A stretch of DNA of 64,000 bases, taken from the NCBI RefSeq assembly GCF_013409065.1, contig NZ_JACBZP010000001.1, positions 3,668,518 through 3,732,517 on the forward strand, in the 5' to 3' direction. The stretch is from Spelaeicoccus albus. Its GTDB lineage: Bacteria > Actinomycetota > Actinomycetes > Actinomycetales > Brevibacteriaceae. Shown one piece after another: positions 1-64,000 of this stretch. Each line of letters opens with the position of its first letter. Within the stretch, counting starts at the first letter, position 1. The notes under the pieces are model-generated. The model saw only the letters and a program-made list of their open reading frames with translations. It was not told the DNA's origin and made no database searches. The position numbers and the translations under genes were made by a program.

Positions 1-62
1 CCGAGGTCGATCCGGGCCGAGCTGATCACCCCGAGATCGTGCAGCGTCAGTTCTTCGATCAT
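1..62 (-). CDS. recN: DNA repair protein RecN, N-terminal end only (gene runs off the window)
   Basis: Only the first 20 or so codons are inside the window. Reading leftwards from the ATG at 62-60 gives MIEELTLHDLGVISSA followed by RIDL, the highly conserved opening of RecN, the SMC-like ATPase of double-strand break repair. The Walker A motif that follows in the family lies outside the window. The ATG overlaps the nadK stop codon as ATGA, so recN is the next gene of the same operon, the usual tlyA-nadK-recN order of Gram-positive bacteria. The identification rests on a short but characteristic stretch plus gene order. Confidence 0.85.
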   Translation of the reverse strand, partial: MIEELTLHDLGVISSARIDL

Positions 63-967
63 GTCGTGCTCTCCGGGCCGCGCCATCCCGTGACGGGCAG
101 CTGGAATTTGGCCACGAGACGTTCGGTGAAGGTTCCCTCGCTGAGCCGGGCCAGGCGGACCGGCACGTCGGATCGGCGCACTTCCACGCGCGCGCCGGGC
201 GGCAACGGGACGGTACGGCGTCCGTCGCACCACAACACGCCGGAACCGTCGGTCCGCTGCAGCAGTTCGACGGCCAGCACCGAGGTGGGCGCCACGACCA
301 GTGGCCGGGAGAACAGCGCGTGTGCGCTGAGCGGCACCATCAGCAAGGCTTCCACGGCCGGCCACACGACAGGGCCGCCCGCCGAGAATCCGTAGGCGGT
401 GGAACCGGTCGGTGTGGACAGGACGACGCCGTCGCAGCCGAACGTCGACAACGGCTGGCCGTCGACCTCGAGCACGATTTCGAGCATGCGCTGACTGCCG
501 GCTTTTTCCACGGTGGCTTCGTTGACGGCCCAGGTGCTGGCGGTCCGCGATCCGTCCACGTAGACCTGCACGTCAAGAGTCATGCGTTCTTCAACTGTGT
601 AATGGCCCGCGGCAACGCGGCGAACGGCCAGGTCGAGGTCTTCGCGTTCGCTTTCGGCCAGGAAGCCGACGTGGCCGAGGTTCACGCCCAGCAGCGGCAC
701 CGAGCTTTCGCGGACGATTTCGGCGGCGCGCAAAATGGTGCCGTCGCCTCCGAGGACCATTCCGACTTCGATGCCGTCGAGGTCTTCGGGCGAGTCGCCG
801 AGCACTTCGGTGGGAACGGCGCCTTGGGCGGCGTCCAGTTCGGCGAGCTCGTCGGCCAACATGACGGGGATGAGGCCTTCCTGGATGAGTCCGCGTCGCA
901 CGGATCCGGCGGCGTGCACCGCGTCCATCCGGCCGGTGTGCGCCAAAACGAGTACGCGTCGACTCAT
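59..967 (-). CDS. nadK: NAD kinase
   Basis: ATP- or polyphosphate-dependent NAD kinase of 302 aa, making NADP in the cytosol. The diagnostic GGDGT motif is at residues 73-77, and the conserved STPTGSTAY block of the NAD-binding region is near residue 185. The length is normal for the family. The ATG start overlaps the tlyA stop by 4 nt and the stop overlaps the recN start by 4 nt, so translation is probably coupled along the operon. Nothing unusual is visible. Confidence 0.96.
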   Translation of the reverse strand: MSRRVLVLAHTGRMDAVHAAGSVRRGLIQEGLIPVMLADELAELDAAQGAVPTEVLGDSPEDLDGIEVGMVLGGDGTILRAAEIVRESSVPLLGVNLGHVGFLAESEREDLDLAVRRVAAGHYTVEERMTLDVQVYVDGSRTASTWAVNEATVEKAGSQRMLEIVLEVDGQPLSTFGCDGVVLSTPTGSTAYGFSAGGPVVWPAVEALLMVPLSAHALFSRPLVVAPTSVLAVELLQRTDGSGVLWCDGRRTVPLPPGARVEVRRSDVPVRLARLSEGTFTERLVAKFQLPVTGWRGPESTT

Positions 968-1755
968 CGGACCCCCTCCACACTCTCGAGAAACTCGTCT
1001 AGGTCGAACATACTTGCCGCCGGCTCGGAGGAAAACGTCAGCCAGAGAAAATACTCGTTATTGCCGCTCGGGCCGGGCAGCTTCGACCGGGCGGCGGCGC
1101 GGACGACGAGGCCGCGGGCATTGGCGGCGGCGGCCACCGAGCGCACGGCCCGGGCGCGCGCGGACGGATCTCGGACGACGCCGTGCCCGTCCAAATCGGC
1201 GCGGGTGAGTTCGAATTGGGGCTTGACCATGAGAAACAAGGACGCGCCGGGCGTACTGCAGGCAATGAGCGCCGGAAGGGCGAGGGTCAATGAGATGAAC
1301 GACAAGTCGCCGACGACCGTGTCGACGGGTCCGCCGATGTCGCGTGGAGCCAGGGTGCGCACGTTCTTGCCCTCCAGCGAGGTCACCCGGCCGTCGGCCT
1401 CGAGGCTCGGCGCAAGTTGTCCGTGGCCGACGTCAACGGCAATCACCGCATCCGCACCGCGTTCCAACGCGACCTGGGTGAACCCGCCGGTGGACGCGCC
1501 GGCGTCCAGTACGCGGCCGGCCAGGTGGTCGATGCCGAAGTCGTCAAGCGCTCCGGCCAGTTTGTGCGCGGCGCGAGAAACGTAGTTGTCGGAGCTCTCG
1601 ACGGTAATGGTGGTGTCGGCGTCCACGGGAGTCGACGGTTTGCGTGCCACGCGGCCGGCGGCCGTGACGGCGCCGTCCGCTATCAGTTTCGCGGCGTGCG
1701 TGCGGGACCGGGCCAGGCCGCGCCGGTTCAGTTCGACGTCGAGCCGCTCGGTCAC
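964..1755 (-). CDS. tlyA: TlyA family rRNA 2'-O-methyltransferase (hemolysin A family)
   Basis: 263-aa protein with an N-terminal S4 RNA-binding domain (about residues 1-60) and a C-terminal FtsJ/RrmJ-like SAM methyltransferase domain. The SAM loop LDAGASTGGFT is clear, and the K-D-K catalytic positions are seen in SRAAHKL, VVGDLSF and MVKPQFE. In mycobacteria TlyA 2'-O-methylates C1409 of 16S and C1920 of 23S rRNA and sets capreomycin sensitivity; the same role is inferred here. The start is GTG at 1755, overlapping the stop of the preceding small ORF as GTGA. The nadK start overlaps its stop by 4 nt. Confidence 0.93.
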   Translation of the reverse strand: MTERLDVELNRRGLARSRTHAAKLIADGAVTAAGRVARKPSTPVDADTTITVESSDNYVSRAAHKLAGALDDFGIDHLAGRVLDAGASTGGFTQVALERGADAVIAVDVGHGQLAPSLEADGRVTSLEGKNVRTLAPRDIGGPVDTVVGDLSFISLTLALPALIACSTPGASLFLMVKPQFELTRADLDGHGVVRDPSARARAVRSVAAAANARGLVVRAAARSKLPGPSGNNEYFLWLTFSSEPAASMFDLDEFLESVEGVR

Positions 1756-1916
1756 TGCCCGGGCCGGCCGGCCCCCGGCTGATCGGACAGCCTGGCGGCA
1801 AGTTCTTCATACACGTTCTGATATGCGTCCGGCTGTTCGGCAAGCGGGCGGTCGGCAACCTCGCGGGCGTCTGCCACTATTCGGTCGATGGTGTCGTCGC
1901 CGGTCGGTTCGGTCAC
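1752..1916 (-). CDS. Small hypothetical protein (54 aa) between HAD phosphatase and tlyA
   Basis: A short ORF that fills the gap between the HAD gene and tlyA exactly. It starts with GTG at 1916, which overlaps the HAD stop as GTGA, and its TGA overlaps the GTG of tlyA, again as GTGA. The product begins MTEPTGDDTIDRIV and ends GAGRPGQ; it is acidic, has no membrane segment, and includes the stretch QNVYEELAARLSDQ. Perfect coupling at both ends argues that it is translated. Small acidic ORFs at this position are common in actinobacteria, but I know of no assigned function. Confidence 0.75.
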   Translation of the reverse strand: MTEPTGDDTIDRIVADAREVADRPLAEQPDAYQNVYEELAARLSDQPGAGRPGQ

Positions 1917-2755
1917 TGCCCGTCCCCTTTCTGGCCGTCGGAAAAGTAGTCGCTCGGCGATAACGCCGGCTGCAATAAGCCTGACACGGATTCGGCGATG
2001 TAGGTGGGACGTTCACCGTCATCGAACGCGTCCGGGCCGTCGGGGTGGTCGACGCCGGTGAGTACCAGGAGCGAGTCGACGCCGGCGCGAACCGCGCCGG
2101 CAATGTCCGTGTTCAGCCGGTCGCCCACCATGAGGGGGTGCCGTGCACCGGCCTCGCGAGCCGCTTCGTGGAACATCAGCGGTTCGGGTTTGCCCGTGAC
2201 AGTGGGTCGCTGCCGCGTTGCGGTGGCCACGACGTCGATCAGCGTGCCGTTGCCCGGGGCGATGCCGCGCTCGGTGGGCAGCGTGGCATCGACGTTGGTG
2301 GCCGTCCAGGGCAGACCGGAACGCACGGCGTACGCGGCTTCGGCCAACTGCTCCCAGCCCAGCTTTTTGTCGAAGCCCTGCACGACTGCGACGGGGCCGT
2401 CGTCTGCGCTGAATACCGGCGCGAGCCCGACCTCGGCGACTGCGTCGATGAGACCCTGTCCGCCGATCACGAGGACGGCGCTGCCGGCCGGGTGCGCCTG
2501 CGCGAGGCTGCGGGCCGCCACCTGGGCCGAGGTGACGATCTGGTCGACGGACGCATCAATGCCGAACCCGGCAAGCTGTTCGGCCACGGCGGACGGCGTC
2601 CGCGAGGCGTTGTTGGTCAGATACCGGACCGGGATGTGCGCCTCGGCCAGCGCGGACAGCGTTTCCGCCGCTCCGGGGATCGGCTCCGGCCCCGCGTAGA
2701 GTACGCCGTCGAGATCACAAAGCACCAAGTCGTAGCCGTCGACCAGGCGACTCAT
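1913..2755 (-). CDS. HAD-IIA family phosphatase (NagD-like)
   Basis: 280-aa haloacid dehalogenase superfamily hydrolase of the NagD / 4-nitrophenylphosphatase subgroup. Motif I is DLDGVLY, with the nucleophile and acid/base aspartates at residues 14 and 16. Motif II is in LTNNASRT (about residue 47), the lysine motif is TGKPEP, and motif III is MVGDRLNTDIAGA. Members dephosphorylate small phosphate esters such as 2-phosphoglycolate or nucleotides; the substrate here is unknown. The ATG overlaps the TPR gene by 4 nt and the stop overlaps the 54-aa ORF. Confidence 0.9.
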   Translation of the reverse strand: MSRLVDGYDLVLCDLDGVLYAGPEPIPGAAETLSALAEAHIPVRYLTNNASRTPSAVAEQLAGFGIDASVDQIVTSAQVAARSLAQAHPAGSAVLVIGGQGLIDAVAEVGLAPVFSADDGPVAVVQGFDKKLGWEQLAEAAYAVRSGLPWTATNVDATLPTERGIAPGNGTLIDVVATATRQRPTVTGKPEPLMFHEAAREAGARHPLMVGDRLNTDIAGAVRAGVDSLLVLTGVDHPDGPDAFDDGERPTYIAESVSGLLQPALSPSDYFSDGQKGDGQ

Positions 2756-3864
2756 TCTCGGCCCCGTTCGCTGCGCCGTTCGTCGCGCCGTTCGTCGCGA
2801 GAGGCCCCTTCGGCATCGGCCTCGTCACTATCGGCTTCGAGGTCGCGGATCTCGATACCTTCGTTGGGGTCCGGTTCCTCATCGCCGAACAGGATGTCGG
2901 CCGACGACGCGGTGCGGCGGGCGAGCTTTTCCCATTTCTCGGCCTCCTCGTGTTCGCCGGCGATGTGCAACACGTCCGAGTAGGCGGATTGCAGCCGGAC
3001 CAGCTGGCCGCTGGGTCGGCCGAGCAAGTTCTCGCGTTCGAGCAGCTTGCGGGCGCTGGCGATATCGCCTTTATCGCCATACGCGCCGGCGGCAACCAGT
3101 ACCAGTTCGATACGCCCGGGTTCGGGCAGGTCGTCCGGCAGGTCGCCGAGCATCTCGATGGCCTTGTCGGGTTTGCCGCGGCCGCGTTCGGCATCGGCAA
3201 GCAGTGCCAGGTTGTGGGTCGAGCCGCTCAACCGGCGGTGGGTGCGCAGTTCGCGCACGGCCTCGTCGTACTTCTCCAGGGTGTAGGCGACGATGCCGAG
3301 GGCTTCGCGGACGGCGGGTATCCGGCCGCCGCGGCGCACTGCGGCCTTGGCGTGCAGGTAGGCAAGTTCGGGTTCGGTGTCGAGCAGGCGGCCGGCGGCA
3401 ACCAGGTGCTGCGAGACGCGCTCGGCGTTCTCTTTCGACAGGCCGCGCAGTTCGGCGCGTGCCGCTTTGTCGAGTTCGCGGCCGGTGATGTCGTCGGGAA
3501 TGGGTGGCGCGCGGAATTCGTCCCGGGCGTATTGAGGAGGCCGGGAATTCTTTTGTTCGAAGGTCTTGTCGTCGCGGCGTGCCCCGGGGCGTCCGCCTCG
3601 GTCAGTTCGCCGGGGCCTGTCGTCGCGGCGGGGCCTGTCGTCACGCCGGGGCCTGTCATCGCGGCGGGGCTTGTCGTCACGGCGGGAGTGGTCGGACTCC
3701 CGGCGCCGACCATCACCCGATCCTGGCTTATCGTCAAAGCGACGCCCGTCGAACCGTTTGCCGGACTTGGACGGCCGTCCGCCGTCCCGGGGCCCGGAAC
3801 GCGGCCCCGAGCGCGGCCCCGATCTGTGTCCTGAGCGGTCGTCGTATGAGTCCTTCGGAGACAA
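2752..3864 (-). CDS. TPR-repeat protein with a disordered Arg/Asp-rich N-terminus
   Basis: 370-aa protein in two parts. Residues 1 to about 115 are low complexity and strongly charged (SGPR repeats, then tandem RRDDRP/RRDDKP hexads encoded by an 18-bp DNA repeat). From about residue 130 to 320 the protein is helical with tetratricopeptide character (for example AELRGLSKENAERVSQHLV and ALGIVAYTLEKYDEAVRELR), followed by an acidic tail. No enzyme motif is seen. Related proteins usually sit between the rRNA operon/tyrS and the HAD-tlyA-nadK genes in actinobacteria, without an established function; the basic tail suggests RNA or ribosome contact (inference). The start is TTG at 3864 behind a GAGAGGG ribosome-binding site. 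First gene of the recN operon. Confidence 0.85.
   Translation of the reverse strand: MSPKDSYDDRSGHRSGPRSGPRSGPRDGGRPSKSGKRFDGRRFDDKPGSGDGRRRESDHSRRDDKPRRDDRPRRDDRPRRDDRPRRTDRGGRPGARRDDKTFEQKNSRPPQYARDEFRAPPIPDDITGRELDKAARAELRGLSKENAERVSQHLVAAGRLLDTEPELAYLHAKAAVRRGGRIPAVREALGIVAYTLEKYDEAVRELRTHRRLSGSTHNLALLADAERGRGKPDKAIEMLGDLPDDLPEPGRIELVLVAAGAYGDKGDIASARKLLERENLLGRPSGQLVRLQSAYSDVLHIAGEHEEAEKWEKLARRTASSADILFGDEEPDPNEGIEIRDLEADSDEADAEGASRDERRDERRSERGRE
3606..3681 (-). repeat. 18-bp tandem repeat encoding RRDDRP units
   Basis: About four 18-bp units with small differences (core ggggcctgtcgtc on the plus strand) lie in the 5' part of the TPR gene. Each unit encodes one hexapeptide RRDDRP or RRDDKP. 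The period is a multiple of three, so gain or loss of units would keep the frame. Confidence 0.85.
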
Positions 3865-3983
3865 ACTGTCCCTCTCCCTATGAAATTTCAGCTTCCGCGC
3901 ACCGTTCGGGGCGCTGCACCCACCTTACCGGTGTCGGTATTTGCCTAGTCGCCGAGTGGTGGACGGTTTGGTGTGTGGATGTG

Positions 3984-4022
3984 AGTGAGGGCCCCGTGGA
4001 CGTAGTCCAGGGGGCCCTCACT
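3984..4022 (-). terminator. Hairpin terminator downstream of the 5S rRNA gene
   Basis: A perfect 12-bp inverted repeat, agtgagggcccc at 3984-3995 and ggggccctcact at 4011-4022, with a 15-nt loop. It begins about 8 nt beyond the 3' end of 5S. No T-run follows, as is common for GC-rich actinobacterial terminators. Confidence 0.8.
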
Positions 4023-4030
4023 AATGGGTG

Positions 4031-4147
4031 TTCGGCGGTGTCCTACTCTCCCACATGGTCCCCCATGCAGTACCATCGGCGCTGGTAGGCTTAGCTTCCG
4101 GGTTCGGAATGGGACCGGGCGTTTCCCTACCGCTATGGCCGCCGTAA
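4031..4147 (-). rRNA. rrf: 5S ribosomal RNA
   Basis: The minus strand reads GTTACGGCGGCCATAGCG at its 5' end, then the conserved CCCGGTCCCATTCCGAAC loop, and ends GAGTAGGACACCGCCGAAC, pairing with the 5' end. The length of about 117 nt is normal. It is the third gene of the rRNA operon. End points are accurate to a few bases. Confidence 0.95.
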
Positions 4148-4219
4148 CTGTATCGAAACGATCAACTCTCACGTATTCACTTGTTGTGGTAGTGGATAGT
4201 TGGTTGTGTTTCGGGAACC

Positions 4220-4233
4220 GTATAGTGGACGCG
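4220..4233 (-). other. 3' arm of the pre-23S processing stem
   Basis: The plus-strand sequence gtatagtggacgcg is a perfect 14-bp reverse complement of cgcgtccactatac at 7539-7552, on the other side of 23S. Pairing continues imperfectly outward (ggttgtgtttcgggaacc against agttctcaaaccacaaacaacc). Such stems enclosing 23S are RNase III processing sites in bacteria. Confidence 0.75.
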
Positions 4234-4273
4234 TCATTTCTTGTATTTCAGAAGAAATAGTGTTTTGTGGGTA

Positions 4274-9428
<5,155 letters not shown>

Positions 9429-9682
9429 AAAAAACGAAAAATTCAAACATCCCAGCAAAAACAAACAACCAACGAAAACTTATCCGTCAATCATCAAAAA
9501 TGTTTTCACCAAAACAGCACCCACACCAACCAACAAAAAGGCCAGCCAATGCAGACACCAAAAAAATTTGGCAACACAACATCAAACAAAACACACTATT
9601 GAGTTCTCAAAGAACAGACACACATCGCATAATTACAATTCCTTTTAGCTGGCAATTGTTTTCTGCGCCGTGTTCGATATTT
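9429..9682 (-). other. rRNA leader with boxA-like element and 16S processing arm
   Basis: Leader between the likely promoter and 16S. Read on the minus strand, 9592-9616 gives TGTTCTTTGAGAACTCAATA followed by GTGTG, a boxA-like block familiar from actinobacterial rRNA leaders. Its cactattga (9594-9602, plus strand) can pair with tcaatagtg at 7872-7880 beyond the 16S 3' end. The A/C-rich rest holds no gene. Confidence 0.65.
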
Positions 9683-9710
9683 ACTTTATCATCCGTTTTT
9701 CTGAAGTCAA
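9683..9710 (-). promoter_or_regulatory. Likely rRNA operon promoter
   Basis: On the minus strand TTGACT (9710-9705) and TAAAGT (9688-9683) are separated by 16 bp, a good sigma70/HrdB-type match in an AT-rich island about 255 bp upstream of 16S. The remainder up to the OsmC gene at 9952 shows no further feature that I can support. Confidence 0.6.
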
Positions 9711-9951
9711 AATCGATATTTAAACCGTTTTAGACCGCACAAAAGCAATGAGTCATTACTGACTATTTGTGGATGGCCGCCCTTGCCGGCTCCGATCGTT
9801 CCGGGTGATTCCCGGGCCGTGCGAAGCCCTGCGTCGTGGGCAGCAAGTAATAACTTACTGGTTCACCGGCCACCATGCAACTCGGTCGGCTGTGTCGTGT
9901 GCCACACGGCCTGAGGGCGCTCTCGGAGGGCTGTCGTGGCAGGCTGGAGAG

Positions 9952-10404
9952 ATGACGAACTCGTATTCCACTCCCACCGATCTCCGTCCCGGCACCGTCT
10001 GGGTAACCCGCACCGGAACGCGCACTTTTACCGGTCGGAACCAGCGCGGGGCCGAAGTCGCCATCGGCCCGGTTGAAGCCGGCAGTGTCTTCACGCCCGG
10101 CGAATTGCTGAAAGTCGCGTTGGCGGGCTGCGCCGGGATGACGTCGGATGCGGGTCTGGCCCGCCGCCTGGGTGATGATTTCGCCATGACGGTGCGCGCC
10201 CATGGACAGTCGGACGAGGCTGAAGACCGGTACTTGTCGATCGAAGAGGACATGGACGTCGATTTGTCCGGCCTTGATGAGAAGGAACTCACGCGCCTTC
10301 GGACGGTCGTGGACCGCGCCATCGAACAGCACTGCACCGTCGGCCGCACCGTCACGCAGTCGGCAGAGATCTCGACGCGGCTCGACGGTACCGACTTGCG
10401 GTAA
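9952..10404 (+). CDS. OsmC/Ohr family peroxide-detoxifying protein
   Basis: 150-aa protein with the OsmC fold. The two catalytic cysteines of this family are seen at C60 (VALAGCAGMTSD) and C128 (EQHCTVGRTV); in OsmC/Ohr proteins these reduce organic hydroperoxides. The ATG at 9952 follows a GGAGAG site and gives the normal family length; an in-frame extension to 9769 adds 61 residues unlike the family and is rejected. It is single, convergent with the MMPL gene and divergent from the rRNA operon. Whether it is OsmC or Ohr proper cannot be settled here. Confidence 0.88.
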   Translation: MTNSYSTPTDLRPGTVWVTRTGTRTFTGRNQRGAEVAIGPVEAGSVFTPGELLKVALAGCAGMTSDAGLARRLGDDFAMTVRAHGQSDEAEDRYLSIEEDMDVDLSGLDEKELTRLRTVVDRAIEQHCTVGRTVTQSAEISTRLDGTDLR

Positions 10405-10459
10405 CCGGCTTTCAGCCGGCGGGGTGGTTTGTCGCCCGCGAGGCGGTATTTACCACCCC
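10405..10459. terminator. Bidirectional hairpins between convergent osmC-like and MMPL genes
   Basis: Two inverted repeats lie just after the OsmC stop: ccggct/agccgg (10405-10410 / 10414-10419) and ggggtggt/accacccc (10421-10428 / 10452-10459). They probably serve as terminators for the convergent genes. Confidence 0.55.
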
Positions 10460-10524
10460 ACGGGCGTCAAACTACCCCGCGAACAGGCCGCGCGTCCGAC
10501 CCGCTTCGTCACGAACGGCCGGGC

Positions 10525-12690
10525 CTAGCTCGACCGGCTGAGTCTCGACGGCCACCAAATCGCGCGGCCGATGTCGTATGAAAGCGCCGGCACCAGCAAC
10601 GACCGGACGACGATGGTGTCGAGCAACACTCCGAATGCGACGATGAACGCGATCTGCGCCAAGAAGAGGATCGGGATCACGGCCAGCGCCGCAAACGTGG
10701 CGGCCAGCACGATCCCGGCCGAGGTGATCACACTCCCGGTCAGGCTGAGCCCGCGCAGAATCCCGGGCCGCGTACCGATGCGTGCGGACTCCTCTCGCAC
10801 ACGCGTCATCAGGAAGATGTTGTAGTCCACGCCGAGCGCCACCAGGAACACGAACCCGAACAACGGCACCGCCGGGTCAGCACCGGCAAAGTCGAAGATG
10901 TGGTTGAACACGAGCGCGGAAACCCCCAGCGCCGACACGTACGAGACGACGACAGTCAAGATCAGCAGCACGGGCGCCAGTATCGAGCGAAGCAAAATGA
11001 TCAAGATCAACAGAATGACGACCAGGACTATCGGAATAATCGTGGCGAGATCGTGCTGGGCCGTCGTATTGGTGTCCAGGTTCGAGGCAGTCACGCCGCC
11101 CACCAGCACATCCCGGTCGACTGCCGGCAGGTCGCGTCGCAAATGCCGGACGACGTCCGTGGCCGTGTCGGAGTCCGGCGATGCCGTGAGCACCGCGTCA
11201 ATGAGCACCTTGCCGTCCTTCACGACGGGTTTCGACGACGGCGCACCCGGCCGTTGCTGCGATCCGGTGTAGAAGTCGGCCGAGCTGATTCCCTTTTCGT
11301 CCGCAACGGCCCGCTTCACGTCGTCGGCTTTGGACTTGTCGGCCAGGATGACGACCGGGCTGCCGAGACCGCCCGGATAGTGTCGCGATAATGCCTTTTG
11401 CCCGTCCGCGGCGTTGGACGCCGACAACACGACGTCGGTTTGCGGCACCCCGCCGGCGTGCAACTGCGTGATACCGGCGCTGCAAATTCCGAGAAATACG
11501 AGCGCCGCGATCCAGAGGATCCGGGGACGGTGCGCAACGCCGGCCGAGATCCGCCGCCACAGCCCTCGCACTCCCTCGAGGCCCGCGACGACGTCCTCGT
11601 CGACGTGCCTGGCCTCGTGCGGGCCGCCCGGCAAGAATTTCGGCTGGAACGGCCAGAACGCGACGCGGCCAAAGACCGCAAGAAACATCGGGAGCACCGT
11701 CAGTGCCGACAACAATGCGAAAGCAATGCCGATGGCCGCAATCGGCCCCAAGCTCTTGTTCGAGTTGAGATCGGAGAACAGCAGGCAAAGCAGTGCCAGG
11801 ATCACCGTGGAACCCGAAGCGACGATCGGCGGGAATGCGGCACGCCAGGCGTGCCGAATCGCCGTCCAGCGGGACTGCTCCCGGATCAGAGTTTCCCGGA
11901 ATCTGGCCACGAGCAGCAGCGAGTAGTCGGTGGCGGCGCCGATCACCAGGATGGAGAGGATTCCTTGGCTTTGCCCATTGAGGTCGACCCAGCCGGCGCG
12001 TGCAAACCAGTAGACGACCAAGATCGACACGGTCAGTGCGAATACCGAGGTGAGCAGCACGAGGAACGGCAGCACGATAGACCGGTAGACGAGCAGCAAG
12101 ATGACGAAGACGGCGCTCACGGCCACGACGAGCAGAATGCCGTCGATGCCGCCGAAGGCTTCGGTGAGGTCGGCGGTCAGGCCGGCCGGCCCGGTGACGT
12201 AGCTGGTTATGCTCGACGGCGTGTGCTTGGCTGCTGCAGCGCGAAGGTCGTCGACAACGCCTGCCAGATTGTCGGAGTCATTGACGGGAACGATGAATTC
12301 GATCGCCTTGCCGTCCTTGGACGGGATGGGCCCGGTGATGTCCTGTTCGGAGGCAACTCCCTTGACGTCGCCGAACGTCGTACCGAGCTTGGAGTATTTG
12401 CCGAGGTCGGCTTTGTCGATCTTTGTGTCTGATTCGAGAAGGACAATGGCCGGTAGCGCGTCGGAGTCGGTGAATTTCTCTTGTGCGTTGCTCACCTTCG
12501 TCGATTCGGCGCTGGCCGGAAGGAATGATGCCTGGTCATTCGTCGAGACCGAGGAGATCTTGCCGAAGGTCGGGCCACCGACTGCGGCTCCGACAAGCCA
12601 TAACGCGATCACGATTGACGGCAGCAGTATGCGCAACCATCGCGTGCGCGCCGAAGTTGGCGTGCCCCGATCGGTGTCGGCACGATTCAT
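10525..12690 (-). CDS. MMPL family RND-type transporter
   Basis: 721-aa membrane protein of the MmpL/YdfJ family. It has one N-terminal membrane span, a large outside loop (about 45-185), five more spans, a second outside loop (about 400-530) and a last group of spans. The MMPL hallmarks are GAATDYSLLLVARFRE (about residue 250) and ALGVDYNIFLMTRVREE (about 630), which carry the proton-relay Asp-Tyr pairs. Such proteins use the proton gradient to export lipids or drugs. The ATG at 12690 follows AAGGAGTGGGCG. It is divergent from a MarR gene with a palindrome between them, so the exporter is probably MarR-repressed. Confidence 0.9.
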   Translation of the reverse strand: MNRADTDRGTPTSARTRWLRILLPSIVIALWLVGAAVGGPTFGKISSVSTNDQASFLPASAESTKVSNAQEKFTDSDALPAIVLLESDTKIDKADLGKYSKLGTTFGDVKGVASEQDITGPIPSKDGKAIEFIVPVNDSDNLAGVVDDLRAAAAKHTPSSITSYVTGPAGLTADLTEAFGGIDGILLVVAVSAVFVILLLVYRSIVLPFLVLLTSVFALTVSILVVYWFARAGWVDLNGQSQGILSILVIGAATDYSLLLVARFRETLIREQSRWTAIRHAWRAAFPPIVASGSTVILALLCLLFSDLNSNKSLGPIAAIGIAFALLSALTVLPMFLAVFGRVAFWPFQPKFLPGGPHEARHVDEDVVAGLEGVRGLWRRISAGVAHRPRILWIAALVFLGICSAGITQLHAGGVPQTDVVLSASNAADGQKALSRHYPGGLGSPVVILADKSKADDVKRAVADEKGISSADFYTGSQQRPGAPSSKPVVKDGKVLIDAVLTASPDSDTATDVVRHLRRDLPAVDRDVLVGGVTASNLDTNTTAQHDLATIIPIVLVVILLILIILLRSILAPVLLILTVVVSYVSALGVSALVFNHIFDFAGADPAVPLFGFVFLVALGVDYNIFLMTRVREESARIGTRPGILRGLSLTGSVITSAGIVLAATFAALAVIPILFLAQIAFIVAFGVLLDTIVVRSLLVPALSYDIGRAIWWPSRLSRSS

Positions 12691-12704
12691 CGCCCACTCC
12701 TTAA

Positions 12705-12721
12705 AACTAGCTTGGCTAGTT
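12705..12721. promoter_or_regulatory. Palindromic operator between MMPL and marR genes
   Basis: Perfect inverted repeat aactagc-ttg-gctagtt. A second, overlapping pair gcttg...caagc extends to 12727. It lies 15 bp upstream of the MMPL ATG and 42 bp upstream of the marR ATG, an ideal place for MarR to control both genes. Confidence 0.75.
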
Positions 12722-12762
12722 ACAAGCTAAACATATTATATTCGTGTTTTATACTTTCTTCT

Positions 12763-13302
12763 ATGGAACCGCCCTCCGAGCGAAGCGAAGACGCTGACTG
12801 GCTCCTCGACCCTCGAGTGATCGATGCCGACCAGCAGCTAGTCGACCGCTCACAATTGAGCGACGACGACATTGCTCAAATCACCCGGGTGCTGGCCGGG
12901 ATGCGGGACTGGCGCGAGGAAGAGGAGCGTATCCGCTTACGCTCGCGCACCGATATGGATCTCAATGAAAACGATATGCGGGCGCTGCGTTTCCTGGTGG
13001 CCAGCAAACACATCGGTGCCGTCGTCACCCCGGGCGCTCTGGCCGCGCATTTGGACATCTCGACGGCTTCGACGACCAAGCTCCTCGACCGTCTTGCTGC
13101 TGCCGGACACATCACGCGCGGTCCGCACCCCACCGACAGGCGCGCGTTGGCCATCACCATCACGCCCGGCACGCACCGGCGCGTGCGCGAATCGGTCGGC
13201 AGAACGCATGCGCGCCGATTCCACGTCGTCGCGAACATGTCGGCGGCCGAGCGGGAAGTAATAATCGATTTTCTCGCCGAACTCACGACAGGGCCCGCGT
13301 GA
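12763..13302 (+). CDS. MarR family transcriptional regulator
   Basis: 179-aa regulator. The winged-helix region covers about residues 60-150: LAAHLDISTASTTKLLDRLA is the recognition helix region and HPTDRRALAITIT the wing. The N-terminus is unusually long and acidic. The start is ATG at 12763; TATACT ends 7 nt before it, so the mRNA may be leaderless. A longer frame back to 12712 would run into the operator and is rejected. It is divergent from the MMPL exporter gene, its likely target, and its stop overlaps the HutD-like start. Confidence 0.88.
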   Translation: MEPPSERSEDADWLLDPRVIDADQQLVDRSQLSDDDIAQITRVLAGMRDWREEEERIRLRSRTDMDLNENDMRALRFLVASKHIGAVVTPGALAAHLDISTASTTKLLDRLAAAGHITRGPHPTDRRALAITITPGTHRRVRESVGRTHARRFHVVANMSAAEREVIIDFLAELTTGPA

Positions 13303-13907
13303 TGATCCGTACTACCGTTTTTCCGGCAGCCGAGCACGTCCGCACGCCGTGGCGCAACGGACGCGGCACCACCGTCGAGCTGGCCAGACAGGACGGCCCC
13401 GACGGGTTCGACTGGCGGCTATCCATTGCCGACATTTCCTCGGAGGGCGAGTTCTCGCGATTCCCCGGGTACCGGAGAGTTATTTCGACTGTCGAAGGCG
13501 CCGGTATGCGCTTGACCGTGAACGACGTCCCGGGTGACGATCTTCACCGGTTCGTGCCCTTTTGGTTCGACGGCGCCGATCACACCGAATGCGAACTGTT
13601 GGACGGACCGATTCGCGACTTCAATCTGATTTATCGCGGCGATCGTGTCGCGGCACACCTTGAATGGTGTCGGCCGGAAAGCGACGCGCATTTGGTTTCG
13701 CGGGCTGCGACGACGCTGCTGTTCAATGCCGGCGCCGATCTCACGGTCCAACTTTCGGACGGTCAGGGCGAGTCCGGCACGTCGCTGACCTTGGGGCATT
13801 TTGACTTGATGCGCCTCGACGCCCACGATGCGCCGGCCGCGACGCACCGCCTATCCGGGGCGCCGGACTCCGACTATTGCGTCGTCGAGATCGAACGCAT
13901 TGTCTAA
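13302..13907 (+). CDS. HutD/Ves family protein
   Basis: 201-aa cupin-like protein. The opening PWRNGRGTTVELA and the following DWRLSIADISSEGEFSRFPG are strongly characteristic of the HutD/Ves family (PF05962). HutD accompanies histidine-utilisation genes in Pseudomonas and is thought to modulate that pathway; the biochemical activity is not established. ATG at 13302 overlaps the marR stop as TGATG (GTG at 13299 is an alternative), so the two genes are co-transcribed. No hutHUI genes are in the window. It is convergent with a GntR/HutC-type regulator. Confidence 0.8.
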   Translation: MIRTTVFPAAEHVRTPWRNGRGTTVELARQDGPDGFDWRLSIADISSEGEFSRFPGYRRVISTVEGAGMRLTVNDVPGDDLHRFVPFWFDGADHTECELLDGPIRDFNLIYRGDRVAAHLEWCRPESDAHLVSRAATTLLFNAGADLTVQLSDGQGESGTSLTLGHFDLMRLDAHDAPAATHRLSGAPDSDYCVVEIERIV

Positions 13908-14008
13908 AGCAGTCCGCCCGTTGCCGGTATTTCGCACGACAAGCATGCGCTTTCACGTGCGGACCAGACCGAGAAGGTTCGCGCATCGGCGATCATGCCG
14001 CGGCCCGG

Positions 14009-14815
14009 TTACTCGACGGTCTTCCACCACTCGTCGTCGTCCACCGGGCCGTCCGCACGCTCCGGCGGCGGTCCCTTACCAAACGAGCGCACTACGGAAA
14101 GTCGTTCGCCGACAATGTATGTTTCCCGGAATTCGACTGCACCGACCGGACCCGCCGAGAGCCGCTCGTTCTTGAACACGGCGGTCCCTTGCTCGCACTC
14201 GAGCGCCTGCGCCAGCGTTGAATCCGCAATCACGGGACGCAATTCTTCGTATCCCCCGGTGATCGTCACGCCGCATTTGTCACGTAGTTGCTGATACACG
14301 GCGACATCCGTGAAATCCGCGTTGAGCATGGGTCGGGCGGTCTCCAACGGGATCCACAGTCGATCCGCGGCAAACGGGGTGCCGTCGGCCAAGCGAACGC
14401 GCGCCAAATGAAAGAATTCGGTGTCAGCGGGTAGGCGCAACTTTGCTGCCACGCGTTCGTGACGCGTCGTACCTTGCCGCAAGACAACGTTGGTCTGGCG
14501 CAAGCCCCACCCGCGAACAGTCTCGTGCAGACTGTAAATCGGGCCGTAACTGGACGCGCCGACGGTATCGATGACCCGAGGGGCCCGCCCGCGTTCGGAG
14601 CTGATCACGCCCCGATCGCGTAGCGGTTGCAGTGCTTTGCGTACCGTGCCGCGACTGACGCCGTACCGGTCGGCCAGTTCCAGCTCCCCCGGAAATCTCG
14701 CCGCGAATTCGCCCTCATCGATCAGCCGTTCGAGATCACTGGCAATCCGCTGCCACAACGGCAGCGATTTCACGGCCGGCTGACCCACGTCGGTTCCTTT
14801 CATCACGCTGGACAT
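14009..14815 (-). CDS. GntR family regulator, HutC subfamily (UTRA domain)
   Basis: 268-aa regulator. The N-terminal winged helix-turn-helix (about residues 20-85) contains ELELADRYGVSRGTVRKALQ, the usual GntR recognition region. A UTRA ligand-binding domain fills about residues 100-250 (for example ADRLWIPLETARPMLNADF and FRETYIVGERL). HutC-type regulators sense small metabolites such as urocanate or amino sugars; the ligand here is not predictable. The start could be ATG 14815 or the in-frame ATG at 14803. No target gene is obvious, since it is convergent with HutD and in line with the thiol-redox operon upstream. Confidence 0.88.
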   Translation of the reverse strand: MSSVMKGTDVGQPAVKSLPLWQRIASDLERLIDEGEFAARFPGELELADRYGVSRGTVRKALQPLRDRGVISSERGRAPRVIDTVGASSYGPIYSLHETVRGWGLRQTNVVLRQGTTRHERVAAKLRLPADTEFFHLARVRLADGTPFAADRLWIPLETARPMLNADFTDVAVYQQLRDKCGVTITGGYEELRPVIADSTLAQALECEQGTAVFKNERLSAGPVGAVEFRETYIVGERLSVVRSFGKGPPPERADGPVDDDEWWKTVE

Positions 14816-14879
14816 CTCAGCCTAATCGTAATGTCTGCACGAATCGGGTCTTCTCGTACGCTCTTCCGCAAGCTCGCGC

Positions 14880-15383
14880 TCATCGCCGACCCGAAGCGCC
14901 ATCGGGGCGAAGCGGACACGTGCGTTCACGGCGAATCCGCCATACCAGCGCCCACCCGAGCGCGCCGATGGCGACAACTGCCAAATACGGCTGTACCGGT
15001 TCAAAAAATTGGATCGCCCCGGTATACCCGAGCGCCAATAACACGAGCTTATTGCACACGGGACAGCCAACGGCGAAGAACGTCATGACGGCGCCGGTCA
15101 TTCCGAAACGCGATCCGCTGTCGCGCCTGGTCGACGCATCTTTTCGCGCCACATAGGTGGCCGCGACAAGACCGCTGAGTAGGGCCGTCATTATTAATAC
15201 CGGCCACGCCCACCATGTCACCGGCACGTCACGGGTGAACAGCGGAGTGTCTATCAAATCAGTTGGAATTCCCGTGACCAGCACAACCGACACCGTCGTC
15301 CCGGCGGCGAACAACCACCTGCGAGTCGGCCACGCTCGGAGCTCGGCGCTGATCGAGCGTGTGTCGTCACTTCGACGTTTCAT
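14880..15383 (-). CDS. Small membrane protein with a CPVC motif, thiol-redox partner
   Basis: 167-aa integral membrane protein with about four spans (near residues 22-40, 56-78, 95-120 and 132-150). A CPVCNK motif (C107, C110) sits at a membrane edge, like a redox-active CxxC. I do not recognise a named family with certainty. Its ATG overlaps the ccdA stop as ATGA, and the operon order is DsbA-like > CcdA-like > this protein, so a role in moving electrons or disulfides across the membrane is inferred. Heme or copper handling is another possibility. Confidence 0.7.
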   Translation of the reverse strand: MKRRSDDTRSISAELRAWPTRRWLFAAGTTVSVVLVTGIPTDLIDTPLFTRDVPVTWWAWPVLIMTALLSGLVAATYVARKDASTRRDSGSRFGMTGAVMTFFAVGCPVCNKLVLLALGYTGAIQFFEPVQPYLAVVAIGALGWALVWRIRRERTCPLRPDGASGRR

Positions 15384-16219
15384 CGTTTCGCGGCTTCCGA
15401 GTCCCGACGTCGCGGACGATTGCGCAACCGCACGATGATCGCCACGCCGGCCAGCACGACCGCTGCCCCGCCGATGAACCAGTAGTTGGAAACAGTCGAT
15501 CCGAAATTACTGACCCATGATTCGGCCTTGTACTGCGTGCCGACGGAAAAGAATCCGCCAAAGTCCGCCGTGCCGTTGGTGACCAGCAACAGTATGCCCA
15601 CTCCGATCGACAGGATGCCCGAAACAATCATGAGCCACGTGTTTCGCCAGCGGCCAATATGCACGCTGCGTGGCCGAACCAATGCCCGGCCACGCATACC
15701 CATTGAATTCCACACAAGAGCCAGCACGAACAACGGCACTGTCATTCCCAATGCATAGATTGCCAGCATCACGCCGCCGTAAACGGCATTGCCGGCGATC
15801 GCCGCGACCATCAGGACCGAACCGAGTATCGGCCCGGCGCAGACCCCGGCGACGGCGTACACGGCACCAAGAAAGAACACCGAGATCGCGGACGTACTGT
15901 TTCCGGCACTTTCGGTGCGACGCAGACCGGGTATCGGAAGGCCGGAAAGCTGCACCAGACCCGCCACCATCACAACTATCGCAACAATCCGCACCAGCAC
16001 ATACCTGTTGTCTCCGGCCAAAGAGCCAAGCGCAGAAGAGAACACTCCGAGCGGGACGAGGGTGACAACGAGTCCGAGATAGAACACGCCGGTACGACCG
16101 AGCAGCTTGGCGGGGGCTGCGAACGCGTACGCGAAAAAGGCCGGAAGCAGCATGACCGAACACGGACTCAACAGCGAAATCACGCCGCCGAGCAGTGCAC
16201 CGGTAAACCCGATGTCCAC
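15380..16219 (-). CDS. CcdA/DsbD-type membrane thiol reductant transporter
   Basis: 279-aa polytopic membrane protein of the cytochrome c biogenesis transmembrane (CcdA/DsbD beta) family. Conserved intramembrane cysteines are at C20 (SLLSPCSVMLLPAF) and C127 (AVAGVCAGPILGS); in the family these pick up electrons from cytosolic thioredoxin and pass them outward. Start GTG at 16219 shares one base with the stop of the DsbA-like gene (TAGTG). It is the middle gene of a three-gene operon and probably feeds reductant to the DsbA-like protein. Confidence 0.88.
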   Translation of the reverse strand: MDIGFTGALLGGVISLLSPCSVMLLPAFFAYAFAAPAKLLGRTGVFYLGLVVTLVPLGVFSSALGSLAGDNRYVLVRIVAIVVMVAGLVQLSGLPIPGLRRTESAGNSTSAISVFFLGAVYAVAGVCAGPILGSVLMVAAIAGNAVYGGVMLAIYALGMTVPLFVLALVWNSMGMRGRALVRPRSVHIGRWRNTWLMIVSGILSIGVGILLLVTNGTADFGGFFSVGTQYKAESWVSNFGSTVSNYWFIGGAAVVLAGVAIIVRLRNRPRRRDSEAAKR

Positions 16220-17043
16220 TACTTGCCTTCGGCTTTCGTCAACTCGTCGTCAATAACCTTTCGGAACACTTTGATCGGTTGTGCTCCGGGCACCGCGGTC
16301 TGTCCGATCACGAACGTCGGGGTGGCGGATGCGCCGATGGAACGAGCCTCCTCGGCGTCCGCCCGCACCCGGCGAGCAAGTTTGCTACTTCCGAGATCGC
16401 GCTTGAACTTCGCCATATCCGGCACGTTCACCTGCTTGGCAAACCCCACGAGCGTGGCGCGCCCCAGCGTCGGATGCCCACGCTCGGGCGCGGCGTCATA
16501 CACGGCATTGTGATAGGCCCAATATTTGCCTTGCCGGCCCGCCGCGCGTGCGGCAATGGCGGCATTTTCCGACTGCTCACCGTATATTGGCATATCGCGC
16601 CATTCAAACCTCACCTTGCCGGTATCGATATATTCCTTTTTGAGCTTCGGCAACGTGTCACGCGAGAACAACCCGCAGAACGGGCACCGGTAGTCGGCGT
16701 ACTCAATCATCACGACCGGCGCGTCGGCCCGTCCCAAAGCCAATCGATCGGCGTACTGGCGCCGCTCGACACCCGGATCGGTGTCGCGGCTCTTGGCTCT
16801 CCCGGTCTTGGTGGGATTCGGAGACGTCCTCGTCTGAGCGTGACTGGGCTCGCCGGTGACTTCCGACGCCCCGGCTTGCGAATCATCGCCACCCGAGCCG
16901 TGGCTCGTCCACACGGCCGACCCCAACAAGACCAGCGCGGCCACCGACGCAACAACTATCAGCCACGTTCGCTTCGACGACGCAGAACTGCCTCTCCGGC
17001 GCAACGGCGAACCTCCAACCATCAACGTAGGCGTAAAAGCCAC
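16219..17043 (-). CDS. Membrane-anchored DsbA-family thioredoxin-fold protein
   Basis: 274-aa protein with a single N-terminal membrane anchor (about residues 26-46), a Ser/Thr/Lys-rich linker, and a DsbA/thioredoxin_4 domain from about 95 to 270. The active site CPFC is at C120-C123 within EYADYRCPFCGLFS. The cis-proline loop is seen as GASATPTFVIG. It acts on the outer face of the membrane as an oxidase, isomerase or reductase of disulfides. The GTG at 17043 is the longest start; an in-frame ATG lies 7 codons later. First gene of the redox operon. Confidence 0.88.
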   Translation of the reverse strand: MAFTPTLMVGGSPLRRRGSSASSKRTWLIVVASVAALVLLGSAVWTSHGSGGDDSQAGASEVTGEPSHAQTRTSPNPTKTGRAKSRDTDPGVERRQYADRLALGRADAPVVMIEYADYRCPFCGLFSRDTLPKLKKEYIDTGKVRFEWRDMPIYGEQSENAAIAARAAGRQGKYWAYHNAVYDAAPERGHPTLGRATLVGFAKQVNVPDMAKFKRDLGSSKLARRVRADAEEARSIGASATPTFVIGQTAVPGAQPIKVFRKVIDDELTKAEGK

Positions 17044-17206
17044 ACGCTATCCAAATGTACACACATTAGGCAACCCATGAGCTTTTCCCCGTCGGGCCAG
17101 TGGTCGTTGCCGTGCACAGTGCCGGCAGCAATTCAAGGATTCGGCGGCCGGAGCCGGTTGATCGAGGGCGGCCGCCGTTGCTTGGGAAGCCGGTATTCAG
17201 GCAGCG

Positions 17207-17258
17207 AAAAAAGCCGCATGCTCGCGACCGCTCACGGAACGGTCACGAGCATGCGGCT
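17207..17258 (-). terminator. Rho-independent terminator of tyrS
   Basis: Arms agccgcatgctcg (17212-17224) and cgagcatgcggct (17246-17258) are a perfect 13-bp inverted repeat, with further cgaccg/cggt pairing in the loop. On the minus strand the stem is followed by six T residues (17212-17207). It sits 45 bp beyond the tyrS stop. The remaining 17044-17206 shows nothing else. Confidence 0.92.
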
Positions 17259-17303
17259 CGATCGATGAATCGTGCGCTCGTGGAACTCAACGAGCGCGCC
17301 CGC

Positions 17304-18629
17304 CTATTCGACGACGAGTGCGCCGAGCGTCTTCTTGCCGCGGCGAAGCAGGACGGCGCCGGCGTCCAGCACGTCGTCCGAGGCCAGGACCGCCGATTCG
17401 TCGGTGACCCTTTCATTGTTGACGTAGGCCCCGCCGTCGGAGATGGCTCGACGCGCCGCCCCCTTCGAGGTGACGAGCCCGGATGAGACGAGCGCGTCCA
17501 CGACACTGACCGACCCGCCGGCGACGGCGTCACGCGACGCGGTGCCCTGCGGCAGTTCGGCGATCGCGTGGCCGAGAGTCACGGAGTCCAGTCCGCGTAC
17601 CTCTCCCCTGCCGAACAACGCCTGCGAGGCCTCGACGATCTTTTCGGTGGCATCCTGACCGTGCACGAGACTCGTCACGTCATAAGCAAGTCGCCGTTGC
17701 GCCTCGCGGGCTTGCGGGCGGGATGCCGTCACCTCGTCCATCTCGGCGATCTCGGCGCTGCTCAAGAACGTGAATACCTTGAGCCGGTTGGCCACATCGG
17801 CATCGGCGGTGTTGAGCCAAAATTGGTAGAACGCGTACGGACTTGTCATCTTCGCGTCGATCCAAATGGCATTGCCTTCGCTCTTGCCGAACTTGGTGCC
17901 GTCCGAGTTGGTGATGAGCGGCGTTCCGATAGCGTGTACGGCTTCGCCTTCGACACGGCGGATCAGGTCGGTTCCGGAGGTGAGGTTGCCCCACTGATCG
18001 CTGCCGCCGGTCTGCAGGGTGCAGCCGTACTGGCGGTAGAGCTCGAGAAAATCGATGCCTTGGAGTATCTGGTAGCTGAACTCGGTGTAGCTGATGCCGG
18101 CGTCCGAATTCAGGCGCGCACTGACGGCGTCCTTGGCAAGCATCGTTCCGACGCGATAGTGCTTGCCGATCTCGCGGAGGAAGTCGATGGCGCTCATCGG
18201 CGCCGTCCAGTCGAGATTATTGACCATCCGAGCGGCGTGCTCGCCCTCGAAGTCGAGGTAGTTCTGCACCTGCCCCTTCAAGTAACCGACCCATTCGGCG
18301 ACCACCTCGGGAGTGTTCAGCGTGCGCTCGGCGGTGGGGCGCGGATCACCGATCAGCCCCGTCGAGCCTCCCACCAGGCCGAGCGGATTGTGTCCGGCAA
18401 GCTGCAGTCGCCGCATGAGCAACAACTGAACCAGGTGCCCGAGATGCAGGCTCGGCGCAGTCGGGTCGAATCCGCAGTAATAGGTGACGGTGTCGTGGGT
18501 CAGCGCCTCTTCAAGGGCGGCTTCATCGGTCGATACGTGGACGAGCCCACGCCACTTGACCTCGTCCCAAATTGAGGCGAACGAATCGTCATTGCGCTGC
18601 GGAGTCATTGTCATACTAGGCACGCCCAT
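17304..18629 (-). CDS. tyrS: Tyrosyl-tRNA synthetase
   Basis: 441-aa class I aminoacyl-tRNA synthetase. The HIGH signature is HLGH at residues 62-65, the KMSKS signature is KFGKS (about 243-247), the tyrosine-specific YCGFDPTAPSLHLGH block is present, and a C-terminal S4 RNA-binding domain covers about 375-435. It charges tRNA-Tyr. The start may be ATG 18629 or ATG 18614 (MTMTPQRN); GATACT just upstream of 18629 could be the -10 box and would favour the shorter form. No T-box leader is visible. A strong terminator follows. Confidence 0.96.
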   Translation of the reverse strand: MGVPSMTMTPQRNDDSFASIWDEVKWRGLVHVSTDEAALEEALTHDTVTYYCGFDPTAPSLHLGHLVQLLLMRRLQLAGHNPLGLVGGSTGLIGDPRPTAERTLNTPEVVAEWVGYLKGQVQNYLDFEGEHAARMVNNLDWTAPMSAIDFLREIGKHYRVGTMLAKDAVSARLNSDAGISYTEFSYQILQGIDFLELYRQYGCTLQTGGSDQWGNLTSGTDLIRRVEGEAVHAIGTPLITNSDGTKFGKSEGNAIWIDAKMTSPYAFYQFWLNTADADVANRLKVFTFLSSAEIAEMDEVTASRPQAREAQRRLAYDVTSLVHGQDATEKIVEASQALFGRGEVRGLDSVTLGHAIAELPQGTASRDAVAGGSVSVVDALVSSGLVTSKGAARRAISDGGAYVNNERVTDESAVLASDDVLDAGAVLLRRGKKTLGALVVE

Positions 18630-18734
18630 AAAAGTATCAGCCCGCCGCGGCTCGGCGCCTCGACATATCGGCAGGCGGACGGCGTCCGGACGGCGGCGGA
18701 CGTCGTCCGGTCCCCGGTCGGCGCCGGCCGGACG

Positions 18735-20183
18735 TCACTCCACTTTCTCGCCTTCCGCGTCGTCCGGCAGGATCAGCCGGGTCGGGATCGACCGCTTGAT
18801 GATCTTCGACAAGATGAAGTAGACGATGGCCGGCACGATCAGCCCGATGATCCACGAGTAGTCGGTATTGCCGAGCGCCTTGACGAATGGGCCGGTGTAG
18901 AAGCTCGTGTAGAGGAACGGCATTTGCGCCGCCAGGCCGATGACGTAGCTGGCGATGGCGGCGACGTTCCATTTGCCGTACCGGCCGTTCGGGTCGCCGA
19001 TTGCCGGCACGTCGTAGCGTTCCTTGGACAGGAAGTAGAAGTCGACGAGGTTGACTGCCGACCAGGGCGTGAAGAACGTGAGCAGGAAGAGCAGGAATGT
19101 CGAGAACTTGTCGACGAAATTCGTGCTTCCGGCCAACGCAATCACCATGGCGATCACCATGATCGCGGAGACGACGACGGCCCGGGCGCTCTTCGTGATC
19201 TCCCGATGGCCGGCGAAACCGGTGATGGTGGTGATTGTGGACATGAATCCGCCGTACGCATTGAGCACGTTCACGCACAGTTTGCCCAGAGCGATGACGA
19301 AGTAGAGCGCTGCCGCGACGATTCCGGTGCCGCCGAGGCTGACGACGAATCCGACCTCGTCGCCGGCGAATTTGTCGCCGGCGATGGCCGCGGCCAGCAC
19401 ACCGAAGGTCATGGACCACTGTGAACCGATGACGGCGCCGGCAAAGGTCGACCAGAACGTGGTGCCCTGCTTCGTGCTTGCCGGAAGATAGCGCGAATAG
19501 TCGGCGACGTATGGGCCGTACGCGATCTGCCAGGAAGCGGACAGCGACATGGCCAGCACGAAGCTGGAGACCGTGAAGTGGTTATCGCCGAACAGCGCAC
19601 CCAGGTCGGTTCCGGTCAGAAGCCTGATGGTTAGGTAGACGAACGCGAGTCCGCTGATCAGCGACGCCAGCCTGCCCATTACGTGGATCAGGCGATACCC
19701 GATGATCGCAATGACGGCAGTGACGATGCCAAAGATGATGATGCCGGTCCAGTGCGGAGAATGAATCAGCCCGGCGACGGCTTGCCCGGCCAACACGGTT
19801 CCGGACGCCGCGAATCCGATGTACATCAAAATGACCAGAACGAGCGGAATGACCGCGCCGTACACGCCGAATTGGGCGCGCGACGAGATCATTTGCGGCA
19901 AACCGAGGCGCGGGCCCTGTACCGAGTGCAACGACATGACCGCGCCGCCGAGAATCTGCCCGATCAACAGGCCGATGATCGACCAGATGACATCGCCGCC
20001 GAGCACGACGGCGAGCGCGCCCGTCACGATGCACGTGATGTTGAGGTTCGAACCGAACCACAGAGTGAACTGGTTGAGCGGCCTGCCGTACCGTTCGCTC
20101 CTCGGCACGTAACCGATGGAGTGGCTTTCGACCAGGAATCCGGGCTTGTCTGCCGGAGCGTCTGGCGCGGTCTTTTGGCTCAT
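18735..20183 (-). CDS. NCS1 family nucleobase/cation symporter
   Basis: 482-aa membrane protein with about 12 spans of the purine-cytosine permease / allantoin / thiamine transporter family. The N-terminal ESHSIGYVPRSERYGRPLNQ and FTLWFGSNLN are typical of the cytosine permease (CodB-like) branch. It imports a nucleobase or related heterocycle with a cation; the exact substrate cannot be read from sequence. The ATG at 20183 is chosen over a GTG 11 codons upstream because family proteins begin close to this point. It is followed by tyrS on the same strand. Confidence 0.87.
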   Translation of the reverse strand: MSQKTAPDAPADKPGFLVESHSIGYVPRSERYGRPLNQFTLWFGSNLNITCIVTGALAVVLGGDVIWSIIGLLIGQILGGAVMSLHSVQGPRLGLPQMISSRAQFGVYGAVIPLVLVILMYIGFAASGTVLAGQAVAGLIHSPHWTGIIIFGIVTAVIAIIGYRLIHVMGRLASLISGLAFVYLTIRLLTGTDLGALFGDNHFTVSSFVLAMSLSASWQIAYGPYVADYSRYLPASTKQGTTFWSTFAGAVIGSQWSMTFGVLAAAIAGDKFAGDEVGFVVSLGGTGIVAAALYFVIALGKLCVNVLNAYGGFMSTITTITGFAGHREITKSARAVVVSAIMVIAMVIALAGSTNFVDKFSTFLLFLLTFFTPWSAVNLVDFYFLSKERYDVPAIGDPNGRYGKWNVAAIASYVIGLAAQMPFLYTSFYTGPFVKALGNTDYSWIIGLIVPAIVYFILSKIIKRSIPTRLILPDDAEGEKVE

Positions 20184-20323
20184 GGGTCGATACTGCCACC
20201 ATGTGGCTCCGGTCACATACCGCTCGGAGGTTCAGGTGTCTACGATTTCAGACTCCGGAGCGGCACCTGCACCGGCGTGAATCAGGCAGCGGGTGAACCG
20301 AAGGTTGAACGCACTTTTCGAGT

Positions 20324-21040
20324 CTAGGGGCCACTCCATTCGAGGCCCAAACAGTTGAAAGCTTCGCGGATCTCGGGCAAGTCCGGTGTCACAGACGTCT
20401 GCTCGACATTTGTCAGAAGCGGGCTTATCGAAGAGTCGCCGGGCCCCTCGAATATCGCCCATAGGTGTAAATCGTCGCCCCACCGCGAGTTGTAATACAC
20501 ACCGTTAACGTCAGTCAGCGTGTAGAGAGCAACCGCAATACGCTGCGTAAGTTCGCGTGGTTGCGCTATCCGCACCGCCGCCCCATCGAAGTCGTCGATC
20601 CCCAGCGATTCCGCAACGCTAAGGAAGTGCGGTCGAAGTGCCGCTAAAGTCCGCGAATTCGTGACATCGCAAAAATTGCCTACCAGCGTTGCCTTTCCGA
20701 TAAGCCGAGCTTCACACCATGCATACGGAACATGACCTGGCCGACCCGACGGATACAGCTCGGCATCTTGGGCATCCACCTCAATCTCATCCAGCACGGA
20801 CAAAGCCACCGGATCCGGCCGGAACTGAGCAAGTACTTCGATCAAACAGGCTTTCAAAGTTGAGCCAGCGTAAACAGTACGAAAATTTCCTTGACGATCG
20901 TCCCATCGGCCGTTGAAGCGGCCGGCCGTCGGGGCCCACTCCCATCCGGTCCACGCCCATGGGTGCGGACGGTACCCAACCCGCCAAACCGGTCCGTGTG
21001 GCGTCGTCACGGCGACAGCGATGCTCTCGCCAGTCATCAC
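20324..21040 (-). CDS. RES-domain toxin (RES/Xre toxin-antitoxin)
   Basis: 238-aa protein with a RES domain (PF08808). Characteristic residues are R41 in AGRFNGRW, Y57 in VYAGST, E68 in CLIEVLAQF, and the later VNGVYYNSR segment. Studied RES toxins (Pseudomonas Res, Mycobacterium MbcT) degrade NAD+ by phosphorolysis or glycohydrolysis and arrest growth. The start overlaps the antitoxin stop by 4 nt (ATGA), the standard antitoxin-first order. It is longer than many RES proteins because of a C-terminal tail of about 45 residues. Confidence 0.85.
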   Translation of the reverse strand: MMTGESIAVAVTTPHGPVWRVGYRPHPWAWTGWEWAPTAGRFNGRWDDRQGNFRTVYAGSTLKACLIEVLAQFRPDPVALSVLDEIEVDAQDAELYPSGRPGHVPYAWCEARLIGKATLVGNFCDVTNSRTLAALRPHFLSVAESLGIDDFDGAAVRIAQPRELTQRIAVALYTLTDVNGVYYNSRWGDDLHLWAIFEGPGDSSISPLLTNVEQTSVTPDLPEIREAFNCLGLEWSGP

Positions 21041-21435
21041 TGTCCTGTCGCGGCGAAACTTCTCGCGGCCGCACTCACACGGCGACCGGCGTCCTCCCTG
21101 GGGCCCTCACGCAACAGACGAGCCGGTGAAACGTCGTCCAACTCGGGGTTCATGCCTTGAAACCAGGCCTGGACGACTCCGCGAGGTTCCTGCGCGGCCA
21201 ATAGAACCGCAATCTGATACGCATCCCGGAGTCGCGTTACAGTAGCGGCAGACGGCTCCCGCGATCCATCGGCCCACTGGCGAACCGCCCGGGTCTCTTT
21301 GACGGAGCCAAGATACGCCACGAGTCGCGCACCTAACAGGTCACGCAGTTCAGCGACCAATGTCGTCACTGGCAAACTCACGGCATCGCGATATGCCTTC
21401 AACCACGCTCGTTTTGGCGCTGCAACGGTGTCCAT
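21037..21435 (-). CDS. Xre/MbcA-like antitoxin of the RES module
   Basis: 132-aa helical protein upstream of the RES toxin and overlapping it by 4 nt. The N-terminal part resembles an Xre-like DNA-binding region (AVRQWADGSREPSAATVTRL), and the C-terminus WFQGMNPELDDVSPARLL matches the DUF2384/MbcA toxin-binding segment. By analogy it neutralises the RES toxin and represses its own promoter. The ATG at 21435 lies behind AGGA; a TTG extension is less likely. A palindrome covers the start region. Confidence 0.83.
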   Translation of the reverse strand: MDTVAAPKRAWLKAYRDAVSLPVTTLVAELRDLLGARLVAYLGSVKETRAVRQWADGSREPSAATVTRLRDAYQIAVLLAAQEPRGVVQAWFQGMNPELDDVSPARLLREGPREDAGRRVSAAARSFAATGQ

Positions 21436-21442
21436 ACCCTTA

Positions 21443-21465
21443 TTTTCCTGCAAACCAGAGGAAAA
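21443..21465. promoter_or_regulatory. Putative operator of the RES/Xre module
   Basis: Inverted repeat ttttcct / aggaaaa (21443-21449 / 21459-21465) with a 9-nt spacer, just upstream of the antitoxin ATG. The AGGA ribosome-binding sequence on the minus strand lies in one arm, so protein binding or RNA folding could block expression. Confidence 0.5.
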
Positions 21466-21767
21466 GCAATAGTAATCACATGCCTAATCCCAACCGTTTT
21501 ACCACACTATTCGATTAGTGCTTACCGCGTCGCGTAGGAGCGCACCCGAACTGCCCCTTCAACGACCGCGGTCGCCGGCGCCCGCGAATTGACCTCGCTG
21601 GTGTTGACTCCCACGCATCGGGCTTCCGCGTGCGCATCCGTTCCTTCCGCGTGCACGTCGGTGTTCCGCGTGGGCGTATGGGCCGTTATAGCCGCATGCG
21701 GAACACCGACCCGCACGCGGAACGTCAAACGACCGAACGCAGACCCACGCGGAGCGGAACGGGCGGG
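21466..21767. repeat. Intergenic REP-like hairpin cluster (TTCCGCGTG motifs)
   Basis: There is no gene in this stretch. A long imperfect inverted repeat has arms at 21645-21675 and 21691-21722 (about 31 bp each, only a few mismatches, 15-nt loop). Each arm is itself two copies of a ttccgcgtg-type unit around gtcggtg. Further copies lie at 21624 (ttccgcgtg) and 21745 (ccacgcgga). Related units recur at 24148-24209. It may end transcription of the SDR gene. Confidence 0.7.
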
Positions 21768-22478
21768 TCAGCCGAATAGGGCCGGCCCTTCTTCGACCAT
21801 GCGCACCCGAGTCCGATCCCGTTCCCGTGCAAGCCGCCAGAACCGATCGGCGATCGCCGACGGGTCGATCGCCGTCGGCGTTGCAGTCGCCGTACCCTTG
21901 ACCGACCCGGCGATCGTCACCTCGCCCACGTGGATGTCGAACTCGCGCAGCCGCTCTGCCAGGATCCCGACGAGCTTGGACTTTGCGGCGTTCTCGAGGC
22001 CGACACCATCGATCCCTAAGAGCTTCGCAAAGCCGTCGGCCTCCGCCGTGAGTTCGCCGACGGCTCCGTTGGCCACCAGAATCGAAGCTCCGGGAGCCGA
22101 CTTCAAATCAGCCGATACCTCTTGAACACAGGTCAAGAGCCCCGCCACTCCGACATCGAACGCGCGCTCGACATCGTCGGGGCGCGCCGCCAGAACGTCC
22201 GTCACGTCGCCGCTCCTGAAGGCTGTCCAGAGAACGGCGGAGATGCTTCCCATACCCGCACGGATCTCCGCGATGGTCCGCCGGATAGCGGCGGAGTCGG
22301 CCGCATCCGACTGATAGGCCGCGGCCTCCAGGCCGTGATCCTTCAGACGACGGACGCCGTCCGCAAGCCTCTCGCCGTTTCTGCCGACAAGCGCTAGCGA
22401 ATAACCCTCGCTTCCAAACCGTTCCGCCGTCGCGTGCGAAATCCCCGGCCCGTAGCCGAAGACGATCAGTGTGCGCAT
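21768..22478 (-). CDS. Atypical short-chain dehydrogenase/reductase-like protein
   Basis: 236-aa Rossmann-fold protein. The dinucleotide-binding loop reads GYGPGIS in place of the classical TGxxxGIG, and no YxxxK catalytic pair is seen where it should be (LGIDGVGLENAAKSKL), so it may be a degenerate or non-catalytic SDR. The ATG at 22478 follows GAGGAG; a long upstream extension in the same frame is antisense-like and rejected. It lies 11 bp after the epimerase-like gene and probably forms a two-gene operon with it. Confidence 0.8.
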   Translation of the reverse strand: MRTLIVFGYGPGISHATAERFGSEGYSLALVGRNGERLADGVRRLKDHGLEAAAYQSDAADSAAIRRTIAEIRAGMGSISAVLWTAFRSGDVTDVLAARPDDVERAFDVGVAGLLTCVQEVSADLKSAPGASILVANGAVGELTAEADGFAKLLGIDGVGLENAAKSKLVGILAERLREFDIHVGEVTIAGSVKGTATATPTAIDPSAIADRFWRLARERDRTRVRMVEEGPALFG

Positions 22479-22489
22479 GCTGGTGCTCC

Positions 22490-23401
22490 TCACGTGGTGG
22501 CTGGTTCCGGCACCGAATACGCGCCGGCGTCGAGATCGTCGATCAGGCCCGGGCCGGACGGCGTCCAGTCGAGGAGCTCTCGAGTCGCATGGCTGGTCGC
22601 CGCGAAGTCCATCGAGAAGAACTGCCCGATCCATCCATAGTGATCCGGGACGTCGTCCGGCGCGATCGACGTCGTGGGCAATCCGTTCGCACGGCCGATG
22701 GCCTCCGCAATGTCGCGGCTCGAAACACCCTCTTCGGCGACCGCGTGCAAGAGACTCCCGGCCGGGGCTTTCTCGAGCCCAAGCGCGACGACGCGCGCCG
22801 CATCCGAGCGGTGCACGGCCGCCCACCGGTTGGCTCCGTCACCCGGATAACCGGACACGCCCTTGGCGCGGGCAATCGCCGACAAATGCGCGATGAACCC
22901 GTGATCGCCGGCTCCGTGCACGGACGGCGAAAACCGCACGGAAACCGTACGCACGCCGCGTCCGATGAATTCGAGCGCGAGGTTCTCGCTTCCTCCCCTG
23001 GGCGACTTTGGGCCGTGCGCCGACGACGCGTCGTCCTCGGTCGCGGGCCTGCCCTGCGCGAGTCCGGCGACACCGGACGCCAGCAGAAACGGACGCGCGG
23101 TACCGGCAAGCGCGTCTCCAATGGTCTGGACGGCGGCTCGCTCGGCAGCGTCGGACACGCCCGGGTTGTCGAAATCGTGCTTGTTGGCCAAATGGATGAC
23201 GGCGTCCGCGGTTTCGGCGCCGGCGCGGATGCTTTCGAGGTCGTCGAGATCGCCTCGGCGCACGTGCGCGCCCTTTGCTTCAAGCGAGGATGCCGATGCA
23301 TCGGATCTGGCAAGGCCGGTGACCTCGTGTCCGGCCGCGAGAAGTTCATCGACGGAGGCGGAGCCGATCCATCCGGTGGCTCCGGTGACGAATACGTGCA
23401 T
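22490..23401 (-). CDS. NAD-dependent epimerase/dehydratase-like protein (extended/atypical SDR)
   Basis: 303-aa protein starting with the nucleotide-binding motif FVTGATGWIGSA (residues 4-15). The fold is that of NAD(P)-binding atypical SDRs, with RGDLDD acidic contacts and AVIHLAN. The usual Tyr-x-x-x-Lys is replaced (SPRGGSENLALEF), so the reaction is unclear. It is divergent from a TetR gene with strong palindromes between them and followed by another SDR, so both are probably TetR-regulated. Confidence 0.83.
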   Translation of the reverse strand: MHVFVTGATGWIGSASVDELLAAGHEVTGLARSDASASSLEAKGAHVRRGDLDDLESIRAGAETADAVIHLANKHDFDNPGVSDAAERAAVQTIGDALAGTARPFLLASGVAGLAQGRPATEDDASSAHGPKSPRGGSENLALEFIGRGVRTVSVRFSPSVHGAGDHGFIAHLSAIARAKGVSGYPGDGANRWAAVHRSDAARVVALGLEKAPAGSLLHAVAEEGVSSRDIAEAIGRANGLPTTSIAPDDVPDHYGWIGQFFSMDFAATSHATRELLDWTPSGPGLIDDLDAGAYSVPEPATT

Positions 23402-23448
23402 GATAGTGATCTCCTCAAACTCCGTCGTCGGGCGGAGCGGTTGAACCA

Positions 23449-23511
23449 GTGATGTCAGTGACTGTTATCAGTCACAGACATCACAGTACACCTTATGACA
23501 GTCACTGTCAT
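23449..23511. promoter_or_regulatory. Double TetR operator between the SDR operon and tetR
   Basis: Three nested or adjacent inverted repeats: gtgatgt/acatcac (23449-23455 / 23478-23484), gtgactg-ttat-cagtcac (23458-23475), and a perfect 17-bp palindrome atgacagt-c-actgtcat (23495-23511). They share TGAC/GTCA half sites. The last one lies between a possible -35 (near 23494) and the TATGCT -10 box (23517-23522) of tetR. Confidence 0.8.
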
Positions 23512-23529
23512 CACGGTATGCTGAAAACT

Positions 23530-24120
23530 ATGGTGCGTTGGAAACCGGGCGCGAAAGAGCGTCTTCAAGCGGCAGCGCTCGAACTGTTCGCCACTCGCGG
23601 GTTCGAGCAGACGACGGCGGCGGAAATCGCCGAGTCCGTCGGCCTGACCGAGCGCACGTTCTTTCGGCACTTCAGCGACAAGCGCGAAGTGCTGTTTCAC
23701 GGTCAAGAGCAGTTCGTCCAAGCGTTCCTCGACGGCATCGATTCCGCTCCGGCGGGCTCGTCCCCGCTCGAGATCGTTGCGGCCGCAATCCACAGTGCGA
23801 CAGCGTTTTTCCCCGACGAGCGCCGGCCGCAGTCGCGCATCCGGCAGGTTCTGATTGATCGGAATCCCGCTCTTCAAGAACGTGAGTCGCACAAGATGTC
23901 GTCTCTCGCAGCGACACTCGTCGAAGCGCTTCATCGGCGCGGTATCGGCGAGCCCGCCGCCAGCTTGGCGGCCGAGTCCGGCGCAACGGTGTTCGGCATC
24001 GCCTTCACGCAGTGGATCCGCGACGACGAGACGCGATCCATGCCTGCCATCGTCGACGAGGTGTTCGGCGAGCTTCGGACCTTGAGCGCTCCCGGAAGTT
24101 CGACACCAAACCCGCGGTAG
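23530..24120 (+). CDS. TetR/AcrR family transcriptional regulator
   Basis: 196-aa regulator. The N-terminal HTH (about residues 10-55) has ELFATRGFEQTTAAEIAESV and LTERTFFRHFSDKREVLF, the usual TetR signature. The C-terminal ligand domain is unassigned. Start ATG 23530 is favoured because TATGCT ends exactly 7 nt before it, a leaderless arrangement; ATG 23518 is possible. It is divergent from the SDR operon and lies beside two palindromes that it probably binds. Its 3' end overlaps the antisense tail of the flavin monooxygenase ORF. Confidence 0.87.
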   Translation: MVRWKPGAKERLQAAALELFATRGFEQTTAAEIAESVGLTERTFFRHFSDKREVLFHGQEQFVQAFLDGIDSAPAGSSPLEIVAAAIHSATAFFPDERRPQSRIRQVLIDRNPALQERESHKMSSLAATLVEALHRRGIGEPAASLAAESGATVFGIAFTQWIRDDETRSMPAIVDEVFGELRTLSAPGSSTPNPR

Positions 24121-25478
24121 GCGTCCTGATCTTCCGCGCGGCCTAGCTGCTCCGCGTGCGGCCTGTCACGCGCGATACGACCACGCGGAGCGCCGAGCCG
24201 CACGCGAAACGGGTGAGCCCGCGACGTGGCCCAGGCGGGTGCCCGTTCCGGCCGCGGACCGACTCCGACGACGAAGGCCGGGACGATGGTCAGGAACGGC
24301 AAGCGTTCCACAGTGCGGCTCACTCGGCGCCCCAGCCGCACTGTCTTCCCGTCGAGGGCTGGCATGATGACGCGTGAATGCATGACGCGTTGCAGACTCT
24401 GGATCACGACAGTGGGAACGACGCGTCGCCGGTGCACCCGTGCCAGGATTCGATCGCCGGCGGGGCGGCTGAACTCGCCGCGGAGAAGCGGGCCGGCGAC
24501 GAGACGGGCCGTCGCGACGGCGTCCTGCACGGCGAGGTTGATGCCGACGCCGCCCACCGGCGACATGGCGTGCGCGGCATCCCCGATACAGAGCACTCCC
24601 GCGGCGTGCCAGCGACGCAGCCGGTCAACCCGCACGTCAAGATGTTTGACGTCGTCCATGGACTTGATTCCGGATTGATCGCCGGCCACGTCGGACAGGA
24701 GCTCGGCGACCTCGGCCCGGAACGCTTCGATTCCTCGCGCGCGAATTTGCGCATCGGTGCCCTTGCGGCCAATCTGCGCGATTTGGAGGTACCCCTCGCG
24801 CGGGATCACGATCGCCGCGCGTCCCTTGGCCGTGCGCGGAAAGAGCGACTCGCCGATATGACGAGCGGTCGGCACCCGGTACCACCAGATATCGAAGTCG
24901 ACCGGAATCTCCTTGCTCGGCAAGCCGACGGCTCGGCGGACGGCTGACCAGCGACCATCACAGGCCACGGTGAGATCGGCGAGCAGGCGCCCTTCGCCGT
25001 CCGGCGACGTGTAGTCGATGCCCGCAACGCGGTCGCCCTCCTGGACGACGCCGGTCACCTCGTGTTCGGTGAGCAGCGTGAAGCTCGGCTCGGCGGATGC
25101 GGCCTCGGCAATGAGATCGAGCAGGTCCCACTGCGGAACCATAGCAATGTAGGGGTGGCGTAGCGGAAGGCGCGTGAAGTCCGTGATGAGCACGTCCGCA
25201 CCGTCGGGCCCGGGAAGTTTCACACCCTTCACGTGGGACTGTGGAAGCGTATCGAACCGGTCGAACAGCCCCAGATCGTCGAGGAGTCCCATCGTGGTCG
25301 GGTGAACGGTGTCGCCGCGGAAGTCCCGGAGGAAGTCGGCGTGCTTTTCCAGCACCGTCACGTCGACGCCGGCGCGGGCCAACAGCAGCCCGAGGACTAG
25401 CCCGGCCGGCCCGCCGCCCGCGATCGCGCAGGTCGTCCGGGATGACCGAGGAGTGGGTGTGTCGTCGCGTGCGGTCAT
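23931..25478 (-). CDS. FAD-dependent monooxygenase (PHBH class A type), with abnormal C-terminal extension
   Basis: Flavoprotein monooxygenase of the PF01494 family. The Rossmann GGGPAGLVLG is at residues 21-30, the DG motif is VACDGRWSAVRRAVG, and the GD motif is GDAAHAMSPVGGVGIN. Family members hydroxylate aromatic substrates or polyketides with NAD(P)H and O2. ATG 25478 sits behind GAGAAGGGCAGC; a GTG at 25511 touching the upstream tetR stop is possible. Homologous-looking sequence ends near RPERAPAWATSRA (about residue 420). After that the frame stays open for about 95 codons, crossing the REP-like hairpins and 190 bp antisense to tetR. The natural stop seems lost; the extension may be spurious or destabilising. 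Confidence 0.8.
   Translation of the reverse strand: MTARDDTPTPRSSRTTCAIAGGGPAGLVLGLLLARAGVDVTVLEKHADFLRDFRGDTVHPTTMGLLDDLGLFDRFDTLPQSHVKGVKLPGPDGADVLITDFTRLPLRHPYIAMVPQWDLLDLIAEAASAEPSFTLLTEHEVTGVVQEGDRVAGIDYTSPDGEGRLLADLTVACDGRWSAVRRAVGLPSKEIPVDFDIWWYRVPTARHIGESLFPRTAKGRAAIVIPREGYLQIAQIGRKGTDAQIRARGIEAFRAEVAELLSDVAGDQSGIKSMDDVKHLDVRVDRLRRWHAAGVLCIGDAAHAMSPVGGVGINLAVQDAVATARLVAGPLLRGEFSRPAGDRILARVHRRRVVPTVVIQSLQRVMHSRVIMPALDGKTVRLGRRVSRTVERLPFLTIVPAFVVGVGPRPERAPAWATSRAHPFRVRLGAPRGRIARDRPHAEQLGRAEDQDAYRGFGVELPGALKVRSSPNTSSTMAGMDRVSSSRIHCVKAMPNTVAPDSAAKLAAGSPIPRR
24148..24209. repeat. REP-like hairpins (TCCGCGTG motifs), second copy
   Basis: Arms gctccgcgtg / cacgcggagc (24148-24157 / 24182-24191) form a perfect 10-bp repeat. 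An alternative pairing joins tccgcgtgcggc (24151-24162) with gccgcacgcgaaa (24197-24209). The motif is the same as in the 21645-21722 hairpin. It lies at the tail-to-tail junction of tetR and the monooxygenase gene and is read as part of the latter's extended C-terminus. Confidence 0.65.
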
Positions 25479-25511
25479 GATGCTGCCCTTCTCGGCGGAC
25501 GAGTTATTCAC

Positions 25512-26174
25512 TCATGATGCGCTCGAACCCCGGTCCGGGTCGAGTAGTGCGGCGCCCAGCGTCTGCTTCATCCAGGCACGGAACTCGCCCAGAGTGTAGC
25601 CGAGACGGTGCACGAGGAGGTCATAGCTGTCGGGGCTCGCAATCGTCCAGGCCGTGTCGATGGCCCCCTGGCGCGTCAGTCCTTTGGCCAGCGCGGCAGC
25701 CGGAATATCGCCGACCACGCGAGTGAACAGTCGATGGCGCAGGAGTTGCAGTTCACTCCAGTCGCCGGCGATTTCGGGATCGACGGCGGCCGCATCGCGG
25801 TAGAGCGTCCACCCGATGGCGGCACGGCCGGCGACCTCGGCGACGACATCGGCCAATTCCGCGAGCCGCTCGCGCGGCGACAGACCGACGAACCGACCGG
25901 CCGCGTCCTCCGGAGAAGCCGCGGGCCCGGCCAAGAGCTTCTCCACGTACGCGCGCAGGAGTGCGCGCTTACTTCCCCACGCGAGATAGAGAGTCTGCAC
26001 GGATACTCCGGCCGCGCCGGCAAGACGGGTGACAGTCGTCCCGCTGTACCCGTGCGCGGCGAACTCGGTCTCCGCGGCCTGCAGGAGCCGGGCCCGGGTG
26101 TCCCGTCGCAGAGCGTCGCCGACCTTCTTCTGGCGGCTGTGGAAATTCGACCGAGTTCGTTTTTCCGGGGTCAT
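25512..26174 (-). CDS. TetR family transcriptional regulator
   Basis: 220-aa regulator with an N-terminal HTH at about residues 20-65 (AAETEFAAHGYSGTTVTRLA, then GVSVQTLYLAWGSKRALLRA). The start is ATG 26174; a TTG two codons earlier is unlikely. The stop directly abuts the frame of the FAD monooxygenase gene, and a CocE-type hydrolase gene diverges from it, with the TTTGAGT palindrome between. It probably controls both neighbours. Confidence 0.87.
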   Translation of the reverse strand: MTPEKRTRSNFHSRQKKVGDALRRDTRARLLQAAETEFAAHGYSGTTVTRLAGAAGVSVQTLYLAWGSKRALLRAYVEKLLAGPAASPEDAAGRFVGLSPRERLAELADVVAEVAGRAAIGWTLYRDAAAVDPEIAGDWSELQLLRHRLFTRVVGDIPAAALAKGLTRQGAIDTAWTIASPDSYDLLVHRLGYTLGEFRAWMKQTLGAALLDPDRGSSAS

Positions 26175-26217
26175 GGACAACAGCGTATCTCATGTTCTAG
26201 AGTAACGCTCAAGTCCA

Positions 26218-26234
26218 TTTGAGTAGGACTCAAA
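26218..26234. promoter_or_regulatory. Palindromic operator between tetR and hydrolase genes
   Basis: Perfect inverted repeat tttgagt-agg-actcaaa. A second, overlapping pair ctcaa/ttgag begins at 26208. It lies 22 bp upstream of the hydrolase ATG and 43 bp upstream of the tetR ATG. Confidence 0.75.
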
Positions 26235-26256
26235 TTCATAAGATCAGAGATGCGTC

Positions 26257-27942
26257 ATGACGAACACCGCATTGGACAAGCCGTGGGAGCGCCCGGGGCG
26301 CGCCGCATATGCACGGCGGCGACGCAGAGCAGCTCTGCACCCACCGGTTGACGTGTATCGGATGCCGCCCGATGTCACAAAGTCCGTCGACGTGCCGGTG
26401 CACATGCGTGACGGCGTCACTTTGCGGCTGAATCTGTTCCGCCCGGCCGACACCGACGACCCGCTCCCCGCGATTTTGTCGGCGCATCCCTACGGGAAAG
26501 ATGCGGTGCCCAAGCTCAAGCGCGGCAAGTGGGCTTTGAACCCGCAGTTCCGCATCATGAACCAGCCGGCTCCGCTGCGGATCTCCGACCAGACCAGCTG
26601 GGAGGCACCCGATCCGGTGTGGTGGGCCCGGCACGGCTATGCGGTCATCAACCTGGATACGCGCGGCGGCGGCCATTCCGAGGGCCGCGGGGACTTGTTC
26701 TCCGACCAGGAGGCCGATGACATCTCCCGGGTGATCGAGTGGGCCGCCGACCAGCCGTGGTGTACGGGCCGAATCGGCATGCTTGGGGTGTCATATCTGG
26801 CGCTGTCGCAGTACAAGGTCGCCGCCCTGAGTCCGCCGGCGCTGAAGGCGATCTGCCCGTGGGAGGGGTTCACCGACGCCTACCGTGACTTTTTCACCCC
26901 CGGCGGCGTAGTCGAGAACGGCTTCGCCAGGGTCTGGCTGTTCCTCAGCGGTCGGGCTGCCCGCCTGACGACGAACTTGGCGGCCGAGCGGCGGGCGCAT
27001 CCGCTCCGGGATGCCTGGTGGGAGGCGATCACGCCGGATCTGTCGAAGATCACTGTCCCGATTTTGGAGTGCACGAGCTTTTCCGACGACAACCTCCACA
27101 GCGTGGGCTCGATGCGCGCGTTTCAGCGCGTCGCCTCGGCCGACCGGTACGCCTATGCGCATCGCGGGCCCAAGTGGGCCACCTTTTACGGGGAGGAAGC
27201 GCGAGCGCACCAGCTGACGTTCTTCGATCGCTACCTGCGCGAGGAAGACTCCCCACGGCTACCGCGAGTGCGACTGGAGATCCGTGATCGCCGCGATCAC
27301 GTCGCAGGCGTACGCAACGAGAACGAGTGGCCGCTGGCACGCACCGACTGGCGCCGACTCCACCTCGCCGCCGGAGGTGCACTACGCGAATCCGAGGGCC
27401 CCGCCGGCAACGTCACGTTCGACTTGAGGCGCAACGCGGCCCGGTTCGAATACCGTTTCCGAGAGAAAACCGAACTCAGCGGCCCCATGACTCTACGGCT
27501 GAACGTCGCGACGACTGGCGCAAAAGATCCGCGGCTGTTCATCAGGGTCGAGAAATGGTCGCACGGCACGCCGGTGACTTTCGAAGGTTCCTACGGCTAC
27601 GGACGCGATCTGCTTGCCCAGGGCCGTCTCCGCCTGGCACTGCGCGAACTCGACACCACGCTCAGCACGCCCCACCAGCCCGAGCACACGTTCCGCACTC
27701 TCCAGCCGGTCCGCGACAATGAGGAGGTCGAGGTCCTTATCCCGCTGAGCTCGTCCGCCACGCTCTTTCACGCCGGCGACAGTCTTCGACTCTTGGTCGC
27801 CGGTCGCTACCTGCGGCCTCGCAATCCGCTGTTCGGCCACTTCCCGACCCACTACCAGCCGAGCACATCCGGAAAGGCCACCATTAGCTGGAGTGCCGGC
27901 CGGCCGTCCACTCTTGAAATCCCGGTCATCCCGCCAACCTGA
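26257..27942 (+). CDS. CocE/NonD family serine hydrolase
   Basis: 561-aa hydrolase with an X-Pro dipeptidyl-peptidase S15-like alpha/beta domain (about residues 45-320) and a C-terminal beta-sandwich (about 340-555). The nucleophile is S179 in GMLGVSYLALSQ; the oxyanion and acid regions (LDTRGGGHSEG, CTSFSDDNLH) are recognisable. CocE family enzymes cleave esters or amides such as cocaine, glutaryl-7-ACA or amino-acid esters; the substrate is unknown. No signal peptide is seen, so it is probably cytosolic. It is divergent from a tetR gene with a shared operator and convergent with the next gene. Confidence 0.9.
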   Translation: MTNTALDKPWERPGRAAYARRRRRAALHPPVDVYRMPPDVTKSVDVPVHMRDGVTLRLNLFRPADTDDPLPAILSAHPYGKDAVPKLKRGKWALNPQFRIMNQPAPLRISDQTSWEAPDPVWWARHGYAVINLDTRGGGHSEGRGDLFSDQEADDISRVIEWAADQPWCTGRIGMLGVSYLALSQYKVAALSPPALKAICPWEGFTDAYRDFFTPGGVVENGFARVWLFLSGRAARLTTNLAAERRAHPLRDAWWEAITPDLSKITVPILECTSFSDDNLHSVGSMRAFQRVASADRYAYAHRGPKWATFYGEEARAHQLTFFDRYLREEDSPRLPRVRLEIRDRRDHVAGVRNENEWPLARTDWRRLHLAAGGALRESEGPAGNVTFDLRRNAARFEYRFREKTELSGPMTLRLNVATTGAKDPRLFIRVEKWSHGTPVTFEGSYGYGRDLLAQGRLRLALRELDTTLSTPHQPEHTFRTLQPVRDNEEVEVLIPLSSSATLFHAGDSLRLLVAGRYLRPRNPLFGHFPTHYQPSTSGKATISWSAGRPSTLEIPVIPPT

Positions 27943-27975
27943 CTCGATGCCGCCTGCGCCGGGCGCCGGTGCCTT

Positions 27976-28968
27976 TCAGGTGTCCAAGAACTCGGGAACG
28001 AAGATGTCCTCAGCGGTCAGGAGGCGCTTGGAGAGCCCCTGCTCGTAGTGATACCGCAGAAACGTGTCAATGGCGGTGCGGTTGGCGGCAAGCCCGTACG
28101 GCCACCAGTCCTCGCCAAACAGCTTCCTGTTCTCGTCGAAGAGCTGACTGAACCAGGGCGTGATGACGTCCATGTGCTGTTTGAGTGCGCCGCGTCGGTA
28201 CTGCTGCTGGACCAGTTCCTTGGCCTCGGCAAATCCGCGGTAGACCGACTTCAGGAGGTCGGTCTGCTCGATCAGCTCCGGACGGACTGCGACGATATGC
28301 ATTTGCGGGAAGATTCCGGTACGCCGATAGTAGTCGCGTTCGACGCTCTCATAATCGGGGAAAAGGCGGGCGATCTTTGTCGAGCCGTCCATGAATGCCT
28401 GCGGAGCGTCGACGGTCATCAGCGCGTCGATCTCTCCGGACTCGAGCATGTCCCCGAGTAGGGCGCCGTCGGCAGCATGGTGCACATCGACGCCGTCCGG
28501 CACCGGCTGCGGGAGCCAGTCAAAGGAGGGAATGGGATGGTTGGTGCCGCCGACGACCCATCGGGACTGGTCGGGCGTCACACCGTGTTCATCGGCGAGG
28601 ATGCCCTTGATCCACACGCTCGCGTCGTTTCCCCACAGCGCGAAATCACCGATTGTCTTGCCCGGCAGATCTTTCGGTGTCTGGACCCCTGCTGCTGTGT
28701 TGACGAAAACGGACGAGTGCCGAAAGTTGCGGGCCGGGAAGATCGGCAGCGCCTTGAACGGCGGGTCCGCATGGTCGAACGAGCGCAAAAAATAGGTCAG
28801 GCCCAATTCGGCTATGTCGTAGTTGCCTTCCAGCATGCCCCGGAAGATTTCGGTGATTACCGGCGCCGACTCGAAGGTGGCATCGACGCCGTCGATCGTG
28901 ACACGGCCATCGAACAGTGGCGCAACTTGTTCATGGCTGCCGCCGGCGATAGTGAGCTTCGTATTCAT
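27976..28968 (-). CDS. Dihydroxyphthalate decarboxylase-like / periplasmic-binding-fold protein
   Basis: 330-aa protein with the type 2 periplasmic-binding fold (NMT1/thiamine-binding-like). The pattern GLTYFLRSF, DLPGKTIGDF and the WLP/TNHP region resemble 4,5-dihydroxyphthalate decarboxylase (Pht5) and related proteins. No signal peptide or lipobox precedes it, which argues for a cytosolic enzyme over an ABC transporter binding protein. The ATG at 28968 follows AAGGAGAGATCGGAT, so the longer frame to 29049 is not used. It has no permease or ATPase neighbours. A role in aromatic acid breakdown is inferred only. Confidence 0.72.
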   Translation of the reverse strand: MNTKLTIAGGSHEQVAPLFDGRVTIDGVDATFESAPVITEIFRGMLEGNYDIAELGLTYFLRSFDHADPPFKALPIFPARNFRHSSVFVNTAAGVQTPKDLPGKTIGDFALWGNDASVWIKGILADEHGVTPDQSRWVVGGTNHPIPSFDWLPQPVPDGVDVHHAADGALLGDMLESGEIDALMTVDAPQAFMDGSTKIARLFPDYESVERDYYRRTGIFPQMHIVAVRPELIEQTDLLKSVYRGFAEAKELVQQQYRRGALKQHMDVITPWFSQLFDENRKLFGEDWWPYGLAANRTAIDTFLRYHYEQGLSKRLLTAEDIFVPEFLDT

Positions 28969-29230
28969 ATCCGATCTCTCCTTACGTATCCGGGCAATCA
29001 CGTTCATCTTGAAACACGCGGTCGTGAACTGTCGCACGGTGGTCTCCATCCGACATCGACGCGACCCCCGTTAGCCGAAAGATCTGCAGCAGCGTTCGAA
29101 GTCGAATCGTGAATATAGTCTCAAATTGCGATGCGCTCGCAGTGGTCAGCAGATTGAGCAAGCTCGGGTTTTATGCTTGACCGGCCGACGATGACCATCT
29201 CCCCCGTACGGCTGTGTCGGGCGAGCTGAT

Positions 29231-29560
29231 TCAATCAACGAGCCCGAGGAATACCAGCAGTGCTCGGTCGAGCCGGACAAAGTCGGTGTCCGGGAGCCGG
29301 CCGAGGTAATCGCGCACATTGACTCGTGGAATTGTCGCGACTTTGTCGACCATGATTTGGCTTGGTTGATCGATCCCGGTCGCAGAGGTCGGTTCAATGG
29401 TGATCCGAATCAGCGGCGCCTGGACGAGGTTTGTCGTGAACGGGCAGACTGTCACCGAGGCGGTTGCGTCGAACCGATCGTCCTGGACAATGACAACAGG
29501 TCGCGGCTTTCCGGTGTAGGCACTGCGCGCGGCAGCGATGTAAATGTCGCCTCGCCTCAC
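29231..29560 (-). CDS. mazF: MazF/PemK-type toxin
   Basis: 109-aa protein of the type II toxin endoribonuclease family. The opening RRGDIYIAAA, the central GKPRPVVIVQDD and the QIMVDKVATIP segment are typical of MazF-like ribosome-independent mRNA interferases. The start overlaps the upstream antitoxin stop by 4 nt. Length is normal. Confidence 0.9.
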   Translation of the reverse strand: MRRGDIYIAAARSAYTGKPRPVVIVQDDRFDATASVTVCPFTTNLVQAPLIRITIEPTSATGIDQPSQIMVDKVATIPRVNVRDYLGRLPDTDFVRLDRALLVFLGLVD

Positions 29561-29781
29561 CCGTCAAACTCCACCTCGGTGTCCCAGTCGACGGAGATGG
29601 CGTCGACGAACGTCTGGTCGTCGACTTCACGTTCGCTGGCAGCTATCGCAGCCGACTGGCGATGAGCTTCCGCAACGAACTCCGGAGCCCGTACATCTGG
29701 CACCCAGATCTGAACAGGCCGGAGACCCTGCGCCCGCAAGCGCCGGCGATACTCGCGTACTCGTTCTCGTGTAGTTGCCAT
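29557..29781 (-). CDS. MazE-like antitoxin (DUF3018 type)
   Basis: 74-aa protein immediately upstream of mazF, with a 4-nt overlap. An N-terminal basic helix (RERVREYRRRLRAQGLRPVQ) is typical of the DUF3018 antitoxin family, and the acidic C-terminus (VDWDTEVEFDG) suits toxin masking. TAACAT lies 6 nt before the ATG, suggesting a leaderless promoter within the palindrome upstream. Confidence 0.85.
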   Translation of the reverse strand: MATTRERVREYRRRLRAQGLRPVQIWVPDVRAPEFVAEAHRQSAAIAASEREVDDQTFVDAISVDWDTEVEFDG

Positions 29782-29789
29782 AATGCAAT

Positions 29790-29801
29790 GTTACATGTAA
29801 C
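29790..29801. promoter_or_regulatory. Palindromic operator of the mazEF-like module
   Basis: A perfect 12-bp palindrome gttacatgtaac, 9 bp upstream of the antitoxin ATG and overlapping its likely -10 box. The position fits autoregulation by the antitoxin or its complex. Confidence 0.65.
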
Positions 29802-29844
29802 GAAAGTGGTCGACACCCCTACCGCTACTTCGTGAGCGGATGGG

Positions 29845-30759
29845 TCATGCTGACGCCGAGTCGATCACCAACACGAGTTTGCCGCGTACATGCCCTTCCT
29901 GACCGATTCGGTGGGCCTGCGCGATCTCGGCAAGCGGAAACGTCGCCGCGACCGGGAGCGCAAATCGGCCGGACTCGATCAGCTCGCCGATCTCGGCGAG
30001 CGCGTGGACGGCGCGGCCGGTGTCCCCGGTGCTGAACGTCACGCCGTGCTCGCGCGCACCAAGGAAATCGGCGATGGTCACCACGTGCTCCGGACCGCCG
30101 GCCAGCTCGATCAGCTCGGGCAGGACGCCGCTGCCGGCGACATCGAGTGCCCTGTCGACGCCGTCCGGCGCCAGTGCGCGAACACGCTCCGTGAGACCCT
30201 CGCCGTACGCCACGGCCTCGGCTCCGAGAGAGCGTATGTATTCGTGGTTCGCCGGACTGGCCGTTCCGATGACGCGGGCGCCGCGTGCCACGGTAAACTG
30301 CACGGCCGCGCTACCGACGATTCCGGACGCGCCGTTGACCAGCAGCACGGTGTGACTGCGGACGCCAAGCCGGTCAAGTGAGCGCGTGGCGGTTTCGACG
30401 GCGACCGGCAGCGCGGCGGCCCCGGCGAAGTCCAGCGAAGGCGGGATTGGCGCATAGTTGGACAGCACCGCCAGCTCGGCCTGTGCTGCGCCTTCGGCCG
30501 ATAAGCCGAACACGGGGTCGCCGATTGTCGCATCGCTCACGCCCTCGCCGAGTTCGTCGACGATGCCCGCCGCTTCGTGTCCCATGAGCTGCGGGAGCTC
30601 ATCGCCCATCAGGCCTTCGCGCTTCTTCCAGTCGCTCGGATTGATGCCGGACGCGCGCACCGCAATGCGCACTTCGCCGGGTCCGGGATGGGGATCCGGC
30701 AATTCGGCGACTTCAAGCACGTCGGGGCCGCCGAATTCGTTGAACCGGGCTGCTTTCAT
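29845..30759 (-). CDS. Zinc-less NADP-dependent quinone oxidoreductase / MDR alcohol dehydrogenase
   Basis: 304-aa medium-chain reductase. The N-terminal GroES-like domain starts MKAARFNEFGGPDVLEV, and the nucleotide-binding domain contains NGASGIVGSAAVQFTVARGA. Catalytic zinc ligands are missing, as in QOR-type enzymes reducing quinones or enones. ATG 30759 follows GGAGCGCCCC; the longer frame to 30918 is not supported. It lies downstream of a VOC gene and a WYL regulator on the same strand. Confidence 0.88.
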   Translation of the reverse strand: MKAARFNEFGGPDVLEVAELPDPHPGPGEVRIAVRASGINPSDWKKREGLMGDELPQLMGHEAAGIVDELGEGVSDATIGDPVFGLSAEGAAQAELAVLSNYAPIPPSLDFAGAAALPVAVETATRSLDRLGVRSHTVLLVNGASGIVGSAAVQFTVARGARVIGTASPANHEYIRSLGAEAVAYGEGLTERVRALAPDGVDRALDVAGSGVLPELIELAGGPEHVVTIADFLGAREHGVTFSTGDTGRAVHALAEIGELIESGRFALPVAATFPLAEIAQAHRIGQEGHVRGKLVLVIDSASA

Positions 30760-30820
30760 GGGGCGCTCCAATCTCGGTGAGCGGCGCGGCGTTCGCTCCG
30801 TTTCTCTCAGTGTGTCAGCG

Positions 30821-31261
30821 TCACGCGCCGGGCTGCGACGTCGCGTGTTCACGGCCGCCGTCCCAGCGGGCGAATTTGGCGCGCGCCTCCGGAGTGGTCG
30901 GGGTGAAGAAATTGACAAGATTGCCGTCAGGGTCGCGGAAGAGCAGCGATTTGTTGCCCCAGGGCATCACTGTCGGCTCGCCCACGAATTCCGAGACGAA
31001 TTCGCGCAGGCGCACGTATTCGGCATCGACGTCGTCGACAAGGAATTCGATGATGGCCGTGTGATTGTCGTTGGCGCGAGCCGATCCAGGGCCGAAAAGA
31101 TCAACGGTGGCGATGCTGCCGATGGCAAGCGTTCCGGCGTCCGTGCGGACTTCTGCGAACTGTTCGTGAGGCCGCACGACGGTGCCGCCGGTGACGTTTT
31201 CGTAAAAGTCGGCGGCCCTGGCCACGTCGGCCGAGATGATGCGCACAGAGACGAGGTTCAT
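30821..31261 (-). CDS. VOC family (glyoxalase-like) protein
   Basis: 146-aa protein with paired beta-alpha-beta-beta-beta modules of the vicinal oxygen chelate fold (VRIISADVARAADFYENVTG at the start, LLFRDPDGNLVNFFTP near the end). Members include glyoxalases, dioxygenases and antibiotic-binding proteins; the substrate is unknown. ATG 31261 follows AAGGAACCACC. The WYL regulator upstream may control it. Confidence 0.85.
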   Translation of the reverse strand: MNLVSVRIISADVARAADFYENVTGGTVVRPHEQFAEVRTDAGTLAIGSIATVDLFGPGSARANDNHTAIIEFLVDDVDAEYVRLREFVSEFVGEPTVMPWGNKSLLFRDPDGNLVNFFTPTTPEARAKFARWDGGREHATSQPGA

Positions 31262-31387
31262 GGTGGTTCCTTTCGAGATTTGGCCGGTTTCTCCGGCTCA
31301 CTCCCCCAGTCTCGTGGCCGCGGGCGACACCGTTATGTCGGTGTTTCGTCCCGAATCCGACTTTTTTTCGATCGGTCGCCGGGCTGT

Positions 31388-32086
31388 TCACTCGATTCCG
31401 AGCGGACGCAACTCGCCGTAGGGGATCTCGAGGTCCTCGGGTCGGAAGGCCCGGCGCGCGGGGCGTTCGCCGGTCGCGGAGGCAGATGCGATGCGGTCCC
31501 ACCGGAAGGCGCGTACGCCGTTTCGCAGTCTGCACCAACCGATCAAGTACCAGTGCGATTCCTTGCCGATGTAGCCGAGCGGTTCGACGTCCCGCTCGGT
31601 GGATTGCCCCGCGCGATCGCGGTAGACGAGTCGGAGCACGCTCCCCGAGCTCAGCGCGGTGGCAAATGCCTCGGATGCCGGCGGCGTAGGCTCGTCGTCA
31701 CCGAGCAGCCTGACCCTGGAGGCTAAGGTCGTCGCGCGAGACGCATCGTCCTGGTGCATGCCCGCCACCACCTTGCGGAGAGCTGCCGTTGCGGATGAGT
31801 GGAACGGGGTCCCGTCCATTTTCCCGAGCGCGATCGCGACTGCCAGCGCCTCATCGACAGTGAAGTTCAGCGGCGACATGCTGCGTGCGCGATCGATGCA
31901 GTAGCCACCGGTACGTCCGGGTTCCGCCCAGATCGGGACGCCGGACTGTTGCAGAGCGCTGATGTCGCGCTCGATCGTGCGCGCGCTCACCTCGAACCGA
32001 TCGGCAAACCATCGTGCGCTGCGCGGCCGCGGCGCGACGGCACGCAACTCGTCGACGAGCGCGTAAAGTCGGTCGGTTCGGTTCAT
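31388..32086 (-). CDS. YafY-type WYL-domain transcriptional regulator
   Basis: 232-aa protein with an N-terminal HTH_11 domain (about residues 5-60: ADRFEVSARTIERDISALQQ) and a C-terminal WYL ligand-sensing domain (SVLRLVYRDRAGQSTERDVE, then WYLIGWCRLRNGVRAFRWDR). WYL proteins sense nucleotides or single-stranded DNA in several systems. It is in line with the VOC and oxidoreductase genes below it, its likely targets. Confidence 0.9.
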   Translation of the reverse strand: MNRTDRLYALVDELRAVAPRPRSARWFADRFEVSARTIERDISALQQSGVPIWAEPGRTGGYCIDRARSMSPLNFTVDEALAVAIALGKMDGTPFHSSATAALRKVVAGMHQDDASRATTLASRVRLLGDDEPTPPASEAFATALSSGSVLRLVYRDRAGQSTERDVEPLGYIGKESHWYLIGWCRLRNGVRAFRWDRIASASATGERPARRAFRPEDLEIPYGELRPLGIE

Positions 32087-32089
32087 CAG

Positions 32090-32479
32090 TTACAGAACGT
32101 CTATGTGAGCGCTATGTCCAGTTGATCGGGCAAGTCGACCATCTCGTGTCACCAGTGGGCATTCCAGTGCCTCGGCCAAGGCGACGTATGCGGCGTCGTA
32201 GGCAGAGGTGTTATTGCGCAGTTGGAAAGCGCGCCTTCGCAGGATGTGCGCTGATGGCCAGCGTTGGAGAGGCAGATCGTTGAAGTCAGTAAGGAGATCC
32301 TCTGCCCGAGTGGCGCTGAGGTGGCCCCCAAGGGTCAGCCCTCGCAAAGCGGAGACTACTTCGAAGTCGACCAGACTTGGGGCGTGCAACTCGTCAGCGG
32401 CAAGTCGGGCACGAAGCGCGTCGGTGCCGGCGACCGCCGTGAGTGCATCAACCACGGCGGCACTATCCACAACGATCAC
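32090..32479 (-). CDS. vapC: VapC-type PIN-domain toxin
   Basis: 129-aa PIN-domain endoribonuclease. Conserved acidic residues of the Mg-dependent active site are present: D5 in VVDSAAVV, E40 in VDFEVVSAL, D94 in YDAAYVALAE and D112 in LVTRDGRLA. VapC toxins cut initiator tRNA or rRNA. The start overlaps vapB by 4 nt. Confidence 0.92.
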   Translation of the reverse strand: MIVVDSAAVVDALTAVAGTDALRARLAADELHAPSLVDFEVVSALRGLTLGGHLSATRAEDLLTDFNDLPLQRWPSAHILRRRAFQLRNNTSAYDAAYVALAEALECPLVTRDGRLARSTGHSAHIDVL

Positions 32480-32733
32480 CGCGTCGGAACCTGCTGCAAC
32501 TGGCCGTCACGCTCTGAACGTGCCTCGCCGAGGACGTCGACTGCCGACACCGGCGCTCGTTCGCTACGCCGAGCAGCGCGGTCAAGTACCTCGGCGACCG
32601 TCGGCTGCGAGACCTCTCGGTTGAGAACGCTCAACAGGTATGCATTCAAGGACTCACCTTGAGCAGCTGCCCGCGCCTTGAGTGCACGGCGCACTTCGTC
32701 GGGCACGTTCCTGATCTGTAACAACGAGGGCAT
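32476..32733 (-). CDS. vapB: VapB/FitA-type antitoxin
   Basis: 85-aa antitoxin with an N-terminal ribbon-helix-helix (LLQIRNVPDEVRRALKARAA, FitA/Arc-like) and an acidic tail that binds VapC. ATG 32733 is preferred over an upstream in-frame start because TATTAT ends 6 nt before it (leaderless pattern) and family proteins begin here. It overlaps vapC by 4 nt. Confidence 0.9.
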   Translation of the reverse strand: MPSLLQIRNVPDEVRRALKARAAAQGESLNAYLLSVLNREVSQPTVAEVLDRAARRSERAPVSAVDVLGEARSERDGQLQQVPTR

Positions 32734-32753
32734 GGATACATAATAGCATTCAT

Positions 32754-32772
32754 TTAATACATTACGTATTAA
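32754..32772. promoter_or_regulatory. Palindromic operator of vapBC
   Basis: Perfect inverted repeat ttaatac-attac-gtattaa in an AT-rich island, just upstream of the likely -10 box TATTAT (32745-32740, minus strand). It suits autorepression by the VapB ribbon-helix-helix. Confidence 0.7.
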
Positions 32773-32787
32773 TTTATATCGCGTCAT

Positions 32788-33288
32788 TCACGAGCGGTCG
32801 AAGCGAAGGTGCTCATCGAGTGTGCGAAAGACAATGTCCGACCCGCCTTCCCACGCCGGCTTCGGGTCCGGTTGCCCCGGCACCGGCTGATACACCCACC
32901 AAAGGTTGCCCCAGGGGTCCTCGATGCGGGCCAGAGTCACCGAGCCGTAAAACGGAGTCGGCGGGGTCACGATCGTTGCTGCCCGATCAACGGCACGACT
33001 GGCCAGCTTCTCGGCGTCCGATGTCCAGACTTGTAGCATTCCCGGACGCGGCCGCCACCCCTCTTGCGGGTCGGCCAGGAGTAATAGTGAGTTGCCAACA
33101 CGCACCTCCGCGTGGATGAGCAGTCCATCCGGGGTCGGCGTCCGGGCCCGAGCGACTTCTTCGCCGTCGAAGACATCTTCCGCGAACGTGATGAAGCCGG
33201 CCGCGTCCTTGAGGATCAAGAATGGATTAAGCGTGCCACCGCGGCCGGTGATCCGGTCGGCGCCCAGGGTTATCGGTTCACGAGTCAT
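32788..33288 (-). CDS. VOC family protein (PhnB-like)
   Basis: 166-aa vicinal-oxygen-chelate fold protein resembling PhnB-type members (TLNPFLILKDAAGFITFAED at the start, ARIEDPWGNLWWVYQPV near the end). ATG 33288 is chosen over the longer frame to 33345. It lies 13 bp after another VOC gene on the same strand. Confidence 0.83.
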   Translation of the reverse strand: MTREPITLGADRITGRGGTLNPFLILKDAAGFITFAEDVFDGEEVARARTPTPDGLLIHAEVRVGNSLLLLADPQEGWRPRPGMLQVWTSDAEKLASRAVDRAATIVTPPTPFYGSVTLARIEDPWGNLWWVYQPVPGQPDPKPAWEGGSDIVFRTLDEHLRFDRS

Positions 33289-33301
33289 GCGAATAGATGT
33301 A

Positions 33302-33679
33302 TCAGCTCGCACCGACAGTGGGGCTCGGATCGTGATGCTGGGCAATGTTGAGCACTGTCCCGTCGGGAGCCCGGACGAAGAAGCGGCGGATTCCCCACGG
33401 CTCGGTCGTCAGCGGGTGCACGATCTCGTAGCCGCGACTTTCGGCCGACGCATAAGCCTCGTCGACGTCGTCGACCTTGACTGTGAGCAGCGGGTTCTCG
33501 GGTGCCGTCGCGTCACGCGAAACAACTTGAAGCTGCTCGCCGGATTCCGGCACCACGAAGCGGGTGACCCAGTCGAGGCCGAGGCTCTGCTCGTCGAGGC
33601 CGAGGAAATCCCCATAGAAGTTTCTCGCATCGTCAATTTCAGGAACCGGCAGATCGGCTATCACGCGAATGACTTTCAT
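33302..33679 (-). CDS. VOC family protein (glyoxalase-like)
   Basis: 125-aa VOC protein (MKVIRVIADLPVPEIDDARN, ending with FFVRAPDGTVLNIAQHHD). ATG 33679 follows GGAGAAGCCG; the four residues of the longer frame are not needed. It is the first of a pair of VOC genes that may be co-transcribed. The substrate is unknown. Confidence 0.83.
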   Translation of the reverse strand: MKVIRVIADLPVPEIDDARNFYGDFLGLDEQSLGLDWVTRFVVPESGEQLQVVSRDATAPENPLLTVKVDDVDEAYASAESRGYEIVHPLTTEPWGIRRFFVRAPDGTVLNIAQHHDPSPTVGAS

Positions 33680-33772
33680 CGGCTTCTCCAACCATCAGTG
33701 GATATCAATCGTGCCGCGCTGCCCGATCGCTGTCCACTGTGTCGCCGGGCACACCGGAAGCAGGGCCGCACG

Positions 33773-34165
33773 TCATGACGCGAGTAGCTCGTGAATCGCC
33801 TCTGAGTTCTCCTTATCGAGTTCGAAGAAGCCGAATCGCAGGCGAGACGCAGGTAAGTACTCGCGCACCCGCGAAAGAGGAAGCGGCTCAATCTCGCGAA
33901 GGTGTGCCCGGCGACAATACCCACCGGCAATGACCTCGCTGGGTTCCGGCTCGTCGCCGGTGACCTCCCCGACGAAGGTGATCGCGCGGAGCGGCCGGCC
34001 GCCGGGGTACGTATCAGTCGGCGAATAGATGAAGAGGCCGTCGCCACGCGACATCCGCGCCAGCGGTGCTCGCTTACCGTGGTTGGCCATCACAAATCCG
34101 CCCGCGACTCCGCGATTGGCGTGGTCGCGCGAGACCACCAATACCCAGTACCGTCTCTTCGACAT
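33773..34165 (-). CDS. EVE-domain protein
   Basis: 130-aa protein that is a single EVE domain (PF01878, PUA-like). The pattern YWVLVVSRDHANRGVAGG, SRGDGLFIYSPTD and AITFVGEVTG is typical. EVE domains bind modified bases such as 5-methylcytosine, and are often found with McrB-type restriction or with antiphage genes. No restriction gene is adjacent here, so the role is open. Confidence 0.82.
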   Translation of the reverse strand: MSKRRYWVLVVSRDHANRGVAGGFVMANHGKRAPLARMSRGDGLFIYSPTDTYPGGRPLRAITFVGEVTGDEPEPSEVIAGGYCRRAHLREIEPLPLSRVREYLPASRLRFGFFELDKENSEAIHELLAS

Positions 34166-34305
34166 GTGGACAAGGCTAATTCACGGCACCGACGTCGGCG
34201 CCCGACGCTCTTATCAGGCGATGATCATTGGTGATTCGACGTGACAGTGGCCTATTTGCGATTCGCGAGCTCATTTACCCTGTTTAATCGCTCGTACTTG
34301 CTAGC

Positions 34306-35589
34306 ATGGGCCAGATGTTCGGGTCTCAGAGCGGAGCGGGGACCGAACCGCGGCGTGGGCTGCGGAAACGACGGGCAGGGGTCGCTGCGCTGACCGTCGC
34401 GGCTTTGGTCGCTGCTCTTCTTGTGTGGCATCCGTGGTCTCGTATTCCCAGCGATCCGCTGGCCGATGGCGTTTTGCCGCAGGGCACGCGGTATGGCGCA
34501 GAAGGTTGGACGCCGCGAGGAAGTCTGGCGAACGACTCGCAGTTCATCCACGATGCTGCCGAAAGGCTTCGCCGCGATGACGGTCGACGTTATTGGCTCT
34601 TGTGGGCAGGGCGCGGGTCCTACGGAGCCGATGGCAAGTCCGATTTCGCCATCTTCGCGTATACCAGTGCTTCCGATTCACACGACGGCATCTACAGCTC
34701 AGCGAAAGTGCGTCGCCATCCGGACGGGCACTGGGATAGCGATGTGGACTACGGCTACGAGTTCTCCGGGCTCTCATTTGCCAACACGGTTATCCAAATC
34801 CCGCTCGATTCCATTGAGGGGTTACGGAAGGGTGCGAATGCGTACTATCTCGTACGCGATGACGTCACCGCGATTTCGGATAAGAACAAGGCACCACTGA
34901 AAGTGCATAACGGCATTGTCGCCGTCGGAAGTGGTGAAGACTCTCCGAAATTTGGCCATTTCCTGACAACCACGAGCAATCGGGGGACGGAATATACGTC
35001 GTCGCTACTCACGAAGGGCCTGCACGCGGACCTGTGGAAGCGTTCTGAAGCCAAAGCGGCGCTTTCCCCCGTCATTGAGGCAACAACGACGGCGGGTAGT
35101 TCGCCCCTCAACGTCGAGGCAGCCAGTCAGCAACTCGTCTATTTCGACGCTCCGGAACCCGTCCGGTTCGCCGGCGGGACCGGATACGTGTCGCAAACAA
35201 TCGTGTACAACGTCGATTATTACAACGAAAAAACCGGGGAAACCGAGTCGCGGACTCGTTCAGGTGTTGCCGTCATCCGACCCGGTAAGGCGACTGTTTT
35301 CGGTAGTCCTGCTCAAGATGGTTCCGGGAGGGAAGCACGCGAGGGGCCAAATGCCGATATCGCCGTATCGATACCGAAAGGTCTACCGGGCGGCCCCGCA
35401 ATCGTCGTCACCGGCAGCAACGCCATCACCACCCCGTCGCTTCCCCTCATCGGCAAGCCGAAGAAGTCCGACGGCCCCCGGATTTTCGGTCACGCGTCCG
35501 ACCGCACGGTGGTGATCTGGCGAGATTCGCACAACCAACCCACGAAAACAGCGCTCGTCGGCCGTCCGGTTTCGCCATCGTACCCGTAA
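34306..35589 (+). CDS. Hypothetical membrane-anchored extracellular protein
   Basis: 427-aa protein with a basic N-terminus, one membrane span (about residues 24-41) and a long outside part with no repeats or catalytic motif that I recognise. It may be an uncleaved signal anchor. The extracellular part is rich in Asp, Ser and Gly and has aromatic clusters such as RRYWLLWAGRG. It is on the plus strand, opposite to its neighbours on the left, with no obvious partner. Confidence 0.7.
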   Translation: MGQMFGSQSGAGTEPRRGLRKRRAGVAALTVAALVAALLVWHPWSRIPSDPLADGVLPQGTRYGAEGWTPRGSLANDSQFIHDAAERLRRDDGRRYWLLWAGRGSYGADGKSDFAIFAYTSASDSHDGIYSSAKVRRHPDGHWDSDVDYGYEFSGLSFANTVIQIPLDSIEGLRKGANAYYLVRDDVTAISDKNKAPLKVHNGIVAVGSGEDSPKFGHFLTTTSNRGTEYTSSLLTKGLHADLWKRSEAKAALSPVIEATTTAGSSPLNVEAASQQLVYFDAPEPVRFAGGTGYVSQTIVYNVDYYNEKTGETESRTRSGVAVIRPGKATVFGSPAQDGSGREAREGPNADIAVSIPKGLPGGPAIVVTGSNAITTPSLPLIGKPKKSDGPRIFGHASDRTVVIWRDSHNQPTKTALVGRPVSPSYP

Positions 35590-35864
35590 CAGAGCCGGCC
35601 GCAGGTCGTCCCAGGCGTGGGATGGCTTCGATCGTGCGGACACCCACCAGGCTGCCGGATTTCGTCGCCGAGTCTCGCTCCGAGCGTACCGCCATCTCCA
35701 TTGGGAATCCGTCACTGAGACGGTAAGTAGTATGCGGTCAAGCTCACGGAAGTCAGGCCCTATGCTTACAGGGCTGGTTCTGCGCTCGACTTCTGAAAAT
35801 GGCACCCGTCTTGCATCCCCAGCTTCATTCACGCAGGTCGCGCTTGACGGGCCATACTGAATGC

Positions 35865-36254
35865 ATGGCTGCTCCGGCGATGCGCTTGGTGACGTTCGTC
35901 GATTTCGACGACGGCGCAAACCAGTCAACTGTCTCGATATCGGCACGCCATGAACTCGAACTTGCCGGCGGTCGTCGAGCGCTACTCCTGAACGACAGGG
36001 GCTGGACCTCGTCCGGCCCGTCTAATGTGTGGGCCCATACGACCGAGCAAGAAATCGTCGACACCGCCCGCGCAGTCGTAGGGCCGGACGAGCCATTTGG
36101 CACCCGTACCGAGGGAGAGATGGCCACTGCCCACTGGCGAGACTTGCAGCAAAGCGCTCAGAAGCAAAGCGTCGAAATCAGCGCCGGTGAGCTGCGACGC
36201 CTCCCCCACGACGTCGAAATCAGCGCCCGGCTCCGCAGGCGCCTCCACCACTAG
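35865..36254 (+). CDS. Conserved hypothetical protein (about 129 aa)
   Basis: Small soluble protein beginning MAAPAMRLVTFVDFDDGANQ, with a later IVDTARAVVGPDEPFG and a C-terminal LRRLPHDVEISARL. This layout is familiar from uncharacterised actinobacterial proteins, so it is probably real, but no function is known. The in-frame ATG at 35865 is preferred to 35799; 35880 (MRLV) is also possible. It ends 40 bp before the Imm5-like gene and may share its transcript. Confidence 0.65.
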   Translation: MAAPAMRLVTFVDFDDGANQSTVSISARHELELAGGRRALLLNDRGWTSSGPSNVWAHTTEQEIVDTARAVVGPDEPFGTRTEGEMATAHWRDLQQSAQKQSVEISAGELRRLPHDVEISARLRRRLHH

Positions 36255-36294
36255 CGCATACCCGCCGCTTACATACTCTTGGGAGCGTCCGATC

Positions 36295-36807
36295 ATGATC
36301 TTTTCGAAGACTCGCGATCCGCGCTTGGTGACGATCCGCCGCGGCGGAACCCTCACCGACGCGGACCATCAGCTCCTCGCGTTGTGGGCGGCGTCCTGCG
36401 CCGAACACGTTCTCGAACTGTTCGAGTCCGCCCGGCCGCACGATCCCCGTCCTCGCCAAGCGATCAATTACAGCCGTGCATGGGTGCGCGGCGAGGTCAA
36501 GATGATGCAAGCTCGCGCGGCCGGCGGACATGCAATGGGTGCAGCCAGGAACCTGCGCGGGGCGCCCCGGTTTGCCGCCTACGCCGCAGGCCAGGCCGGC
36601 GCCGTCGCGCACGTCGCCGCCCATGATCTCGGCGCCGCCGCCTATGCGATCAAGGCGGCGCAGGCTGCGACGCCGGACGATGCCGGGGCCGCCGGACGGC
36701 GTGAGTGCCGGTGGCAGCGCGACCAGCTTCCGGACGCCGTGCGCGAGCTCGTGCTCGACGATCAGCGACTCCGCAACGACATTTGCTGGTCGGTTTTCGA
36801 CAGCTGA
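36295..36807 (+). CDS. Imm5-like putative immunity protein
   Basis: 170-aa, alanine-rich helical protein. LLALWAASCAEHVLELFES, the DPRPRQAIN segment and AGAVAHVAAHDLGAAAYAIK match the Imm-5-like family of predicted polymorphic-toxin immunity proteins. The ATG at 36295 follows GGGAG with good spacing. No toxin gene with a secretion domain is adjacent, so it may be an orphan or have another role. Confidence 0.72.
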   Translation: MIFSKTRDPRLVTIRRGGTLTDADHQLLALWAASCAEHVLELFESARPHDPRPRQAINYSRAWVRGEVKMMQARAAGGHAMGAARNLRGAPRFAAYAAGQAGAVAHVAAHDLGAAAYAIKAAQAATPDDAGAAGRRECRWQRDQLPDAVRELVLDDQRLRNDICWSVFDS

Positions 36808-36845
36808 CCGAGCGTCGATGCTCACCGGCGCGCTCGGCCCTACTC

Positions 36846-37580
36846 TCATTTCTTCTGACGGCGGCTGCCGGCGTGCCAGTCTTCTTCCTTTCCGGTCGCG
36901 CCGGGCTGCACGCCGAACCCCACCAGCTGCGGTCGCTCTCGCAGGCTGCGCTTCATTTCGGAGAATCCGGGGAATCGGGCGAGCCCCACCACGTGGTCCC
37001 ACAGTTCGACGGCGGCATCCTTGTCGGGAAGCCGGCTGATCACCGGGCCGAAGAACGCGACGCCGTCCGGTGGTTCGAAGTGAATGATCGGAGTGCCGAC
37101 GTCTTTGCCGGTCAGTTTGAGCGCCTCATCACCGTCGGCGCGAATCTCGGCGTCCCAGGCTTTGTCGTCGAGAGCATCGGCCAGGCTGGCGGGCAGACCC
37201 GCCTCGACCAGTATCGGCTCAACGAATTCCCGAGTGCCGCGTCGCTCCCGGTGCTCCTTTTCGTCGGTGACCTCGGCGGGTGGCGTATCGAAGATGTGCG
37301 CCCCGAGGGCGGCCTGCAGCGCGTCCAGTGACTGCGGGCCGTGCTCGGCGCGCGCCCGAGCGGCTACCCGCAGCAGCCGCAATCCGGCCGTGTGCCCGGC
37401 CTCGTACTCCGGCGGGAAGTGCGCGTCGTAATCGATGTGCGAGTTGATCAGCCGCAGCGAAATGAATCGCCACTCAACCGTCAGACCGCGCTCGGCCTGC
37501 ACCATCCGGATCCATTTACTCGTCAGCCAGCAGAACGGGCACACCGGGTCAAAGTAAAAGCGAATGTCAGTCGAAGTCAT
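36846..37580 (-). CDS. DsbA-family oxidoreductase, mycothiol-dependent nitroreductase type
   Basis: 244-aa thioredoxin-fold protein with an inserted helical domain. The active site CPFC is at residues 14-17 in YFDPVCPFCWLTSKWI, and the cis-proline region is GTPIIHFEPPDGVAFFGPV. The layout matches Rv2466c of M. tuberculosis, a mycothiol-dependent nitroreductase/oxidoreductase; CPWC is usual there and CPFC is seen here. It is cytosolic (no signal). It stands alone and is convergent with the Imm5-like gene. Confidence 0.85.
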   Translation of the reverse strand: MTSTDIRFYFDPVCPFCWLTSKWIRMVQAERGLTVEWRFISLRLINSHIDYDAHFPPEYEAGHTAGLRLLRVAARARAEHGPQSLDALQAALGAHIFDTPPAEVTDEKEHRERRGTREFVEPILVEAGLPASLADALDDKAWDAEIRADGDEALKLTGKDVGTPIIHFEPPDGVAFFGPVISRLPDKDAAVELWDHVVGLARFPGFSEMKRSLRERPQLVGFGVQPGATGKEEDWHAGSRRQKK

Positions 37581-37614
37581 GCTTCAACAGTATGCCCGCA
37601 GGCCGACGCTTCAC

Positions 37615-37929
37615 TCAGATGTCGTCGTCATAAGCGGGCCCGCCTTCGTCTTCCCACTGCTCCAAGGCCCGGACCTTACGGGAGTTGAACTTCTGCCGCA
37701 CCCCGTAACCGCCGTCGTCGTCTTCGGGGACGAACCGAATACCGAATTCCTCCAGAGTCCGGCGGAGGCGACGGAGCTCTTCCTCGTCGAGGCCCTGGCG
37801 GCCGCGTTCGTACTCATGGAGTTGGCGCTTGGACATACCCGCGCTGTCGGCGATGTTCTTGGCCGACACCTGCGATAGTGCGCGGGCTGCGCGCGCCAGA
37901 TCGGGGCTCATCAACGTCTTCTTCAGCAT
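37615..37929 (-). CDS. Small Xre-family helix-turn-helix regulator
   Basis: 104-aa protein with a Cro/C1-type HTH at about residues 14-55 (NIADSAGMSKRQLHEYERGR) and a C-terminal FVPEDDDGGYGVRQKF segment often seen in small Xre regulators. The ATG at 37929 is preceded by a very strong ribosome-binding sequence GGAGGGGACGAGC; the longer frame to 38115 is rejected. Its regulatory target is not evident. Confidence 0.83.
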   Translation of the reverse strand: MLKKTLMSPDLARAARALSQVSAKNIADSAGMSKRQLHEYERGRQGLDEEELRRLRRTLEEFGIRFVPEDDDGGYGVRQKFNSRKVRALEQWEDEGGPAYDDDI

Positions 37930-38164
37930 GCTCGTCCCCTCCGGGTCTCGACTGCTATGAACCACGAGCTTACAGGGCCGATTCATCAATGGCAGCCGGA
38001 CAAGGAGGTTAGCTGTGCCCCCGCCTTTGGGCGCTTGCACGCTGGCCCAATGAAACGGTCCCCGCTCGACGATCCCTATGTGGGGCGCTTCGATCACACG
38101 ACTTCTACTTCGCATGCGAGATCAGGGACTCTGCCGAGTCGCGCGTCTGCACGCGATCATGGTT

Positions 38165-38470
38165 TCAGGCTGGTTGTGAGAGGTGCGATAGTAGCGCGAT
38201 CTTGGGTTGCTCTCGCAGGACCTGGATAGCCTGGCTCATGCCGGCCCTGGCGGCGTCCTCCATGTGAGCGTGGAAGGCGCGTGCATTCTCCCAAACCTGG
38301 ATGGCGTAGAAGGTACCGCGGTCGCCCAGATCCGCATACTCGGTGGACCCGACAAGGCCCGGCTTGTCGGAAGTCTGGATGGCGCGGAGCAGAGCGTCAC
38401 GGGCTTCCTGCTCCTGTCCGCATTTCGCGTGAATCTCAATAAGGACGGTAACTGTGTCCTGGCTACTCAT
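38165..38470 (-). CDS. Antibiotic biosynthesis monooxygenase (ABM) domain protein
   Basis: 101-aa protein with the dimeric ferredoxin-like ABM fold (VTVLIEIHAKCGQEQEARDA, then FYAIQVWENARAFHAHMED). Members are small cofactor-free monooxygenases or heme-degrading enzymes; others are signalling proteins. The start overlaps the KOW gene stop by 4 nt, so it is the second gene of an operon probably controlled by the TetR protein on the other side. Confidence 0.82.
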   Translation of the reverse strand: MSSQDTVTVLIEIHAKCGQEQEARDALLRAIQTSDKPGLVGSTEYADLGDRGTFYAIQVWENARAFHAHMEDAARAGMSQAIQVLREQPKIALLSHLSQPA

Positions 38471-38676
38471 TGCCGCTTCACCTCACGTTCGGTCTTGTTC
38501 TTCCAATGCCAGGGGTAGAGCTGTGACTCGTCGTAGTAAGCCTGCTGGACGCCGCTAAAGCGGACGATGTATTGGTTGCGCTTCTTGTAGAAGCCGACCA
38601 CGATCCCAAAGATCCCTTGCATGGGGCCTTCCGTCACGCCTACTTCGTCTCCGATCTTGTACTTTTGCACGGTCAT
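38467..38676 (-). CDS. Small KOW-like protein
   Basis: A 69-aa reading starting MTVQKYKIGDEVGVTEGPMQG, with a NusG/KOW-type turn (GIFGIVVGFYKKRNQYIVRF). The exact start is uncertain: ATG 38676 has a GGA too close to it, and ATG 38721 would add 15 residues. It overlaps the ABM gene by 4 nt. KOW motifs bind RNA or proteins; here the role is unknown. A strong palindrome lies upstream, shared with the tetR gene. Confidence 0.65.
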   Translation of the reverse strand: MTVQKYKIGDEVGVTEGPMQGIFGIVVGFYKKRNQYIVRFSGVQQAYYDESQLYPWHWKNKTEREVKRQ

Positions 38677-38846
38677 TCCTTTCGCGTAGTTCGCACTGGT
38701 CTGGTGTTGCTCGGTCGGCATCAACCGTCGACGCGTTGTGGTGGTTTTTCTGCGTGAGCCGCCGACGGACGCTGCCGGTAGCACTGATGACGAGGAGCAG
38801 ACAGCCGATGTTCCCATTCGCACGCATGGACTTCGTTCCTCTCGAC

Positions 38847-38873
38847 TAGTACGCTGTACGGTACACCGTACTA
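38847..38873. promoter_or_regulatory. 27-bp TetR operator between KOW/ABM operon and tetR
   Basis: Near-perfect palindrome: outer arms tagtacg (38847-38853) and cgtacta (38867-38873), inner tgtac-g-gtaca (38855-38865). Apart from the centre, only one symmetric pair of positions fails to match. It lies 43 bp before the tetR start. Confidence 0.85.
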
Positions 38874-38915
38874 ACACTAGGCGCAAGATAGAACTGCGAA
38901 CGAGAGGCTTGACTG

Positions 38916-39497
38916 ATGGCGCGACGCGACGAGATCGTGCAGGCTGCTATAGAGCTTGCGGAGAAGGAAGGCATCGGCGCGCTGAGTGTGCGACGAGTCG
39001 CCGCGGCCACAGGCATCGGAGCGACAACATTGCGTCATTACTTTCCGACACAGGACGCTCTCGCGGTCGCCGTTGTCCGTGAGATGTCCGCCGGAGGCCC
39101 GGCCGATGGAGACATCTTCGACCGCTCGCGGCCGGCGCTGGATCGCCTGGCCGAATGTCTTGACCAGTACCTACTCATCGACGAGACCAGGAAGGCCAGT
39201 CTCGAACTGTGGTTGCAGCTGCGCGATGCCGGAAGCGACGACTCCAATGGGTCGTTCGCTGGCTTGATGCAGAGCGCGTACTCGGTTCTGAACGACACCG
39301 TGACCCATTGGCTGCTGGTTCTCGCGAATGAGGGCCGGATCGACCGAGTGGATGTCGAGCCGGCCACGTTCACCATCGTGTCGTTTCTCGACGGCTTAGC
39401 CATGAGGCACATCAACGGGCTCGTTGACGATCCGGCCCAACTCCGCCGCCGGCTACGTTGGCTCCTGACAAGACTCCTACACGAGCGAACATCCTAA
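38916..39497 (+). CDS. TetR family transcriptional regulator
   Basis: 193-aa regulator. The N-terminal HTH (about residues 5-50) has ELAEKEGIGALSVRRVAAAT and IGATTLRHYFPTQDALAVA. The C-terminal domain probably binds a small ligand. ATG 38916 is preceded by GAGAGG. It is divergent from the KOW/ABM genes with a 27-bp palindrome between them, so it is probably their repressor and an autorepressor. Confidence 0.9.
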   Translation: MARRDEIVQAAIELAEKEGIGALSVRRVAAATGIGATTLRHYFPTQDALAVAVVREMSAGGPADGDIFDRSRPALDRLAECLDQYLLIDETRKASLELWLQLRDAGSDDSNGSFAGLMQSAYSVLNDTVTHWLLVLANEGRIDRVDVEPATFTIVSFLDGLAMRHINGLVDDPAQLRRRLRWLLTRLLHERTS

Positions 39498-39666
39498 TCG
39501 CACCCTCCCCGAGCAAGCGCAACCGTCCCAACTGCAGCGGGCGACCAACCAGGCACATTCGCACGATCCCGCCTCGAACAGATTGGACCGGCGCACCGTG
39601 AATAGTCTCCGCAACGCGTCCCACATAATCCGAACCAATAAAATAAAACGCCGCTTACACCGTTAA

Positions 39667-39858
39667 ACGGACACACCCCTCGACCGGCCCGGCCGCGCCG
39701 TCCGTCACCACATCACCCCGAAAGGTCACGAGCTGCTGGGTAAAGGGAGCGACGTCGCCGATGAGGTATTTGCAGAGTCCTTCTCGCCGCTGTCTCCGCG
39801 ACAGCTCGACACCCTCGGATCCCTCCTCGACCAACTCAACAGCACACCGCGCGGTTAG
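39667..39858 (+). pseudogene. MarR family regulator remnant (C-terminal part)
   Basis: The frame reads LDRPGRAVRHHITPKGHELL, then further residues to LSPRQLDTLGSLLDQLNSTP and a TAG at 39856-39858. This is the wing and last helices of a MarR protein (DRR.v.LT..G..l pattern). An in-frame stop at 39664 cuts it off, and no HTH or start is found upstream in 39498-39666, where I see nothing else. It is interpreted as a decayed gene. Confidence 0.7.
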
Positions 39859-39912
39859 GACGAAACGAGTCCCAGTCGGTCCACTTGCGCGCAGACTCGT
39901 GGAGAGAGTGGA

Positions 39913-40314
39913 TCAGGGCAAAGCGGCAGTTAGGTCGACTTCGACAAGTTGATCTCGGTAGCCGAGGGCTGCCACTCCCAGCAACGTGCCGGCAGTTGTA
40001 AACGCCGCGCCAATGCTCGAGGCAGTGAGACGATCCCAGACACTTGCGAGTACGTCGGGATCGTCGCTCACCACGTAGATCACCGATCGAATGACGTGGT
40101 CGGCGCTGGTCCCCGCGGCCGCCAGAGTCTCGGTGACATTAGTGGCAATCTGATCGACCTGGCCGAGAACGTCGCCACGGCCGACGAGGTTTCCGCAGTG
40201 GTCCAGCGGGCACTGCCCGGCAAGGACGGCCAGCCGGCCGGCGTCAACGAGCGTGACGTGAGCGTACCCAGCCGTTGCGTGCAGCTTCTCGGGGTTGAGT
40301 CGAACGATTGCCAT
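39913..40314 (-). CDS. RidA/YjgF/YER057c family protein
   Basis: 133-aa protein with the RidA chorismate-mutase-like fold (LAVLAGQCPLDHCGNLVGRG, then QVDQIATNVTETLAAAG). RidA hydrolyses reactive enamine/imine intermediates, but the catalytic arginine region is altered here (VDLTAALP end), so it may belong to a non-deaminase subgroup. ATG 40314 (MAIVRLNPEKL) fits family length; the longer frame is rejected. Confidence 0.8.
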   Translation of the reverse strand: MAIVRLNPEKLHATAGYAHVTLVDAGRLAVLAGQCPLDHCGNLVGRGDVLGQVDQIATNVTETLAAAGTSADHVIRSVIYVVSDDPDVLASVWDRLTASSIGAAFTTAGTLLGVAALGYRDQLVEVDLTAALP

Positions 40315-40562
40315 CACGCAAGTATGTACGAAGCTCGCGACGTACGCTCGCCTGGCCATGGGCTACCGGTCCTTCTCACCGTCCAGCCTCAGCTCGATAA
40401 TCTAGTCACGATGGGTGCCGGACTTACCTACGTGCTGGAGTTGTGTCGCGTTTAAAGCGTCAACAGCCCGTCGCCATTCACGGTTCCCGTTACGGAATCC
40501 TCGTCGAGCGGAGACAATCGCATGCTGTTTGGGGTTGCGGATTTTGGACTCCTTGATGATAG

Positions 40563-40578
40563 TACAGCGGCCGCTGTA
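40563..40578. promoter_or_regulatory. Palindromic operator of the cmtR-like gene
   Basis: A perfect 16-bp palindrome tacagcgg/ccgctgta lies inside the spacer between TTGATG (40553-40558) and TATGGT (40577-40582), which is 18 bp long. The -10 box ends 6 nt before the ATG at 40589. The position is ideal for metal-dependent repression by the CmtR-like protein. Confidence 0.8.
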
Positions 40579-40588
40579 TGGTCGGCGT

Positions 40589-40942
40589 ATGCTGACTATG
40601 GCCTCTCGACTGGATGTCATGAATCGTTTGGGCCGGGCGATGGCCGATCCGACACGCTCCCGGATTCTCATGCGCCTGCTTGACGAGCCCGACTATCCGG
40701 CGGCTATCGCCCGCGACTTGGGCCTGACTCGCTCCAACGTGTCGAATCATTTGACATGCTTGCGAGGCTGCGGCATCGTCGCCGCCGTACCAGAGGGCCG
40801 CCAGACGCGGTACGAAATTGCTGATCCACACCTCACACGAGCACTCGCAGCGTTGGTTGACGTTGTGCTCGCCGTCGACGACGACTCCGGATGCACTGAT
40901 AAGGAATGCGATGTGCCACTGTGCTGTGGAGTGGGACCATGA
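40589..40942 (+). CDS. cmtR: CmtR-like ArsR/SmtB family metal sensor (Cd/Pb)
   Basis: 117-aa repressor. AMADPTRSRILMRLLDEPDYP and DLGLTRSNVSNHLTCLRGCG match mycobacterial CmtR closely. The metal-binding cysteines are present: the pair in LTCLRGCG (CmtR Cys57/61) and cysteines in the C-terminal tail (GCTDKECDVPLCC), where CmtR has Cys102. It should release DNA on Cd(II) or Pb(II). Start ATG 40589 fits a leaderless transcript. The stop overlaps the transporter start by 4 nt. Confidence 0.9.
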   Translation: MLTMASRLDVMNRLGRAMADPTRSRILMRLLDEPDYPAAIARDLGLTRSNVSNHLTCLRGCGIVAAVPEGRQTRYEIADPHLTRALAALVDVVLAVDDDSGCTDKECDVPLCCGVGP

Positions 40943-41625
40943 GCCCGTCCGATAGTGCTACCGCCCCTGGCGACACCGATGAGCGGACTCGGACTCTCCA
41001 ACGGCGTATTCGTTGGATCGTAGCCATCACGATCAGTTACAACGTTGTGGAAGCCGTTGTGGCCATTGCAGCCGGAGCTGTTGCATCGTCGGTCGCCCTC
41101 GTTGGTTTTGGGTTGGATTCGATAGTTGAGGTTTTGTCCGCCGCGGCGATCGCCTGGCAATTCGCCGCCCCGGACCCCGAAACACGCGAAAAGGCCGCGC
41201 TACGAGTTATTGCGCTGTCATTCTTCGCTCTCGCCGCGTATGTACTGATCGATTCAGGACTATCGCTGCTCGGTCTCCGGGATGCCGACCAAAGCCTGGT
41301 CGGTATAGTTCTCACCGCCATGAGCCTTGCTGTCATGCCGCTTCTCAGCCTCCTCGAACGACGCACTGGCGCCGAGCTCGGATCCACATCGGCCATCGCC
41401 GACTCCAAACAAACACTGATTTGCGCCTATCTCTCAGCCGCTGTGCTGGCCGGCTTAGTCGTGAATGCACTTTTTGGCTGGACGTGGGCTGACCCTGTCG
41501 CCGCTCTCATCATCGCTGGATTCGCTATCAAAGAAGGTATCGAAGCGTGGAAGGGCGACACCTGCACGAGTCCCGTCTCAGCACTCACCGGCCAGCACGA
41601 TTCCGGACTTGAAGACTGCTGCTGA
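40939..41625 (+). CDS. Cation diffusion facilitator-like heavy metal transporter
   Basis: 228-aa membrane protein with about six spans. Asp-containing metal-site regions appear as GFGLDSIVEV in the second span and IADSKQTLIC in the fifth, a CDF variant where the usual histidine is replaced. The C-terminus ends in CC with another Cys upstream. It overlaps cmtR by 4 nt (ATGA), so cadmium or lead efflux is a sound inference. It is convergent with argH. Confidence 0.87.
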   Translation: MSPSDSATAPGDTDERTRTLQRRIRWIVAITISYNVVEAVVAIAAGAVASSVALVGFGLDSIVEVLSAAAIAWQFAAPDPETREKAALRVIALSFFALAAYVLIDSGLSLLGLRDADQSLVGIVLTAMSLAVMPLLSLLERRTGAELGSTSAIADSKQTLICAYLSAAVLAGLVVNALFGWTWADPVAALIIAGFAIKEGIEAWKGDTCTSPVSALTGQHDSGLEDCC

Positions 41626-41706
41626 ACGATTCCGGCGAGACTAAGCCCACGCTCTACCGCCCATACGTGATCGGCGACGGGCGGCGGGCGGGCTAGCTTG
41701 CCGAGG

Positions 41707-45881
<4,175 letters not shown>

Positions 45882-47171
45882 TCAGGCTCCTTCGGCAGTG
45901 TCGGCGGGTTTCGTGTCAGCGACGGCGCCCTCGAGCAGCGCGGGCAGCGCGGCAAGGAATTCGTCGGCCTGCTCAGTCGTCACAATCAGCGGCGGGGCCA
46001 GGCGAATGGTGGCCGGGCCGGGCGCGTTGACGATGAAGCCGGCGTCGAGGCCGCGAGCGACGAGCGCGCCGGACGCCGGGGCGTCCAGGTCGAAGGCGAT
46101 GAGCAGTCCGCGGCCGCGCACTGCCGTCACGTGGTCGAGCCGGGCCAGTTTGTCCGCCAGGTAGCTGCCGACGCGGGCGGCGTTTTCGATGACGCCGTCC
46201 GACTCGAGCGCGTGCAGCGTGGCAAGAGCGGCGGCCGAGGCGACCGGGTTGCCGCCGAATGTGGTGCCGTGTTGGCCCGGCGTGAGCGTGGACGACGGGC
46301 CGGCGCCCAGCGTGATCATGGCGCCGATCGGGAATCCGCTGCCGAGCCCCTTGGCCAAGGTGATGGCGTCGGGCAGGTCGGCGCCGCTGCCCAGAATTCC
46401 CGGATAGGCGAACCAGCTGCCGGTGCGCCCGATGCCGGTCTGCACTTCGTCGACGATGAGCAGCACACCGGCCGCGCGGGTCAGTTCGCGTGCCGTGCGG
46501 AGGTATTCCGGGCTGAGGGGCCGGACGCCGGCCTCCCCTTGGATCGGTTCGATCACGAGCGCGGCCACCGTGTCGTCGAGAGCGTCCGCGAGCGCATCTG
46601 TGTCGTTGAAGGCGATGTGCTCGACGCCGCCGGGCAGCGGTTCGAACGGTTCCCGATAGGCCTGCTTGGCCGTCAGTGCCAGGGCGCCCATGGTCCGGCC
46701 GTGGAAGGCGCCGTCGAGCGCCAGGATTCGCGTGCGGCGTCCGGACGGGTCGGCTTTTCCGTGGGCGCGCGCCAGTTTGAATGCGGCCTCGTTGGCTTCG
46801 GTGCCCGAGTTGGCGAAGAACACCTTGGACCCCGTCGGGGCGCCGCTGATTTGAAGGAGGCGTTCGGCAAGGGCCACCTGGGTGGGGCTGGTGAAGAAGT
46901 TGGACACGTGGCCGAGCGTCGTCAGCTGGCTGGAGATGACCGACGTGACGAACGGGTGGGCGTGGCCGAGCGCGTTGACGGCGATACCGCCGAGCAGGTC
47001 GAGGTAACGGCGTCCCTGGTCGTCCCACACGTAGGCACCCTGGCCGCGCACGAGTACGCGCTGGGGCGTGCCGAACACGTTCAGCAGCGAGCCGGAGTAG
47101 CGGTCGAGCCAGCGGGCGGCCGAGTCGGGGGTGCCGGCCGGGTGGGTGAGCGAGTCGAGTTCGGCGGTCAC
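45882..47171 (-). CDS. argD: Acetylornithine aminotransferase
   Basis: 429-aa class III PLP-dependent aminotransferase. The pyridoxal-phosphate lysine is in [17 protein letters not shown] (about residue 268), and [18 protein letters not shown] and [11 protein letters not shown] are typical. It converts N-acetylglutamate semialdehyde to N-acetylornithine. Start GTG 47171 overlaps the argB stop as GTGA. Confidence 0.96.
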
Positions 47172-48097
47172 TGCAGTTTCCTTTCGTACGGTTCCACGTC
47201 GTCGTCGGGCAGCACCATGGTGCCGATGCCCTCCGAGGTGAACACCTCGAGCAAGATCGAATGGGCGAGCCGGCCGTCGACGATGTGCGCCTGCTTGACG
47301 CCGCCGCGCACGGCTTTCAGCGCGGCTTGCATCTTTGGGATCATGCCGGAGGCGAGGGTGGGCAGCATGCCTTCGAGGTCGGTCACTCCGATCACGGAGA
47401 TGAGCGAGTCGGTGTCGGGCCAGTTGGCGTAGAGGCCTTCGACGTCGGTGAGGACGACGAGTTTCTCGGCGCCGAGTTCGGCAGCGACGGCTGCTGCGGC
47501 GGCGTCCGCGTTGACGTTGAGCACCTGCCCGGCCGGGCCGTCGATGTCCGGCGCGATGGACGAGATGACGGGGATCCGGCCGGCGTCGAGCAGGTCGTCG
47601 ACGGCTTGCCGGTTGACGCCGACGACCTCGCCGACGAGGCCCAGGTCGACGACGTCGCCGTCGACTTCGGCGGTAGTGCGGCGGGCCTGCAGCAAGGCGG
47701 CGTCTTCGCCGGACAGTCCCACTGCGTGCGCGCCGCGGGAGTTGATACGGCCGACGAGTTCGCGGCCGACCTGGCCGGTGAGCACCATCCGGACGACGTC
47801 CATGGCCTCGGCGGTCGTCACGCGCAGGCCGCCGCGGAATTCGGATTCGATGCCGAGCTTTTCCAGCATCCGGGAGATCTGCGGGCCGCCGCCGTGCACG
47901 ACGATGGGCCGCAGTCCGGCGTAGCGCAGAAACAGGATGTCGTCGGCGAACGCTTGTTTGAGTTCATCGCTTTGCATGGCGTTGCCGCCGTATTTCACGA
48001 CGACGGTGGCGCCCTGGAACTGTTCCAGCCACGGCAGGGCTTCGACGAGGACGGCGGCCTTGGACTGGGCCATCTCTAGGCGGGCGGAAATGCTCAT
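47168..48097 (-). CDS. argB: Acetylglutamate kinase
   Basis: 309-aa amino-acid kinase. [10 protein letters not shown] (about residues 32-41) and VHGGGPQI (about 71-78) are the nucleotide and substrate loops, and the C-terminal MIPKM signature is present. The longer frame reaching 50092 is a read-through of an argJ/argC shadow and is not real. Start ATG 48097 overlaps the argJ stop as ATGA. Feedback inhibition by arginine is likely in this cyclic pathway (argJ present). Confidence 0.96.
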
Positions 48098-49245
48098 GTC
48101 GAGTATGCGCTGTTCTCTTCGACGTAGTCGTGGGTCAGGTCGGATGTCCAGATTGTGGCGTCGCTGCTCCCGGCGTGCAGGTCGATCGTCACGCTGACGG
48201 CGCGCGGGGTGAGGTCGACGGTGGCCGGGTCGGCGTGCGGCGTGCCGGCTTTGCACACCCACACGTCGTTGACGGCGACGTCGACTTCGGCGGGGGTGAA
48301 TGCGGCGTCCGTGGTGCCGATGGCGGCCAGCACGCGTCCCCAGTTGGGGTCGTTGCCGAACACGGCGGCCTTGAACAGGTTCGAGCGGGCGACGGCGCGG
48401 GACGCCGTGACGGCGTCGGTCTCGGTGGCGGCGCCCCGGGTGGTGATGGCGATGTCGTGGTGGGCGCCTTCGGCGTCGGTGTGCAGTTGCGCGGTGAGCT
48501 GCGCGCAGGCCTCGGTGACGAGTGCGGTGAGGTCGGCGGCGTCCGGGGTGATGCCGGAGGCGCCGGAGGCCATCAGCACGACCGTGTCGTTGGTGGACAT
48601 GCAGCCGTCGGTGTCCAGACGGTCGAATGTCTGCGCGCAGGCAGTACGCAGGGCGCCGTCGAGGGTGGCGGCGTCGACGTCGGCGTCGGTGGTGAGCACG
48701 ACCAGCATGGTGGCCAGGCCCGGGGCGAGCATGCCGGCGCCCTTGGCCATGCCGCCAACCGAGTACCCCTCCCCCGCGAGCTCGACGGTTTTGGCGTGCG
48801 TGTCGGTGGTGATGATGGCCCCGGCCGCGTCGTCGCCGCCGTCCGCGGAGAGCCGGCCGGCCGCGGTGGCGACTCCGGGAAGCAATTTGTCCTCGGGCAG
48901 CGGCGCGCCGATCAGACCGGTCGAGCAGACGACGACGTCGGACGCCGAGATGCCCAGTTCCTCGGCGACGGCTTCGGCGGTGCGGTGCGTGGTTTGGAAT
49001 CCGGCCTGGCCGGTGTAGCAGTTGGCGCCGCCGGAGTTCAGGACGACGGCGTGCACGATGCCGTCGGCGGAGACTTGTTCGCTCCAGAGCACGGGGTTGG
49101 CCTTGCAGCGGTTGCCGGTGTAGACGGCGGCGGCGTTGTGGCTCGGTCCGTCGTTGACGACGAGCGCCAGGTCGGGTTTGCCGCTGGGTTTCAATCCGGC
49201 GGTGACGCCGGCGGCGCGGAAGCCGTGCGGGGTGGTGACGCTCAT
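48094..49245 (-). CDS. argJ: Bifunctional ornithine acetyltransferase / N-acetylglutamate synthase
   Basis: 383-aa N-terminal-nucleophile enzyme that cleaves itself into two chains at the Thr of [18 protein letters not shown]. It recycles the acetyl group from acetylornithine to glutamate. Start ATG 49245 overlaps the argC stop by 4 nt; the longer upstream frame is rejected. Confidence 0.95.
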
Positions 49246-50324
49246 GGTGCGACTCCTTGGGTGGAAAGGCCTGTGGTTTCGGGGATGCCGAGAGCGATGT
49301 TGACGGCTTGGATGGCCTGGCCGGCGGTGCCCTTGACGAGATTGTCGATGGCGGACGTGACGACGACGCGGCCGGCGCGCTCGTCGACGGCCAGTTGGAT
49401 GAGGGCGCTGTTGGCCCCGAGCGTCCAGGCAGTGGAGGGCCACTGGCCGTCGGGCAGCACGGAGACGAATGCCTCGTCGGCGTAGGCGTCCGTGAGGGCG
49501 GCTCGGAGTGCGACCGGGTCGGTCCCGGCCGTGATCTTGGCGCTGATGGTGGCGAGGATGCCGCGGGCCATGGGCACGAGGGTGGGGGTGAACGAGAGTC
49601 TGATGGGGCCGGACGCCGGGTCGGCGCCGATGGACCAGTTGAGGTTTTGTTCGATCTCGGGCTGGTGGCGGTGCACGCCGCCAACGCCGTAGGGGCTGGC
49701 CGAGCCAAGAATTTCGGAGGCCAGCAGGTGAGTTTTGGCGGACTTGCCGGCGCCGGACGGGCCGTTGGCGAGGACGGCAACGAGGTCCGCAGGGTCGATT
49801 GCGCCGGCGGCCAACAGCGGGGCCACGGCGACGGTGACGGCAGTGACGTTGCAGCCGGGCACGGCCAGGCGCGTCGCGCCGGCGAGCGTCTCGCGTTGTT
49901 TGCCGGCGGGAAGCACGAGTTCGGGCAGACCGTAGGCCCAGCTGCCGGGGTGGTGACTTTTCGGTAGGCCCTGGCCGTAGAACTTGGCCCAGCTAGCGGC
50001 ATCGACCAAGCGATGATCGGCGCCGAGGTCGACGATGAGGCTGCCCGGGCTCGTGGCCTCGAGTTCGGCTGCGATGGCACCGGACGCACCATGCGGCAGC
50101 GCCAGGAAGATGACGTCGTGGCCCGCTAGGTTGCCCGCAGTGGTGCCCTGGAGCTGCATGTTGGCGTATCGGCGCAGGTGCGGCTGGTGTTCACCGAGCA
50201 GCGAGCCGGCATTGGAGTTGGCAGTGACGGTGCGCACATCGAGCTCGGGGTGGCCGGCGGCAAGGCGCAGCGCTTCTCCCCCGGCATAGCCGGTGGCGCC
50301 CGACACGGCAACGGAAAAACTCAT
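49242..50324 (-). CDS. argC: N-acetyl-gamma-glutamyl-phosphate reductase
   Basis: 360-aa enzyme: Rossmann opening [17 protein letters not shown] (residues 5-21) and the catalytic Cys in [11 protein letters not shown] (about 157). First gene of the operon. There is no Shine-Dalgarno sequence; TATATT ends exactly 7 nt before the ATG, so the mRNA is probably leaderless. An ARG-box palindrome begins 5 bp upstream of the start codon. Confidence 0.96.
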
Positions 50325-50329
50325 ACGTA

Positions 50330-50359
50330 TGAATATACACGCTTAAGAGTGTTTATTCA
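50330..50359. promoter_or_regulatory. ARG-box operator and leaderless promoter of argC
   Basis: A 30-bp near-palindrome whose outer arms are tgaatatacacgc (50330-50342) and gagtgtttattca (50347-50359), separated by ttaa. The TGAATA ends match the ArgR half-site consensus. On the minus strand TATATT within it ends 7 nt before the argC ATG, so ArgR binding would cover the -10 region. Confidence 0.82.
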
Positions 50360-50415
50360 CATCTATGCAACAGATGCGCTGGACTCAGGTGCGCCGAGAG
50401 CCGCCCGCTCAGAAT

Positions 50416-51282
50416 TCATTGGGGTGTTGACGATGCGGCGCGCTCCCACAGCCCGCCTAATTCACTATCCAGCGAATGGGGCTCAAACGGTTTCATGCCA
50501 CCTTCCGGATACGGCGTGATTTCACCGAAATATACCGTTCCATGAACTTCGTAGAGATCAACCCGAATGAAGTCGAAAGTGCGGCCAAGGTCGGCAGCAG
50601 CAGCCAGCATTTTACTGAGCCCACCGGGTGCTTCTTGGACCGAAGCCATCGGGAAAACGTTCGTATAATCTAACGGTTGCCATTCCGTAGTATAAAATCG
50701 GCGTTGGTGGCCAGAGAAGCGATCGCTATCTACTTGAATCAGCCGAGGAACTCCGCCGAAAACGTAAAATTTGTAGTCGTTAATCACCTGGCCGTTCCCA
50801 AGGTGTTCTTCAACGAGAAAGCATTTTTTAGCCTCGCGGTATGCCCACTCGCCGAAGTATGCTCTTTCATAAACACGCAGCCATCCCCTCGTACTCTTTG
50901 CAAGCTGAACGAGATCTGGCGCACCCTCGCCGAAGTAGACTGCCTGGCTCCTGTGATTCGGCTTGAGAACCCACTTCAAAGGTAGTTTCCGACTGCAAAG
51001 ATCCGCAAGGTTGTCACCGAACCAAAGCGTCTCTGGAATACGAGCATTGGATGTGTTTTCGCGGGCGAATTCTTTCATTTTCAATTTATCGCATGTCCAT
51101 GCCATTTGTTTTGAATGGTCGTTCAGCATGCGAACTTGTATTAGCTCAGTAAACAGTTCTGGGTTTTTTAGATGCGGCAATCGGCCGAATTTCCGTGCAT
51201 AATACAGGCGCCGAATCACGCGATCAGGCAACAGTCCAACAAGTCGCGTACAAAAAACAGACGTACCTAATAGCGACGTCAT
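50416..51282 (-). CDS. TupA-like ATP-grasp ligase
   Basis: 288-aa protein of the TupA-like ATP-grasp family (PF14305). Typical segments are KLPLKWVLKPNHRSQAVYF, KKCFLVEEHLGNGQVINDYK and DFIRVDLYEVHGTVYFGEIT, the last holding the metal-binding acidic residues. Family members are predicted to add amino acids to surface polymers; TupA of Bacillus halodurans is linked to teichuronopeptide, a polyglutamate-polyglucuronate polymer. It sits at the edge of the polysaccharide locus with ugd nearby. The ATG at 51282 gives the family's length. Confidence 0.83.
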   Translation of the reverse strand: MTSLLGTSVFCTRLVGLLPDRVIRRLYYARKFGRLPHLKNPELFTELIQVRMLNDHSKQMAWTCDKLKMKEFARENTSNARIPETLWFGDNLADLCSRKLPLKWVLKPNHRSQAVYFGEGAPDLVQLAKSTRGWLRVYERAYFGEWAYREAKKCFLVEEHLGNGQVINDYKFYVFGGVPRLIQVDSDRFSGHQRRFYTTEWQPLDYTNVFPMASVQEAPGGLSKMLAAAADLGRTFDFIRVDLYEVHGTVYFGEITPYPEGGMKPFEPHSLDSELGGLWERAASSTPQ

Positions 51283-51312
51283 TTAGTTCCATCCAAACCT
51301 TTTTCGAGTTCG

Positions 51313-54300
51313 CTATCCGGCGGGTGTGAGTCGGATCGTCCACATCACAGCTCGATTGCTAGTGGCGTCAGTAGTAGCAGTCAGACCTCCTTGGGCCCCA
51401 TCCAAAACCGGGCCCCCGGAATCCGCGGCCAAAATCGCATAATGACCACCGCCAGTACCAGCCGCGGTATCACGCTGCTTCACCCCCGCCGGCGCCGTCC
51501 AAGCAGTCGTCGAACCAGACTTGTCTGCCCAATACGACACAACCCAGTCCCCAGCCGCAGCATCAAGCGCCGGAGTAGTGTGATCAGTAGTACTGCTATC
51601 ACCGGCATGCGCAACAGCCTGCCCATCAAGCTTGCTGGCATCAACCCCGGAATACACGACCACCGACAACACCGACTTGTGATACGCCGCATAATCCATG
51701 CGCACCTCGGCCCCAGCATCACCAGCAGCGACGGTCTTCTTCCACACCGTCGAGGACACATTCCCGTTGTCGAACGAATCAACCTCTGTCCATCCGGTCA
51801 CCCCGCTCGGCCCCGTCGTCGTCATACCAGACGGAGCACTAAACGTCAGCAGCATCACGTCACCAGAAGACGCCGCCGAAGGAACCGTCAACTCCTTATG
51901 GGTAGACGACCCCGTCCCCGAATGCGCCGCACCAACAAAACCCAACGTATTCGCAGTCGGAGCCGAAACCGTCACGTCATGCGACACCGTATCCGTCGCA
52001 CCGTCATTGTCCTTGACGGTCAACTTCACCGTGAAAGTACCAGCGTCGGAATAACTATGCGACGGCGTAACGCCCTCGCCCGTCTTCCCATCACCGAAAT
52101 CCCACGAATACGAAGCAATCGACCCATCGGAATCCTTCGACCCCGACCCATCAAACGCGCACCCATTACCCTGACAATCCGACGTAAACGCCGCCGACGG
52201 AGCACTATTCGGCGCCGGCTCTCCGGCTGGTGTGAGTCGGATCGTCCACATCACAGCTCGATTGCTAGTGGCGTCAGTAGTAGCAGTCAGACCTCCTTGG
52301 GCCCCATCCAAAACCGGGCCCCCGGAATCCGCGGCCAAAATCGCATAATGACCACCGCCAGTACCAGCCGCGGTATCACGCTGCTTCACCCCCGCCGGCG
52401 CCGTCCAAGCAGTCGTCGAACCAGACTTGTCTGCCCAATACGACACAACCCAGTCCCCAGCCGCAGCATCAAGCGCCGGAGTAGTGTGATCAGTAGTACT
52501 GCTATCACCGGCATGCGCAACAGCCTGCCCATCAAGCTTGCTGGCATCAACCCCGGAATACACGACCACCGACAACACCGACTTGTGATACGCCGCATAA
52601 TCCATGCGCACCTCGGCCCCAGCATCACCAGCAGCGACGGTCTTCTTCCACACCGTCGAGGACACATTCCCGTTGTCGAACGAATCAACCTCTGTCCATC
52701 CGGTCACCCCGCTCGGCCCCGTCGTCGTCATACCAGACGGAGCACTAAACGTCAGCAGCATCACGTCACCAGAAGACGCCGCCGAAGGAACCGTCAACTC
52801 CTTATGGGTAGACGACCCCGTCCCCGAATGCGCCGCACCAACAAAACCCAACGTATTCGCAGTCGGAGCCGACACCGTCACGTCATGCGACACCGTATCC
52901 GTCGCACCGTCATTGTCCTTGACGGTCAACTTCACCGTGAAAGTACCAGCGTCGGAATAACTATGCGACGGCGTAACGCCCTCGCCCGTCTTCCCATCAC
53001 CGAAATCCCACGAATACGAAGCAATCGACCCATCGGAATCCTTCGACCCCGACCCATCAAACGCGCACCCATTACCCTGACAATCCGACGTAAACGCCGC
53101 CGACGGAGCACTATTCGGCGCGCCAGCAGGACTACCGTTGTAAAGGAACAGTGCACGGGCTCGCCAGTCCACGCCGTCGCTATCGGGTCCGCTCACAACG
53201 CTCGACTCTCCGGTAACGGCGTCGTCCGCAAAATCAACGGCGTGCAAGTTCCCGTCAGCCTTGGTCACGTAATAGAGCTTGCCTCCGGAGTAGAACATTC
53301 CGTCTGCATCGCTGAAGTCGACGCTGCTGGATACAGTCGCATGTGTCTCATCAACGATGCCGCTATCAGGTGAGAACCACCGCCACTGCAAGTTTGGATT
53401 GCCGAATTCCGTATAGTAGAGCTTGCCAGACTTATAGAACATTCCTGTAACATTCGGAAGTTCGCCGTATAGAGATGGATACGCGCCGTCAAACGTCGTC
53501 GTTCCGACCCCTGTGCGCACGTTGGCCCATGCGGGATCATGGTACGGATCATATTTCACGTCCGGGCCCCACGTGGCTCCGTCGAAGGTACGCGAATGCA
53601 GAAAGTTGTCAGTAGAGCCGTAGAAGACCTTGTCACCGACCATAAATGCACCACGCGCCTGACCCCACGGTATGTCGCCATTGCCAACGTCGGTAGGAGT
53701 TGACGCCGTCGTTCCGTCAAACTCGACGCGTGAAACTCCGTTTACGTTGCCAGCTGGTGGCGCCTGCTGGTCTGTGCGCACGATTTCGATGCCGCTGACT
53801 AGAGGGTTCTCCGTAACATGACCAAACGAGATCGTCACGTCACCGTCTGCTGGAGCGGTGATGTCTTTCGACTTCATCGTTCCCGTCTGGTCTCCGACGT
53901 CAGCGACAAGATCTTCATTGTTGAGCCACGTCTGCCCATCAAGGCTGACGTTGAACACTCGTTGGCCGGCCGCCGAAGTACAGCTACACCGATTGGCTAA
54001 ATAAACACGGACTTGAACAGGGGTGCCGGCAGCAACTGGGAAATTCCATTGCATCTCCGGGTCATCCGAAGGATCCCATCGTTCGCTGTCGAAAATAGCC
54101 GACGGCGTGCTGGAGGGAACGCTGGAGTCAAGCACCGCGCCCGGATCATATGTTGCCGAATTACTACCGGAATTCCGATTCGGACTTGTAGCCGCAGTAT
54201 CGGCGGTCCAGTCGGGGCCATTGTCCACAGCTTGTATAGCGGGGCCTCCAGCATTCACGCGATATAGCACGTTGCTATTAGCAGATTTTGCTTGTGTGCC

Positions 54301-55671
54301 TGCAAGGAACAAGGAGCCCGGCAACGTACCTGTAGCGGTGGAGGCCGACTTCGATCCACCGTCGTAGGGGAAGAAAGCTATTTTTGAGCGCTTATATTTA
54401 TAGTTGCCGATCCAGTCTGTATTGGAACCAAGGTAGATACCATCTTTTGTGGCCAAGAAGTTGTACACCCAGGCTCCCAACGGCACGCGCCCGGGATTCC
54501 AGCTCAGCGGTCGCCCGCTTATCGGATCTAATGCCGCTAACCCTGGCCTAGGGACTGCACCAGCGGACGCATGATCCACTCCAAGTGGATCGTTCCCCCA
54601 CCTCTCGTGTCCGCCGATGAAAATCGCCGCATCGGTTACAGTAACTCCTTGGAGGCTATCGCCCCCGGTTTCCGCGATCCATGTGGGCTGGACGTCGGTA
54701 CCCTGGGCATCGGTCTTCCATTTCGCAGCGGCGTCGCACAGCGTACCGGGGTTACCCCCTCCGGTGGAAGTCACAACGAAATAGGATCCGTCGGGCGAAA
54801 ATGAAACGCCACGCACAGTGTCGCTGAAAGCCCAGCTGAAGCACGTCGGTTGATACCGGGTCGTGTTCCAGTTTTGGTCGACCGTCGCTGACTGACCCGT
54901 GAGGTCGATCATCACTATCTGATCGCGTTGCAGACCATCAACCTGGGCGAAATTCCCAATCGCCACCATTGTGTGACCGTCAGCCGTGACGTCGAAACGC
55001 CGGACGCCGACCCAACCGACCGTTTCAGGGTTGTGCTGGCCAGAAACTTGAAGGTTCATGAATGACTGCACGGCACCTGAATCGGCATCGAGAGAGGCTA
55101 AACCAGCGTGCGGCTGTCCACCCACGCGTGAAAATGTCCCACCAACGTACAGTCTGTCGCCCCGTAGGGTGAGGTCCCGCACTTCCCCGTAATTAAAGCT
55201 GGGTGTCGTCCAGCCAGAGACGATGGTTCCCGAACTTAGATCGAGAAGCGCCAAGTCGGTGACGCTGACATTTCCGATCTTCGTAAAATTGCCGCCGACG
55301 TAGACGGAATGATCGTTAGGCCCGGGTGCTACCGCATTTACTATGCCATTCACAGATGGATTGAACGATGTGGATAGTGCACCAGTATCGGCATTGAACG
55401 CCGCTACGTGATTATACGTTTGGTTGTTGACCGACGTGAAGTCTCCACCCATCACAATCAAGTTGCCGACTTTGGACATTGACTGCACGTCACCATTATT
55501 GACCTGGGGCGTTTTTGTCGACGGAACATCATTCGGGATAGTGCGACTTGACGGGCCAGGGTCCGGCGGTTGCGATGCCTGGGCAGAACCTACAGGGGTT
55601 ATAGTCAGAAAAAACGCGGCAAGTATCGCGGATAACATCGCTGCCAAAAGTGCACGGATTGGAGCTTTCAT
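51313..55671 (-). CDS. Large secreted multidomain surface protein (propeller, malectin, duplicated PKD/jelly-roll)
   Basis: 1452-aa exported protein. Residues 1-32 are a signal peptide ending GSAQA. Residues 40-460 hold WD/delta-60-like blades (repeated VGGxF[TS] motifs such as VMGGDFTSV and VYVGGNFTKIG), 470-635 a malectin-like carbohydrate-binding domain (VLYRVNAGGPAIQAVDNGPDW, GDVTISFGHV), 640-845 a second propeller-like part, and 850-1452 two nearly identical units each with a PKD domain (SYSWDFGDGKTGEGVTPSHSY) and a jelly-roll. There is no LPxTG or C-terminal anchor, so it may be free or held by polysaccharide. It is encoded within a polysaccharide locus; binding or display of glycan is inferred. 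Confidence 0.85.
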   Translation of the reverse strand: MKAPIRALLAAMLSAILAAFFLTITPVGSAQASQPPDPGPSSRTIPNDVPSTKTPQVNNGDVQSMSKVGNLIVMGGDFTSVNNQTYNHVAAFNADTGALSTSFNPSVNGIVNAVAPGPNDHSVYVGGNFTKIGNVSVTDLALLDLSSGTIVSGWTTPSFNYGEVRDLTLRGDRLYVGGTFSRVGGQPHAGLASLDADSGAVQSFMNLQVSGQHNPETVGWVGVRRFDVTADGHTMVAIGNFAQVDGLQRDQIVMIDLTGQSATVDQNWNTTRYQPTCFSWAFSDTVRGVSFSPDGSYFVVTSTGGGNPGTLCDAAAKWKTDAQGTDVQPTWIAETGGDSLQGVTVTDAAIFIGGHERWGNDPLGVDHASAGAVPRPGLAALDPISGRPLSWNPGRVPLGAWVYNFLATKDGIYLGSNTDWIGNYKYKRSKIAFFPYDGGSKSASTATGTLPGSLFLAGTQAKSANSNVLYRVNAGGPAIQAVDNGPDWTADTAATSPNRNSGSNSATYDPGAVLDSSVPSSTPSAIFDSERWDPSDDPEMQWNFPVAAGTPVQVRVYLANRCSCTSAAGQRVFNVSLDGQTWLNNEDLVADVGDQTGTMKSKDITAPADGDVTISFGHVTENPLVSGIEIVRTDQQAPPAGNVNGVSRVEFDGTTASTPTDVGNGDIPWGQARGAFMVGDKVFYGSTDNFLHSRTFDGATWGPDVKYDPYHDPAWANVRTGVGTTTFDGAYPSLYGELPNVTGMFYKSGKLYYTEFGNPNLQWRWFSPDSGIVDETHATVSSSVDFSDADGMFYSGGKLYYVTKADGNLHAVDFADDAVTGESSVVSGPDSDGVDWRARALFLYNGSPAGAPNSAPSAAFTSDCQGNGCAFDGSGSKDSDGSIASYSWDFGDGKTGEGVTPSHSYSDAGTFTVKLTVKDNDGATDTVSHDVTVSAPTANTLGFVGAAHSGTGSSTHKELTVPSAASSGDVMLLTFSAPSGMTTTGPSGVTGWTEVDSFDNGNVSSTVWKKTVAAGDAGAEVRMDYAAYHKSVLSVVVYSGVDASKLDGQAVAHAGDSSTTDHTTPALDAAAGDWVVSYWADKSGSTTAWTAPAGVKQRDTAAGTGGGHYAILAADSGGPVLDGAQGGLTATTDATSNRAVMWTIRLTPAGEPAPNSAPSAAFTSDCQGNGCAFDGSGSKDSDGSIASYSWDFGDGKTGEGVTPSHSYSDAGTFTVKLTVKDNDGATDTVSHDVTVSAPTANTLGFVGAAHSGTGSSTHKELTVPSAASSGDVMLLTFSAPSGMTTTGPSGVTGWTEVDSFDNGNVSSTVWKKTVAAGDAGAEVRMDYAAYHKSVLSVVVYSGVDASKLDGQAVAHAGDSSTTDHTTPALDAAAGDWVVSYWADKSGSTTAWTAPAGVKQRDTAAGTGGGHYAILAADSGGPVLDGAQGGLTATTDATSNRAVMWTIRLTPAG
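51323..52215 (-). repeat. 893-bp tandem duplication, copy 1 (3' copy of the gene)
   Basis: Near-identical to 52229-53121 at an offset of 906 bp (302 codons). The only base difference I noticed is A at 51967 against C at 52873, a silent change in a Val codon. Copy 1 encodes the C-terminal PKD plus jelly-roll unit. Confidence 0.93.
52229..53121 (-). repeat. 893-bp tandem duplication, copy 2 (5' copy of the gene)
   Basis: Second copy of the repeat in the large secreted protein gene, encoding the first PKD plus jelly-roll unit (about residues 850-1147). Thirteen non-repeated bases separate the copies. Confidence 0.93.
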
Positions 55672-55789
55672 TGGGGTATCCTCGTGTCTCGAATGCCAGC
55701 GGAAAGGTTTTCACAAGTCTCGACTTTGCCTAGGGCCGACCGTTGCAACTGGACTGCCGTAAGGATCGTTCCGAATGATCCGATGAACT

Positions 55790-56542
55790 TCATTTGAGGA
55801 ACGACACTTCAAAGCAACCCTTGTCGGAACCCGACTTGACCATCAAACGCCATTTGCCCGGCGAAGGCACTGCCATGTGTACGCTGTAGTATTTCCAAAC
55901 ATTTGCTTTTTGAACCGCTCTTGAGTGAACCGTGTGGGCAGACCCCTTGGCCCCGATCCGAGTCAGCTTTATCTCAAGTCCGGGCATCGCTCTGCTGCTT
56001 GGAATTACATAGAAGTTGACTGTCGGCTGCTGCGAACTCGCGAATTGGGATTTATATAACTTCTTCGCACGCTGAAAGTTTCCCATCGCGACAGTTCCGG
56101 ACGTGACGTCGCTGTTCGGTCCAACAGCGACGCATTTGCCGGCCTCAGTACTTCCAGGAAGTTTCTTAAGCACCGATTTTTGCGATTTCGGGTGAGCCGG
56201 CGGAAGCCCCGGTGGAGGAGACTCCCGACCAGAGCTGGAACTGCTCGCTTTCCCCTGTGACGACTTCATGCTGGATTGGGACGACGGCGTACGAACTGAT
56301 TGCCGATCATGAGAGTCACGTGTGGAGTTCGTCGCACTTCCGGCAGCAGCGGGAGAGTCGGTTGATGGGCGAGTTGACTCAGAAGAGGGCGCCGTCGCAG
56401 CCGAGGGGCCCGGCCCTTGTTGCGCAGAACAGCCACTTGCCGCCACTAGGAGGGCCAACGCAACGGCCGGCACCGTGAGCATAATCCGGGGCCTCCGGAA
56501 TATCACGTACCTACGTGTGCCGTTGCCGCGAAAACACTTCAT
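55790..56542 (-). CDS. Putative lipoprotein with Ser/Thr-rich linker
   Basis: 250-aa exported protein. The signal sequence has a lipobox LVAASGC (Cys at about residue 38), followed by a linker of about 75 residues rich in Ser, Thr and Pro, and a C-terminal domain of about 110 residues ending SPGKWRLMVKSGSDKGCFEV, which looks like a beta-sandwich. I do not recognise a family. It starts at 56542 or at an inner ATG (MLTVPAVALALL). It lies just upstream of the large secreted protein gene and on the same strand. Confidence 0.7.
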   Translation of the reverse strand: MKCFRGNGTRRYVIFRRPRIMLTVPAVALALLVAASGCSAQQGPGPSAATAPSSESTRPSTDSPAAAGSATNSTRDSHDRQSVRTPSSQSSMKSSQGKASSSSSGRESPPPGLPPAHPKSQKSVLKKLPGSTEAGKCVAVGPNSDVTSGTVAMGNFQRAKKLYKSQFASSQQPTVNFYVIPSSRAMPGLEIKLTRIGAKGSAHTVHSRAVQKANVWKYYSVHMAVPSPGKWRLMVKSGSDKGCFEVSFLK

Positions 56543-56710
56543 CGAGAGACCTCACCAATTAGTGCGGCTCGCTCTTTTGCAGGCCGACGACATGGTTCAT
56601 TATTAGCGCTTACGCCGTTTTCGCAACGGCAATTCCACACAGTCGAGTACGTCCAGCACGGAAACGAGTATCCATTCGTTTCGAGCAAGTAGATCAAGAG
56701 TGTTCCGCGC

Positions 56711-57811
56711 GTGATTAGTGCTGACTCACGCGGCTATAGAATGCGAGATATGGCTTCCCGCTGGCGCAATACCGTCACGCGCCTTCCCAACGGCTATCGG
56801 CTGGGGAGGCTCATTGGCGTTACGCTCGTATGCGTCGGCATGTTGTCCACGATTTCGTGTTCGACGAACCTCACGAAGCCGGCGTCCCCCACCGCGACCG
56901 CACAAGCACAGTCCCCTGCATGCGACTCAGACTCTTGCCGAGTGAAATGGGGAGTCGCGGTGCCGAATGGGTCCGCGTCGGATGTCCACACCCTCGAACA
57001 ACGCCTAGATCAGCGTTTCGACTTCGTCTACACGTATCACGACATCGACGGAGTCGTACCCAGTCACGACGAAAAGAAGATCACGCAGTCGGGGCACCAG
57101 CTACACATTTCAATCATCCCGCGAGACTTCGCAGCCGCGGACAAGAACACAATCAAATGGAAAGACGTAGCCCAAGGCCGTTACGATGCAGATCTGACTC
57201 GGCAAGCCCAGGGAATCGCTGAGTTGCCGGGAACGGTTTACGTTACGTTCGACCATGAGCCTGACCAGACGGCAAAACGGGCTCGAGGCACCGTTTCGGA
57301 TTATGTCTCAGCTTGGCGCCACGTCCACCATTTGTATCGTCGTCTCGGCGTCGACAACGTAAAATGGGTTTGGGTCATGATGGGTTGGAAGCCCGCCTAC
57401 AAGCGCGCTGGACAGCTGTGGCCCGGCAACAAGTACGTCGATTGGATCAGCTGGGAAGCTTATAACCACTCCGGCTGTCAGAGCAATGCCGTGAGTCCGA
57501 CAAAAGAGACTACGTTCAGCTCGACAATCAAGCAGACCTTTCGCTGGATTCATCGCGTTGGCGCCAAGTACGGAATCGACGCACGAAAACCGATGATGAT
57601 CAGCGAATCTGCCACAGTACTCTATCCTCAAGACCCTGAACGTACTGCTCAGTGGTACGCCGACATCCCTCGTGTCCTAAGTAAGTATCCGCAGATTCGG
57701 GCAATCACGCTCTTCGACCTCGACGTCGACGATTGCAACTTCAGGTTTCAAGAGCAACCACGTGCACTCGCAGCCGTCCGGGACGCAATGACGTCCACGC
57801 GCGGTGGCTAG
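56711..57811 (+). CDS. GH26-like glycoside hydrolase lipoprotein
   Basis: 366-aa protein. The lipobox is LSTISC (Cys at about residue 50). The catalytic part resembles family 26 (beta-mannanase-like) clan A hydrolases: the acid/base Glu is in YVTFDHEPD, the nucleophile Glu in PMMISESATV, and WISWEAYNHSGC lies between. Such proteins in polysaccharide loci may trim or release the polymer. ATG 56711 is the longest start; inner Mets at residues 11 and 14 are alternatives. Transcribed away from the 55790-56542 lipoprotein gene. Confidence 0.8.
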   Translation: MISADSRGYRMRDMASRWRNTVTRLPNGYRLGRLIGVTLVCVGMLSTISCSTNLTKPASPTATAQAQSPACDSDSCRVKWGVAVPNGSASDVHTLEQRLDQRFDFVYTYHDIDGVVPSHDEKKITQSGHQLHISIIPRDFAAADKNTIKWKDVAQGRYDADLTRQAQGIAELPGTVYVTFDHEPDQTAKRARGTVSDYVSAWRHVHHLYRRLGVDNVKWVWVMMGWKPAYKRAGQLWPGNKYVDWISWEAYNHSGCQSNAVSPTKETTFSSTIKQTFRWIHRVGAKYGIDARKPMMISESATVLYPQDPERTAQWYADIPRVLSKYPQIRAITLFDLDVDDCNFRFQEQPRALAAVRDAMTSTRGG

Positions 57812-57826
57812 TACTTAAAATTTGAC

Positions 57827-58591
57827 CTATGGCGCGGGCAGAAAACTAGGCTGCGAATCTGAAGTGGCCATCCGAATATCGTCGACATCCATCGTGTAGT
57901 CCACGGGCACCGTTGGATAGTGTATCCACAACGCGCGCACAGACTCGGCACGCTTATTTGCTTTCGACACGAGCTTCTTTGGCGCATGATTATCGAATCG
58001 TATGCTTGCCTGATAGCGGGGTGCCCGATATCCGACCACGGCGCTTATCGTGTGCCATATGCCAACATCAGGCATCGCAGCAATCTCGACAGACTCGCTG
58101 AAATTAAAATCGCAGACAAGTTTGCCATATTTGAAGTAGACAGTGAACTGTGATTTAGGGGACTTTGAGGCAGTGTTGCCGATCTCAAAGAGGTTCATAT
58201 ACTTGTCGGAACTCCGGGGCAGTGTCACCAGCCGAAAACTCAGGGTGAATGACGCCCACGGCAAGTTACGCGCAAAGCGCTTATCATCGATCACGAGCGC
58301 CGCGCGATTGTTGTTTTTGCGCATGGGCTCCAAGCGACAGCCATAGCCCCCAGTCTGTGCATACGCAGGCGACGTTTTCGCGCCGATGTGCCCGCTGAAC
58401 ACCTTACCGATCACACCGTCCTCGAAATCAACGTGGATTTCCTGCTTCGAGCCTTTTGTCCCCGACGGCTTGGACACCGATTCGCGAGCGCATCCAGCGA
58501 CTGCAGCCAACGCCAGACTTCCTCCTGCCAACAGCAGGCCGCGTCGTGCTGCGCGTCTGGTCTTTTCGTCCGCAGATTCGATTTCGTTCAC
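57827..58591 (-). CDS. LamG-like (concanavalin-fold) lipoprotein, Tat type
   Basis: 254-aa protein beginning MNEIESADEKTRRAARRGLL from GTG 58591. RRAARRG fits a twin-arginine signal and AAVAGC a lipobox. The rest is a beta-rich jelly-roll (VDFEDGVIGKVFSGHIGAK, ASFTLSFRLVTLPRS, DYTMDVDDIRMA) like LamG or family 7-type polysaccharide lyases. A TTG start at 58654 is less likely. It ends 15 bp from the end of the convergent GH26-like gene. Binding or cleavage of a surface glycan is inferred. Confidence 0.7.
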   Translation of the reverse strand: MNEIESADEKTRRAARRGLLLAGGSLALAAVAGCARESVSKPSGTKGSKQEIHVDFEDGVIGKVFSGHIGAKTSPAYAQTGGYGCRLEPMRKNNNRAALVIDDKRFARNLPWASFTLSFRLVTLPRSSDKYMNLFEIGNTASKSPKSQFTVYFKYGKLVCDFNFSESVEIAAMPDVGIWHTISAVVGYRAPRYQASIRFDNHAPKKLVSKANKRAESVRALWIHYPTVPVDYTMDVDDIRMATSDSQPSFLPAP

Positions 58592-58929
58592 TCTGGCAGT
58601 ATCCCACCGTTCACTGTCGGCATGGTGGGGTAATTCGCTCCAACCGGACTCCAACGGTACCCCGTTATGCCTGAATTGCTACTTTGGCCTAGCCAAACGC
58701 TACTCGACTTCCGCTGAGCTCTACTCGACTCCACAAAATCGCATTTCCGCCGGCCGTTCTTCGACCAATAATGGTGATCAACCGTTATCCCCGGCCCAAC
58801 ACTCGGGCCCTAGGAAAAATATGTGCAGCGAGGTCTCATTATGGTTTTACAAATCGCTCCAACACACTATTCAACCCCCAACCTCTCCGTCGTCCGGAGC
58901 CTCAACCGATCTGCAATGGTGGAGTCAGC

Positions 58930-60243
58930 ATGACGTCAATATCGGTAGTCGGATGCGGTTATCTTGGCGCAGTCCACGCCGGCGTACTTGCCTCTCTCGG
59001 GCATGAAGTAGTTGGAATCGATGTAGACGCAAGCAAGGTCGACAGTCTGACGCTGAGTGAACCACCTTTCTACGAGCCGGGATTAAACAAGCTGCTGGCC
59101 GATTCGCAGGCGAGCGGCCTCCTTCGATTCACTACAGACTTCTCATCGGCAAAAGGCGCAACAGTCCACTTTGTGTGTGTCGGGACGCCGCAACGTGCCG
59201 GCGAGTTGGGTGCAAATCTCGACTACGTGAATTCTGCCGTGGCCTCGCTATCCACGCATCTCAACCACGGAGACTTGATAGTCGGCAAATCCACAGTGCC
59301 CGTCGGCACCGCAGAAATGCTAGCCAAGTCGATAGCGTCGGCGCCCGGGGCGTCGCTCGCGTGGAATCCCGAATTTCTACGCGAGGGGCATGCCATCGAG
59401 GACAGCATCAGCCCGGACCGTCTTGTCTATGGAGTCGAAGAAGGCGAAGTTGGAAGGCGTGCCGTAGCAAGTCTCGATGAGGTCTACGCTCAACTGTTGA
59501 AGCGCGGGACAAAACGTTTAGTCACTGACCGCGCTACGGCCGAAATGGTCAAAACCGCGGCGAATTCATTTCTCGCCACGAAAATTTCATTCATTAATGC
59601 CATGGCGGAATTATGCGAAGCAGCCGGAGCCGATGTGGCGCAGCTCGCCGACGCTATTGGAATGGATGATCGCATCGGCCGAAAGTTTTTAAACCCAGGT
59701 TTAGGATTTGGTGGCGGATGTTTGCCAAAAGACATCCGGGCGTTCATGGCCCGCGCCGGAGAGCTCGGCGCCGATCAAGCTCTCACCTTTCTCCGCGAAA
59801 TCGACTCAATCAACATGCGCCGCCGGATTCGTATGGTCGACTTGGCGAGAGAAGTCTGCGACGGTTCGTTTATCGGCCGGAAGATCACAGTTTTGGGAGC
59901 TGCCTTCAAGCCAAATAGCGACGATGTACGGGACTCCCCCGCCTTGAACGTCGCCGCGCAGATCTCACTCCAGGGAGGCGACGTGACCGTCACCGACCCC
60001 CGGGCAATCGACAACGCTCGCAAGTTGTTCCCCAATTTATCGTATAACGCGAACGTATACGAAGCGCTTGAGCACACCGACGCCGTACTGCTCCTCACCG
60101 AGTGGGACGAGTACCGCGAGTTGGATCCCGCCGATATCAAACGACTAGTCGGCCGTGCCGCTGTTCTGGACGGGAGAAACGTCCTCGATCCGCAGAAATG
60201 GCGAGAAGCAGGATGGCTGTATCGAGCGTTGGGACGACGATGA
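58930..60243 (+). CDS. ugd: UDP-glucose / nucleotide-sugar 6-dehydrogenase
   Basis: 437-aa enzyme. The NAD loop GCGYLG is at residues 8-13, the catalytic Cys at C264 in GFGGGCLPKD, and EFLREG and the C-terminal NAFKPNSDDVRDSP-type block (GAAFKPNSDDVRDSPAL) are present. It oxidises UDP-glucose to UDP-glucuronate, a precursor for acidic polysaccharide. ATG 58930 follows GGTGGAG; the 53-codon upstream extension is not real. First gene of a plus-strand operon; the stop overlaps the next start (ATGA). Confidence 0.94.
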   Translation: MTSISVVGCGYLGAVHAGVLASLGHEVVGIDVDASKVDSLTLSEPPFYEPGLNKLLADSQASGLLRFTTDFSSAKGATVHFVCVGTPQRAGELGANLDYVNSAVASLSTHLNHGDLIVGKSTVPVGTAEMLAKSIASAPGASLAWNPEFLREGHAIEDSISPDRLVYGVEEGEVGRRAVASLDEVYAQLLKRGTKRLVTDRATAEMVKTAANSFLATKISFINAMAELCEAAGADVAQLADAIGMDDRIGRKFLNPGLGFGGGCLPKDIRAFMARAGELGADQALTFLREIDSINMRRRIRMVDLAREVCDGSFIGRKITVLGAAFKPNSDDVRDSPALNVAAQISLQGGDVTVTDPRAIDNARKLFPNLSYNANVYEALEHTDAVLLLTEWDEYRELDPADIKRLVGRAAVLDGRNVLDPQKWREAGWLYRALGRR

Positions 60244-61244
60244 ACGACCGTCAAATTACCGATCCCGGGCTGCCGACGCTACTCGTTGCGACGTCTGGCG
60301 GCCACCTGGAGCAATTACGAAATTTGTACCCAAGGTTCCTGCCTGAGTCAGCGTCAGTCGAATGGGTGTCACACACGAGCGAACAGCTAGAGGCGCTCAA
60401 AATGGCCGGGCACGTCGTGCATGAAGTTCCGTACATCGGTCCGCGAGGCTACAGGGCGTTGACGCAAAATATTCAGCCGGCGCTCCGCCTGTTACGCGCG
60501 AATCGGTACGCTCGTATCATCAGCACTGGCGCCGGAATCGCAATCCCGTACGCGTTAGCCGGCAAATTGTTCCGGACGCCGTACCACTATATCGAGAGCC
60601 AAACACGCCTGAACGGTCCAAGTTTTACCGGCAACCTGCTATCCAGACTGCCGAACATCAATTTGTATGCGCAGAACGAGTCGTGGGCGAACTCGAAGTG
60701 GCGATACCGAGGCAGTGGTATCGACGGTTATACTGCCGAACGCGTCAGCCCGCCAAGGCACGTTTCGCGCGTAGTCGTCACTCTCGGTACTATGCGCAGA
60801 TACGGATTTCGCCGCGCTATCGAACGACTGCTGCGGGTGCTGCCGACAGTCGTCGACCCGAATGCCGAAATACTCTGGCAAACCGGCTGCACCGACGTCA
60901 CTGGTCTCAACATCAAGGCGTATCCCAAGGTGCCCGCTAACGATTTACAGGACGCGATAGGTGCCGCCGATTTGGTCGCCATGCATGCCGGCGTCGGGTC
61001 GGCACTGGTCGCGCTCAAGCACGGCAAAGCCCCCATTCTCATGCCACGCCAATCGGACTTCGGTGAGCACATCGACGACCACCAGGCCCTTCTCGCCAAC
61101 GAATTATCCGAACGGGGCCTTGCGATCGCAACGTCGCCCGACGCCCTCACCCGGGAGCACATCATCGACGCGCTGAGTACTAAGGTCCTGCGCGAAGTAC
61201 GACCGCCCAAATTTGAGCTCGCGACCACACAGGGGACGTCATGA
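60240..61244 (+). CDS. Fused ALG14/ALG13-type (PssD-PssE-like) glycosyltransferase
   Basis: 334-aa protein. The N-terminal half resembles ALG14/PssD (LLVATSGGHLEQL at residues 14-26, AGIAIPYALAGKLFRTPYHY), the C-terminal half ALG13/PssE, a GT-B glycosyltransferase 28 C-domain (VVVTLGTMRRYGFRR, MHAGVGSALVALKHGKAPIL). In many bacteria the two parts are separate proteins that form a membrane-bound transferase, for example the PssDE glucuronosyltransferase. With ugd upstream, UDP-glucuronate is a likely donor. It overlaps both neighbours by 4 nt. Confidence 0.85.
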   Translation: MNDRQITDPGLPTLLVATSGGHLEQLRNLYPRFLPESASVEWVSHTSEQLEALKMAGHVVHEVPYIGPRGYRALTQNIQPALRLLRANRYARIISTGAGIAIPYALAGKLFRTPYHYIESQTRLNGPSFTGNLLSRLPNINLYAQNESWANSKWRYRGSGIDGYTAERVSPPRHVSRVVVTLGTMRRYGFRRAIERLLRVLPTVVDPNAEILWQTGCTDVTGLNIKAYPKVPANDLQDAIGAADLVAMHAGVGSALVALKHGKAPILMPRQSDFGEHIDDHQALLANELSERGLAIATSPDALTREHIIDALSTKVLREVRPPKFELATTQGTS

Positions 61245-62206
61245 ATCAACATCGCAAGGATGACACAGCGACAATCGCAGAGCGAAGTCCACTCCAGCGT
61301 CTCCCACTTGTCTCTGTCGTAATTCCCACTTACAACCGCCCCGATTTCCTACGTCAGGCGCTGGCGTCAGTTCTTAACCAGGACTATTGCGGACCAATTG
61401 AAGCAATAGTCGTCTTCGACAAAACCGAACCTGACTACAGCCTAGAGAGCGAGCGATCCGACAGGAGTGTTCGCGTCTTCCGCAACACACGAACGCCCGG
61501 CCTTGCAGGAAACCGAAATTCCGGGATTCTTAAAGCCACGGGTGAGCTTGTCGCGTTTTGCGACGACGATGACACGTGGCGTCCGAATAAGTTGTCGTCA
61601 CAAGTCCGCGCACTGCACGATTCACCGCAGCACGACTTCGTCACGACTGCCATGGCCGTCGACTTCAAGTCGAAGACGATCGACCGGCTCGCGGGCCGTA
61701 CTGAGGTCGATCATTCAGCGTTTTTCACGTCTCGAATGGCTATGCTGCACTCGTCTTCATTTATGGCTCGTCGATCGGCCTTCTTGGGCGATCTTGGCCT
61801 TGTCGACGAGACATTGCCGCAAAGCATGGCCGAAGACCGCGAACTGCTCATACGCGCGACCCAACTCAAGCCAATATTGCACGTTGACGAGCCCCTCATC
61901 AATGTCCGTTGGGCCGAAACGTCGTATTTTGCCCAAGACTGGAAAGTTCGGAATGAGGCTAGCTTGTGGCTGCTCAAGCGCTATCCGGAACTTCACCAAA
62001 ATCGTACCGCTGCTGCATTATCGTACGGCAAATTGGCATTTGGAAACGCTGCCCTGCGCCATCGCCGTGAAGCGCTCAGCTGGGCTCGTCGCGCGTTCAA
62101 GGCTAATTGGCGCGAGCCGAGAACCTACCTGGCGACTGCGGTCGTTAGCGGCCTCAGCTGGCGCTGGGTAATGAAGCAGCTGAATGGCCGCGGTCGTGGA
62201 ATCTAA
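61241..62206 (+). CDS. GT2 family glycosyltransferase
   Basis: 321-aa GT-A fold transferase. VSVVIPTYNRPDFLRQALAS is the opening, with the acidic metal motif FCDDDDTW (residues 107-113) and the later AEDREL. The donor and acceptor are unknown. It has no membrane span. The ATG overlaps the preceding stop as ATGA. Confidence 0.9.
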   Translation: MNQHRKDDTATIAERSPLQRLPLVSVVIPTYNRPDFLRQALASVLNQDYCGPIEAIVVFDKTEPDYSLESERSDRSVRVFRNTRTPGLAGNRNSGILKATGELVAFCDDDDTWRPNKLSSQVRALHDSPQHDFVTTAMAVDFKSKTIDRLAGRTEVDHSAFFTSRMAMLHSSSFMARRSAFLGDLGLVDETLPQSMAEDRELLIRATQLKPILHVDEPLINVRWAETSYFAQDWKVRNEASLWLLKRYPELHQNRTAAALSYGKLAFGNAALRHRREALSWARRAFKANWREPRTYLATAVVSGLSWRWVMKQLNGRGRGI

Positions 62207-62807
62207 CGCCGGAACCGATCGTGACCGGACAACGACGGCACCCAGTGTGACTAACACACTAACCCGTCTCCCGAAGACTCTCATTACTCCCGCCCGCATG
62301 TTTTTCAGAGTACGTCGGCGCTGGTACCTTTTCCGATACCCGAATCTAACTATGGCGCAGGACGTCATGGTCCAAGGCCGCTTGAAAATTCGTGGCAAAA
62401 CACACGTCACGCTCGGCTCAGGAATTCGGATCCGACAAACTGTGCGCGTTACCGGTAACGGGGTACTAAATGTGGACAAGAACACAATGCTAAACGGGTG
62501 CTGGATAATTGCAAGCTCACAAGTGCAAATTGGGGAAAATTGTCTGATTTCTGACTGCGGAATCACTGATAATGATTATCATAACCTTCATCCAGTTGAC
62601 CGACACCGTAAACCGACGAAAAAGACGCGCTCCCCTATATCAATAGGCTCGAACGTGTGGATTGGACTTCGCTCGATTGTGCTAAAGGGCACGACGATCG
62701 GCGACGACAGCGTGATCGGCGCGGGTTCGGTAGTACACGGAGCCATTCCATCCGGAGTGGTGGCCGCAGGAAATCCAGCACGTATTATCAAGCACTTCGA
62801 CAACTGA
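62184..62807 (+). CDS. Hexapeptide-repeat O-acyltransferase
   Basis: 207-aa protein with left-handed parallel beta-helix repeats (ISIGSNVWIGLRSIVLKGTT, IGDDSVIGAGSVVHG) and the closing GVVAAGNPARII typical of O-acetyltransferases. It probably acetylates the polymer or a precursor sugar. ATG 62184 overlaps the GT2 gene by 23 nt; a GTG near 62247 (MTNTLTRLPK) is an alternative start. Confidence 0.85.
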   Translation: MAAVVESNAGTDRDRTTTAPSVTNTLTRLPKTLITPARMFFRVRRRWYLFRYPNLTMAQDVMVQGRLKIRGKTHVTLGSGIRIRQTVRVTGNGVLNVDKNTMLNGCWIIASSQVQIGENCLISDCGITDNDYHNLHPVDRHRKPTKKTRSPISIGSNVWIGLRSIVLKGTTIGDDSVIGAGSVVHGAIPSGVVAAGNPARIIKHFDN

Positions 62808-62846
62808 ACATTAGTCGGGACGATGGCCGTGCTGCCGACCAAAACC

Positions 62847-64000
62847 TCATTTTCGGAGGCGCCTGAGGCTAATAACCGAATCGAGTGCCAGTGTCGTTCT
62901 CGCTCTCCACATCCATCCCGCATATGACAGACACGCGAGTGCCACTCCGACGATCAATGCGATGAGATTTTCGCCGAATATCAACCGAGGCATTCCGGCT
63001 CCGAGGCCAAAGCAGAATATGCTTGCCACGGCCACGATCGCGGGGGCGCTGCCAAATGGCCAAACTCGATAGAACCACCAGACTTGAACCAGCCCTAGTA
63101 AATTTTTGCAAGTGATCGCACTGGCCCACCCGATAGCAGCCCCCAGAAGTCCGACGCGAGGGATTAGCGCTACGTCAAGCCCAACCATAAGAATCAAGGC
63201 CACGCCATTGTTGATTAAGCTCTGCCGCGATCGGCCAGACATCACGAGCATGATGTCGACGTCCCCGCAGAACGTGGCGATGAGCATAGCGGCCGACAGC
63301 AGGACGAGCACCTCGGCGCCCACTTGATAATCGTGTCCAAACACTTTGAGGACCGACTGCGCTTCGATCAACAGCACTAGGAAGATTGGCCACGTACAGA
63401 CCATGAGCCACGCCGTTGACGTTCGGTAAAGCCCGCTGATTGCGGATCGGTCCGTTGTCGCCATCGCCGCTGCAACATGAGGTTGGACGGCCAACGACAC
63501 CGCATTTCTAGCAAACTGCCCAAGTACTATAAAGCGGGTTGCGGCTGTGTAAATTGCGGCAGCAGACGCACCTGCGAGAACGGCTACTAAGACAATATCG
63601 AGTCGCTGCATTGCGATCTGCGTCATGCTGGCCACAGAGCGAGGCGCCGTGAAGCGCCAAAATTCACGGCTTCGCCTCCCCTTTTCCTGAGGCGCGCGGA
63701 CGACGCGCCGTGAAGTTTTGTAAAGAAAATAGACGGCCAGACAAGCAGAGACTGCGTAAGGGATTGACCAAGACCAAGCCAAGTTAATCGAGACGCCCGT
63801 AATCACGATGGCGAACGCCACGAGCAACTGCAATCCTGGACGCATTAATTGCTCAGTAAAGACGTTTGGGCGCATGGTTCCGAGGCCACGGGTGGCGGCC
63901 AAGGCCACGTATGCAATTCCGGCGAACGGCACAAATGGCGCGAGTGCACGTAACGCTGCGACCGTCAATTTCGTATCGTCCGGGCTAGTCACAGCAGCAA
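62847..64000 (-). CDS. Polysaccharide flippase (Wzx/MATE-like), 5' part outside the window
   Basis: The visible 385 codons encode a polytopic membrane protein with about 9-10 spans in the oligosaccharide flippase / MOP superfamily style (TRGLGTMRPNVFTEQLMRPG, AAIYTAATRFIVLGQFARNA, AALIGWA-type loop GLLGAAIGWASAI). The frame stays open to the window edge, and the N-terminal 100 or so residues of this family are missing, so the gene starts beyond 64000. It exports lipid-linked repeat units and suits the locus. Confidence 0.85.
   Translation of the reverse strand, partial: AAVTSPDDTKLTVAALRALAPFVPFAGIAYVALAATRGLGTMRPNVFTEQLMRPGLQLLVAFAIVITGVSINLAWSWSIPYAVSACLAVYFLYKTSRRVVRAPQEKGRRSREFWRFTAPRSVASMTQIAMQRLDIVLVAVLAGASAAAIYTAATRFIVLGQFARNAVSLAVQPHVAAAMATTDRSAISGLYRTSTAWLMVCTWPIFLVLLIEAQSVLKVFGHDYQVGAEVLVLLSAAMLIATFCGDVDIMLVMSGRSRQSLINNGVALILMVGLDVALIPRVGLLGAAIGWASAITCKNLLGLVQVWWFYRVWPFGSAPAIVAVASIFCFGLGAGMPRLIFGENLIALIVGVALACLSYAGWMWRARTTLALDSVISLRRLRK

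Follow-up and report, generated by a model that had tools for sequence, protein, structure and literature searches.

Near-identical C-terminal domain twins, probably homogenised by recombination, in a secreted protein of Spelaeicoccus albus

Introduction

The stretch of Spelaeicoccus albus DNA analysed here, which is 64,000 nucleotides long and is referred to below as the window, contains a gene that ends in two almost identical copies of a two-domain unit. This raises the question of whether the duplication is real, and if so whether the copies are alike because they were made recently or because recombination within the gene keeps them alike.

Genomic neighbourhood

The gene lies within a stretch of about 56% GC, next to DNA of 65–70% GC. 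The gene and its neighbours are as follows.

50416..51282, − strand: TupA-like ATP-grasp enzyme (Pfam PF14305, E 5.5e-33)
51313..55671, − strand: the whole gene, 1452 residues (open reading frame and translation; Pfam PKD_4, Malectin and Rax2)
56711..57811, + strand: secreted glycoside-hydrolase-26-like (GH26-like) protein; three related loci also have a homolog of it close to the gene
58771..62807, + strand: UDP-glucose/GDP-mannose dehydrogenase, two glycosyltransferases and a hexapeptide transferase (extracellular polysaccharide locus)

Past the end of the window lie genes for Wzz, a Wzy-like protein, a sulfotransferase and a bacterial sugar transferase, and the homologous loci likewise contain glycosyltransferases, sulfotransferases, APS kinase or a TauE-type exporter. 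Because of these neighbours, in the window and in the homologous loci, the gene is likely to act at an extracellular, perhaps sulfated, polysaccharide.

A sharp fall in GC at about 50300, from about 70% to 56%, accompanies the change from arginine-biosynthesis genes to the polysaccharide locus and resembles the boundary of a genomic island. The 974-residue open frame at 47168–50092 (− strand) has an amino-acid kinase domain solely in residues 696–939; its first 690 or so residues have no Pfam match and could be an open frame that arose by chance at high GC. A complete 5S-23S-16S rRNA operon is present at 4030–9430 (− strand), and no tRNA genes were found within the whole window. In three homologous loci (L056, L057 and L062) a small conserved gene with no Pfam match is located directly downstream of the homolog, almost touching its stop codon.

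Domain structure

The protein consists of a signal peptide (identified by inspection), a β-propeller which Pfam identifies as Rax2-type, a malectin domain, a second propeller-like region, and two successive PKD-JR units, in that order.

53122..55671, − strand: N-terminal 850 residues; homologs occur in several families within the same order, and the best matches over the full length have 41–58% identity
53797..54270, − strand: malectin domain, residues 468–625 (Pfam PF11721, E 8.8e-11), predicted to bind carbohydrate
52216..53121, − strand: unit 1, 302 codons, comprising PKD (residues 851–935) and the all-β JR (residues about 938–1149)
51313..52215, − strand: unit 2, PKD and JR as in unit 1, closing with the stop codon

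PKD is identified in two stretches by Pfam PF18911 (E 1.2e-44; 150.6 bits against a curated cut-off of 27). JR makes up the remaining 210 or so residues of each unit, and has no match in Pfam, NCBIfam or PHROGs and no sequence match in the PDB. The AlphaFold models are confident as predictions, with pLDDT values of 93.0 for the unit and 94.7 for JR, and in them JR is all-β; fold searches with JR gave no clear solved relative, the best being KduI with Z 5.8. The first-pass annotation had described the unit as a PKD plus jelly-roll module of 302 codons. Its PKD part is borne out by the Pfam match, while the modelled fold makes a jelly-roll plausible but unproven.

The protein ends TIRLTPAG directly after the second JR, and inspection of the translation found neither an LPXTG motif nor a C-terminal membrane segment; it is therefore safer to describe it as secreted than as surface-anchored. 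The earlier description of a surface protein thus agrees with the signal peptide-like N-terminus but is not matched by an anchor. The protein may be held in place by carbohydrate binding. Because it belongs to a polysaccharide locus and has domains of carbohydrate-binding type, its doubled end is most likely a pair of linked binding or spacer modules.

The tandem repeat

Comparison of each base i with base i + 906 gave exact runs at 51323–51966 (644 bp) and 51968–52215 (248 bp), confirming the two copies originally reported. The single mismatch inside the tract, A at 51967 and C at 52873 on the + strand, reads GTT versus GTG on the coding strand, both of which encode Val, so that the claim of one silent difference also holds. 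The repeat has a period of 906 bp (302 codons), and the reported 893 bp refers to the near-identical part alone, in which 892 of 893 bases match, far above chance.

52229..53121, − strand: near-identical tract, copy 1 (893 bp), with its lone silent difference at 52873
51323..52215, − strand: near-identical tract, copy 2 (893 bp), with the difference at 51967
52216..52228, − strand: diverged junction of the two copies (coding-strand sequence AGCCGGAGAGCCG), aligning with copy 2 where that copy ends in the stop codon

The copies remain weakly homologous as far as 51312, which is past the stop codon. The sequence is GCCGGA-TAGC at the end of copy 2 and GCCGGA-GAGC in copy 1, and two of the three differences between the copies fall within the last 11 nt. 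In the repeat region, no shift other than 906 scored. The unit has no further copies in the 4.03-Mb single-contig genome, and no match in plasmid DNA.

Homologs and the number of JR domains

Relatives of the N-terminal 850 residues are found in several families of the order, and are commonest in one of them (f17, 24 of 188 genomes). There is no homolog among the sampled members of the window organism's own family, where sampling was of one genome per species and the window genus is represented by one genome. Among 34 JR-bearing genes, 22 have one JR and 12 have two; between species the number is 1 or 2 and never three or more. Genes with at least three JR would be expected in some cases under unequal crossing over alone. 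The first-pass annotation had suggested that copy number may differ among strains; the counts here, with one genome per species, concern differences between species.

The two JR domains are 98–100% identical as DNA in 8 of the 12 two-JR genes, which represent about six lineages: 99.8% in the window, 99.8% in G099, 99.5% in G179, 99.4% in both G297 and G723, 99.1% in G376, 100% in G711 and 98.4% in G749, where G numbers denote genomes. The near-identical twin ending is therefore found in seven genes and assemblies beyond the window gene, from five other lineages, and in every near-identical gene the identity of the copies reaches the last codons, 0–13 nt from the stop. The other four pairs have diverged to 63–77% nucleotide identity (G703 66%, G620 63%, G691 67.5% and G741 77%). 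Modules of different lineages share about 25–45% of their residues, and in a tree the near-identical copies cluster by gene. The closest relatives of the window gene (in G689, G738 and G739) have a single JR.

At loci L060 and L061 (G099 and G179) and at L059 (G092) the gene occurs as two paralogs side by side. The second paralog in G099 and G179 has no malectin match, a single JR and no codon shift of the kind described below.

Concerted evolution within genes

G297 and G723 have a common layout of 4xPKD-JR-PKD-JR, and the linker between their copies is almost the same (TLVLAPGDSPPPANVAPSAAFTLPPCDQL; 96% amino acid identity over 25 codons), so that the duplication seems to predate the split between these species. 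Nevertheless, the copies within each gene are only 0–1 base apart over about 825 bp, against 9% between the species, including 39 of 172 fourfold sites. G099 and G179 are comparable: they have a homologous linker, GGEGGDGT-EPP, their copies differ within the gene by 2 bases in 1178 (G099) and 8 in 925 (G179), and between the two species by about 5%. From these comparisons the duplication appears to predate the species in two genera. In G376 the JR part alone is homogenised (about 99%), and the adjoining PKDs have diverged.

The copies are alike within the gene, 5–9% apart between species, and joined by a common linker. We therefore conclude that recombination inside the gene keeps the copies alike in G297 and G723, in G099 and G179, and in G376; in other words, that this is intragenic concerted evolution. 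Homogenisation is not universal across the family, as is clear from the four two-JR genes whose copies have diverged.

A synonymous codon island

The near-identical tract of the window gene also has unusual codon usage. Third positions in the N-terminal half of the gene are A.16, C.34, G.25 and T.25, and in the unit they are A.03, C.16, G.46 and T.35. The shift is abrupt at the unit boundary, and over the last 27 or so codons of the unit the usual codons of the gene resume.

52303..53136, − strand: codon-shifted island of copy 1 (residues 846–1123), where G and T predominate at third positions and A is almost missing; copy 2 has the same island 906 bp downstream on the coding strand

A change-point analysis was carried out with one copy removed and compared with 300 synonymous shuffles. 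In all eight near-identical genes the change-point exceeded all 300 shuffles, and it was located 0–21 codons from the start of the tract. The positions of change-point and tract start, in codons, are 846 and 851 for the window, 1137 and 1137 for G297, 1141 and 1141 for G376, 1168 and 1171 for G723, 332 and 342 for G711, 928 and 947 for G749, 846 and 827 for G099, and 933 and 912 for G179. Only 4 of the 26 other genes exceeded all shuffles (G712, G741, G225 and G700), giving a Fisher p of about 3e-5, in which the eight genes represent about six lineages and are not all independent. G712 has a codon island despite its single JR. In the six twin-copy genes of the G/T type the island stops 11–36 codons ahead of the unit end, and in G297 the edge of the shifted codon usage is in the middle of a PKD.

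Several causes of the shift were considered and rejected. Domain type does not account for it, in that PKDs lying elsewhere in these genes, outside the tract, show no shift. As a general cause, mRNA structure fails because folding energies, compared with recoding using codons of the N-terminal half, gave mixed signs (z of +5.8 and +4.8 for G099 and G179, −2.8 for the window, and others within 2). Hypermutation of the tract is not supported, fourfold divergence being lower there than elsewhere, 0.23 versus 0.32–0.52 for G297/G723 and 0.07–0.10 versus 0.14–0.32 for G099/G179. In no tract did the coding strand contain a classical G-quadruplex motif (four runs of three G).

In a different PKD-array gene, in G072 (locus L156, 4064–10246, + strand), third-position G likewise rises over a pair of PKDs that are 98.5% identical. 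A short way downstream of the pair, the frame of this gene appears to run through a string of N.

Direction of the shift and replication strand

The shift is toward G and T in the window, G297, G723, G376, G749, G711 and G712, and toward C in G099 and G179. The genes of the window, G711 and G376 are placed on the leading strand by the position of dnaA, and those of G297, G723, G712 and G749 by contig GC skew with the gene masked. For the window, whose masked GC skew is close to zero, the call is based on dnaA and on rRNA orientation. In G099 and G179 the gene and mfd point in opposite directions, and mfd lies on the leading strand in 7 of 7 placeable genomes; the masked GC skew of G099 agrees with a lagging placement. 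The lagging-strand template is relatively G-rich in every case, a pattern that is no more than suggestive, as it includes a single lagging lineage.

Discussion

We think it probable that the window holds a real C-terminal tandem duplication of PKD and JR, homogenised by recombination, in a secreted and probably polysaccharide-associated protein. The PKD-JR pair would have been duplicated in tandem at the C-terminus, and recombination within the gene would then hold the two units near-identical. That the pair is an artefact of assembly, with one copy in reality, is very improbable. Near-identical tandem repeats are indeed hard to assemble, and the first-pass annotation had warned of this risk, but here it is low: the genome is a single contig, the copies can be told apart at 51967/52873 and by their ends, where one bears the stop codon, and seven other assemblies show the architecture too. 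Typical short-read assembly errors, moreover, collapse repeats rather than adding copies. More serious is the possibility, which we rate as real but short of probable, that a single and very recent tandem duplication occurred in the window lineage, with the silent change arising later and no continuing homogenisation. This would fit both the one substitution in 893 bp and the single JR of the closest relatives, but would call for many independent and very recent events to explain the seven further near-identical twins in five other lineages, and it sits poorly with the seemingly pre-species duplications that are homogenised in two genera. The original suggestion of either recent duplication or ongoing conversion was therefore right as a pair of alternatives. 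Homogenisation is established in the homologs (0–8 bases within genes, 5–9% between species), and the window gene fits either alternative, the two being inseparable there because it has no close relative among the sampled genomes. By analogy with the homologs, homogenisation by intragenic recombination would be the likeliest history of the window pair as well.

On this preferred reading of intragenic homogenisation, the codon island that begins at the tract edge would be a mark of the homogenising process, or of selection on the recombining DNA. Instead, the tract with its island could have been acquired from a foreign donor of different codon usage and doubled afterwards, an explanation that competes with our reading of the island and not with the duplication itself. 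Import would explain why the edge is abrupt, even within a PKD in G297, and why usual codons resume near the unit end. We nonetheless consider it unlikely, since the islands of different lineages are dissimilar in DNA (about 43–56% nucleotide identity), the divergence of the tract between G297 and G723 is no greater than that of the rest of the gene, and the occurrence of a like shift in several lineages would need repeated imports of a similar kind. A more speculative proposal is that, within this bacterial order, self-homogenising domain cassettes of secreted proteins carry a strand-oriented synonymous signature, with a lagging-strand template that becomes G-rich over the recombining tract, arising via asymmetric conversion or repair or via selected recombination-promoting DNA. 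We put this forward tentatively and regard it as rather doubtful; if it is true, a codon island could locate actively recombining gene segments from one genome.

Concerted evolution is itself already known. What is new here is comparative, namely the intragenic concerted evolution of terminal domain twins together with an island of codon usage. Near-identical terminal twins in six lineages provide a natural test of the speed of in-gene repeat conversion in bacteria, and of whether a copy number of two is maintained by selection. That the edges of the codon shift coincide with those of near-identity, even in the middle of a domain, would not be expected if translational selection were at work. 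Were this coincidence to hold generally, it would link synonymous composition to recombination and provide a sequence-only marker of length-variable extracellular proteins. In titles and abstracts, nothing was found on codon shifts in bacterial domain repeats.

As described in the relevant passages of two papers (PMC8201768, PMC9704523), Periscope Proteins are extracellular, bacterial, single-chain proteins with highly identical tandem folded domains, whose repeat identity is thought to allow intragenic recombination and length change. The window protein resembles them, as so described, in being a chain with highly identical tandem domains (892/893 bases, period 906). It differs in that its family has one or two PKD-JR units only, that its units are at a free C-terminus whereas Periscope repeats form a stalk between adhesin and sortase anchor, and that no C-terminal surface anchor, whether LPXTG or a membrane segment, was seen in it. 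The codon usage of the repeats is not discussed in those passages of the two papers that match the search terms. In the spider silk gene AcSp1, repeats within one gene are homogenised at the nucleotide level and form species-specific clusters (PMC3933166). Intragenic homogenisation at the nucleotide level is common to both cases, but AcSp1 has many silk-protein repeats, while the present case is bacterial, with two copies of a folded pair of 300 residues, and its homogenised tracts bear a sharp codon-usage island.

Unlike PKD-domain secreted proteins, the window protein was found to contain no peptidase domain, and it has a propeller-malectin-PKD-JR architecture in a polysaccharide locus, a combination on which a literature search found nothing. 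Its PKD is similar in sequence and fold to those of bacterial collagenases and of the S-layer protein 1l0q, and it shares with the latter the joining of a propeller to a PKD.
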